From Lutjanus erythropterus (taxonomy: Eukaryota > Chordata > Actinopteri > Lutjaniformes > Lutjanidae), in assembly GCA_020091685.1 (NCBI GenBank), contig CM034603.1, positions 27,310,298 to 27,374,297 of the forward strand: 64,000 nucleotides of DNA. The letters run 5' to 3'. The first letter of the stretch is position 1. Each line of letters starts with the position of its first letter. A program made the position numbers and the translations under genes. Under the pieces are notes generated by a model. The model ran no database searches, was not told where the DNA came from, and worked only from the letters and a program-made list of their open reading frames with translations. This document shows positions 1 through 64,000 of the stretch, piece by piece.

Positions 1-904
1 CTATAGCTTGTTTATTCCATTATCACGCTTCAGGCTCCAGGTGATACATTAATGGAGGAAACAATTATCTGTCAAGGTAAAGAATCCCCTTTATTTTACC
101 TGCACTTTTTTTTTTATCATTAGGGTTTTCTTGAGAGTTTCTCTGCATGTGCTGAGCTCTGAAGTATCTGGTAGCCTTGGCCAGCTCAACCAGATTATGT
201 GTTCAGACATGAGATATGAGAGACTTTATGTATTAGCATCCATCTGTATACAGTGCAGTGCAGCAAATAAAAGGAATAAAACCGTGTATCTCTAGGTCAC
301 TGGAGAAAAATGATGAATGAATGATGCAGCACTGAGTGGGAGTGAAGTAAACATTCAGACTACACATACAGTGCAAACAAGATACAAAACAAGGTGGAAA
401 CATGAACCCAGGTGTAATATGCACACTGTACAAGAGTATAAAATATAATGTTTTTGCACTTTGTCATTGTTTTTCAGAATATCTTGTCGTGCTTGTAGGA
501 CTACAAAAATAAATGGGGAGGAAAATGATGCCCTTTGTGTGTACATCATTCTTCATTTGCTGACTTTGCCATTTAAATTAAAGTTTGTTAAATGACTTTG
601 ATCGCAACATCTACAGTATACAGCCAAGATTTTAAAGTGGTGACCACCAGGGGGCCTCAGCAAATTGGAGGGAAGATGAAGATAAAGAGATCATTTTAAT
701 ACTATTATGTGTATTATTATAAAATATAACTTATAATGTATGGATAGATAGATAAATGGATAGACAGACAGATAGATTGATTGATAATTATTGCATCAGT
801 AAATGTAAAGAAATGTATTCTCTTACATCTGCTGTGGTACTGTTAATGGGCTTTTAAGGACGAGTCTGACAACTGATGCTACATGGGAGGCACGAAAAAA
901 GTCT

Positions 905-1400
905 GGGAACCACTGGTGTAGAGTCCTACAGATGGTGACATCGACTGGCTTAATTTGGGAGGAGTGCACCGGCTTCCTGTGGCATTTAGAATTTATTTTT
1001 ATGTCCTTTTCTTTACATACAAAGCCCTTAACAGGCCAAGACCAAGTTACATTCCTCATTCCCTTCTTGCCTTCAAGAACCTTGTGACCATCTGCAGCTG
1101 GTTTACTGGAGGTTCCCAGAAACAGCCAAAAGAAAGTCAGTGATGCAGCGTTTGTCAGTTACACCCCAAAGCTCTGGAAAACATTACCTACAGATATAAG
1201 AAAAGCCAGCTCGCTAAATATTTTTAAAAGAAAGCTAACAACGTATCTCTTCACTTTAGTATTTACTAGCTATGACTCTGCTTATACAGGCCTGAGACTC
1301 TACTTTGCATTTTGCTTTGCATATACGCACTGCTGCACTTCTTTTAAAATGTTGTTTTCTTTGATTTTATGTATTATATTACTCTAATTTAAACTTCAAT
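905..1400 (+). mobile_element. LINE retrotransposon fragment, 3' end of reverse-transcriptase ORF
   Basis: Plus-strand reading gives LPVAFRIYFYVLFFTYKALN and, after a frameshift, PKLWKTLPTDIRKASSLNIF followed by KRKLTTYLFTL. This is the standard C-terminal sequence of fish LINE ORF2 proteins (HWLPV-x-RI-x-FK-x-L...YKALN; LWNSLP-x-xIR). It is broken by frameshifts and stops, followed by an AT-rich tail with a TTA repeat at about 1408-1432. It lies in TTC39C intron 2. Confidence 0.75.
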
Positions 1401-1773
1401 TTTAAAGTGTATTATTATTATTATTATCATTATTATTCCCATTTTTGATGACATCTTGCTCTTGGTTCTTATTGAGTTTGAATTCACTTCTTGCAGCTTT
1501 GGACAAAGTCATGTAATATTACATCATAATGGGTGAAAACTGGATTATAAAAATACCCTTCGATGCGAACCCTAATTCACGAGTGGATCAAGTTCGTTGG
1601 CCACACTTCTCTGGCATTGCGCAAGGCAGGAAAATTCCTTTGACCTCATTATGAAACAGACATATTTTTTAGAGGGAAATTTATAGTCACTTTTGTCAGC
1701 ACTTACAGTAGGTCACAAAGTAAACGTAAAACAGAAGTGATGCAATAAACTGTTGCCTCTTGAGTTGACTCAC

Positions 1774-4640
<2,867 letters not shown>

Positions 4641-4929
4641 CGCAGAGCTGTGGTTTTTAAAAGGAGAAAAGTAGGACCGAACATTTTTTTTAAAAATATC
4701 TAACTGTGATTATTTTGACTGATATTGCAATTGCGATATAATTTGCGATATTAGAGGTTATTCCATGTGTCATGTTTCTCATTGATTCAAACTGTACTCA
4801 GCACTCAATTATGATTTTAGAGCAACCAAGTACAGGCTTGAACATGTACTCACAAAAGTACAAGTACTCAAAAAAACTACTTAATTACAACAACTTGTAC
4901 TTGTAATTAGTTACTTCAACCATTGTTTT

Positions 4930-5250
4930 TTACTATTTATTTATCATTTTTAATCTTCAATTGTACAATGTCTAACAGTAGAGTCACTTTTGTGTCATAA
5001 TTCAACTGTGCAATTTTAATTTAATAGTGCAATACACTGATTATATTATATTATTTTATCTTAGTTTCTCATTTTTAATAATCTGATATACTGTTAATGC
5101 ACATATTTGTGCCTATTCTTATTTTAACATACTTATTACTTCATTTCTATTTTCTTCTCATGTAGGCTATACTTCTGTTCTTGAATGGGAACAACCGTAC
5201 CAACCAGTTTCCCCCTGGGCATCAATAAAATATTACTGATTCTGATTTTC
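4930..5250 (+). repeat. Dispersed teleost repeat with ATCAATAAA tail, copy 1
   Basis: Ends in ACCAGTTTCCCCCTGGGCAT followed by CAATAAAATATTACTGATTC. Related ends, all on the plus strand, occur at 9590-9665, about 12330-12400 and 37060-37115. The ending (CCAATTTCCCCxxGG, then ATCAATAAAGTATT and a GATTCT repeat) is familiar from fish retroposon 3' tails. Left boundary uncertain. Confidence 0.55.
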
Positions 5251-5869
5251 ATAATAATTTAAACAGACAGTTCACCACAAAATCAAATACAATACATATT
5301 TGTACATATCCAAGAGCACGTGGGTTTGTATTGTGTAGTATTGTCCAAATGTAGGCTATAAAAATAGTCCTAGTAATAAAATAGTCCTATGTTACAAAGC
5401 TGAAATACATAACTGGGTCATAGAATCTGTGCAGTTCACAGAATTCGGTACAGAGCCTGTTGGCACCAGTCACGACTTTGCAACTTTCACTCACGACTTC
5501 GCAGAGTCCGTGAAGGCAGCATCAGAGTGGGCGTGGTTGTCTCTGCTGGAGATCCCAGCCAGCCAAAGACCTCTGAAGAGTGACTGCAGTCAAAGAGGTA
5601 GAAGGAGGGTCCAGAAGATCCAGCTTTCTCACTAAATTAGAATCATTCTTAAACAGTAAATTGGTAAAAAAAAAAAAAAAAAAGTGAAATAGTTTAATTA
5701 ATTACATTAATTAATAGTTTTTTTCAATTATTGTTTTCTTTTCTATAAAATTTAAATATAGTAGTTCTAAGAATATTACAGCAACATCTGAAAAAACATG
5801 ATGTGATTGTAGAATGTAAATGTAAGGGTAATGTTAACCAGGTTTGGGAGGTTTACTTCAAAAATGTCA

Positions 5870-6180
5870 TTTAATCAGTTTGTTGTTTGGACAATGAAAT
5901 GTCAGAAAATGGTGAAAAATGTTGATCAGTGTTTCCCAGAGTAGAAGGTGGCGTCCTAAAATGTCTTGTTTTGTCCACAACTCAAAAATCCTCTGTTTAC
6001 TATCAGAGAGGATTAGAAAATATTAATTAAAAATAAATATACCAGAAAGTGTTCACATTTACAAAGCTGGAAACAGAGAATTTTGACTTTTTTTCCAATT
6101 AAAAATTACTCAAAACAATTAATCGATTATCAGAATAGATGTAGATTAATTTAATAGTCATTGAATTATAGATTAATCAT
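5870..6180 (+). repeat. Teleost interspersed repeat (AATCGATTA-type), plus copy
   Basis: Contains GTCAGAAAATGGTGAAAAAT, TGTCTTGTTTTGTCCACAAC and, near its end, CAATTAATCGATTATCAGAA. I recognise this as a widespread teleost repeat. Reverse-oriented relatives occur at about 29260-29475 and 30895-31110, and partial ones at 15440-15545 and 20320-20400. Confidence 0.6.
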
Positions 6181-7077
6181 TGCAGCAATTGTTTTATGCT
6201 CATTATTAGGTTTATTAGTTTGTATAGCTGTGTCTCTCTTTGTTGTGTGCAATTTATTGAGCTTATATTTTTTAGCTATAACAGTAACAGAATACACTTA
6301 CGTAATCCTGTTACATGTAATCTGTTACTTCCCCAAGCCTGGTGTTAACAAAGAGGAAAATCCTGTTTTGAAGTGTAACTGAACACCACTTTATCTCAGA
6401 ATATTGTAGCTCAGGCTGAATCACCCTGCTCCCAAAATTGTGGACATATGGTGACAAATCAACATTATGTACCGTGTTCCAACACAGTAAATATGAGTCA
6501 CAATTTCCTCACACCAATATTAATCATGAGGCCTGTTCCAAAAAAAACATTATATTTGTTTTACAGTATTACAATCAGAAGTATCAGATGAATCAGAAGT
6601 ATACACATTTCTTTCTTTTGCTGAGTGTAATCAAAAATTAATCCCGGATGTCTGAAAAAAAATGCATGTCTTGATACATGTAATGATGTGAGTTGTCTGT
6701 CACCATGATGGAAAGACCTACTGACGGCACTGAGAAGTATTTATAAAGAACATCAACTGAACAGATTAAAAAAAAACAAAAAAAAAACGGTTTACAAATC
6801 AGTGGTCACAAGACAGGAATGCCATGTAAAAATATGTCCAATTATCATGCTTTTTTTTTTTTTCTCATATCACACGTTTCCACAAATGTACAAAGCAGGT
6901 AAGTAAACACTGGCTGGGGAATTTAAATACATTAAATACACTTTGTGTCTTTTATTATATTACTTTCAACTTTATAGAAATGTGGGCTAAATGGTCCCAA
7001 ACATGACTGACCAGAAGTGAGACTTATGAAGTGAGACAACGCTCCACAATATTCAGAACACTTTGTGATAACACCAT

Positions 7078-8480
7078 CTATGACGGTGGTGTCTGTAAGG
7101 CATTATAAGCACATTCATAAGACCTTAATCAAAATGTGAAGTTGTGTGTTTTGGACAATAAAGACTTCACAAAAGTCTCACACGTATCTTGCAGTGGGCA
7201 AATACTCCTCATAACTGTTTTACAGACTAGTATGATTCAACTGCTATTAAAAGGAGTTCCCCAATGATTTGTTTTACTTTTTCTAATATGTATTTATGAC
7301 ATTTGTGTTCAAACAAATCATTGAATGTATTACATGTTTGCCAACGATACAGTCCTGAATTTCGCAGCCATCAACTTGCAGTGTGACTTGAACTGTTGAA
7401 TGTGAAACTGTTTTTGAATGCAAACAAAACTAAGGCTTCGCTATTAACAAAAGAAACATTAAGGCTCCTTCCTTCTCTATTAACACTCTTAATGGCATTT
7501 GTTGAAACTTATACATGTCTGGGCTTTAGGCTGGAGAAACATCTTAATTTTAAATTTCACACCACATTTTACATTAAATAAAATTAACTTTTTAAACAAC
7601 TTTTTAAAAATGAACAACGCTGTCACTTTACTTAAAGATCACAAAGTCATACTGTAGCATATTACTGATGTTTATAAGACTATTTGGTTTCAGAAGCTTT
7701 AATTTTTTTAAGATACACTAGAGCAGTCATTTATATGTTGTGGTAGTTATAATGTGCTGTGTAACACAGGACTCAGATTCTTCTTTCAAACAAGAAGAAT
7801 GTCACTTTGGCATGGAGGTATACAGCATGATGGCACTCATTTATTATCTATAAATGTTTTAAAATTATCGTATTAATTATGCTGTGTCACTTTAAAAATC
7901 ACTGTTTAGTAGCAAGTTATAACACTGTTTTCATACACTGATGCAGGCAAGATCCAGGTACTGCTTGTACTAATTAATCTTACTTTACTTACTCAGACTT
8001 GTAATTGGCAAAATGGAGCCTTATTACAAAGTAAAAAAAAACACATAACCATTCATTAAAGACTTATGTCATATTAACACATGATTATAATGAGAAAGGC
8101 TGCTGACAGCATGCATTGCCAAAAACCTTATGAATGTGGTGATTTGATGTTAGTTTGATATGACAAATGAAACATTTTGATGATGAAGATACACTGATGG
8201 CAGCCATAAACAATGAGAACTGAGACTTAATGGTACAGATAAATGTGGGCTCACTATCTGGCAAGCAACAGGTCACTGTTTGCATTTCTAATGTATTTCT
8301 AATGTATTGTAACAGCTTATTAATGATTTATAAGTCTTAACAACCTAATTAATAACCTAATTCTAAACCATTTATAAATCATTCATAAGGTTATTCTTAT
8401 AGTGGGCGTACTCAACTTGTAATACATGTGCACCACTTATGAATGTGCTTATAATGCTTTATAGACAGGACCGTCATGGA
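7078..8480. mobile_element. Probable DNA element bounded by inverted repeats, with LINE debris inside
   Basis: The stretch at 7078-7121 is repeated in inverted orientation at 8436-8480; the core GCATTATAAGCACATTCATA is identical and about 40 of 45 positions match. The interior contains TTTATAAATxxTTxATAA-type motifs typical of fish miniature elements, and the reverse-transcriptase fragment noted separately. No clear target duplication was found. Confidence 0.5.
7325..7700 (+). mobile_element. LINE reverse-transcriptase fragment, degenerate
   Basis: Plus-strand reading gives FANDTVLNFAAINLQCDLN (compare the reverse-transcriptase YADDT box), then LFLNANKTKASLLTKE and YTCLGFRLEKHLNFKFH, matching the N-K-T-K and Y-x-x-LG-x-x-L-D/E-x-x-L-x-F-x-x-H motifs downstream of the catalytic box in fish LINEs. 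The frame is interrupted and the first Asp of the catalytic pair is replaced, so it is dead. Confidence 0.65.
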
Positions 8481-9224
8481 AAGTGCACCCATGCTGTTCT
8501 CTGGTGTAACTGACATTTACAGCCACACAGAACGACCTCATGCATGAAAAAGGAATGCAAAAATGGAAAATGGATTCAGAACAACAGTAATACGAAATGG
8601 GAACAACCATGTGATTTCACGTTTCCCGTGTGAGGACTCCACAATGTCTATTAAACCAGTTAAAATCCAGAATTCTACATGCTGGCACGTGGATATGAAT
8701 ATAAAATAGCCAAACAGCCCCTGAAATGTCTCTGAACTGAGCACCGTGGGTGTAAACGTAATTATTCTGGTATAAACAAAACAAACAACCAAAAAAAAAA
8801 AAAATCAACTAATAATGTTGATCTCCATTAAAGCACCATCACAAAAGGCATCATTTGTCTTCTTAAAGTGCAGCCCTGACCAATCACAAGCATATTCAGT
8901 AGCATTTGATTGTCGACAGAAGATGAATGGACCAACACATCAGTAAAACATCTGTTAGAATATGCATTTGTGAATTGGTGCCGTGATACAAAATAAATAC
9001 AGAAATGTTTAACCGAGCAGCAAATATCATGAACCTGTAAGCTGCTGCTCGTATTTACACGCAGACTCTCACACACACTCGCGCACACTGAAACACACCC
9101 CTCATAATATACACATTCTTACACTCAAACACATTCTCTGTCTTGGTAACAGATTGCACATGGTTGGCGGTGGACGTGGTCCCAAGGATAGTTCAATGAT
9201 GATGATGCAGCGAGACGTGTTCGC

Positions 9225-11376
9225 TCAGCCTGGACACTCTTTGAGGTTGACTGGACCGAACACGCTGGACAGCCTGTCCAAAGAGACCGGCTCACTGTTG
9301 ATCCTCATGTCCTGGATGCATCCCACGAAGGACGATGTGACAGGGAGCATCTGTTGTTGTTGTATTGACATCTCTGCAGGAGACAGGTACATGTGTTTTC
9401 AGCCTTATTGTTTATGGACACTGTTATTATATATTACAGCATACATATTTTTTTTTGCATATATTTTGTTCATTTCTTATTTTCTATTCTTTCTCTCTAT
9501 ATAGGTATTGTTATATGTTGTAGTATTATGCGTATATTTCGACATACTTCTCAAATCTACTTTTCTTATAATTCTCTCTGTGCTTATATATATATTTCTA
9601 TTCATGGATGGGAGCGACTGTGACAGAACCCAATATTCCCCAAAGCATCAATAAAGTGTCTCCAATTCTGAACTGGTATGTGATTATATTGTTCCAGTTC
9701 ATTTTTAAAAAATGTATTTGATATTGTTAGCTGATTGCATGTTAACTAATATTTAAATCCTCATTCTGTAAAATTTCCCCACAGCTTAAGAACAAGAAAT
9801 CTAAAAGTTGTAGAATGAATAATGTAATAAAATAAAATATGTACATTAATTCTTTACATATAGAATAATTTCATTATGCACTTTACAGTATTTTATATTT
9901 TAAAAGTAGGGATATAACGATATATTGAATAATGAGATAAAATAAGTCTCAATACCGTACCAGACTGGTACAATATTACATATTTTTCTGTATTATTTTT
10001 ATTTTATTTTACAAAAGAACTGCTGTGGAATGCTGCATTGTTTTTGTTTGGAATTTGTACATACATAAATCAAGAATTTAAGACAATTCGTGACAGTTTT
10101 TTGCACATAATTAGGTCATGGCTGGCTACTTCTATTTTATTCTATTAAAGATGGAAAACAGAAGCAGTTTATGTGAAAAGGAAAAATGAATATCATGAAC
10201 AAAAATGCTGAACACATCAGATTTATTATTTGACAGTAAAAAATGTTTTTCTTTGTGTGTTAATATAGCTATAAATATTGTATTATGGACTTATTTATCA
10301 TGGTATTATCATACTTAGAGTTTTTGGTATCCTTACATCCTTAGTTAAAAGTAATTTACATTTGTATGTAGTTATATTTTAAGAGCATCATATTTTTGGG
10401 CTTGACTACACGACAGCTGTTTGTTGTTTATTTGACTGTACTGGCATATCTGTAATATATGTGATGTCACATTTTCCTCATATTTTTATACTGTATAATA
10501 CGTTATCCTGCTGTAGTATTGTCATATTTTTTATATGCATGAATACACTCAACTAAAACTCAACTAAGTAGATTAACTCTCAGATTAAGATTAATACTCA
10601 CCAGGAATGCCACCCACATACAAGGAATCTTTGGTCAAAGTTGTGGTGGAAGACGGTGGTCCAATCTTGTAATTGTCTATTGTGTCCACATGCAGCTGTA
10701 CAACATTTTTCCTCTTGATTACTAGAAGACAAACAGACAGTGATTTAACGCAAATGAACATTAATATTAGGGATCTAAAACGAGTTAAAAGCAGTTTTAG
10801 TTTGACTGTGTGCAACTTACCTGAAATTTTATGAAACATTCCATCACATAAAGAAGCTTTTGGCTTCACTGACACCATGAATTCCCCTTTTCCATTGTTC
10901 ACTTGTGCCACTACCTGTAAACAGGAGCCAAACACAGTGCTTTTATTGACGCGCACAGGGAACACACTTTAATTAAAGACAAGAAAACAGCTGTATTCCT
11001 TAAATCCTGTGCCAAGTTCTTATTAACTTCTACAGAGGAGCAACAAAAAGCATCATGGCTGCAAACATCACAAACTGACTTCATGGGATGTGCAGTTATT
11101 TTTATTTCTATGATTTATTATCCATTCAGCAAATCTACTTTGTATAATTTTTATACATTAAAAAAAACAAAACAAAACAACTAACGTGAAGTCTTTAAAG
11201 TGACGTATGTTCAGGCCTCACCTCTCCTCCGAGCATGTAGACAGTGAAGTAGTGGCCCATTGAAGGTCCATACAGGCTCCTGCTGAAATCACCAACATGT
11301 AGCAGGAGTCCAGTCGGACTCCGTGGACGAATGTTGAACAGCAACTCAAAGCCGGAGCCCACGACAAAGGAGTCAT
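9225..11376 (-). CDS. lama3: LAMA3 shared exons 68-71: LG5 domain and C terminus
   Basis: Exons 11222-11376, 10821-10914, 10602-10721 and 9225-9373. Landmarks: [91 protein letters not shown], a CAA repeat giving IQQQQML, then [20 protein letters not shown] and NLKECPG before TGA at 9225-9227. The closing FVGC...INSEPV...CPG pattern is the usual end of laminin alpha LG5. The Gln run is a likely polymorphic stretch. Confidence 0.96.
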
Positions 11377-14300
11377 CTGACATACAGAAAACAGATATCA
11401 TCATGTTTAGACTTCAGACTGTAAGTATGAAAACAACAAGGTGGCAGACGTGAAATGAACTCATCAAGGACACTCTTTCCTCTTTCTCGTAGTTTCTTAG
11501 AGGGAACTGACATGTAACTAATTTCCTGGGAAATGTCCTTGAGAGGACTTTCTATTTTGGTTCTAATTATGGAGAAAATGGAGACGGTGTGCTTTAATTA
11601 ATTAGTTCCAATTAATATCCAGTGTGTAAATTAGAGTGTTTTACTCAGAGCACTGCAGGAAGTTGACAAAAATATAAAAAGGGTTTTCATATAAGGTGGG
11701 AGTTTACTAGCATGCTCAAAATTGAATAAATATAGTATGTTAATATGTACCATGAACATTTTGAAAATACAAATACATTCATATTTGCTAAGTTTATATT
11801 TTATGAGTTCTTTCAAGGAAATATCTGTGGATTTTCACAACAGCTTATAACATCACCAGTTCTGCTTTTCTTTGTTTTTCTTAATGTAACTCTATTCACT
11901 TTATGCACACAAACACACAAATAGAATCAGATTTAATTATACAAAAATATGCAGTATTTAGGATACTTCTGAGGAAATTAACCGATCACTGTATCACTTC
12001 TCTGAATTACTGATATTACAACAATATTTCTGTGAGAAACTATTAGTTTTATTGCTAAATAAAAATGAAAAATTCACATTTCAAAATGTGAATTTAAAAA
12101 AAACAGCTTGCACATCATGCCTATCTAATGTACAGTATGTTACCCTATGTTTATAATTAATATTTTAGTATATTTTTATCATGTATTCTAGTGTATTTTT
12201 ATATTGAGTATTCGATAGAAATACTGTATATCTTATTCAATTTTGTGTTGAGTTATTTTAATTTATTTTATTATTATTTATGTTTATATTTTCTATTGTT
12301 ATGTATACTATTGTGTACTTACTGTTACTCTGTGATCTATAAAGTATTTTCCAATCAGGGATCAATACAAGTCCATCTATCTATTTATCTTGGACACACT
12401 TAACTCCACATCTCCTCTGATGGCAGACAGAAGCTGATAGAGATCATTATAGTCATTAGAAATTCCTCTGCTGTATGATCAGATTGTTATCGGGGAGATG
12501 TACTCACTGATAATCACATGTGCTCCGTTCCCTGAGAAATAAGCCCCTCTCTGTGTCGGTCCCTCGAAGCAGGGGCCGGCTCCATGGCTTGTGGTTGGAT
12601 TTGTCATCGGCGCTCCGTTCATTTTGAAATTGCGGATACAGCCTGACACACTTTGCTTTGGAAGAGCCTTCGACTGAAGTTTAAAAAAAAAAAGGCATTA
12701 TAATTTGTGAATGAATTGTCTATGTGAATGCTTGTGTGATTTTTTTTTTTACCTTCAGCTCCTTGTGAAGAGACTCTGGAGCACTGCCCAGGTACACAGG
12801 TGACACAAACTGCTGCATGGACGTCAGCTCAGCATTCGTCAGCTGACCATCCTGAGCTCTGATCCCATCCACAACCAGCCGGAACTTCTTCTTCTCCAGA
12901 CTGAATATGACCTACGAGCAGCACAGCCACCACACACAGAAAGAATAATAATGAACGCTGGAAATGTGAAAAAGAGGCTGGCATTCTCATACAGTGATGT
13001 TATTACTCGTCTAAATAAACTGATCAGTCACAGCTGATTAAATCTTCAGCTTTATGTATTCTGGGTCTGTTTCCGGACAATATTATTGTGAATGAATGGA
13101 AGAAGTTATGGGTCCATCTGGCTACAACTACAGGATGTAGACTAATATTAAAACACTGGAAATTGTCCAGCACATGCTGTTTTAAAGAATGGATTAAGCT
13201 TATAACAGAAAAAGCTGCCCTTGAATGAGTCACATACGGAGTAATGGGGAGAAGAGATATTTTCAAACCAGTCTGATGCTCCTTTCTGGCCTTAATGGAA
13301 GGAAGTTTTGACTACATCTGTACTGGCAGATGGTAAATTGAACTGGTAGGTTCAGATGTAACTAACTATAGGCACATTGTCTGTTTGTTTTTCTGTAATG
13401 GTGTGTTATTTTGTGTTGTCCGCAGCTGTGTCTGGTGCTGAAACTGCCTGGAGTGGTGTGTGTGTGCAGCCTGGTTTAATCTAATGGAAGAAATATTTCT
13501 GTTTGTGGACTATCTGTTATTACGATGATGTCTGGTTCAATTTTCTTTTTAAAATAAGTTCTGCGTTCCTGTTGTTTTACAGCTGACCATGTTTTGCACA
13601 GAAGGTTTTTCTATTATGGTATAAACTATTGAATATACAGATGGTCCTCTTGCTGTCTTGTGGGATTATTGAGAGTTGGTGTATTTACTACCCCCATTTT
13701 TACTTAAATATTTCATTACTTTGATTCAGCTGAGCCCTTTAAAGTCCTACATTACAAGTAAAATTAGCATAATATGTCTCTGTGGGTGGGCTTATACTTC
13801 TGAAAATGTGTTTTTTTTCCTTCTGATGTATATGTAGATTGATTGAAAACCCTATTTAGTTGTACTGTGAGGTTTGTTAATGCTATACATTTTGATAGTT
13901 GAGGATTTTTAATGAGTACACTATTGATGTGACTCTACACACACCTCCAACACAGCTGTCAACTGTCATGTAAAAAAGGGCTCTACTTAACTATTATGTC
14001 CCCTTATGATTGTGTGTCTTGAGAAAGGTCTTTGTGACTGAAATGTCAGGACTTTTTAAATAAATCAATGCAGAATGCAAAAATATCAATAAATAATAAT
14101 AAGAAGAAATTGAGCTTTGTTCTATAATGTGGATTGAGTTATTCTGTTGTAGCAGTTTCATGTAAAGTATGATATGAGTCCACTGACCGAGTGCCACTTT
14201 CCATCATTGTACTTCTCCCTGTTGAAGATTTCCTTCTGCTTGCCTACAGACAGTCTGATCCTGCCTTTGGATATGTATAAAGCGAGATGAGAGCGCCCTC

Positions 14301-17300
14301 CTCTGGTAGTAGCGAAGAACAGCAGGCCTTCAGGAGCTCGAGTTTTGACATCCAGAGAGAAGTGGGGCCTGGAGAGGATAAAGAAATTCTTCATCATTTT
14401 TGGTGTTTGTGTGTGTTGGCTCTAACATGACTGCAGCATTGTTCTGGAGATGATGGACTCAGCCAAGTAGTCTTTTAATTAAGAAATCTTCCACTGAAGG
14501 TGTCGTGTGCGTGCATGCATGTGTTGTGAAATGATCCCGTGAAGTTAAGACAGGTTACTCACCTGGGCTGCAGGACCTGTAGAGGAAGGCTGTAGCTCAG
14601 GCTGCTCACAGGACCACCCAGGCGATACGCGTGTTGGACCAGGGCTAGTAGTGCACATGGTGACAGACTCTCATTTACTTTCTGCATCTCGGCCTCCTGA
14701 AACGGCACAACATTAACACAAGAGACTCAGACTCAAGGTCAAAGATCACTGATTGTTCTTTGGGAAGTCTCCAACAGGGTTCCACTCTGTCAAAAATACA
14801 GATGAAAGGGTTTCAAATGACAACAATGGTTAACATCTATAAAATACCATACATAATGAATCAAACTGGGGCTGCACAGACAGACAGTGACAATAAAGAC
14901 CTTATAAGCTGAGCTAAGAACTGACCATGTGTTCTTATGCTGAATAAATTAATGATTATTTTTATTCTCCTTCTTCTTCTAATTATTTTGTAGATTAACT
15001 GACTAGGGATGCAACAGTATATTGAATACAGAGATATGATAAAAAATACCATGACAATATCTACCACGATATTAAATGGTTACTAATTTTATTAATTTTT
15101 GTTTTGTTTTGTTTTATTTCATAAAAAAAGACTGCTGAATTATTTTTGTTTTGGTATTCTATGTACATTATTCAAATACTGATTGCAAAAGACAATTTTT
15201 TGCACATGCTTAGGTTGTGGCTGGCTACTTTTTATTTTATTAAAGAAGCATAGAAGAGGCACTTTAAGTTAAAAGGAAAAATTAATTTCATATGCACAAA
15301 AAAATTGCTGGACACATCAGTCTTTATTTTTCTTTTGTTTTTAATATTGTGATAAATATTGCATCTTGGACTTTTTGTCGTAGTATTATTGTGCCTTGAG
15401 TTTTTGGTATTGTTACACCCCTGTAATCAACTAATCCACTTGGTTAATAAAATAAAATGTCAGAAAATACTGAATAATGGCCACCATAATTTCCCAAAGC
15501 CTCAGTAATCTTATTCACATTGATTCTTTGTCCATCCAACACCACAAACACTCAAATACATTCAAGTCACTATCATAGGAAACAGAGAACTTGCACATTG
15601 AGTTGAGTTGAACTACAAACATGTAATAGCTGAGGAAAAGTACAATCTGGTTAATTATGATTTCATCACTCCTATATGATCTTAACTGGCAGGTCAGTTT
15701 GGATTGTGTGATTGCAACTACAAAATAATTTATAAATTGAGGTTTATACTATAACATTGAGTTTCTAACCCAACAAACTACGCAGATGTGTTTGGTTTCA
15801 ACTTTAGTTAGGATTTAAAGCTGCGTTTGTTATACTGTTAAATACAGCTTGCAGGGAAGTAGTTGCTCTACTGATTTGAGTGATTTTAGTTGGGTGTAAA
15901 CTTAAGAATAACAGGGGCTTACTTATATAGAAGTGTGGCAGAAGTGCAGAGATTATAAATCAGTGAACAGACTCAAAGACCTTTCTGAAATGGCTCATGT
16001 AGTCCTGATACTATAGAAAACACCAATTAAGGATTGAGGGCCAGCTCACACCAAATAAATCATATTACACACATAAGACATTACAGAATGCAATATGAGA
16101 ACCTCATGAATCACGACTGAGGGTCACAGTACCATTGCATGTGTAGTGTACTGTAGTGTCAGCTGATTATTGTTCTCGTATGAATTCATGCAGCAGCTCA
16201 GAATTCATTATTCAGGCGATCTGTTGTGTCTCATGGGGTGTCGGAGAATAGATTGTGGTGGTGATACAGCCTCGCTGAGTCAAATACATCGAGCTTAGTA
16301 AATTATGATGGGCATGCAAGATCAGTGATTTGAAGAAATGGTGTAATCATGCTTTTTAGAACATGGAATTAAATGTCTTTGAACATAGTAAGCTTGACTC
16401 TTAGCTCTGAAATCCTAACATTTCATCTCAGGTATTGCTTCAAAACATCTCACAGGCTACAAACCTTCTGATAATGTAGCTCAGGGTTTCTCAAACATAA
16501 AGCCATCCAATTCAGAGTTTCAAAAAAAAGGTTGAGAAAACAATTTCAAGGCAACTGCCTTCACTACATTTTCCAGTTTTCAATCAAACTCAAACCTTTA
16601 AGTTCTGAAATAAACTAAACAAAGTTTGGCCAATACAAATTGTTTAGGGTTCCTAAAACTCAAGTTTATCTAAAGAAGAAAGGTAAATCATCTCAACAAA
16701 ACATTATTAGTTGGTAAAACTTTTTCAGAACTAAGAGTCTGAGTTGGGCTCAAAAGTCAGAAATCTATTGAGGTAAGTTGAACAAGTTTTCTCTTGTTTC
16801 TCATTTTTACAGTGAAGGGATGGTAAATTTGATGAATCTGAGAAGTCTAGATTTGTTTGTTCAGTCAAGTTTATTCATGTAGCCTAGTATTACATACAAA
16901 ACCTCAAAGGGCTTTACTGAGCCACAACAGCATGGCTTTCCATTTAAATTCAGTTTTAATTCAAAATGATTTTTAAGTATAAGTTTGAAATACATAACTT
17001 CTATCCATCTATGTCCTTATAAGGAGAATATAAAACTATACAAAAGGCCAAAGCATGTTGAGAAATGCAGCTCCTGTTGTGTTTACTGGATATTAACTGT
17101 GATGATTAGTTATTTTATTAAAGAGTGAAGTTAACATGTATATCATTATATAATCAGGCATGTGAGTGTTTCCATTAGTTGACAATAGTGAGTTAGAGGA
17201 CATGTGCTTGTGAAGGACTGTTAGAAAGTGGTTCAGTTACATGAAAGAAGGAAAAGAGACATGAGTTGATTTCAAGCTTGTTATTCACAAGTTTTTGTTT

Positions 17301-20300
17301 GTAATTACTGGATAAATAGAATAGACAGATACAATACATTTAATCATTCTTATGATTATTGGGAATGTTCATGCAACTTTTTTTTATTTAAACACACTGC
17401 AGATGAATGAGGTTGTGCATAAGAAACAGAACATTGCGGTGCAAGCTGCCAGTTTTTCATGTCAATATTAGATTCTTGTCAGCATCGGCAGGTCTTAGGG
17501 CTCCTTCTTCTTCATCTCTGGAAATAAGGCAGCAAAATATAATGTAAATGATGTCAACATAAGACCAAAAACACTGTGTGAGCTTAATCTACAACAACAG
17601 TATTATACAGTAGTTTCCCTGTATACATTTACGAAAGTTACAAAAGAGAAAGATAAAAGCGGGTATGACTTACTGCTGGTAAGTGGACTCAATCGTCAAC
17701 TCACCATGTTCATTATGTATATATTATACCTTTGACAAATAATGTCACTTAATTCAAAGAAAACAGAAGTTTGAATTAATTCATCTGTCTTTTTTCACTT
17801 GTTTACTTGTCTTTTGAATGTTAAAATTCATTATTGAAATAAGTGTGGGCATGAAAGACAAACACTCACCTTCTTAGAGATGCGGTCCAGCATCAGCTGA
17901 GCAGGACTGTCAGCAGTACACACATCCAGCAAGACATTTCCAGAAGCCTGGAACTTGCTGAAGTCCTCAGCCTTGAACAGACTTGGTTGCCTGCAAACAG
18001 ACAAACAGATTATAAACACCATGCCTCATAATACCACGATATTTATCAGGGCTGGGTTTTGGGGTAACACTTCATAATAACCGCCATGTTAAAATAAGTA
18101 GTAACACAACGCAACAAATTTGATGGCGTTGACAGTTGAGCGTGCTGAGATGTCACCGAATCATTCAAAAATATGACCTTTCCACTACTGCACATGCCTA
18201 TAACATCTGTTTAAAATAAATGCATAAAATGTGGATGAATTATTTCAGGAATTCTTCAAGTCACATGAATTAGTACTGAATGAGGTAGAAAAGACAGGGA
18301 ACCAAATTAAGTACTCTACTGGTATCGGTATGACTTTAAGGGCACTGGTATTGATACTGGTATCATAAGTTTTTAAACCACACCCAGCCCTAATATTTGG
18401 TGCACAAACGATCACTATTTGACTTCAGGTCGTCTGATGGTATGCCAAACTTATTTAGTGCAAACTGAGGAGATCTTACCGTCTTGTGTAGAGGTTGGAA
18501 ACGCAGCCTTTGAATGTGTCCTGTCCCAGGAACAAGAAGCCAGCTGTGTCACGTATGGAAGTGCTGCCACTCTGCTCCTGGCCTGCATCTTCATCATCAA
18601 TAAGCAGCTCAATGCTGTTTGGAGAATCATCATGGTTATTTTTAATATACTTAAATACACTTTAGAGTTTACTTTACAGCTTTACAGAGACGTTTGCTTT
18701 TAACTGCTGGGCAACATACGTATGTCACTGTGCATTTTCTATTTATGTATAACTGAGCAACTATTACCTGCTAAAACCAAAAACAGGCTGTCATATGTTA
18801 AATGGGAGTATGGATGTGCACATTGTTGCTTATAGATTTGACTGTAAAAGCATTGACTCTTTCATACCTTGCACCTCTTTTGGTCACAGTCAAATAATGC
18901 CACTGGTTGTCGTTATATTGTTTGTTTGACCTCCAGATCTTGTTGTTGAAATTGAGAATCACGTGGCCATTTTCCAATCTCAGATTCATTCCATTAGTCT
19001 GGAAAACAGAAGAAAAAAAGTTTTTTAAAATCTGGCCAAGTCCGGCCTGCTGTCTCACATGAATCTAATCACAAAAGTCACGACTGAAACATCGGATTTC
19101 AAAATGAACAAATGTACGGACTGACCTGCTGTTTGTCCTGCAGAATGATACCCTGATTCTCTGTGCTCTTGAATCCGATGGAGACAGTGACGTCATTAGC
19201 CAGATCGAAGTCGCCAAGCTTGGCTGACAGGGAGCTTCCCAAGCTGAACTCTGCTTTACGGGTAATCTAGACAAGAACATTGGCAAAATGTTAATAAGTC
19301 GGTTTGGGCAGTGATATAAATGTTGGTAACTGGTTTGGGATACAGGGAGTAATGTCCTACCAAGGAATCCTTGGGACAGCCTTTGCTGATGCCCACTCGC
19401 TCAGCTACAGGTTTAAAGTCTTTATTCAGCTTCAGATTCTTCACGCATCCTTTGAATGGCTGCATGGTGATGTTAAATCTGTGAGGAGGAACAGAAACTC
19501 ATGTTATTCACCATAAAGTGGGAAAAGTTTGAAACCTAACTCACAACACACAATGATTAGGAGGAAAATTGATCAGAACATACTTCTCTCTCAAGTCCTG
19601 TGGGGCACCACCGATGTAGTATTCTTTAAATTCGTCGTTCTTGTATGCAGCTTGAGCTGAGGCCACTTCTTTATTGGCCATCCGGACTGTCATTTTTCCT
19701 GCGCCTGTACTGATGATGAGGACTTCAACGAAGTCGTCCGTCTGAAGGATAGAGAAGCAAGATGCGGTTCACTAAATGATGCTTTATGCACAAGTGTTAT
19801 CTGGCTAAGCAGTGCTCAGGAAGCAAAATAAGCTTACTGGGAAGATTTTCTGGTTCTTCGTAGCCGGTGCGTCGAGCAAATTACTACGCAGGAAAACGAC
19901 GCCCTGCTCCATCGTCACAGTGAAGTATTTGTCCTACATTGAAGAGGAGATAGAGTAATCAAATTCCAAGTAGTATGTACATATCTACTTAAAATGCATC
20001 CAATGCAGATTTTTTTTAAAGTAACAATGAAAGTGATGAATAGTTTACCTCACTCCCTATGTATAAGAGCAGACCATTTTCTGAACGAGTATGCACGCTC
20101 ATACCGATGAGGAGGACAGTAGATTTTTTATCTATAATCACTTTGCCATATCCAGTGCCTTCATAGTAATCAGAATCCACTGGAGGTACGTATCTGTAAA
20201 GACAGGAGAAAAAGTCAGAAAATAATATTTTAAAAAATCAATAGGCTTTATTCATCTTTGACAATTTCACACTAAACATGTTTGGTCTGTTACAAGAGTG

Positions 20301-23300
20301 CAGATTAAAATGGTGCAATTACCAAAATTGTTGCCAATTACTTTTCTGTCAATTAGTCAATTAATCCACTAATCATTTCAGCTGTACTTATGTTTGTATA
20401 TTTATTGTGTGAAAAAATCTTTCAGTGTAAATTAATTAGTAACTGAACCTGTCAAATAATTGTAGTGGAGTAAAAAATACAATTATTCCCTTTGAATTGT
20501 AGTTGAGTAGGAGTAGAAAGTGGAATGAAAAGAACAGGTACCTCTTGCATGGAGTATTTTTATTGATGTTCACTGCATTTTGGAAGTTATAGAGGCTGAT
20601 GACTTTGTCATTGAAAGAGGAGAACTCGATGCAGCCTTGGTACTTGGGGAACCTGAGTGAGTCTGGCAGCTGAGTAGAAGCAAAACAGAGAACGGTGTTA
20701 ATGAAAAGCCACGCTGGTTAAAATAAAACAAAATAAAAGTATTGCTGTCCCTATTTCCTTGCTGCTTACAGTGAAGTTGTCAGGGTAGCCTCCAACATAG
20801 AACACAGTATCACTGGGAGTGAGGTCCAGGAGGTTCTTCTTTTCCATGCCTTGTTTGCTTTTTGTAATCGGTATACCGGGTGTGCTTGAGGTGACATCTT
20901 TGGTGAGGGTCATCTGTGCATCTTGGTAAATTCTAAATCAAAAAAGGGAAAAAAATGTCCACATGTTCATCAGATTCACAACATTCACATTCTTCATAAA
21001 TCTATTTCAGAGCTACGTAGTAGGGCCTCATGTCCACATAGTGTTTGTCTGGCAGAAAGGTGTGGAGCGCTGGGAAGAAGTGTCTGTGTTGTTAAAAACA
21101 AAAGTGGAAACACTCTGTATGTGGGTTTTGTTTCTATGACAACAATATCTTGAAAGTCAAGTCAAATTTTATTTGTATATCCCAATATCACAAATCACAA
21201 TATGTCTCAAGGAGTTTTGCAATCCACAAAACCACCTGTTTTGGAGACCTTCAAAGAGTATGGAAAAACTCGCCTCAAAAAAACCCTTTACACAGGGAAA
21301 AAGAGAGAAACCTCAGCGAGGGCCACAGAGGAGGCATTCCCCTCCCAGAATGGACAATTGTGCAATAGATGTCGCAAGAAAATTCAACTGCCGTTGTTGC
21401 ACAGTCAAGCATTGCCCCTTTGGTTTTGATTATCTGTTTGTATCTATTTGTTTGAGATTTTTTCTCCATGTCCAGCGTTGAGCAGCTGTAACATTCTGGT
21501 TAACTACATTCATTTCCTATTAATTTTTCACAATAAAAGTCCCCCAATATTTTGCTGTCTAAAAGCTTTTATTATGAAGCATTAAAGTCTGGAAATGTTT
21601 AGTTTTTTATAAGGCAGATACCTGAAAGAGTTGCGGATGAACTAAACTTAAAACCACAGAGATTCAGTTAGAAGCTACAAAAGTCCTGAGAGCTAAACAC
21701 AGAGACTTTTTGTCTTTCTCTCTGCTCTCCTGCAAATACGAGAGTTGAGTCTCTGCTCTCTGTCGCACATCCGAAAAATCTGAAAAAAAACTCATCTGAT
21801 ACTTTATATGATTGGCTGCCAGAAAAAAGTGATGGTGCCAGCCAGTGCCAGCGCCTCAGAAAAAAAAAATACTATATGGACATGGGCTGGGAAGAAAAGA
21901 GTGAAAATTATACTGAACACTGAAAATAGGTGAATTACAGAAGAATTAAGCTGTCCGTTTACCTGTGTAGGTCCACTCTGTCAAACTTGGCTGGCTCAGA
22001 TGCAGACCTGGTGATGGTACCCGTTTCTATCTGATACTCCCGTCCGTTGAGCTTGTACACGCCGTACAGCACGTTCTTCCTCAGAACCATACCTATGTAG
22101 TTCTTAGAGGACTGCAAGAGATAGTTTGTTAATACAATGCCTACAATTACAAGCTAAATCTTTATTTGAAAACATTCACAAGCAGTCAGATCACTTACAT
22201 CTCTGTTGCCGAGGTACAACACAAACATGTCTCCTTTGTCGCTGGCCTGTCTGCGTCTGCGACTTCCATCTCCCCTGCCTTCAGGTCTCTGCAGCGACAG
22301 AGACAGAGTTGTGTAGGCCTTCAGATCCTCCAAATCCTTTGGTGGACGCAGCTCCACGTGACCCTCGCCTGTGAACTTCATTGGGATCACAATCTGAGGA
22401 AAGACGAAAGTAAAGTAAAGGGAAATTAGACCAATCGAGGAAAAATAAGGGACAAGTTGGTTTGATTTGGGCTTTGGTTACAGTATGAATGCATTTGAAG
22501 CGCATGACCTCACCCTGTTAGCTGCGTCCCGAGCCTGTTCAATGAGCTCTTTGATCTTCTTGATGTTCTCAGTTATGTTGCTAATGGGAGTGAACTGCGA
22601 GGTCAGGGTCTCCACTTCTGAGATCTTATCATTCAGAGATGGGATGGTGTTCAACAAGTCCTTCACTGCAAGTAAAAAGTAAGAAGGAGAGAAAAAAATG
22701 GTTATCGTGTACCATAAAGTAAAAAAAAACATAGTGCCTAGAGACATCTTTTTCAAAATCTCACCTGACTTGTCCACCTCGTTCAACACATTGCCCAGGT
22801 TGGAGTCTCCAGGAGTGACACTGATCTTGTCAATTTCATTTCTGATTGTGTTCAGTTTGTCCATAGTGTCGCTGGCCGTGTCATTGGCTGCAGCTGCCTT
22901 CCTCTTGGCTTCGTCAATCATACCAGAAATGTCATCTGAAAATGAAGAGGGATAATGAACTCTGGTATTAGACTGACACAGGCAGTTAAACAGTCATGCT
23001 AATCCTGCAATGCCCTGACTTGTTCTACCTCTTTTGATGCCATTTAATTGGTTCTGTGCATCCTGGAGGTCTTTTTCAAGAGCTTTCTTCTTCGTGTCAG
23101 CGTCCTTCAGGCGCTTCTTCAGGTCATTGACATCGTCTGCAGCGTCTGTTACAAAACAACAGTATTAGTGACTGAGCTTTTGGGTTATTAGAAAAACAGC
23201 AGTTTAATAGTAGGGATGAATTACCTTTAAGGTCATTTTCTGCGTCCCTTGCATTCTGCAGTAGGTCCTCACCGGTCTCTTTCAGGTCTTTTGCTCTTTT

Positions 23301-26300
23301 TGTCAGCTTCTGATTTTTTACATTCTAAAGGAAGAAAAAAACATATTGGTTAAAGTGAAACAAAATTCTAAAAAGTTATTACAATATTCAGTCAGATACT
23401 AAATATTTACTTGAACTGATAGCTATTTAAAGTAGTAAGGTATCAAGTCTGTGGCTTACATTCAAGGCGTTGTCTGCTGCTTCTTTGGCCTCATTAGCTG
23501 CAGCTTCAGCAGCATTAATTGCATCTGTGATGTTCTTGTAGGCATCAATAGCGTCTTTGGCATTGCGCACCTCAGGACGTCCACTTGCATTCTTCACAGC
23601 GCTGTAATACACATTAACAAGAGGAGAAATAAACCCAAGATGCATGGAGAAAGGATGCACAAAATGACAAAAACAATGTTTAGCTGACATGAGATCATAT
23701 GTCTTTATTGCGTGCAGAAAAGACCTACTCTTCAAGTTCCTTTGCCAGCTTGTTGAGGTTCTTAGCATGTTCCTCTGCCCGCTCCACAAGGCCCTCCTTG
23801 GCGGCTGCCTTGGTAATCTCATTCACCTTCTTGGTCAAGTCAGTCTTGGCACCATCCAGCTGTGCTGCCAGCTGTTCGTATTCCTACAGAGGAGATGGAC
23901 AGGTGAATGGGTGCAAGTTGTTCATACAGTAAGAGCACTAAATGCCATTTATATCACCTCAGGGCACTAGGAGCTAAAACACTGATCATTATCTGAGTAG
24001 ACGGCATGTTAGGACCTGACGGCTCTTCATGTGGGATCATCTGTCTTCCCACATCAGGGATCCCAAGAGATAATATGTGACTGTACAGAAAATATTTGAG
24101 GCAAAGAACATGCAGGCTACAGTTTGTTGAGCATACCTTTTTGCTGTCAGAGAGCTTTTTCACCAAATTCTCTGTCTTCTGCAGCTCGTCTTTTGCCATG
24201 GCTATTTGGTCCTCAACGTTCTTCCGCTCATCTTTTAAGGCTTTGATACGGTTCTGTAGGCAGTACAAGTCAACTTAGAGTACAAGTTTACGTAATACCT
24301 TACTATAACATTGATGTATAACAGCACTTTTATGCTATAAACCACCATATAATACATCCTTCATAATAATTTATGTGCTATAATGAATAATCTCATGTGT
24401 ACAAATCATCCTCATTAATATTTCTCTCCTCAGTAACCGTTAACCAACAAGCCCACATATTTCTGATCACTGATTAACTCTTTGACTTGTGAGCTCTTAC
24501 CTGCAGAGGTCCAAGTGCCTGAGCATTGAGTCCGTTCTGGGTGTTTGCTTTTTTCACCAAGTCCGTCGCCTCCTTCAGAGCCTTGTCCAGATCCTTCAGC
24601 TTGGCCTCGTAACCCTTAAGAAGGTCCCCAAGCTTCTCTGCTGCAGCCTCGTTCTGTTCGCACTGCTTACTTACATTAGCCTTGATGTAGTCTAGCACTA
24701 AGAAATGGATTAGAATAAGAGAAAGGGAATGTTATTGACCAGTCTGCAGTGATGTTTAACTTCTTCTAAAATGAACGTCATGGATTATATAACCTCGGCA
24801 GTGTTTGGATAAAACATTTGTGAAGGGGTTTGCTTTCCACAAAGGAGGGACTTATATAAGTTTATACTGAATAAGTATTGACAGTAATACTTTCTAACAA
24901 CTATCAGTAATAAATGACCCGAGGAATACACCGGGATCAACCAAATAACAACAATCTACAGAACAAAAATCTGTAAACACATTCATTAAAAAAATATCAT
25001 ATACATATTCTTAAAAGAAAATCTAATTTTTCTAACTTACTATAAGCTATTAAGCTATAACAAAACTATGACATACACATATTTCTTCTGCTTATGTACA
25101 TTTTTGTTTCAATTTCAACATTTTTTGTTGTTTTTTACACTTGATGTCAGAAACTGAATTGACATTTTTGCAACAATGCAATGATAATAATGTTTTTTAA
25201 TAAATTAGTAATGCTATAATTTGCTATTTTATCATTTGTGTAATATGAAGTAATAGTATAGTTTAAAATAATAGTTTATATATCAAATAAACTTGTTTAT
25301 AAATCAAATTTTGTATCAGCTGACAAAAGTTAAGAAATAGTCGCTAAAGTGTAGAAAATGTTAAAATGAGTGCAATGATAAAATAGTTTACTAATGTAGT
25401 CAGAATGTAACTGCCATTGTCTTTTATAAGTTATGATTCAAAATATAATTTTATTTTATATCAAACAAATGAATGATAAACAGTAAATGTAAGCATGAAT
25501 AATACTTAGTAAACATTGTTAGAATTTCATTGTTTAACAGTAAAATAACTACTACGGTAAATAGTTTAATTACTTGCATTACTTGTAATAATGAATTCAC
25601 CATTTTTTAATGATAGCCATTATAACATGTTACTGTATAGACTAAGTCTCTTACGTTTCTTGGCCTCGTCCCTTTCTTTCTCGGCGGCCGTCTTCTGAGG
25701 GGTGAAGTTCCTTTTCTCCATCTCGTTCACCATCCGCTGAGCGTCTTCTAGCATTTTAGCCAAATTGTCATTGGGCAGCATGTCACCACTAGTACCTGAC
25801 TCCTTCAGTTGGTCCAGCAGAGCTGCAATCACACAAAAACACACACTCAGTAAAAAAAATATTCAGGCTCTGATAATTAAATTTTATTGTAGACTATTAT
25901 ACTGTCTTTAAAGACGTACAATATAAACTGATGAACCAAATATAAATACAGAAAACAGAGGAAAGGAGGAGATTAAAATAAGGTTGAAAACATTATTTAA
26001 GACGATAAAAAAAGAACAGAGAAAGAGTTGAAGTCCTGAATTTAAATTTCCTTTTACCTTGGATTTTCTTGAGAGCGGTTCTAATCTCTGAGTCCAGATC
26101 TTTTGCCCTCTTGTGGGTTTTTTCAACATCTGCCACGGCCTTGTCGGCTTCATCGGCCCTTTTATCCGCCTAGATAAAACATACATACAGATAATACTCA
26201 TTTTCACGCTTTTTTGTTTCACACTTTGTTGCATACTGATATCTGTGTGTGATATCTGATATGTCTCCAACACTCTACCTTGTCTCTGAGGGAGCTGATG

Positions 26301-28900
26301 TCATCTGAGAGATTGATTGTGTCCTCTTCCAGCTGGCTGACTTTAGACTTCTGGGCGTTGATGGCGCTGTCGTACTTCTTGACAAGAGACTGCAAAAAGC
26401 ACAGCAGCAGAAATGTAAATGAAGCTGCACAAAGTCAAGTTCAGATGCTGCAGTTGAGGCTGTTTTGAAACGCTGCTGTGGGAAGTATTTACTTGTGTCT
26501 CATGAAGGATGCACAAATGAAGTAGATGTAACAACTGAGATTACGAGGGAACAAGAAACGACAGGTTGAAGCAACAAACACTGGCATCCAGTGGTGTGAT
26601 CTCTAACTCGAGTTGACACACTGGCTGTGGGATAAAATTCATTGAGATTGCTTATCAGCAGGAATCTCGAATGTTTGAACAAGCGCACCCATCCTGTGCC
26701 ACGCTGTGGGTGAGTGTGTCTGTAGGAAATGGGCATGTGCAATGTACAAAATGCATAAAACAATGGATCTCATCATGCTTCTGACCATGCATTTGGCATA
26801 ATTTCTTGACTTTTGTGTCCACACTTAATCTAGGACTCTTTAAAATATATTTAAGTGCTCTTCACACTGTCTTCTTCCCTATCTGAAGCCTTCAAGGTTC
26901 CAGTCTGCGATGGAAGAAGTTGTAAACGTACTTAGTTTCTTTCCACCACTAGTTACAGTGCAGGGTTACAGTACACCGACATGTTACCTTGGTGTCCTCC
27001 ACGGCCTTTTCCAGCTTCTTCAGCCTGTCCTGAGAGGAGGCGCTGGCAGTGGCGTTGTCCAGCTGAGTCTTGATCTTCCCCAGCTCATCGTCCAGCTTCT
27101 CCAGATCATGCAGTAAAGTCTGGGCGCAATTATCGCACTCTGAAATACAAAAGAGGATTGGATCAGCAAAGGATGAGACTTATTTTATTACAAACTAGAT
27201 GTCAGAACATCAGACATCAGTTCTTTTTCTTAACTCACCTTGGCAGTTCTCATCGGTGTTTGTGTCTCCTGGCTCCAGTGTGTTCTTGCAAACTGGAAAC
27301 AGTAAAAAAAAAAAAGATATGTTTTGGATCAAGGCATACTTGGAAAATTTTCATCAATTTATAAGGGCATGACAGTAGAGATGAAGGTGGCATGCAAACT
27401 TAATTAATAATTAATACAGACTATTTGAGTGCTGTATTTCTTTTTAGTAAAATTTAAAAGAAAGAAATCTAAGTGGAATATGGTTTGTTCAACTTCGCCC
27501 AGTGTACAAAAAGAAAATTAAATTAATTTCACGATGATGTATAAGAATTTTATAAAAGTTTGAGAGAATCGAATGAATTAAATCATGGATTAATGCGTTG
27601 TGGAGTCCAGGATCTCACCTCCAGTCTTGGGATCACAGTTGTTTCCGTTGCCATTGCAATTACAGGGCTGACAGCTTCCTCCTCGTACCAGTGGATTGCC
27701 ATAGTAACCAGGAGCACAGCTGTGGGACAGAAAAATAAGGCAAATTAGAAATAAGTCAACAATATACAAAAATACACAGCATCTACACAGTATTTAAACA
27801 TCATTGCTTGGCCTTTTAACGTTGAGATGAAATTACAAAATATATTTAACCCCTTTAGATCGTATCCCTGGTCATCTTTTTGTATTCTTATATCAAAATC
27901 CAATAATTTTCTTCTTCCTATAAAACAAAATATGACGTACATACAGAGGCTTGAACCATCCACACAATCAATGTCCTACCCGCCTATTCTGTCAAATACG
28001 TCAGAATAGGAAAGATAGAAAATCCCAAAACGCCGTTTCATCTGGACTTTAAACAGATCCATCCACACTCACCTCTCACACTTCTCTCCGGTGTAGCCTG
28101 GTCTGCATATACACTGGAAGTCTCCGAACACCTGTCTGCATCCTATCGCAAAACTGCGCATTCACAGAGAAATCATGATCAGATTCTTAAAATACACATT
28201 TGCACTTTATTTTGGTATTATAGTGTTTGAAGGTGTTTTTTTTTTTCTTCACCCACCTGTTTGCAGACGTGGTGGATGGGCATGGGCAAACTCTGCACGT
28301 CCTCTGAGCTGCGTTTCCATAGTAACCTTCTTTGCAGCGTTCACATCGATCCCCGGCTGTGTTGTCCCGACAGTTCTGAAAATGAAAAAAAATGCCGTTA
28401 TTGCAACACTTGTAAACCATATGTGAAGAAGCTCTATGAAAAACAAAACCAGTACTTTGTGTGCACATGTTGTCCAAACTCGACCTCGCATCTCATCTTT
28501 TATTTAACACTGAAGCAGGAATGCAAACATCTGAGGGCAAAGAGAGGATACGTTCTTTGCCAATCAATCAGAGACGGTGTGTTCAGAACCAGCCTGTTTG
28601 TGTCCATTTGACTTTGAGATGCTTGGGTGTGGATCCATGCATGCATTGCCCACACAGGCCCAGTACTGAGTGTCTTGCATAACAATAACACAACAGAGAC
28701 ACGGCTCAGACGTTGAAAAAACAGGCTCGTCGTCCGATCGAGGAGAATAACGAGCGAGAGGGGCCCCATGACGGGAAATCAGGGAGTCATATCAAATAAT
28801 ACTTCTGATGTGGTGATATGACATACAGAAAGTTATTCGCTCGCAGATGTAGCCTGAGGGTGAGAGGTCTAGACTCTGACTAAACTGTGGCTCATACACA

Positions 28901-28941
<41 letters not shown>

Positions 28942-31900
28942 TTCAACAGCTGGGCTCTGAGGTAATCACAGTTTTAGGTGTGTGTGGGTGTTTGTGCTGT
29001 GTACCTGTGCTCATGATGTCTTTAATAAGGGTTAAAGATTGTTTCTTACCAGGCACTTCCCTGTCGTCTGGTCACACTCGTCAGCCAGACCATTGCACTC
29101 GCAGGGCACACAGCGGCCCAGGAAGAGTCCACTGTTATCTCTGTAGAATCCAGGAGCACATTTCTGAAAAAGAAAAAAAAGATTACCTTAAATTATTGCT
29201 GGAAAGAATAAGTCAATATATCCAGATACATCACTGTTTAAATACATATGAATTCAAAAGCAATGTTATTTTCATTGAAAAACTGTGGTTAATATTGTCA
29301 AATATTTGCTGTTTCCTCTTTATTAAATGTGAGGATTTGCTGCTTTTCTTCGTCATTTCTGATAGTGAATGAAGAGTTTTTGGACAAAATAAGCAATTTG
29401 AAGACATCTCTTTGGGCTCTGAGAAATTATGATGAGCATTTTTCACATTTCTTTGACATTTTATAGATATTATAGACATTTGCACACATTAAATATCCAG
29501 ACAAGCATGTCTGTTTTAAGGTTGCTCATCACAATGGTGTAAAAACCCTGTAAAGTGGTAAAAAGCAGTCCTGCTCATCGATTTGCCTGTAACCAAAATT
29601 ACTGACAGTATAAACTAGAGGCGCACAAGTGACATTATCATCTGTATCTGTTCAACAACAAAAAAAAATCTTTCTTTGTATCTGTATTTGGATAGCAGAC
29701 CGGAGGTAGGTGTGGTTTGTAGTGGATGTTACCTTAAATTGGGCAAATGTTGTAGTTTCTAGAATATTATAAAAATATATTAATATTATAATACATTATA
29801 GTAGTATAAACATAAATAAATCTCCCATAAATCTCATATTTTCTGTCCTCTTAGACTATATATTATCATATTGCCTAACCTTCAATGATAGCATGTACAA
29901 ATGTATTACATAATGCCAGTTACCACTGCACTTTAGTAGACTTTAGGCAAACTTAATAACTGTGAACACAGAGTCAGTTTTATTTTGTCTAAACACAGCA
30001 GTGTTTCCAGAGATTTTGCCACCATTCATAGAGGATGATTAAAAGCTTTTCTCTCAGACAGACATCTCTGCTTGTCATGAAGTGTGAGAATTCACAGAAC
30101 ACACAGCAGGGCCCTTGACCTGAACTGACCATTCATCATTAACGATTCACGCAGAAGAGCCGAAATACGCCCCTTTGATTTCGGAGATAACAGTCTTCAA
30201 GTCACCGACAATCCACACCTGAGATGCTGAGAAGGTAAAACCTCAACATCCCTTCAACAAGAAGATCTTGACAGACATTTACCTTAATCTGAGCACTGGC
30301 GCCGTCATTAACAGAAGGAAAGAGAACTCTCTGTCCTCCGTCATGTACCGAGGGGTAGCGTACCACTTGGGTACCCTCATCATTCACCGATGGATACACT
30401 ATCCTTTGAGTTCCTTGGTCATTAGGTGAAGGGAACTGGATCCTCTGACTCCATCTGTCATGATGCCGGGCGTAGCGGGATCTGCCTCCTCTCTCGAAGG
30501 GCCGGGGGCCAGCGCAACAAAGTCCAATCAAAGTCCAACATAGCAGGGTCTGTAACAAAACCCCTCTCCGCTGTAGTCTATCCATGTATGTATGTGACAT
30601 TCCTAACGTTTAGTCTGTGTGAAGTAATGCTCCACTCTGCCTGCATCGGCCTCTTAAACACACACGCTCGCGCTCACGCAGAGGACACGCCCCGTCATTC
30701 ACCTGAGTCAGTCCTGCACATCAGCATGAGTGTCTGCAGGCGCACAAGCACACACATGCAAGTCTTTACCTGCTCTGTCACTCACCTTTTCACTCACACA
30801 CACACACACATTATTACAGTATTGTATTTTTTATTTTTTTTGTTCAGAGTAGTTGTCAGCTATTAACTTATTAATTGATCATTTATAATTTTTAAATAGA
30901 TCAGTCATTTTCTAAGAAAAAAAAGGCCTAATTGTCTTATTTCAGCATTTCAAATAAGAATATTTTCTAGTTTCTTTGTAACAGTAAACTGAATTTCTTG
31001 GGGACAAATCGACACATTTAAAGATGTCATCTTGGGCTTTAGGAAACACTGATCAACATTTTTCACCATTTTTGACATTTTATGAACCAAACAACTAATC
31101 GATTGATCAAGAAAATGACTGACAGGTTTATCAATAAAACATTTTTGTTTTTAATTTTTGTTTTCAACCAAGTGTCAGTTAATTTCCAGAGTGCGTTTAT
31201 TCGTTTCAGTTTAAAATGTTTTGTTTTAGTTTAGTTTTTATTAGTTTTATTTGTTTGTTGAATAAAGTTAACTTAAACTCAAAATAAGAAAAAAAGAGAA
31301 AAAAATGAAAATGAGAAAAAAATGTGTGTTCTGAATCTGATTAACTACTAATTATTAAATGTTTAATCAATTGATAGTATTTTTCAAAATGCTAAAATTC
31401 TGTAAAACTAATATGAACCAGTGCCTCCTAATGTTTGTTGTGTTTTACAAATTTGATCAAATTGGCAAAGATTAAAACTAAAGAGGTTTCTTCTATATTT
31501 TCTATTTTACTTCGGTTATGTTTGTAAGCGCACAATATTGTTTTGGGTGGTGTTTTATTTCAGCTAACTAAAATGTTTTTTTCACACCTAGTTTTAGTAT
31601 TTAGATTAGTTTTAGGTAACAATAATAACCTTAGAAAGAATTGATACATAATATAGAAATATGTATTTAATAATGATATATTTCATTGTATATAAAGTCG
31701 CAGGACTTTTAATTGATATACCATGTTGTTTAATGTTTTAATGTTATCTTCTGTGTTGTGCAATGTATGGCGATAATTATGGGTTTTAAATGTTTTACCT
31801 GGACAAATAGTTTATTGCTGTTTATAAGTGATGTTTTTATGTCCAGGACTCTCAAAAGCCCAGTTGGGCTGAAAGAGATCCTAATAAAAAATCTAATCAA

Positions 31901-34900
31901 AATCAAATAAGACTGACACACAGACAACACATAAAATCGCTTGAGACACATTCAGACAGTCAAATGCGTGTGCACACACACACAAAATCCACTATCAGAA
32001 TTTCTGAATAGGGAAAAGTAAAATCACAATACTGCAAATGCTGCTGTGTTTACTTAAATCTACAAATAGGGAGTGGTGATAAAGCAAGAGTCAAGGAAAA
32101 CATTCACCATTGTATTAATATTCTGTAATTTTCTGTATGTCCTGTATGTGTGCGTGCGTGTATGTGCGGTGTCTAATGGTGTTTATGTAAGCGTATGTGA
32201 CTGTGAGGAAAGTCAGACATCCTCAGACAACAAACTCACACCTGAATCACGCTCCTCAAACACACAACAGACACAATTAGGTGTGTCAGCTGCACTCACA
32301 CGCACACGCACACACTCAAGTGAACGAACTCAGGTTTATGAGTAACAGTGTGTTGCCAACTGCCACACCTCATGTGTCAATTAGGGCGCGGCGCCTTGTC
32401 ATACCGCCTCTGGGTACGTATAAACAGACTTCCTCTACAGCACTCCCAGCCTGACGACGGCTCAGGTAGGTACCCATGACCATGGCAACAAAACTCACTC
32501 AAGAACAACATTTAAAACCTCTCCTGACATTACTGTTTCTCTCCACTAATAACATTAAAACTCCCTTTTAATTAGTGGTTGTTCTACTCTCATATTTAAT
32601 CAGCTTTTGTGGGTAAAACTGCTGCAATCATGTGTAGACAAATCAGATTTGAGAAGAACAAACACGCTCAGTCCAGTCAGCACCATTCCCAAGATAACAA
32701 GAATTCACGTAAAGCTTTTCCTTAGCAACAGCATCACGGCTGCTTGCACTACATTTCTGCGCGCTGTAGCCATGCCAGTGATTACAGTGGTATAATCACT
32801 AATATTATGTCTGCGTGATTGTGCATCATATCCTAGCCTGGGGCTACACTTTGGCTGCGTAGCTCTCTGGACGGTATTTTCCAGTACATTCCATCCAAAG
32901 CTCCTCAGATGATGAATTTTTCCTCGATAGGAAAAGGGTGTGGTACTCTGTTCAGGCGTGTCAGGACATCCTACAAGTATGAGGAGGAGTTCCAGCTCCT
33001 CAGAGATGACAGGATGCCTTGCCCCACCCTGCTTTTTATCTCCTTTTAAAAAATGATTGTAATCTCCCCACCCTGCCACCATTTTTTCATAGTTTATCTA
33101 CACACCTATGTCGATATCAGGTGTACAAAGATTAACGTTGCGTAACGTCGTTTGGTCCATAAACTTTTTTTTTTTTTGGCATCCTCTGCAGCTCCCCTGA
33201 TGACAGCACAAACCCACTAAATTAACACATTAAACTGCATTTTTCACCACAGTGGTTGATTCTGTCTGTATGTGGCTGAACCAACCAACATGGTTAACAT
33301 TATGGTCAGAACACAAATGCTTTAGTGTCAAAATGTGATTTTTTCCAAAGCGTTTAAAAAAACCCCAACATTTTCCCATGTGACCTGATGCAGATTTCTG
33401 CACGATGATGATGCTGCTACATATGAACCCTCTAGACTGAAAGAGGGGAGGGGACGGCATTAGCGTTCAAACCTACATCACTACTTTTTTCTTACAGCTG
33501 AGTGTGAGTTCCCATTTTTAAAAAATGAGGGTTAAAAAAAAAGCAGATGGAGTTGCAGGGTGGATAATAATGGCAGAATATGCAGGATTGTTTGTAAATG
33601 CACCATTCAAAGCTGGCTACTCCTCCCCAGCCTGACGAACAAGAGAGAGGGGGCGAGACATTGAGAGTGATTTAAGAGAGGGAACACTGTTAGCGAGCGC
33701 AAAGCAATAAAACATTATTTTCTGACTGTTCCACTGCAGTTACGTTCTAAAGCATAAACAACCCTCCACACCACGGCACATATTGTGTGAATTCAGCCAA
33801 TGTGATCCTCAGTCTGCTCTGCCTGTGCGTGTGTCTGTGTGTTCATCTCGTTTTGCAGCTCTCACAGACAGAGAGCAGAGGAGAGAGACGGGGACAGCGA
33901 TGTGACAGCGTTGATCACTACATTTTTAAAGTAAAATTCTGTAAAAAATAAAATTTAACCTCAAAATCTGTGCACTGTATTTGCTGGGGGCTACACACCA
34001 CTGCCAAACAGACCAAAACCCAGATGCATCCCAAAGAAAGCAAAGCATCTGTTGTGTTTGTAACCTCTGAAATATTGAATGGCCTCACCTCACAGGAGTC
34101 TCCGGTGTACTCAGGGGGGCAGGAACAATCTTCCACAGTGTTTCCAGGACCACCGGTCCCCGCGTCAGTCGCCCCTTCCAGGCCCACCTCCCCTAAGCTG
34201 AGTCGCTGGGTCTGAGTGAAGTACAAGGCTCGGATCCTCAGGCCAACCAGACCGGCCAGGACCATCATCAGCTCCTCTCTGGAGACGGGCCTGTTGGTGA
34301 TGGCATGGCGCCAGTTACCCTGCAGATAACAGATCAGTTATTTTGTGACCGATGCTGAAAAATCTGTAGGGGGAGACTGTATTAAAAAATCACATTTCAT
34401 TAGATTTAATATGATATAAAAGAACAGAGGTAAATTATATTATGCAGTGTAACTGTTTAAGTGACACAGGGCAAAGTATTTCAGTATCTGGTCAGATTGT
34501 CTTTAAATTTGGTTTAAATATTTATGGTCCTCTAAGGATGAATCCTAAAGGCTTTAGTGACTCCGTGGCCTTTCCTCTTGGGGTTTATGTGCTACAAAGT
34601 AACTCATTAGAGTACTCTGATTACTTTTTTTGTTGTAACGAGTAATGTAATGCATTAGTTTTGCAATCATCAATTTTCAGTTATTTTGTTACCTTTTAAA
34701 ATAAGCAATCAGTTATTATGTATTTTCACTGCTGCAGGACTATCGCTGCCTGCATCTGTAACTGGAGGAGAGGACAAACAGCCTACAGCAGGGTTTCCAC
34801 CACACACCACATAGGTGCTTTAAAAAGACATAACCATCCCCATATTGATTCAGGTCATACTGTCTATTGTTCAGATGTCTCAAAGTAGCTCAGAGATATG

Positions 34901-37900
34901 TAGCTTAATTTTATTTATCACACACAAGCTTCTTGAGGGTCATAGAAAATCTGGCCATATCCAGACCCCTTGCTGTTAGCTGAACAGACCTGGCATACAG
35001 TTTTGGCTGACACTGAAATCATGGAGTATCTCAAGTTGGGTCTGGTGATGGATGTATTGAACAAATGATCAAAACTTTCCATCCAGACTAGTGTGCTTGT
35101 GAAGAGGTTTTTTAGCCTTACAAAAGAAGTCTTGTCAGAGGACCTGACTAGCCCACACAAGTTCAGAAAAGCCTCTACTGTTTTATAAAATAGCAAACTA
35201 GTCAGAACATTGGTTGGGGGAGTCTACGTGATTTGAAAAGCCTGTGAACTTTTATACTTTGTATAAAGGCTTGTGTTTTGAAAAGCTAACCAGTTTACTG
35301 GTTGCATGTTCAAACATAATACTGTAGGTTACACAAGCCTGTGTTTCTGCCCTCTTTGCTTTCAGGTTGTCAGTGCAATATAACCAACATGCACAAGGAA
35401 TCGCAAAGGGGTTTTCATATTTGGTAACACAAAGTACTTGAACATGTTTTCTCAGTAGTTAACATAATTTACTTTTGAATGGCAGTAATCTTGTGATGTA
35501 ACAATGTCATCCAATATTGCACGTACAAAAAACTACTAAATCTAGTGGCAGATGTCTGTGAACTTAAAAAAAAACACTTTCCAGAAGACGAACCCTTTCA
35601 GGCATTCAAAGATTTAAAATGACCTCATAAGTAGTAAGGCTGTAAAAATAGAAAAATCTTCAGTGTGTAGTTTACCCCCTTCTTGAAACAGTCTAAAGCC
35701 AGAGGCAAATAGAGAAGCTGCTGTGTGCTTTACCTCCAGTAGCTGGACTCTGCCCTGATACAGCCTGTCTGGAAGCGGGACTTGTGGAGCCATGTGGACC
35801 AGGGTCATGTTGTGACCCTAGGGGGGGGAAATATTGAGTTAGAAAAATAAACCGTGCTTTTGCCACTGATAACAAGAGAGGTCGATGTGTGAAGAAACTA
35901 GCACAGCAGTACTACGCACAGTCAGCACGACATCAGGTCTTCTGTCCATGAGAGTCATCCCCTCACTGGGAATCCCAAAGGATTTGGACTGGTAGGTGAT
36001 GAAACCACCATAAGATGACACCTAACACAAAGGGAGAAATGTCTGTCAGCTTAAAGGAAAATTCTGCATCGATGCAACCTGGGTCATATTTCACAACTAG
36101 GAAGTAACAGTTGAAGCAAGTTATAATGGGATTTTACCTGTTAGTGCAATTATTAAGATTTTGAGGACACTGCAACGTTTCTAAAACGGAGTAGATAAAT
36201 CTGAAAGACTTGAAGAAGATGACGCAAAAAACATTAAGACTGAATTATCTGGTCCAAAATATTTGTGATTAACAAGAAATGTCCATTACAATCCTCTGGG
36301 ACATTGAAAAACTGGATCCACAGGCAACAAAATGAAGTAGGTCAAAACTGAAAGAAGTAACGAAAATATTAACTTTAATATTTTTAACTTTAATATTAGG
36401 CCTGTCACAATAATTACATTATAATTTTTTATACAGTATATGGACATAACCTCAGTAATATTTTCTGACCTGAATATTGCCCGCTGAGTTTACATGTGTG
36501 CTTGATTACATAACAATGTCCCCAGTATTTTAGTTGACATGATGCCAGAATAAACAGCAGCATTTCCCTACCATTATAAGACTTGGGTGCAGCACCTACG
36601 CATTTTGACTTAACAGCACAGCAATATTGTGCAGTAATTCAACTGTATAATATTCTTTGCAGTAATTATAAAAACAGTGCAATAAACTGATGTACACTGT
36701 CATCAAGAAGATAAGATTATCCTTAATTTGCCCCACAAATGTTTAATCCTGTCATAATGTTTAATGCAACAGCTATATCCAGTACTGCATTTATCTATTT
36801 ATACTGTACATGTCAACCAACCTATACACTTATTTACAATATTTTTGCATTTTAACACACTTATTTATGGTCAACATCTTTCAGAATTATTGTTTATGTA
36901 CACTCTATTATATACTGTCATATACATTTTTTTACATATTACTTTTTTGCTATTTTTTCTCTATATATTATTGTATATTGTAGTATGCACATATTTTTTA
37001 TATATTCATTGTTTTTATTATCTTGCAGTTTCTCTATGTGTATATACATATTTCTATTCTAGAAGCAGCTGTAATGACAACCAATTTCCCTCCAGGAGTC
37101 AATAAAGTAATATAATTTAGATTTTTTTTTTTTGTTTGTTTTATTTATTAAGGATATTTTAATATTTTTGTCACATTCAAATTCCAATATTCTTAATATG
37201 CTCAAGAATGAAAAGTTCTTTGCTTTTGGGTGTACTTGCATTGCTGTTATATTTCTATTATTAGAAATCAGTGGCATAAAATGGTCTTAAAATGACAATA
37301 ATATCATTTATCACACATTGTCCATCAAGAGTACTTATTGTGACTGGCCTATTTAATATCAGTTTATACTTCCTGTCATCTGTTACCATGTTTAACCATC
37401 AGAAAACGTTTATTTACAACAGTGTTGTCTGGTTGTTATGATGTTCTCTCCCTCCTTGACTCACCCGGTCTCCCAGGTAGGCCGATGGTGCCACCCAGTG
37501 TAGAGTCTGAACTGTAGGGGGAAGCTCCTGGATGTCTGCCACCACTGTGTTACTGGCTGTGTTCAGCACAGAGGTCACCTCCTCCTTGTCAGGGCTTTCC
37601 AAACGCCAGCCCTGCATCTCAACAAACTAATAACGGGGAAGTATTTGGATGTTAAGGTGAAAAAAAAAACAAAAAAACTTAAAACTGTAGTGTATCTATA
37701 CAACAAACTTTCTGTGCTTGAAAGCAGAGGTGACTGTGCATTAAAGAATGTACCCAGATCCTGTTGTTTTCCTTAACAACATGTTCAGCATTCATTGAAC
37801 ATATGACGTTGTCCACCACATAACTGCTATGAGCCAGAAAGCTTTGCAGGCATAACATTTCCAGAGGCATTCACAGACATGCAGGGGCACGAAAAGCGAA

Positions 37901-40900
37901 CACACCTTCCCCCTGCGCTTGCTGGAGCTCTGACACCGGTCAGTTGCTCCGAAGCAGAAGCAGCTTGTACAGCCGAGAGGGTTGGAGGGATCAAAATAGA
38001 AGGAACCTTCCCGACAGGTATCACACCTGACACCAGCAACATTTCTCTACAGGGCGGCAATAACAGAGACAGTCAGCACCAGAAGAGACCAAACAAACAA
38101 AAATGAGTCAGAGGGAGTTTTTAAAAGAGCCGTTTGATGAAATGAGCTCACCTTGCACAGACACCTCCCTGTGTCTGGGTGGCACACGCCACGTGTGACG
38201 CCGCCTTGGTTACAGTTGCAAGGTAGACAGTCAGGGAAGCGGTAATAACCTGGAGCACAGCGATCACACTGCCGACCTCCGACCCTCGGTTTACAACTAC
38301 AAAAAAACACACAGGCGCATTATTTTAAGTGAAATCCTGGATGTCATATGTCGTTCATACAGTTATAAAGTCACAAGAACAAATTACAGTTACACATACA
38401 ACTGAAAGATCTTTTGCATTGCTGCACGGTATATTACTTTGCTCTTTGTTTATGCATCCATTTGTTTCTTTATTCCTTATCTTATTGTTTTGAGGTTTCT
38501 GCCTGTTAAAAGGAAGTTTTTCCTCACCACTGACGCCAAGTGCTTGATCACGTCGGGCATTGTTTGGTCTCTGTCAATAATAACATCACCAGTACAGTCT
38601 AGACCTGCTCTACATCTGTTATAATTTGGTAGCATATATTGTAAATGAAAATGACTTGGCATGACTTTATTAACACATACATCAACTGATGACAGAAAAG
38701 ACAATCTATGGGTTTTATCAACATGAATGTACTTATCCCCTCATTAATCGCTTTAAGTGGTTTGGCGTCGTATTTCGCTTCCACTGTTAAGAAGCTGCAC
38801 GCTTCACATTCCAGCCTTTTCATCGCTCACAAATCAGTGCATGAAAGAGAAAAGGTACTGGTAAAGAGATGAACATTATTTGTGCAGCTGTTTAAAAAGT
38901 ATTGTGGATTGCAGAAGATTAAGAACAACTGAGAAAATATGTACAATGATATAACCAGGCGACAAACGAGCTGTACAGAGGACAACAGTCAATATATAGT
39001 TAACATCAGATAAACCCTGGTATAAAACAGAAACATTGCAGGTTATTATTGAGTTTTACAGTAGTGGTGGAATGTAACTAAGTACATTTACTCAACTACT
39101 ATACTTAAGCACAAGTTTGCGGTACTTGCACTTTCATGCAGTATTTTCTTTTCATCACTTTTTTTTCGTACTTTTTACTAGAATTGTTACTACAATTATT
39201 TGACAGCCTTCTTTACATTATGAATTAAGATTTTGCACACAAAATATGACAAGCATAAGTACGGTGGAAATGAGGTGTTGATATTCGATTAGGTGATTGA
39301 CAGAAAATTAATTCAACTATATAATGTAACTATTTTGGTTGTTTCAATTTTTTTTCATACAAAAACATTTTATGATTCCAACTTCACAAATACGAAGATT
39401 TGCAGCTTTTAACTGAACTTTTAATTCCCTTTAATTCTTCTAACAATCTTAATTTCTTTTTACATAAAATTGAGCTTTAGGCTTTTGCATGGAGAAAAAC
39501 TACAGTCTTAATAAGTGCACAGCCTTACAGGTTTCCACTCACCTGCACTGTCCGGTGATGCGGTCACAGTCCGGCCCTGCGTTGGCTTTGCTGCCATTTG
39601 GAGAGCATTCGCAGTCCTCACAGCCCAGCAGAGGGTGATAGCTAAATGTCTGAACCTGACACACATCACAGGCCGGTTTCACTGTCTGAGGAGGGCAGAT
39701 ACAACTTCCTGTCACCTCGTCACACAGCCGGCGGCCACACTCGCATGCTGCAGAAGGGACAGAGAGGGAAAGAGAGGTCAGAGAGAGGGAAACTCTGAAA
39801 ATATAACCAGGAAAAGAAGTAGTCATTTACTCACGTCTGCAGTAGGGAAAGCCGTAGTATCCCGTGGCACACTTTGTGCACTGTCGACCGATGACATGCG
39901 GCCTGCAGGGACACTGTCCTCCAACCGGATCACAGGTGGTCCCTGTGGAGCCGGACCTGTCACAGTTGCAGGGCAGAGCTCCATCATTGTAGGCTGCTGC
40001 AAGAGAGCGGGCGGAGTCTCTGCAGAACTGGGAAGAAGTTCTGGGGCTGAGGAGGCAGAAAAATACAGATGTGGTTGTGTACTCCACTATCACAGCTAGA
40101 GGGCACCATTTCCAAAAAGTTTCAACAATAACAGATTACAAAAGAGAACAGTTTGTAACAAAGAAACAAACAATCACATATTTAACACATCTTTGAGCAC
40201 AGATATACAGAAACAGTTGAATACAGCTACAAAAAAGTGCTGATAAAAAGAAAAATATATAAAAATATAACTTCACATCTTTACATCTTTGTTGGTTCTA
40301 CTTTATGTATTATTTGTATTATGTATTAAATATGTAAGAACTTTATTTTGTGTATGGCTGAGGATAACAGAAACCAAAACGGTTAAAAATTTGTGTCAAA
40401 ATGTTTAAACAAACAGAAATACATCAATGATATGTAATGACAATTAAGTACTTAAAAAACATCTTTAAAGTGCCATTTCACAGACTTGGTTGATACTCAC
40501 TCAATATAGAAACCTTCTCCTCTACACTGCTGTATGAAATCTGCAGACTTATCCAGCGGCTTCTCTTTCAGGAGATCTGGGGTGTAACTGCTATCAGGAA
40601 CCAGCAGGATATAATCCTAAACAAAAGACACAAATCATAACAAATGATAAAAAACACAATCTTACCGCAGATTTCCAGTTTTATTTGTTTTCCCTTGAAA
40701 ACATGTTTATCAGTATGATGGCGATAAACAGATAAACTGAGGATTTTGAGCATTTTAGTTACATTTTCCTGCTAGATTTTATCTTAAGAAGAAAAAGTAA
40801 AGCAGATGAACAACAGGCAAGCAAAGCCCGACCTGTTCCTGCCTTACAGAGGTTGTGAGTTTAGCTTTTATAAAGCTGCGGGGGGGCTGCCAGGTAAAGC

Positions 40901-43900
40901 ACAGTCCCTTCATTGTTGTTGTTGGGGATATGGCATAACACTGAAGAGAGAGGACCTCAGCATGCCAAGTACTGAACCTGAACAACTCTGGTACAAAAAC
41001 ACAGACTCCTCAAACCTGAAGACTTTACACAGAGGTACGTCTTCTTTAATATTTTCCCCCAGATTTTTCCTTTTTTTTTGTATAAGTGACTAAAGACACC
41101 TACAGACTATGTGATTTCAGCAGTCTTAGAAGTTTTGTGCGACATGGATCTAATAAACTTGAGTATAACATCAAGTTTGATGTATTTGGACTGTACAATT
41201 ACCACAGTCGTAGGCTACGATGCAAGTCAATATCCAAGAAAACATCATTATTATAGTGGTCAACAATGAAGCTAACCAAGACCCCAGTCCTGGCATTAGT
41301 GGCATTTATGTACCTGGGATAATTAATTTCACAAATAGAGGTTGAGGGAACATTAAGTCTTTTAAGCTAAGCGTGCTAAAATAGCACACATATAATAGCA
41401 CGCCATAACCAAAGAGTTTCTTTCACTTCATCTTTCATCAGGGACATCCTAAAACCACACAGTGTACACCCGGTTTAATGAGAACAACAATTTTTGAAAT
41501 TGGTCAAGTACTGAGCCATTTAATGTCGGGCTGTAACGTAATCTTTCAGGGCAATTTAGGCCTGTCAAAATACATCCACTAAAATATCGGAAAATGAATG
41601 AGAGAGAGGTCAGACATCAGAGAAGTAGCAGTGAATTAAGGGTTTATTTAGACCATACCAGAGCTGGTGATTGTTGGTCTTGGTGAGTTTGAATTAAGTG
41701 TGTTTTACACTGATAAAATTAATGTTTTGGTAAATGGTCAGTAGCAAAAACAAGTGGATGTACTTTGATGGTTTGCAATCGTCCATGCAGATTGCCTTGC
41801 AGCCCGTTTTACAGATGACTGCTGCAGCAGGTTCGCTTAATACTAGACCAACTGTTGTCTTCATTAGTCACTTAGCATGAGAAAGCATGGGAAAATAGAG
41901 TCCAGGTTGAAAAATGCCACAGCTACCCTTTTAATTCTCATTTCATTTAGTGGGTAAATCCCATAAACCACTGACCAGAATAAGTGTCTTCCTAGGTGGC
42001 ACGATCACAGAGATGGTGGGCTGCTGCCAAGAATTCTGGTCAAAGTCAAGGGCAATGCGCCCATCAGCGATCACAACGTTCCTGCAGCCTGAGATGGCAG
42101 GGCAGAAGGATGCATTTATGGAACCTGCGAGAGAAGTTAAAAGAGTTAAAGTTGAGTAGAGAAAGAGGGTAAACTCTGGCATGCTGCACAATAATCCATC
42201 CCTCCTTTAAAGCCATGTAGGGAAGTGTGTCCAAGGCTTTGATCATCTTGTCATGAACCCATGCAGGGACTTAATCTGCTCTTGAGGAGGAATCACCCCC
42301 TTACTGTGAAGGCTTTCCCAGTCACTGCCCGAGTAACTACGCTTATATAACAGGAGCCAATAAACAGGAGTAAGCTCCAAAACACTCACCCTTCCACTCA
42401 CGCCCTGCGTCCACTCGGACCTCCACGGGGAAGGAGGTGTGCTCGGGCTGATGATAATGGATCACAACCACATACCTGCCCGGGAGGGGCACATCAGGGG
42501 TGAAACTGATCTCCGTCTGGGAAAAAACGAAGAGGAAGCATAAGCGTCATGGTGAAATTTAAAATTAATGTCAGGGCAGAGGTTGCTTATTGAGTGGCTT
42601 CAACTCTCAGCAGCAGTGTCAAGTTAAGAAAAGCTTAAATTCCTCAACAAGTTTTTACCTGAGGGTATTTAAGCAATATCCCATCAGTCTGAGGTTCACG
42701 GACAGGGAACACCCCAGTCTGTCTTCTCCGTCTCCAGTCCTCATTCTCTTCTCGTTGGGGAGAAACAGCTGGTGCTGGAGATAGCTGTCCATCACGGGCA
42801 GCATACAGAATCCGGGCTGAGGTCGGCTTGTCAAATTGCCTCAGAACGCAGTGCCGACTGGAAACATTAAACAGCAACAACATGTTGTTACCTAAAACCT
42901 GTTGATAGTGTTCATGGTGTGTGCCAAGCGGATATTGTAGCAGAACAATGTGAGGTGTTAGAAAAGGGGTCAGTGGCCAGTCAGGGACTGCAAACAATGA
43001 GAAGGGATTAATCTCCAATAATCCTTTTGTAAACCTTGAAATCCTCTAGTTATCACACTCTCTCTCATCAATGTGCAGAAATCCTGATATCACACACTAA
43101 ATATACACACAATTCTGAGGAAAGCTTTAGTTTTACAGGCTAACCATCTGCCTTCAAGTTACATGTCCTGAGACAGCATCACTTTGATTATGGCTGCTCT
43201 ACATGTTTCACTGGCTTGACAACAGAACAAAAGAACAAGATACAGGTTACGCAAAAAATAACATCTTTCAGGGTAATGAATTTTGAATGGGCCTGTTGCC
43301 AGTATGACTCAGGAAAGAATCATCACTAAGAGCTGTAAATTCCACTACAGGAGAGACTGAGTTGGAAAATATTGCCATATGGGATATCTGCAAAAATTCA
43401 ATATTGTGCATCCCTAATATTAAGTCTTCATCGCTGTCAGTTTTTCTCAAGCACATTTATTTGTACTTTGTTTAATTAAAAGATTTACCTTTGCTTTCAA
43501 GTCAATTCTGACTATTTCTTTGCTGGCATATTTTCCCTTTGAGGACTTATCTTTACACTGTTCAGGGTGGACTGCACAGTAAATGACCAGACTGCACACT
43601 GACAACTGTAAACATGTGTTACTGCAACATGTAGCCTGGTCATTGGGTGCAGAGTGAAAGTAAATTTAGTGTGACAGAGGTAGAAAGAGAGAGTTAAACC
43701 CAAAGTTCAACCTCAGGTAAATGACCCTGCCCAGCTGGAGGAATGCATGCCATCATTAACACCTGGAAAACAGATGCGTGTCCCTGTACTTAAAATAACA
43801 ACACAACACAGAGGTGTAGTTGCGTAACATCATCTCCTAAATTGCTGCTTACGTTAACAGGTGTTGAAAAATTCTCTCCATATGTTCCTAAAGCATGCAA

Positions 43901-46900
43901 TGGGGTTTGTATAAGATGACGTACCTGTCCTCAGTGAAGCGCCCATGGGTGGAGACACATAGCACCTTGGGTTCTACATACTCAAGGGAGAACTCTTCTG
44001 CAGGGACTGCATACACTTTATACTGCAGAGAGAAACAAATGCATTTCAAAAAACACGTTGCAGTCTAGTCATTGACCTATTTTAGATCTTTTGTGGAAAC
44101 ATTTCCCTCACCAGCAGGAATGATGTAGTGGAAGTTTGCAGAAGGACCTCCGTCTTGTGAGAAAGCTGCAGCAGTGCAATGCGATTACTGCTGTCTACTG
44201 CCACACTCCGGCACAAAAAGCTGCAAGGGTTAAAAGATGCAATAGCTGAGAAACACATATTCTACAACTTTCTAATTGCAATGACATAAATCTGAAAAAT
44301 ACTACTATAGTACTTGTTTTTTTCTTGCTATTACTATGAAGGCAGTTATATGTGTGCAGCATCTGAGTCTAAGACAAATTCCCCTAAAGGTACAATGAAG
44401 TATATTGTATTGTACTGTATTTATGATATCTGATTTTGAATGCTGAAGCAACAAATACAGGACTCACCTGTAGGCACAGCTGTAGATGTTGGCCCTGGCT
44501 GGGATGTTGCCGTCTGACTGGCCACTGATGAGTATATTGACATTCTGGACAGTGTCCACCTCGCTGGCATACTCCAGGACAAGGGCGTATGGGCCAGGAC
44601 GAGGCACGCGCAGACTGAGCTGGAGCTGTGCCTAGGGGACACAGTCATTTTATTTCATTTTAATCAACTGTGATAAAAGCACAAACAAATCAAGTGTAAA
44701 AAACAATTAGTCAAAGATTATAAAAGCATATTTAGCCTTAGTTAATTGTGCAGTAGTTCTACAGTTCTGATGCCAAAAATTCAATCACCTGCTGCTTCTG
44801 GACTTTGAAACAGCTGATAAGAACCTGCCCAAGAACCTCAGTCTGTTTTATAGCTTTGTGTTCAACCTATTTAGGCATTAAAGGTGATTAACTACACTAC
44901 AGTAACCAAACCAAACTCTATATTGTATGTAGCCACGTACACAAACCCAGGCTTTCTACTGTACCTGTCTGCCATTGAGAGCAGCCATCTCTGGGTGATC
45001 TGGGGTGGGCTGCCGCACACGTGCCTGCCTCCTTCTGCGCCCGCTGCGGTTGGAGAGTTTTCCTTGTGAGCCCAGACTAGAGCTGAAGCCCTCCATGGCC
45101 ACGTGCTTAAACAACAGACAGCTGAGACAGAGACACACAGATAGAGGAAGAACAATGAGATACAATAACACAATCAATAAAAAAATCATCCTGTTTTAGC
45201 TGATGGGGAAGTTAAGTCGGTAATGGTGTGTTCACACCAAACACACATTTTTTTGAATGGTGCAGTTATATTCAAAGTAATTGCAAGGAGGCACTGTACA
45301 ATGCAAATGATGCATAAGTTTGCATCATTCATGTATTCACATATGTTGAGAATATTTAACTTGAGCAAAAAAACTGCATGTATTGCAGAGCTTCTGTAGG
45401 TATAAACACCTGGAGTCACACCAGTTTCTGCTCCGAGACAATTGGCATTAAAAAGCGGATTCATCTTCACTCTCGCTTCTGAACCTGTCTGCTGCAGTGA
45501 GCAGCGAAGGTGCCAACCTCCGCTGTCAGGTATACTGTAATTAGTCTCTCTTCCTCCATGCTGACTGCTGACTGGAGCAGCGTACTTTACTTCATGAATG
45601 TAGAAGGAGGAGAGAAGGGAAAAGAAAAGAGACTGGAGGGAAATAACAGACAGAGCTGGAGTCTCTTGTGACTACTGAGTTCAGTCAAATGCTGAAACGA
45701 ACACAAACACACAGACACACAAACCCTCAGTGCCTGCCATTGTCCGCTTCCTTACAGCTATTATATTTTGGCCCTTTGGGGGAAATACACAAAAGATCTC
45801 ACGGTCGAACTCGTGGGAGTAATGCAAAGTGAAAACTTGCTTTTCTTTCTGTCCAAACTCACCATAGCATATTCATAAAACATAGCTTGTAGCATATTTT
45901 GAATTTCTGATGGCTATCCTGTGCGCATACTCACTGCTAATGCAATGCATACTACAGCCTATATTTCTTCTCCTCTACTTATTCTTCGGTATGTATCAAA
46001 TCATCTGTAAATTATGACACAAAAATAAACCCTTGTATTCATTATGATTGACCTCTGTAAAATCATGTTAGATCTAGCTGAACCAAGCCAATAACTGCAC
46101 GGAACTATATATGGAGAACTTCTTCTGCTGAGTGTAGAAAAGGGTGAACGGCAATGAAAACAAAATCTAACTATGTCAGGCATGAGCGGTGAATATGAAG
46201 TGCAGACATCAAAAATACTGAACAGAAATGTTTGAGATTTACTTTGTATCCTTGTTTGCGGTTGGTATGTATGTGCAGGGCTGGGTGATCTTCTCCTGCA
46301 GCAGAGGTGCCTCATAGTAATCCTGGGGCAGCAGCACTAAATAGTCCTGGAGAGTGAGAGTGACAGTTTGCGCTTCAGTATTCAGTCTTCATTGTCTATT
46401 TCACATACCAAAACAATCAAACATCACAAACGAATGAAAGCATGTTTTTTGAAACCGAATTAGGGCATTTACAAAACAAAGCGCCAATGTTACATTCGTC
46501 CCGGGTAAATTTAATTGGAACTCTACTCTGGTATGATGTTAGACACAGCAAGACAAGGCCTGCAGTCACAAGAGGCGTCATTTGCAAAAAATTCAGGATT
46601 TTGCCAGGACTTTGATACACATCTATTATTCTGTTACAGTACTGGTATTTCTTTTGACTTGTTCTATATTTATTATTCTCAATTTGTACTGTACTTTACT
46701 ATTTCCTATCTTACTCATACCCTTTATTTTTTATTTGTATAGTATTTTTTATTTTTCTTAAATTTTCACTAAATTCCTTGCAATTATTTTATTGTCTTAT
46801 TTTTGAGAAAATGATGAATGTTATCATGTAATGTCAGCTTACTTTTTAATTTTTATCAAACACTGAACAGTAAAATAACTATTATAATGTGAAAAAAAAG

Positions 46901-49900
46901 CTTTTGTGTGTGTTTTCTAGTGATTTTATTTTTTGTCATACAAAATATAAAAATGAAACAAACTATTTTAAGATTTTGCTCATCCCTTTGTGACCATGAA
47001 AAAGAAAAATGTCTTGTATTTATTTATTTATTTTTTTTTACTTTTATTTTTACCATCATCATTTCTAGATCTTTGCCTTCCTCTTAAACTCACCAGCAAA
47101 ACTCCCTCTGCCTTTATGTGAATGATCCATTTCCCAGGGGTCAATGCAAAGGGCTCAGCGAAGCCCTCTCCTGGGACAGTGAGGAAGGACGGGGAGGGAC
47201 TCTCAGGGAATATTACTTCCTTACGCTTATCCGACCCTGCTGAGCAACAAAGCAGAAACGTCTGTGATGTTACACACTCATAGCTGAGAGCACAGAAAAC
47301 AAACGAAGAGCGGGACATCGTCAGTATACAGTAAGACACACCAGCTTAAATCAAATAATGGAAATGGGTTATTTATTTAATGTATTCAATGATAGGTTAG
47401 ATTTGATGATATGATATGAAATGTCAGAGGCAGCCTTACCTGCAGTGCCTCTGTTATTGGTAGCCTTGATGCTACCTGTCACACTGCTGCCGCTCGGGTT
47501 AGTGAACCGCAGAACCACACGGAATAAGTGCTGCCTCCCATCTTTTGGGTCAACATGCACTGTTACTCTGACCTCACTCTGCAGGGACAAGAGTGACACA
47601 CAGCTGACTGCAATGGCACGGGTTTGAGTAGACGATGAGGGTATAAAGTTCGGTTAAAAATCATGCCGGGCGGGCAGAAGACTTGAGCAAACGGAGCGGA
47701 TTAATCAACAGACAGCAAGCAAAGGTGAGGAGAGGAAAACAGAGTCAAAGGAAGAAAGCAGGCCCTTCACTTACAATCACAGCAAGACTTAACGCCAGCT
47801 TCGTCCACCACCAAGATCCTTGCTCTCACTCGTGCTCGCCCCTTTTGTCGGGGGGTGGAGTAGCGCATTACAATATGGAAAGGGCCAGGAAAGCCAAGGC
47901 TAAGTGTTAGGATCACCTCCGGCTGAAGAAAGATAGCATTAGTTCTAAAAGAGCGCCACATTAGCTTGTAGTCGTGTGCTTGAAGCAGGATTATCAGTGC
48001 AGAGATAAAAGCGAAACAATCATGGTGGCATCAGAATAGACTGAAAAAGGAAGTGGTTGAAGAAGCAGTGGCCCCAAAAATAGACTCTTCCCAGCCATAC
48101 TGTGATTTATTAGAATAACTGCATAAGATAAGAAATACCTTTATTGATCCCAAAAGTAGCAGTGTGGGGAAATGTAGCAAATAATCAAATAAAAGTAAAA
48201 TAAAACTAGAATTCAAAATAAATGAGATAAACACAAAAATAAAAAATACTACATACAACTATATCTAGGAGTGTGCAATGTCCATTTACACGAGTAATGT
48301 GCAAATCCTTAAATCACACAGACCGTGTCTATGGATGTGCAATATGTTGGTGAAATGCTGACTGTTAATTTCATAAATACTAACCTGTGCAGGAGACATT
48401 ACAGCATAACCTCTCCAGCTGAAATCTGGGAACTCTTGAGCGTCGTAACCAAAGCGCACTGGTCTGGAATTTGGAGTGGTGCCATCCTCAATCTCGAACT
48501 TCAGTTGGTGGAGAGTTGGAAAGAAGTAGCTGGGTGCTGGCCTAAAAAGGTTCACGAACATTACAATAAAAACTCTGTAGGTTAGTCGTTGATTTAGAGA
48601 ACTTAGCGAAAACTATTTCATATAAAATTGTGTCTGAATCCCAAGGCATGGCGACAGTCCATATCTTACTCAGTGCATTTACGGCCGACGACATTCTTCC
48701 GACACTGACACTGTCCAGACATCTCATCGCACGCCATGCCAACAGCACCACCTACATCACACCCACAACCTATCAGAGAGAGTAAAAGTCATTAAGTTTG
48801 ATTAAAGACTGAAGCAGGGTTTCACTGTCCTCTCTAGTTTAGTTTAGTTTAGATTGGATCAGGGGTTTTCAAAGTCTGAGACTTTTGAAGCCTCCCCTCA
48901 GACAAAGCTTGGCCAAAAAAAAAAAAAGTCTACTTGCTTATTTTGCTCATTTCCTGGATATCTATGTGATCATTACTGTTATAACCTAATATTGTTGTAT
49001 AACATAGTTTCAGACCACAACAATCAGATAAAGGTCTGTCCAAAGGCATTTATTAGTTTCGACTATTCTCAAAACGGGAAAAATATTAAAATTCCCCAGA
49101 ACAACTGTATCTCTGAACTATCTCCTTGATCTAAAAACTAATGTCATATTTTTTCCCCTTCCATTCACTGAGCCTCCCCTGAAACTGTGGGATGTTTTAT
49201 ACATGTTTTATGCTTGGAAGATGAAGATTCTTAGGGTGTCTATTTGGGTAGTTATGGAATTGTGAATTATTAACATTATTTACAAGGTATGGTTGAAAAT
49301 TTTAAGTGTGTTGCATCCATAATCATTCCCACCAGTGATGTCACAGTGTACTGACCACACCCTGAATACAATTGTATTGAAATGAGAGGGCAAAAAGCTG
49401 GAGGTGAGCAAAAACAAGATTATCAGGTAAACCTGATTTACACCTTCTGTAGACTCTTAAGTATTCATTAAAGCATGCTGTGTTTTTCTATAGAATAAAT
49501 TATAGTCTCCTCATATTATTATACACAATAATAACATAACACAGTACACAGCATGTATAAGACATGACGTTACACCTACAGTCAGACAGATATATCAGTC
49601 AGCTGATAATGGTCATAATGCAGATTGTTTTTATCTTTTAATACTATAGGCAACATTTTATGTATATTTGATCCTTTTTTTTAAATTAAAGTTAAGCATA
49701 TAATTGTATATATTTTATCATGTGATTGCTTGCATCTGTGCATGTGTGTGCGTGACCAGCAGCCCTGAAGCTTGTCTGCAGCTAATCTTGCATAGACCTG
49801 AACCCATCAGTCTAATTTTTTGTGCACATTCCTGACTGTACGCTGAAAGGCCTCTTAAGATTGACAGTTTTTCAAAAACTTGAAAAGCCGTCATTCATGC

Positions 49901-52900
49901 CTTCACACTGATGACAGATGTGGACACAGGCGTTATATTTTTGAGTCATGTCTTTCTTGTGAAAGTGATATCTCAGAAATGCCATGAGGGGAATTTCTTC
50001 ATATTCTGTACAAATATCCACTTGGACTCAAGGATGAGCTGCTTAGATTTTGGTGATCGAAGGTCACTGTGCTAGAAATTAACTACTTACATGTAAGTAG
50101 TTACATGTAATTATATTTCCAAATAGATGTAATTATAATCCATTTCGGTCATTGAGAAAAAAATATGTAATTAAATTACAGTTACTTATCAAAATATTGG
50201 TGATTACAAAGGTTTTTTTCTATTTGGGTTGCCCAGCGAAGATCTGCTTTATCTATAGTTATTTACAATTATCAGAAATACCAGTAAAAAGTTACTGTCC
50301 CAGTGCCATGATGCCACTTTAGATAACAATGTTAATTAAACTGTAAAATATCCTGCCTTCATTACAAAGAGTCACAAGAGTTTTGATAAGCACATGTGAG
50401 GGATCATTGTTATATCAGCTAATATATCAATATTGGAATATTTTTAGTCCCTATTGTTATCAACATTGGCCCCAAAAATCCAGTATCACTCTAGTTAGAA
50501 GTTTGGTGAAGTATATCTTACCTTGACAACCAAAATACTGTTTTTTCTGCAGCAGGAAGTATCCCTCCTTACAGGTGTCACATGCATGTCCACATGCATA
50601 CGGCTTACAGTGACACTGTCCACTTTTCTACACAAACACATAATCAGAATATGAGAACATGAGACAAACACAATGTATATGACACAACTGCGGCTGAGCC
50701 CTGCAGTCAAAACTCTGTGCAAAAACCGATGCGCGTCTGTCACTGAAATACTCACCTGCTCACACTCTCCAACACCGCTCAGGGTCCCCTTCACATCACA
50801 CTGACACTCTGGAATGAGAGAAACAGAGTGAGAGGAAAAAGGTTGTGTAAATATTAAGGGGGATGTATGGTGAATAGACTCTGATTGCAGGATTTTGTCA
50901 CTTTCACGGGTGAAACACAGCAGCACAAAACCCCACAATCTTCAGAGATCTCTACATCAAAGGTCCAGGAGAGATTTACTGCCACGGCTGGCTTTTAACC
51001 CAGCAAGAAAAAAAAAAAAAAACTTCCCCTTAATGTCCGGCCCCAGTCAACCAGAGGCATTCTTAGGATATTAAAAGCTCTTTTTCTCCCTTCCTCTTGT
51101 GTCTTCAGGCAGCGTGGTCACTACAACATTCTTGCTACAGAGCAGAACTGTAACATTAGACAGGTATCTGGACAAAGCCTGAAGCTGTTCTCTCACCGGC
51201 TGAATAATTGGAGCCCACTTATTATTCTCATATTAGGTATTTTCACTGGATTAGGTGGACAGAGTTATTTTGTGGGGTAGAAGTCCTAAGGTATTGTTTT
51301 TAATGCGCCGCTGCGTACTCATTACTGCAGAGTCACAGCATGAAATCTCAAAGGCTCACTTCAGCTCCGCGGTGAAGGCAGTTAACAGGAATTTGCCTGT
51401 ATTTGTGTGTTATTCCTCAGCTCCCCGCTGAGGGACAGGAAGGTAGATCCAGCCTTGTTGACAGGGGTATGTTGACATATCCTCTGGGTAAGAAGGGCCA
51501 AGACTCATATCAGTGCCTTGTCAGATTGCTACTGGTGGTTTAATGCAGTGGAGCAAAAAGAGGATCAGTGATCAGAAGTAATACTTCTGGAGAGGAAAAA
51601 TGAGGCTTTCTAAAAACGCTGCACCTGTGTTATAGAATTTGTTGAGTTGCATAATTACATTATCGCAAATGTTTCCAACAATGGTCAAACCCTGAGAGAC
51701 CTGTGATTTATTCAAGCTAATGGTGCATTTCCTGATAGCCCTTACCCTTAGGATACATCAAAGTGACTGAGGAAAGAAGTCGGCAAACTTGACTGAATGT
51801 AACATGAATAAAAGTTTAATATTACCTCTACCATTAACATGACTTCTGCCTGGGTCATGTCATGGTAATTGTTTAGCAGTGAGGAAAACACTTCCCATGA
51901 TCCTACACTACTTCACAGCAGCATCAAGCTATGTCTTTTGCTGTTGTAATAATGAGAGAGACCCCTAGAGGCAGAATCTACAGATTGACTATGACATTAA
52001 ATGGTGAAAATTTGCTTTTTCAACCAAATTTATAATAAAATAACATCTTCTACTGCAGCTCTAGATCTCCAGTCTCTTACCTATACATCCACGAGGGTTG
52101 TTTGTAGCCAGATTCCAGTAAAGCGGTTTACACCTGTCACACAGGGTTCCCTCTACGTTTGGCAGGCAGCGGCAGGAGCCCTGGAACAACAGATAAGAAA
52201 TCTACAGTAAGGGTTGTTGAGACTGGTAGCTACTCCTGAAAGCCAGGTTATATTTGTTTACAATCACATAGATGGAAATCAGCCACAAGCTGTTGCATAT
52301 TGTGATACAGTGCCGGTTTTCTGAATAAGTGGAAATTTGCAGTTTTTCTTTCTTTCAAACACTGGACATGTTCCAAAACAGAAGTGAAAATGACCTTCCA
52401 AAAACTCATTGTTGTTTTTCTTCCTCTTCAAAATGGAAGGAAGTCTCTTTTCCTTTATTTTAATTGCATGACATTTCAGGGGAAAAACACTTCCTTTGAA
52501 AATCCACTGGAAGAAGTTTGAGCAGCACAGCTGTGTTATCAGTTATTCGACTTTGAGGTAATGTAAAGCCACACCTAAAGGGCCAAGGCTGGATTTAGAC
52601 TGTGACCACTTCTGTTATCAAGGCTAATGAAAACATAAAGGCCAAAGTTTATGTAACTTAAAGTTTAGTGTATTTAAAGTGCACATCATCCACAGACCCT
52701 CTGTAAGTCTACAAGTCAGTAAAAAACAACAATGGATTATTATTATTATATTGGTTAGTAATTTTAAAAGCAGAGACCACAGAATTATAACAGGGTTGGG
52801 GTAACTATTTGTAAAGGAGGAAACACAGTCAGTGATTTGGGTTCCCATAATGAAATTAGGAGAGATCATATGGTGAACAGAAAATTGAGAGCGACATACC

Positions 52901-55900
52901 GTTTGAGGATCAGCGACCTCAGTTCCTGCCTGGTTACACAAACTGATGGAGGCTAGAAGCACAAAGTGAATACAAAACTAAGTAAAAAAGGTAGTCAAAG
53001 CTTTTCTTTTAAGCAGGATTGAAAGAGAAAACTATAAACACTTGAACAACACACAAACAAAACACTGATACATTAAAGGGATAGTTCAGATCATTTTAAA
53101 TGAGGTTGTATGAGGTACTTATTGTTAGTCAGTATATTGCCTACAGTAGATGGTGGTCAACATGCCCCCAGTTTAGAAAAGCAGAGAGGAGTGTAGGAAG
53201 CCAAGCACTGTACTGCTGTGGACAGGGTCACCAGCTACTTAAAAAAAGGCCTGTCTGAAAAGAATAAATATCATTTTAAGTGTACGGTATATTAAGAATA
53301 TTTTCACTGCTTTACTTTGATGTCAGACAGCCTTTTTCTGATGGCAAACCACCATTAAATAAGCCAACTATCAACTCCTCCAAAACAACCAAACTCCACT
53401 GGCGAAATCAGTAATTTTATCTTGCAGAACATGAGAGTTGCTGATCAACTGATCCACTGTTACTTGTTCAAATATTATTGGTCTAAATCAGACCTGGGCA
53501 AAATGCAGCCGACTGAAAGGTTTTATGTTGGCCGCAAGGCCATCGTGGAAATACCAAAAATGGAAAATCTGTCCACTGCAAAGCATTTTGCTTAGCATTA
53601 AACCGTTATCAGACCTTTATTTTGAAAGTGGTCAGTTCTGTGTTCATTGGTAATGATAATGAACTGTATATTTTGTATTAAACTAACTTTATTCACTTAA
53701 TGCTGCACATCCATGTTGTTCTTTTACTTTTGCTGCTACTATCATTGCAACCTGTACGCAGCATGCATGGTACACCATAAAACAATGCCAACAAAATATT
53801 AGCCCCCACTTCAACATGGCAATCCAGAAAAGGTGACCAACAGTAGAGGAGACCTATATTGAACACATCTCCACTCCACTCCATTATGAGAGAATTGGCC
53901 ATTATTAGAGCTTTATATCATTTGTGTCTGGCCCACGGCAGCCTGATCAATTTCTCATGTGGCCCCCAATGAAAAATAATCACCCACCCCTGGTCTAAAT
54001 GCTGCTCCTTTTCGGTCCCAAAATGATTTGGATCATTTATGAGTCTGTTGGTTCCTGATGTGGTTACCTGAGCACTGGGGGAATCTGAGTCCAGAGGCAC
54101 AGCGGTCACACTGCTGTCCCACCACCCCTGGGAGACACAGACACTGACCCGACAGTGGGTTGCAGATGTTACTATATGAGCCTTCCTGTGAACACTGGCA
54201 GGCTGGGGACAGGAAACAGAGACGTCATTTGGATTGAGTGAATCTAATATGAAAAAGGTTTAAATGGCTCCTGTTTTATTTCCAGAATCTGATTTCCTTG
54301 ACTGATTCCCAGTTGTCTATTCTTGGGAATATGACTCCATATAAGGGAAAAGGCCGTATATATCTCACGTTCCAGTTCTCTGTGAAATGTTGTAAATAAA
54401 TCAACGTGGAAGACAACAAAAAGTTTTACAGGATACTGTGGGAGAATGAGGATGTTTGCTCCACAGAGTCATGAGAAGAGGCCACAGTGAGCCCAGTGAA
54501 ACCAGCAGCGGCATTTTTTCCATCACATGCACCCAATTGGTTTATCTATCGTAATCACACTGGTGGACATGGAGGGATCAGATCCACTCACCAGCACAGT
54601 CTGGGTATCCATAGTAGCCGGGTGCACATTCGTCACACTCCTGCCCCCCATAGTTGGGAAAGCAAACACACTGGCCAGTTGGACTGCACACACTGTCAAC
54701 CACACCAGCACCATCACAGAGACACGCTGGAGGAAGAGAAAGAGGGCCATGAGCTGCTGCTTTGGCAGATTATCATGGTTAAATGCATTTATCATGTTTT
54801 TTTAATATCATGGTTTTTCTATAAATTTATATCTAACACCATCATAATTCAGCAGCCACCAACACTCATTATTTGTTATTATAGTCAAAATAATCATCCA
54901 ATTTATCTGAGTAGCACTGCAGGTTTCCTTAAAAATGTTTGTCACAATTACTACTTGAAATAAATAAAAATAAATAAAAAAATATGTATATAAAGTGTGT
55001 AAATGGACCTGTAACATTAAAAACTAATAAATAACTTCAAAAGAACAGGAGGACAGACTAAACATTAAATCAAGTTTTTTTTTAATCATGTCATTCTAAA
55101 AGATTATTTTAGATAACTGTTTACAATTAAGCAGATAAGATTAAATAGATGGTCAAAAAGAGGCTTTGCTTGAAGTGCATTTGCTCCCAAAAGTAGTGCA
55201 AGCAATACAAGCAATACATCATGTTTTATTAGTTGATGAATATTTTATGTTAATAATCTGAATCTGCAAGTAACTGGTAACTGAAGTTATCAAATCCATG
55301 TGGTGGAATAAAAAGTACAGTATCATTCAGTCAAGTTAAATTGATGAAGTTGTGTTTTTACAGTCTGTCGGGGTGTGAATGGTGGTTGACATGGTCACTC
55401 TTTCTCACCCTGGCAGTTTGGGAAGGAGTGGTATCCTGGTCGACAGCGGTCGCATCGCTGTCCCTCCACACCCTGACGACACAGGCAGCGTCCCGACGCG
55501 TCGCACACCGTGTGCAGTGTCCCTCTGTAGTCGCATATACACTCTGTGCACAAACACAGTGGAAATGTTTATTCTAACAATAAAACTGAACAAATTAAAT
55601 CTTGAAGCAATAGAAATTCAAATGAGTAACCCTGTTGAACCCTGAGATCTGCTTTTAAATGAGCTCTGAGCTCTTTCTTTGCTCCAGCTGAACAAGGAAT
55701 GACAAATACTTCCGTCCCAACTATTCTCATATTGTGGCACACAGTGGCACAGCTACACTGGTGTCCAGGTCTTGCCAAGCCTCGCCTGGTATTGGTATGT
55801 GAATAGACTAGTTGGCACTTAGAACAGCCACTAGAGAGGCTGCCACCAGTTTCTTTGCCGCTGAAGGAGCTCCAAAACATGAAAATCAGCTTTTCAAAGG

Positions 55901-58900
55901 CTACTGATTAAATTCCTTCACAGTCAGCTTGAGGGATGAAAGACATGTTCTCGAGATAAGTTAAAGGAAAGTTATTGTTTGCCTACATTCTTTAATAAAT
56001 GATGAAAAATTAAAGGGCTAAAGGTCTTTGTTTTAACAGAAATGCCATAATGCTAATAATGGGTTTCCCAGCTTAGAAGAAACCAGAAAAGGGAATTTTG
56101 AACAGGACCCATAATAGCTAATAATAGACTGGTTAGTTCTCACTGAACAGTCCCAACTGACGACTGCTCTCAGGAGAGGACACTTGAGCTTAAATCCCCA
56201 CTGACGCACATGATAATCTAAGAGCATCCGTGCTCTACAATTGCACAAGATCCTCTATCACTCAGCAGCAGATTTACTTATTGTGATGATTTATTAAGTA
56301 TTTTAACCATCACATTCTGTTTCCATAAGTCCTACAAACATGATCTGACCTTCAGCTGTGCCTGCACACATTAAAGCCTTTTCTTGACTGACCTCTGACT
56401 GCCACATGTTCTTAACATTTAACTCTGCACAAAACCAAGTCAGACTCAGTGGTGCCTAACACAGTCCTCTAAAGCCCCTTTTAACAACCCGGGCTGCCTG
56501 TAAGTAAATGGGACTCAGGTGACCAAAAAAAAAAGTCCAAGACTGCCCTGTAAAAGAGCATTTTAAGAGGATACAGTATCAGCAGTTTTTTTTTTAGATA
56601 CAGCAAATGCAAATGCGAGGCGGCAATAAAAGCAGTTAGCATAGCGCAGTCGTGTAAATGACTCTATTGTAGGAGAACAAATCAGGTCTAATCATACTCA
56701 CGCTGACAGCTTGGTGAGCCGAAATAACCCGGAGGACACTGGGTGGGCCCTATACAGAGAGAGAGAGAGAAAAAAGGATGGAGGTAAAACAAAAAAACAG
56801 GGAAAAAAGAAAGAGTAATAACATTTTAAATGAGTGTTTAAAAACCTCTGTGGAGCTCAATTGTGGTATGAGGCCCTGCAAAATCTTGTTAACTAAACTT
56901 ACCCACAATAGGCCCTGCAGGGGATTTGGTGGTTGTCTGGTACACGGGATATTCTGATTGCAAAGGAAAGGCACGAAATTAAGACCTCCACTGATGGGAA
57001 AATGTGATCAAAGTAAAACCTCAGGTTTCACCATTATTTATTGCAGTGGGGAACTGCTTTTGCTGTAGAATAAATACTCAAAAACACTCCAAAAGCAACA
57101 GACAGCAACACAGTTTGAGGCAAACATTATTAAACAAACAGTTCTACATTTTTGGAAATATGGTCATTCACTTTGTTGTTGAGAGTTAAGCTGAGTTCAC
57201 ACTACTTGGTTTTTGATGCTCACTAACAAAACAAAAAAACAAACCTATATCAGAGGCAAATCAATGCTTGCTCCATTGAGCAGTTTCTTGTGTGTGAACA
57301 AAAACACAGTCCAACAGCTTGCCGATGCCTCGCAGACACCAGAAAGATATAAATCAGGTTTAATATCTGGTCATGTCAGGGACAAGTCAGCGAGCTATGC
57401 AGTAGCTACAGCCAATGAGAACAGTACACACGGACTGAAGACAAATCGAGAAACAAAGATAATGAAGCAGAGACTGAGGAGCACCAGAGCAGCAGCCAGA
57501 AAGCTTAAATATATAAAAAATGAGCAAAAACAGTAATATCAATCTAAAGCTGGGGGAGGCAGTTTATTTTTGGCAGAACTGGGCAGTTCCACAATAAAAT
57601 TTAGCATAATGTAAGTCACGTGGTCTGAAAGAAAACTGGACATCCCTCCTCTTCTTGGCTCTGTTTTCAGGATTTAAAAAATCTAGCCCATGACTGTAGA
57701 CTTTGGCCAATCACAGGTCGGTAGAATGGATGATAGTTGAGTCTCATTCCCAAAATCTCAGTATTTAATGACTTGGGAATGACACGTTCCAGAATCGCTT
57801 TCTGCGCCTTTAACTTTTTTTGAAAGTATTTCACAAAATGTTAAACAATTCCTTTAACAGCACAACCCTTATATGTAAATAATTAAACCCTTCTACCAAC
57901 AATTAACTAATTCAATTTTAATCTGCTGCATCACAAACACAAGATGTGGAAATTTCATTTATGATGACACAAAACAGCAGAGAAGAATCTCTTGAAACCC
58001 AGACAGCCTCCTAATGACTGTGACGACATGTTTAGACTAGTTTGTCATTGCTAACAGCTTGGAGATGAGAGACCCGTGTCTTAATAATAACTTCGGATAA
58101 TAAATCAAGCTGATAAAATGTAGAGTCAGATTTTTCAAGTCCCCAATTAATTTTATGTTTATATGACATGAGAAACAAAACACCTGGGGCAGATTACAGA
58201 TTTGTTGACTTTCCGGGTATAATTACTGTAAAATAAAAGTTTAAGACGATAACACCATCAGATCAGTCAAACTGTTAAATTAAAACATAAATCCCCCCTC
58301 TGAAAAAACAAATGACTGTCATTTAGACGTTTTTCAGGAGCACACAAGCTGAATGTTGTAGCTCATGCAGAAACCTTAAAAAGACGTATGTCACCCAGTC
58401 TTAAGAAAGAAAAAACACTGGTAGAAAAAAAAAATACTAGAAAAGATGAAAGAATATGTGGCTTATCTCTAAACCCTCACAGACTCCTCAGTCTGTAGCC
58501 AGATTAGACTGAGATAAGACGGGAAAATTCTCCTTTAGTGTCTGCATCTATGTGGAATGTGGGTTAGTCAATACTGTAGCATGTGGATACATCATTGTGC
58601 ATGTTGCCCTGCAGCAATAAAGGCATACCTCATTGAGTATATAATCAAAAAAGTTTTATTCTTCCCTGAAGGGGAAAACTGAAACACAAAAGGCTAATAA
58701 AAAAAAGACATGAAAACATGAAACCGACTCCTGCCATAAAAAGAGGGGTTCAGATCCAACCATCTGTGTATATCGCTTGGTACACTGAGCTCCTAAACAC
58801 AGACACGTTATTTCATCAAATAATAATCTGATAATTAAAGTTATCCATGACTGAAACAGATAATGGAAGGGTTAACTGCAGCTTCCACTGTCTTTACTTG

Positions 58901-61900
58901 CACTTATCACACTTGTTATTCATGCCATGTGACTTATCGGATTTGTAGATCATCATTACATCTTCAGCATATCCACCCCTATGTTTCCCAACTGCCCATT
59001 TATTCATGCACCCACGCATTTGGTACATCCAGTATGTGATAAGAAAAAATAAACTTACGAATGCACTGAGGGTAGTAATAGTATCCGTCAGCGCAGCGAT
59101 CGCAGTTTTCTCTGGCAAACTGTGGCTTGCAGATGCACCTTCCGGACCCCATTTCACATCCAGCTGTTGTCCTTTCATCGCACCTGCAGGCTGGTGGGGT
59201 CACATGTTTGTTTTGTGATTAACATATATAAACAAATGCATCAAATTAGACTAATATGAACATGTATACTCATAAACACAACACAGAATGATTGATTGTT
59301 AGACAGAATAATTTACTGTTCATATCAGAAAGTGCAGATATCTGTCAGGGAATAGATGGTGAAGCACCTACTGCAATATTGTAATGGTTTTGTAACCTCA
59401 CGAAAGCTGAAATTCCAAACAATTTAAACTTGATGTTTGTTGGCTCCTGCATGTCCTAGTGGAAGCTATAGCTATTCTGATGTTTTGGCACATACTGCCC
59501 TACGTATACTGGATGCAAAAAACTGCATGGTTTGTGCCCAAAATTACACAGGAAAGTGGGCATGTCTGTAAAGGGGAGACTTGTGGGTACCCATGGAGCT
59601 AGGGTTGCAAAATTTGTGTTTTCCTTAACTGATGTTACCGTTGAAAATTTTGAAAATTTCTCAGTTTTATGTAAACAATTCTAGAGGCTCATTAGTTATG
59701 CGATACATGAATTTATGAAGCACGAACAATTTAAATAAATAAAACAGGCTCAAAACAATGTCAAATGGGGCCAAATTACTGCCACTTCTAGACTAACAAG
59801 GCAGAACAAACCCGACTGTGAGAAAACATGTGAGCTCCACAGAAATGGTACACAAAACCTATATTATTAGTGAAATCTAATTGATGAAACGCGACCAATA
59901 GATTAATAATATCCCTACACAGAACATTTGGATATCTTGAGGTCAGAGTTGGACCTCTTTGGAAAAGGCAATGCCAGTATTTTCCTTGCCAAAATTTAGA
60001 AATTCGGAGAGTAGCCTCCTTCCTTTAGCCTCCTTCCCAAAAAGTTGGCATGGCATTGTTGGTACCACCAGATGCCTTAGGTCTTCTAGTTTCATATGAT
60101 ACCAGCATCTTCACTCTAGGTTTAAACTGAGCCTGCTACAGCCTATTAAAAACAGACAAACATAACATGCGATCAAACACATGATCCCCTTCAGGCTACG
60201 TTCTGCCAGAGTTGATAATGATTACTGAACCCTTACTGACTCTGTTTTTGCCAAAAGAACACCTTTGTCTGCTAAGCTGACTTAATTGAGTTTGTGGATT
60301 TTATGGTTTACTTTTCAAAGCGCTCAGGGCAACCAATTTAATTCCACTGCTTTCTAATGTCCAAACACAAGTGGCAGCTATTTATATGGCGAGGAACAGC
60401 CATGGACCATTAAAGTAATGTAAACAAGAGTGGAGCCCAGTTTAGCAATAATACAAGCACTGGTGCCAGTGGTGCTTGTGCAGTGGTGCCATTTGTGTCT
60501 GACTCAAACAAGACTCTGATGCCTCTGTGAGAATATCAGCCCGTTTTGGCTTCACTTGTTCGTCATGCATACTGTAAGTCAAATAACTACATCCCATACT
60601 TAACAAGTGAGGTACTGAAAGTACAACACAAATAAATAAGGTTTTCTTCATGTTTTCATTGCCTTAATTAAAGCAGGTGCAGAAACTAGGTACTTGTAAG
60701 ATGCATTGTAAGAGGCATTATGTAGCGTGTAGACTCTATGCATGTTGTCTCAATATTTCATATTTACACAGCCTTTAATTTTGGTGCAGACTACCACAGC
60801 AACAAATAGTCAACACCTAAATGTTTGCAGAAATGTCTCACACACGTCTCTACATTTGCAGCCTCAATGGACATTTCTACTCTCGTGTTTTAATGGACTG
60901 CAATCTCCACTTCCACATGTTAAGAAATGCAAAATGAAAACAGACTGTAGCAAAGAAATCACAACAATTTCAATTAATTATCAGCCCTTAAATGATGCCT
61001 TCGACCTTTTCAGATGACTTTATTCAAAGTATTTTCTAGTGCATCTTATCCTGAAATACACATTACTATTATTTTTGACATTGCAATGTAAACATAGCTC
61101 GTTGTAGTATCCTGCCGTCATGACTCCTTACCATATTGTGCGTGTCACTTGTCATCCAAATATGAACTTGGGATTCATTGTTTTGTTTTTTACCGTAGTA
61201 TTAAACTGGATATAGTGAGTTGTGTAATTTCATTGGTATTGGTATCAACTACTAAATCATTACATCCCTAACCCCCAACACCACATTCTGGTCAAGCAAA
61301 GTTCTTTAAATAAAAGGACAAATAAACAAGTGGCAACAACAATAAAAAAAAAGTGAAACAACAAAATAAATAGAAGAAAACAGAACTCACGTATGCATCC
61401 AGTGGGAGACTCAGGAGGTACTCCAAAAGGTCTGTAGAAACCCTCAAGGCATTGCTCACAGTTCACTCCAGCAGTGTTGTGCTACAGAACAACATGAAAT
61501 TAACATGTGAGCCATAAGTCCTAATCGAACATATTGAACACAGTTGAACAGGGAGAACAGAAGAGAGGATGTCCTCGGATGAGCGAGAGAGTTGTCTTTG
61601 TTTTGTAAAGTAGAATCTTTCCTTTTCAAATGCACATTGAAGCATTTGACTGGACACAATGACAACATTTACATGCACATTCATTTTCCACCATTCTACA
61701 GAATATGACAATATTCTGAAATTGATATGCTCATGTAAACAGCATATTCCATTTGGATAGTCAGTTAAAAATATATGAATGGTACTATTCAGGTTTTAGG
61801 CGCATTCTTTGGAAATGTAAATGGTGCATTCAGGATATGGATCTGAATGGGGGTTTCTACCGCAGTTTGCAAGGCTACAGTAGAGATGCGCAAATATCAC

Positions 61901-63423
61901 AACAATGACATTTTCAAGAAGATGGTTGAATGAAGGAAAGCAGAAGACTGTGTTTGCACAGTCAAACAAGTCTACCACTGGTGGAAGATTTTGAAAAATT
62001 ACAATTTTAACACAAAGAGGAAAAATGGCCAGTATGCACAGCTGCATGTAAACGGGAATATTATGTAAACAATAGCCACAAAAACAGCTTAGTAGCAATA
62101 CTGTCTTTTTCTTAATCAGGGTAAAAAACTGAATATTTTGTGCATGTGAACATAGTCAATTCTTCCCTATGCTCTCTGCAATAGTATCATATTCCAGAGG
62201 AATATTATATTACATACCACTCAAAATAACTTTATTTTGGTGAAAGAAATGACACAAAATGAAATTCCAGAAAAGTGTGTCACACACCGGTTTGCACAAG
62301 TTGCAGAGTAAGTGGTGCGGTTTCAAATGCTCCACAGAGCACTCCAGAAAGATATACACAGACAACATGGAATTTTTCTTCATTTTTTTTCCCCCCTCAC
62401 AACCACACACATTCACACACGGGAATCAGTTTAGACTTGACATGCATTTCATACCTGGCAGTTGATGCACACTCCTCCTCCGTTGTACCTGCCGAAGGTG
62501 TCTAAACTTGCTCCCCTTTTTTCCACCTCTGGGTCGTAATAACAGTCAAAGGCATGGGAGAAACACTGGCAGGCTGAGGAGGAAACCCCCGAGACACACA
62601 CAGAATTATTCTATATGCCTCAGCAAATTACCTCTGATGCTACCGTCTGTAGTTAAGCACCTTAAGCTTCTCATTCTCCAAAAAGGAGTTATAGGTCTGG
62701 TTGTTAAGTATTAAGAGAAACTATAAAATCCAAACTAAACAAGATGGCACATCCTCTTCCTGAATACCACCCTTGTCTCTCATTAATGTTTATGAATGGC
62801 TAGGGCGCATTTCCACTGCACTGTGCACCGCACTGATTGGATTACAAGTCTTCTTCATCCTCCTCTTTCTGCTTTTGTGGCTGCTACAAGGTCATGTTTC
62901 ATGAAGGGAAAATTTGTCAACAGTCCAAAGCAATTAGATTCCAGCTGACATAGGCTCTGCTGACTGACTGGACGGCTCACCGATAAGCTGGCATGGTGGG
63001 GACTATCTCTAGGCTGAAGCGGGCCTGGCTAGCCAGCCGACTAGCTGGCTAAGATGACAAAAAGCAGTTATCCTAGAGCTAGTTGTGCACTGTGCTCTTC
63101 ATCACACATTCCATATGAGGAATGTCCTCTCAACTCTTCACTGAGGCTCTCTGCAATACCATATGAGGGCATCCACAACAGGGCTTAAATATCAGAGGAC
63201 ACTTCAGTCCACTCAGGGGGCCGTAATTCAAGGAGCCAGCAACGTGGGGAGCAGCAGAGTGTGGTTTTGTTTACACGCTGAATGAACCATTGTACATGTA
63301 CACTTACAATGACACTCGTTTGGGCTGTCAACAGTCGCAGCACGCCATGGCTTCTGGTTAAAGCCTGGGCAGCAGCGGTCGCATGACTCGCCGCAGGTGT
63401 TGTGTTGGCACTCGCACTGGAGT
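9225..63423 (-). CDS. lama3: Laminin subunit alpha-3 gene (LAMA3), 5' partial, 71 exon positions plus alternative first exon
   Basis: Laminin alpha-3 is a secreted basement-membrane chain that trimerises with beta and gamma chains (laminin-332 and relatives) and binds integrins through its LG domains, anchoring epithelia. Seen here: minus-strand exons with GT-AG borders and unbroken codon phase encoding LE repeats, domain IV B, LE repeats, an L4 domain, LE repeats, a coiled coil and LG1-5, ending in ECPG-stop at 9225. Paralogue choice: alpha-5 has many more LE repeats between L4 and the coiled coil, and alpha-4 lacks the long arm; this gene has the short alpha-3 layout, an internal alpha-3A start and TTC39C next door, as in mammals. 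The LN domain and long-form start lie beyond 64000. No canonical AATAAA is seen within about 750 bp after the stop, so the 3' end is undetermined. Per-domain exon lists are in the entries below. Confidence 0.95.
9400..9665 (+). repeat. Dispersed teleost repeat with ATCAATAAA tail, copy 2
   Basis: AT-rich body followed by GGGAGCGACTGTGACAGAAC, CCAATATTCCCCAAAGCATC and AATAAAGTGTCTCCAATTCT, the same tail as at 5250 and 37110. It lies in the last LAMA3 intron and overlaps the start of the intron next to the final exon. Confidence 0.5.
9906..10345 (+). mobile_element. hAT-like non-autonomous element, copy 1
   Basis: Begins AGGGATATAACGATATATTG and ends GGTATCCTTACATCCTTAG, so the ends are imperfect inverted repeats (AGGGATRTAAC). 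Both flanks carry TTAAAAGT, a plausible 8-bp target duplication. The internal stretch TTAGGTCATGGCTGGCTACT is shared with the copy at 15004-15424 in the same orientation. Confidence 0.6.
12508..14696 (-). CDS. lama3: LAMA3 shared exons 64-67: LG4 domain and start of LG5
   Basis: Exons 14563-14696, 14188-14368, 12753-12911 and 12508-12673. Landmarks: [99 protein letters not shown] and [14 protein letters not shown], then the LG4/LG5 boundary [21 protein letters not shown]4-5 bind heparan sulphate and syndecans in family members and are removed by processing in mature laminin-332. The donor of the second exon is GTCAGT, a less common but acceptable form. Confidence 0.95.
13060..13320 (+). mobile_element. 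L1-like LINE ORF2 C-terminal fragment
   Basis: Plus-strand translation gives [20 protein letters not shown], then [14 protein letters not shown] and EKAALE, the pattern (RLIL-x-WK-x-x-x-x-P-x-FK-x-W) found at the C terminus of fish L1 ORF2 proteins. Stops interrupt it. It lies in the 12912-14187 LAMA3 intron; a 3' tail may run to about 13660. Confidence 0.6.
14697..17869. other. Large LAMA3 intron (LG3-LG4 linker)
   Basis: 3173-bp intron, GT-AG, joining phase-0 exons. Apart from the hAT-like copy at 15004-15424, an interspersed-repeat remnant at 15440-15545 and a remnant with the TCAAGTTTATTCATGTAGCC motif at about 16861-16930, I see no coding potential or structured element. Confidence 0.6.
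15004..15424 (+). mobile_element. hAT-like non-autonomous element, copy 2
   Basis: Begins CTAGGGATGCAACAGTATAT and ends GGTATTGTTACACCCCTG, imperfect terminal inverted repeats. The internal sequence (TTTTTTGCACATGCTTAGG, GGCTGGCTACTTTTTATTTT, GGACACATCAG) parallels copy 1 at 9906-10345 throughout. The target duplication is no longer clear. Confidence 0.6.
17870..19266 (-). CDS. lama3: LAMA3 shared exons 60-63: LG3 domain and LG3-LG4 linker
   Basis: Exons 19126-19266, 18868-18998, 18480-18614 and 17870-17990. Landmarks: [99 protein letters not shown] and [20 protein letters not shown]. The LG3-LG4 linker is where mammalian alpha-3 is cut by extracellular proteases (BMP1/tolloid type); here it spans [18 protein letters not shown] across the 17870/14696 junction. 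Confidence 0.94.
18047..18392. mobile_element. hAT-like miniature element with AGGGCTGGGT ends
   Basis: 346 bp, starting CAGGGCTGGGTTTTGG and ending AACCACACCCAGCCCTA: inverted termini of about 15 bp. Flanks read ATATTTAT and ATATTTGG, an imperfect 8-bp target duplication. The interior has GGTATCGGTATGAC and GGTATTGATACTGGTATC. It lies in the intron between the last two LG3 exons. Confidence 0.65.
19361..20193 (-). CDS. lama3: LAMA3 shared exons 56-59: LG2 domain
   Basis: Exons 20049-20193, 19838-19933, 19584-19741 and 19361-19478. Landmarks: [64 protein letters not shown] and [20 protein letters not shown], closing with [10 protein letters not shown]. The two cysteines near the C-terminal end fit the LG disulphide. 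The donor of the last exon is GTAGGA, a weak match, but the next exon continues the frame. Confidence 0.94.
20542..22393 (-). CDS. lama3: LAMA3 shared exons 52-55: LG1 domain
   Basis: Exons 22199-22393, 21963-22111, 20770-20932 and 20542-20669. Landmarks: [84 protein letters not shown] and [20 protein letters not shown], closing with TPCKR. LG1-3 form the integrin-binding unit of laminin. A tetrabasic insertion (SRRRRQAS, arginines at 22250-22261) sits in the loop before MFVLYLG, a position that is short and not basic in mammalian alpha-3 as I recall it. Confidence 0.95.
21145..21400 (+). repeat. Perciform-type interspersed repeat
   Basis: Starts AAGTCAAATTTTATTTGTAT, AATATCACAAATCACAATAT, with inner GCCTCAAAAAAACCCTTTAC and GAGAAACCTCAGCGAGGGCC, ending ATGGACAATTGTGCAATAGATGTCG-like sequence. 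I recognise this order of motifs from a repeat very common in spiny-rayed fishes; it is the best clue to the organism group. It lies in an LG1 intron. The open frames inside it are not genes. Confidence 0.65.
22514..27139 (-). CDS. lama3: LAMA3 shared exons 40-51: domains II and I, coiled coil
   Basis: Exons 26988-27139, 26279-26389, 26058-26169, 25655-25822, 24501-24697, 24137-24253, 23729-23883, 23460-23601, 23225-23324, 23029-23145, 22765-22935 and 22514-22665. The region opens with [20 protein letters not shown], the paired cysteines that form interchain disulphides at the centre of the laminin cross. It continues for roughly 540 residues of Lys/Glu/Ala/Leu-rich heptads (for example [20 protein letters not shown]) and ends with [14 protein letters not shown] before LG1. 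This segment trimerises with beta and gamma chains. The donor at 23728-23727 reads GTAGGT, weaker than its neighbours. Confidence 0.95.
24698..25654. other. AT-rich LAMA3 intron in the coiled-coil region
   Basis: 957-bp intron, strongly AT-rich, with scattered TTATAATA-type words. No gene, recognisable repeat or structured element seen. Confidence 0.6.
27239..29163 (-). CDS. lama3: LAMA3 shared exons 35-39: LE repeats of domain III A (both isoforms)
   Basis: Exons 29050-29163, 28257-28375, 28073-28153, 27619-27719 and 27239-27292. Landmarks: [105 protein letters not shown] and [15 protein letters not shown]. There are only three to four repeats before the coiled coil, the number expected for alpha-3 and fewer than alpha-5. 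One repeat reads CESC where paralogues usually have CERC, because the splice junction makes AGC. The first exon is the common acceptor for alpha-3B (from 34089) and alpha-3A (from 30283), both arriving in phase 0. Confidence 0.95.
28884..28942. repeat. (AC)n microsatellite
   Basis: A run of roughly 20 AC units, with interspersed GC steps, in the intron between the first two shared LE exons. A likely polymorphic marker. The open frame across it (His-Thr repeats) is an artefact of the repeat. Confidence 0.85.
29260..29475 (-). repeat. Teleost interspersed repeat (AATCGATTA-type), minus copy
   Basis: Reverse relative of the 5870-6180 repeat: GTCAAATATTTGCTGTTTCC, GTGAGGATTTGCTGCTTTTC, TTTGAAGACATCTCTTTGGG and GATGAGCATTTTTCACATTT are its typical segments in this orientation. 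It lies in the intron between the alpha-3A first exon and the first shared exon. Confidence 0.6.
30283..30600 (-). CDS. lama3: LAMA3A-specific first coding exon (alternative start, signal peptide)
   Basis: 318-nt coding part (106 codons) ending in AAG before GTAAAT and joining in phase 0 to the shared exon at 29050-29163. The ATG at 30598-30600 has G at -3 and is preceded in frame by TAA four codons upstream; the second ATG (codon 6) is a weaker candidate. Residues 12-30 are hydrophobic ([17 protein letters not shown]), a signal peptide likely cut near Ala30. Residues 52-101 hold four tandem copies of a 12-13 residue unit of the type [13 protein letters not shown]. In mammals the short alpha-3A isoform also starts from a promoter inside the gene at this point in the protein. 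With the shared exons the predicted chain is 1772 aa, close to the mammalian alpha-3A size of about 1.7 thousand. Confidence 0.9.
30601..30720 (-). promoter_or_regulatory. Putative LAMA3A internal promoter with AP-1 site
   Basis: Just upstream of the alpha-3A start codon, the minus strand carries a TATA-like TTTAAGAG at about 30651-30658, a GC/KLF-type element (GGGGCGTG) at 30686-30693, and a perfect AP-1 site (TGACTCA) at 30704-30710. Mammalian LAMA3A is known to be driven in keratinocytes by an AP-1-dependent promoter. The sites are visible in the sequence; their use is inferred, and the transcription start (about 30625) is only a guess from TATA spacing. Confidence 0.5.
30895..31110 (-). 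repeat. Teleost interspersed repeat (AATCGATTA-type), second minus copy
   Basis: Contains TTTAAAGATGTCATCTTGGG, GATCAACATTTTTCACCATT and ACAACTAATCGATTGATCAA, the same segments in the same order as the 29260-29475 copy. It lies upstream of the putative alpha-3A promoter. Confidence 0.6.
32419..32465 (+). promoter_or_regulatory. Candidate TATA promoter and first exon on the plus strand
   Basis: Plus strand: a GC-rich block (AGGGCGCGGCGCC at about 32383-32395), then TATAAA at 32419-32424, then about 30 bp later CACTCCCAGCC and a consensus splice donor CTCAG|GTAGGTA at 32465/32466. If not spliced, the first ATG (32477) opens a 31-codon frame with two ATGs close together (CCCATGACCATGG). The arrangement is antisense to LAMA3. 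It may be a non-coding RNA or a chance match. Confidence 0.3.
34089..37626 (-). CDS. lama3: LAMA3 alpha-3B exons 31-34: laminin IV type A (L4) domain
   Basis: Exons 37465-37626, 35920-36021, 35734-35817 and 34089-34319; all four are whole numbers of codons (54, 34, 28 and 77). Landmarks: [89 protein letters not shown] and [20 protein letters not shown]. The last exon ends in the half LE repeat [13 protein letters not shown], which is completed by the first shared exon at 29050-29163. The 36021-37465 intron holds an inserted hAT-like element. Confidence 0.95.
36397..37351. mobile_element. hAT-family DNA element with perfect 8-bp target duplication
   Basis: 955 bp. Ends are TAGGCCTGTCACAATAA and, inverted, TTATTGTGACTGGCCTA (16 of 17 match). 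Both flanks read TTTAATAT (36389-36396 and 37352-37359), an exact 8-bp duplication as hAT transposases make. It contains no transposase frame; most of its inside (about 36610-37115) is a nested AT-rich retroposon tail ending AGTCAATAAAGTAATATAA. It lies in the L4-domain intron 36022-37464. Confidence 0.85.
37906..40046 (-). CDS. lama3: LAMA3 alpha-3B exons 27-30: LE repeats between domain IV B and L4
   Basis: Exons 39835-40046, 39543-39747, 38152-38296 and 37906-38046. Landmarks in order: [20 protein letters not shown] closing domain IV B; LE repeats with [82 protein letters not shown], and [19 protein letters not shown]; then [20 protein letters not shown] leading into the L4 domain. The FCFG(A/V)(T/N)xxC motif just before L4 is typical of laminin alpha and gamma chains. 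Frame is kept throughout. Confidence 0.94.
38488..38625 (+). repeat. Teleost interspersed repeat (GAAGTTTTTCCT type)
   Basis: Contains TGTTAAAAGGAAGTTTTTCC, TCACCACTGACGCCAAGTGC, TTGATCACGTCGGGCATTGT and GTCTAGACCTGCTCTACATC in the order seen in a very common fish repeat. It lies in the intron 38297-39542. Confidence 0.65.
39055..39190 (+). repeat. Teleost interspersed repeat (GGAATGTAACTAAGTACATT type)
   Basis: Reads GTGGTGGAATGTAACTAAGT, ACATTTACTCAACTACTATA, CTTAAGCACAAGTTTGCGGT and ACTTGCACTTTCATGCAGTA, a repeat family present in most teleost genomes. A remnant in the opposite orientation is at about 20450-20530. Confidence 0.65.
40501..48541 (-). CDS. lama3: LAMA3 alpha-3B exons 15-26: domain IV B globule
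   Basis: Exons 48385-48541, then either 47775-47922 or 47440-47578 (see separate entries), 47094-47239, 46243-46346, 44965-45121, 44468-44631, 44112-44220, 43925-44022, 42659-42857, 42390-42516, 41976-42124 and 40501-40616. This is the large globular domain shared by alpha-3B and alpha-5. Landmarks are [118 protein letters not shown] and [19 protein letters not shown]. Two arginine clusters (RRRRQ, at 45028-45039 and 42722-42733) fall in poorly conserved spacer positions. The function of this domain is less well known than that of the LN and LG ends. Confidence 0.93.
40617..41975. other. LAMA3 intron in domain IV B
   Basis: 1359-bp intron. A plus-strand open frame at 40806-41093 shows no domain. 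I see no recognisable element. Confidence 0.5.
47440..47578 (-). CDS. lama3: LAMA3 exon 16b (domain IV B, canonical alpha-3-like version)
   Basis: 139-nt exon, phase 0 to 1, acceptor CTTGTCCCTGCAG and donor GTAAGGC. It encodes [20 protein letters not shown], then [15 protein letters not shown] and NNRGTAG. This form fits the mammalian alpha-3 sequence at this position as I recall it (RITLN ... FRVILRYVNPG). It shares with 16a the pattern EV-x-hydrophobic-T, then F-x-V/I-V-x-R-aromatic-x-x-P. It is 9 nt shorter than 16a, so the two forms would differ by three residues in total length. Confidence 0.88.
47775..47922 (-). CDS. lama3: LAMA3 alternative exon 16a (domain IV B)
   Basis: 148-nt exon, incoming phase 0 and outgoing phase 1. 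Acceptor is TATCTTTCTTCAG and donor is GTAAGTG, both strong. It encodes [20 protein letters not shown] followed by [16 protein letters not shown] and ending SCCD. It occupies the same protein position as exon 16b, 196 bp downstream, and has the same phases, so it joins in frame to exon 15 and to exon 17. Joined to 16b it reads GAT TAG, an immediate stop. The CxC-like ending resembles what I recall of alpha-5 at this position. It is probably one of two mutually exclusive exons; no transcript data are available here. Confidence 0.8.
48121..48300 (+). repeat. Teleost interspersed repeat (TTTATTGATCCC type)
   Basis: GATAAGAAATACCTTTATTG, ATCCCAAAAGTAGCAGTGTG and GGGAAATGTAGC are the start of a frequent fish retroposon-derived repeat; the AT-rich part and AGGAGTGTGCAATGTCCATT follow. 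It is in the intron before exon 16a. Confidence 0.55.
48670..56953 (-). CDS. lama3: LAMA3 alpha-3B exons 5-14: spacer and LE repeats before domain IV B
   Basis: Exons 56903-56953, 56702-56749, 55409-55543, 54592-54726, 54068-54202, 52900-52952, 52081-52180, 50756-50808, 50522-50627 and 48670-48769. The first two are short: a Thr/Pro spacer ([14 protein letters not shown]) and a cysteine-poor half repeat ([12 protein letters not shown]). Three exons of exactly 135 nt and equal phase then each encode one complete LE repeat (for example [14 protein letters not shown] and [14 protein letters not shown]). The last five spread further LE repeats over split exons, including [11 protein letters not shown] and [11 protein letters not shown], ending with [20 protein letters not shown] just before domain IV B. 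All junctions keep the frame. Confidence 0.92.
48770..50521. other. LAMA3 intron, repeat remnants only
   Basis: 1752-bp intron. Holds a remnant beginning ATCAGGGGTTTTCAAAGT at about 48858 and a TAATTACA-rich remnant at about 50085-50220 (GTAATTAAATTACAGTTACT), both reminiscent of dispersed fish DNA elements. No coding exon seen. Confidence 0.5.
50809..52080. other. LAMA3 intron without recognised elements
   Basis: 1272-bp intron joining LE-repeat exons. It includes a run of about 17 A at 51007-51023. No other gene, repeat family or structure was recognised. Confidence 0.5.
53489..53992. mobile_element. hAT-family miniature element with perfect 8-bp target duplication
   Basis: 504 bp. Begins CAGACCTGGGCAAAATGCAG and ends AATAATCACCCACCCCTG, the inverted CAG-R-x-xTGGG-CAA ends of hAT elements related to vertebrate Charlie-type repeats. 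Flanks read GTCTAAAT on both sides (53481-53488 and 53993-54000). The interior keeps fragments such as TGGCCCACGGCAGCCTGATC and CTCATGTGGCCCCCAATGAA. No complete transposase frame. It lies in the intron between LE-repeat exons 9 and 10. Confidence 0.85.
57000..59058. other. LAMA3 intron rich in repeats
   Basis: This intron holds a probable repeat from about 57190 (GAGTTCACACTACTTGGT, then GATGCCTCGCAGACACCAGA and ATAAATCAGGTTTAATATCT) and the element described at 57547-57800. The remainder is AT-rich with nothing recognised. The 107-codon plus-strand frame at 57213-57536 belongs to the repeat. Confidence 0.5.
57547..57800 (+). repeat. Dispersed teleost repeat, copy 1 of 2 in window
   Basis: Contains GTGGTCTGAAAGAAAACTGG, CTCTGTTTTCAGGATTTAAA, CTTTGGCCAATCACAGGTCG and AATGACTTGGGAATGACACG. 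The same segments recur in the same order and orientation at 63517-63765. I recognise the family as widespread in perciform fishes. Confidence 0.6.
59059..63423 (-). CDS. lama3: LAMA3 alpha-3B exons 1-4 of window: first LE (laminin EGF-like) repeats
   Basis: Exons 63308-63423, 62455-62573, 61391-61481 and 59059-59190. They encode the end of one LE repeat ([19 protein letters not shown]), a second with the laminin alpha signature DCYYDPEV followed by [20 protein letters not shown], and a third ([20 protein letters not shown] ... [14 protein letters not shown]). The eight-cysteine spacing and G-Y/F closing loops are typical of LE rod segments. The first exon begins with one base that completes a codon, so an upstream exon carrying the LN domain end must lie beyond 64000. 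These exons are specific to the long alpha-3B isoform. Confidence 0.93.
59440..60160 (-). repeat. Teleost interspersed repeat interrupted by another insertion
   Basis: Two halves of one familiar fish repeat: GTGGGCATGTCTGTAAAGGG, GAGACTTGTGGGTACCCATG at 59558-59597, and GATATCTTGAGGTCAGAGTT, GGTACCACCAGATGCCTTAG, TCTAGTTTCATATGATACCA at about 59930-60105. They are separated by an unrelated stretch of roughly 330 bp starting AGGGTTGCAAAATTTGTG, probably a later insertion. Confidence 0.5.
61668..62158. mobile_element. Probable DNA element with ACATGCACA inverted ends
   Basis: Starts ACATTTACATGCACATTC and ends TTGTGCATGTGAACATAG, inverted to each other with some mismatches; internal repeats of CATGTAAAC-AGNATATTCC type (TGCTCATGTAAACAGCATAT, GCATGTAAACGGGAATATTA) are typical of a palindromic fish element. 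Exact ends uncertain. Confidence 0.45.
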
Positions 63424-64000
63424 CTGCAGACAGGGAATGAGACACCTGGATTTAGTGATGCTCACATTCATTTGCAGCACAAAATCCCAACAACTTTCTT
63501 TCAACCTGCAATAATCACAGCTGGGGTGGGCAGATTATTTTTAATGGCATTGGGCAAAAGGTCCGTAATAACATTTTAACATATTGTTATTCAAGTGGTC
63601 TGAGAGAAAACTAGACTTTTGCTCCTAGAAAATCCAGTGACGGAGCACTTTGGCCACATCACAGGTCAGTAAGACGACTTATTACTGAGTTTAATTCCCA
63701 TAACATCCGTGTTTGATGACCTGGGAATGAGACTCAACAGTCTGTCTTTCTCTTTCTATCTTTCCAGAATTGCTTATTGAACTTTAAATTTTGTTTAACT
63801 TCTTGGGGATGGCAGAAAAAGCTGTAAACACAGTATTGAAATATTATTACCGTAATAGGTTGACACAGAGCAACATTAGCATTACTTTCGAGTCATGTTT
63901 CAGACAGTTGATGGATGCAAGTCCAATGTTCATGCTGCTTTTTGCCCTGTTGTGATCTCCACCAAACTCCTGTAGAAAATATCTTGCTAACTAGCAACTT
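63424..64000. other. LAMA3 intron, 5' edge of window
   Basis: No exon found. Holds the second copy of the dispersed repeat at 63517-63765 (AAGTGGTCTGAGAGAAAACT, ACTTTGGCCACATCACAGGT, GATGACCTGGGAATGAGACT). The upstream LAMA3 exons with the LN domain lie beyond the window. Confidence 0.6.

Follow-up and report, generated by a model that had tools for sequence, protein, structure and literature searches.

A putative pair of mutually exclusive exons in domain IVB of fish lama3, with a matching pair in lama5

Between exons 15 and 17 of the laminin alpha-3 gene (lama3) of the fish Lutjanus erythropterus lie two neighbouring exons, 16a and 16b. Are they alternatives, of which each transcript takes one, or does only one of them do the work, and when did the pair arise? 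We analysed the locus in a window of 64,000 nucleotides, the whole stretch of DNA under study, and compared it with the rest of the same genome. On the sequence evidence set out below, we consider it probable that 16a and 16b are tandem-duplicated, mutually exclusive exons, and that they represent an ancient pair kept in both lama3 and lama5 of this fish.

The exon pair of lama3

The gene lies on the minus strand of the window. Its joined exon translations contain EGF_laminin, Laminin_B and Laminin_G_2, in this order and above the Pfam cut-offs; Laminin_II on a short piece scored below its cut-off (17.1 bits versus 33). Downstream lies an exon pair of the TTC39 family (PF10300, 27.5 bits versus a cut-off of 22.2), presumably TTC39C, which adjoins LAMA3 in human. 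Because of the laminin domains together with this neighbour, we identify the gene as lama3.

Exon 15 (48541-48385, minus strand as for all lama3 exons below; 157 nt, phase 2 to 0) starts domain IVB and ends with GYAVMSPAQ. Then come 16a (47922-47775; 148 nt, phase 0 to 1), which bears cysteines and ends with SCCD, an intervening intron of 196 nt (47774-47579), the cysteine-free 16b (47578-47440; 139 nt, phase 0 to 1) and exon 17 (47239-47094; 146 nt, phase 1 to 0). Read directly from the sequence, the coordinates, lengths and phases given to these four exons by the initial annotation were right, and the pattern it had noticed, EVxxT...FxxVxR(Y/F)xxP, is present in both 16a and 16b. All four exons are flanked by AG and GT, as expected of GT-AG introns. 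In the long alpha-3 chain, domain IVB has three beta-rich modules. In the mechanism that we propose, 16a and 16b would each encode the N-terminal half of module 1, and exon 17, the C-terminal part of this module, would together with the following exon (46346-46243, the end of module 1) make up the remainder common to both isoforms. The start of exon 17 (47239-47234) contains a tandem acceptor, cag/CAG/GGT, which may make one residue optional.

Laminin alpha-3 has two forms, 3A and 3B, that differ by start site. At 30584-30283 (minus strand) we noted an ATG, a hydrophobic signal-like stretch, four copies of approximately FPSxNDxGxQ and a donor, gtaaat; this is likely where the short (3A) form has its alternative first exon. 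As this candidate exon lies downstream of domain IVB, the domain should be present in the long form only, and a swap of 16a and 16b would leave the short form unaffected. In our gene model the furin-like cutting motif RRRRQ occurs in three lama3 exons (45121-44965, 42857-42659 and 22393-22199, minus strand), two of which precede modules 2 and 3.

Both paths through the pair, 15-16a-17 and 15-16b-17, are open, as had been claimed, and skipping of both exons results in a frameshift. The junction of 16a and 16b with the normal sites reads CCD followed by two stops, TAG (the immediate stop proposed initially) and then TGA. Since both exons run from phase 0 to phase 1, a transcript spliced at the normal sites would have to contain exactly one of them. 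The claim that the reading frame by itself enforces exclusivity thus holds for the normal sites; it does not hold, however, for an upstream acceptor at 47607, which permits 16a to be joined in frame to a longer 16b (47607-47440). This possible extended exon was the choice of a crude gene finder, and the open joint frame makes it conceivable that some transcripts contain both exons, as a constitutive or cassette tandem that would give a module with two N-terminal halves. The acceptor at 47607, however, scores only 4.0, compared with 10.9 for the normal acceptor of 16b and with a 5th percentile of 4.3 among the curated acceptors, and the residues it would add are a polypyrimidine tract read as protein. 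In our gene model, moreover, modules 2 and 3 have one N-terminal half each.

The two consecutive stops could also mean that 16a is a poison exon, whose inclusion beside 16b would lead to mRNA decay and to less of the long alpha-3 chain. A poison exon, however, requires neither an open frame, nor a laminin-like sequence, nor a matching phase, and 16a has all three; this explanation would also leave the coding pair of lama5 (see below) unexplained, and we consider it extremely improbable.

We scored the splice sites with a generic weight matrix, taking 61 curated lama3 exons as the reference. The initial annotation described the sites of both exons as strong. This description fits 16b, with an acceptor of 10.9 and a donor of 12.1 (66th and 90th percentiles), but the sites of 16a are modest, at 7.6 and 5.7 (34th and 25th percentiles); those of exon 15 scored 5.0 and 8.5. 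The per-codon coding scores of 16a and 16b were almost the same, 0.288 and 0.285, with 11 of the 61 curated exons scoring no higher in either case. When the 806-nt intron was shuffled 3000 times with its dinucleotides preserved, no shuffle contained an exon with the phase and scores of 16a under strict thresholds, which we chose afterwards to lie just under those of 16a itself, and 6 shuffles contained one under loose thresholds. We also scanned the unmasked remainder of the window (55,059 bases per strand) for chance exons of this kind. On the minus strand there were two other open candidates of phase 0 to 1, the better of which had a coding score of 4.4 versus 14.7 for 16a; on the plus strand one candidate exceeded 16a (18.0; 30425-30585), and it is mostly antisense to the likely real first exon.

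Direct comparison of 16a with 16b reveals a weak similarity (12 of 42 residues identical, ~29%; z about 3). Domain IVB contains three related modules, and in each of them the exon of the N-terminal half starts in phase 0, with a phase-0 junction preceding a part resembling DYLVLLP. Module 2 (44631-43925; exons 44631-44468, 44220-44112 and 44022-43925) has an N-terminal half related to 16a, and so does module 3 (42516-40501; exons 42516-42390, 42124-41976 and 40616-40501), whose N-terminal half is also related, more weakly, to 16b. In local alignments 16a reached z 6.0 and 5.0 against modules 2 and 3, respectively (0 of 500 shuffles), and z 3.1 against 16b. A profile built from the N-terminal halves of modules 2 and 3 ranked 16a top among the non-training six-frame open reading frames (E 0.058, 2857 searched); 16b was absent among the matches listed. 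Addition of 16b to the profile brought 16a to E 0.009. Because this profile ranks 16a first, and because 16a is close to modules 2 and 3, we conclude from these comparisons that 16a is genuinely half of a laminin module. The links that join 16a and 16b into one family run through modules 2 and 3 and the exons of lama5, and their products are homologous.

The three tandem modules of domain IVB (48541-40501, minus strand) resemble sugar-binding beta-sandwiches of the CBM35 type. A whole-module profile (module 1 with 16b, module 2 and module 3, without 16a) matched a module of exo-beta-D-glucosaminidase, 2vzp, a CBM35, at E 0.0028; when 16a replaced 16b, the match was at E 0.039. Searches of solved structures with module 1 alone or module 3 alone returned nothing relevant, and Pfam offered no fitting model for module 1 or for modules 2 and 3. 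Scans of bacterial genome contigs and viral contigs with exon 15 found no stray vertebrate copies. A translated search of the introns for other duplicated exons gave no matches, but it likewise missed the known 16a.

A matching pair in lama5 and the age of the duplication

The initial annotation proposed that an ancestral alpha-3/5 gene had both exons, a reading that predicts a pair in lama5 as well. We searched the 937.6-Mb assembly of this genome (444 contigs, the window being part of contig C13) with exon 15, and found it in two places, lama3 and C10:35565949-35566104, 67% identical. On the same contig, C10, an exon of RPS21 lies ~102 kb from this locus; RPS21 is a neighbour of human LAMA5, which supports the assignment of the C10 locus to lama5.

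The predicted pair is there, on the minus strand, and it matches that of lama3 in order, phases, place and cysteine type. Exon 15' has the length and phases of lama3 exon 15, 157 nt and 2 to 0. Exon 16a' (C10:35565204-35565066; 139 nt, 0 to 1; acceptor 8.2, donor 6.3) ends with YYCGN/C and is translated as SKVLVSVSVSSPDLFHVVLRYANWVGSDILGRVSVIEDGWNYYCGN plus a split C. Exon 16b' (C10:35563931-35563802; 130 nt, 0 to 1; acceptor 9.8, donor 10.0) is translated as TAVKLQVYVNEADVYLTRFILRYINTEGATSNGKITAYQGNRK plus a split G. Exon 17' (C10, 143 nt, phase 1 to 0) was found independently with lama3 exon 17, to which it is 48% identical, and the pair sits between 15' and 17' with the order and phases seen in lama3. 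In both genes the 16a-type exon is upstream, with cysteines near its end and a T/gtaagt donor, and the 16b-type exon is downstream, cysteine-free and with a stronger G/gta donor. The coding scores of all four exons are positive. The intervening intron measures 1134 nt in lama5 (C10:35565065-35563932) versus 196 nt in lama3; the pair was kept and the spacing changed.

As in lama3, neither joining 16a' to 16b' nor skipping both keeps the frame; each shifts it and leads to a stop. A cryptic acceptor 7 nt inside 16b' (score 5.4) would allow joint inclusion in frame, and in this respect lama5 is comparable to lama3 with its acceptor at 47607. However, lama5 would have to use a different site, located downstream rather than upstream of the normal one, both cryptic acceptors are weaker than the normal ones, and the product would carry two N-terminal halves for one C-terminal half. 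Joint inclusion of the two exons in some transcripts is, in our judgement, highly unlikely.

The matching pair is present in both genes of one genome. Since a single fish has it in both, the pair would predate the split of lama3 and lama5, and we infer a single origin. A rival reading is that the exons are real alternatives but that each gene acquired its pair by a tandem duplication of its own after the split. We compared the exons by protein search and by phylogeny. In phmmer searches (3272 open reading frames from both loci), the best non-self match of 16a was 16a' (E 0.024), and that of 16b was 16b' (E 0.011), followed by 16a' (0.015). In the other direction 16b' found 16b first (E 0.033), making these two reciprocal best hits, and 16a' found 16b (E 0.016) slightly ahead of 16a (0.036). 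By alignment, 16b scored z 9.8-12.4 with 16a' and z 8.9 with 16b'.

Trees were computed from eight exon sequences of this genome (~55 columns). The unconstrained tree grouped 16b with 16b' (88%) and placed 16a' beside them (93%), with lama3 16a outside. In an AU test that included this best tree, both separate duplications by gene (p 0.018) and a crossed grouping (p 0.018) were rejected, and forcing 16a together with 16a' was not (p 0.095), at a cost of 5.7 log units. An earlier set of topologies lacking the best tree gave p 0.093 by gene, 0.094 crossed and 0.909 by type. In a tree of both exons with alpha-3 and alpha-5 exons, as had been suggested initially, 16b thus joins its lama5 counterpart, and 16a stands outside and not beside 16a'. 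Since 16b groups with 16b' and duplications by gene are rejected, the 16b type most likely arose by a duplication older than the split of lama3 and lama5. The place, phase, cysteines and donor of 16a and 16a' suggest that they are likely the same exon by descent, which the tree does not show; 16a may simply have changed fastest.

The test lacking the best tree, and the failure of 16a to group with 16a', would fit separate duplications in the two genes. Against them stand the AU test with the best tree, the correspondence of order, phases, cysteine placement and donor type between the genes, and the reciprocal best hits of 16b and 16b'; the same grouping by gene was also rejected, at p 0.043, once provisional human sequences were added (see below). 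We consider two independent duplications quite unlikely. A recent duplication producing 16a and 16b was rejected as well, at p 0.036 in a set with the provisional human pieces and without lama5 (5000 resamplings, too few according to the program), and it is also countered by the rejection of grouping by gene in both genes.

The pieces of human LAMA3 and LAMA5 used here are provisional, and results obtained with them are a lead, not a test. The provisional human alpha-3 piece aligned with 16b (z 13-15), and human LAMA3 is not known to have any but the 16b type; the provisional human alpha-5 piece aligned with lama5 16a' (z 17-21). A tree including these pieces had one group of 16b, 16b' and human alpha-3 (85%) and another of 16a' and human alpha-5 (80%), again with 16a outside (87%). 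In the corresponding AU test, grouping by type (p 0.418) was not rejected, nor was a topology in which both human chains joined the 16a types (0.405); placement of both with the 16b types was rejected (0.042). The proposal that 16b resembles alpha-3 and 16a resembles alpha-5 agrees with the provisional pieces for 16b and for lama5 16a'; lama3 16a stays outside in the best tree. Likewise, the suggestion that each mammalian paralogue kept one of the exons fits the provisional pieces, although the best trees leave lama3 16a out; as a lead only, mammalian LAMA3 may have kept the 16b-type exon and LAMA5 the 16a-type exon.

The outside position of 16a relative to the other three module-1 exons could also be a sign that it is a dying relic, still with an open frame yet unused in lama3, where 16b would do the work. 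The weaker splice sites of 16a would be consistent with this, as would human LAMA3, which is not known to have a 16a type, and the outcome of searching the genome with the 16a protein, where 16a itself was the only find (one candidate scored). However, the frame, the phase, both splice sites and the module pattern of 16a are intact despite its low identity to 16b, and its coding score equals that of 16b, features that an unselected exon of such age would be expected to lose. We regard decay of 16a as unlikely, and prefer the reading in which both exons are maintained as alternatives.

Choice between the exons and its possible consequences

Because the splice sites of 16b-type exons are better than those of 16a-type exons in both genes, 16b is probably the default and 16a a regulated choice that needs help. 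We looked at how such a choice might be made. Steric exclusion requires less than 50 bases between donor and branch point, according to PMC5740500, and the intervening introns of lama3 (196 nt) and lama5 (1134 nt) are too long for simple exclusion of this kind. Pairing of the docking-site/selector type, analysed in three pairs of lama3 introns, was not stronger than in shuffled sequences, as 92, 68 and 51 of 100 shuffles paired as strongly or more. In lama3, positions +11 to +70 of the intervening intron are 78% C+T, the second highest value of 66 donor flanks, and contain one GCATG; the matching stretch of the lama5 intron is 62% C+T and has no GCATG, i.e. the lama3 features are unmatched there.

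If the choice is made, the swap would add or remove a cysteine pair near a site where modules 2 and 3 also carry cysteines. It would also alter strands and loops of one module half, so that the alpha-3 short arm would come in two versions. Concerning evolution, we lean, with modest confidence, towards a scenario where the ancestral laminin gene chose its version of module 1 by splicing, this fish keeps the choice in both genes, giving four long chains, and the mammalian genes lost opposite exons.

If both exons are used, fish would make alternative laminin short arms, which we have not found described in the papers searched, and splicing would control one variable of basement membranes in skin, gut and vessels. 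The pair would also be a clear case of sister genes that inherited an exon choice, with each fixing one side of it in another lineage. If this is true, part of what distinguishes human alpha-3 from alpha-5 would go back to a choice of splicing in their ancestor, which each gene then fixed by losing the opposite exon.

Comparison with known systems

The word 'laminin' did not occur in the main text of the papers on exclusive exons that we searched (including PMC5740500, PMC4465641, PMC3228551 and PMC7954323), nor did 'LAMA' in those other than PMC3228551. The passages of a rockfish laminin paper do not contain 'alternative', and no description of alternative domain IVB exons was found in the open-licence literature. 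Exclusive exons of this kind are already known; in the literature searched we found neither a pair in a laminin gene nor its occurrence in both paralogues.

The laminin exons share features of known exclusive exons: they are adjoining homologues of similar length and equal phase, with GT-AG introns, and either of them would supply the same half of a domain. One criterion in use, given in a passage of PMC3228551, is a length difference of at most 20 amino acids; lama3 16a and 16b (148 versus 139 nt) are 3 codons apart, and in both genes the pair combines similar length, compatible GT-AG sites and equal phase 0 to 1. In 377 human clusters (60%), lengths not divisible by three make joint inclusion non-functional, according to PMC5740500, and the lama3 and lama5 pairs share such lengths with these clusters. 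Validated lists of exclusive exons need transcript support, whereas the putative laminin pair was recognised from DNA sequence. In this fish it is present in both sister genes, which encode proteins of the basement membrane, and neither human paralogue is known to have more than one type.

More than one protein is already made from the laminin alpha-3 gene, as 3A and 3B and as LaNt alpha-31, an alternative form described in PMC9328196, and the proposed isoforms would add to these. However, 3A/3B and LaNt alpha-31 use another promoter or truncation, whereas 16a and 16b would swap a half-module of domain IVB in the long form only.

In tropomyosins, alpha-actinins and dynamins, exclusive exon pairs that predate the duplication of the gene are known (PMC4465641), and the laminin pair would likewise be an exclusive pair in sister genes that split early in vertebrates. 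Unlike those cases, in which human sister genes share the event, the human laminin paralogues presumably have one exon each, and the fish would represent the older state.
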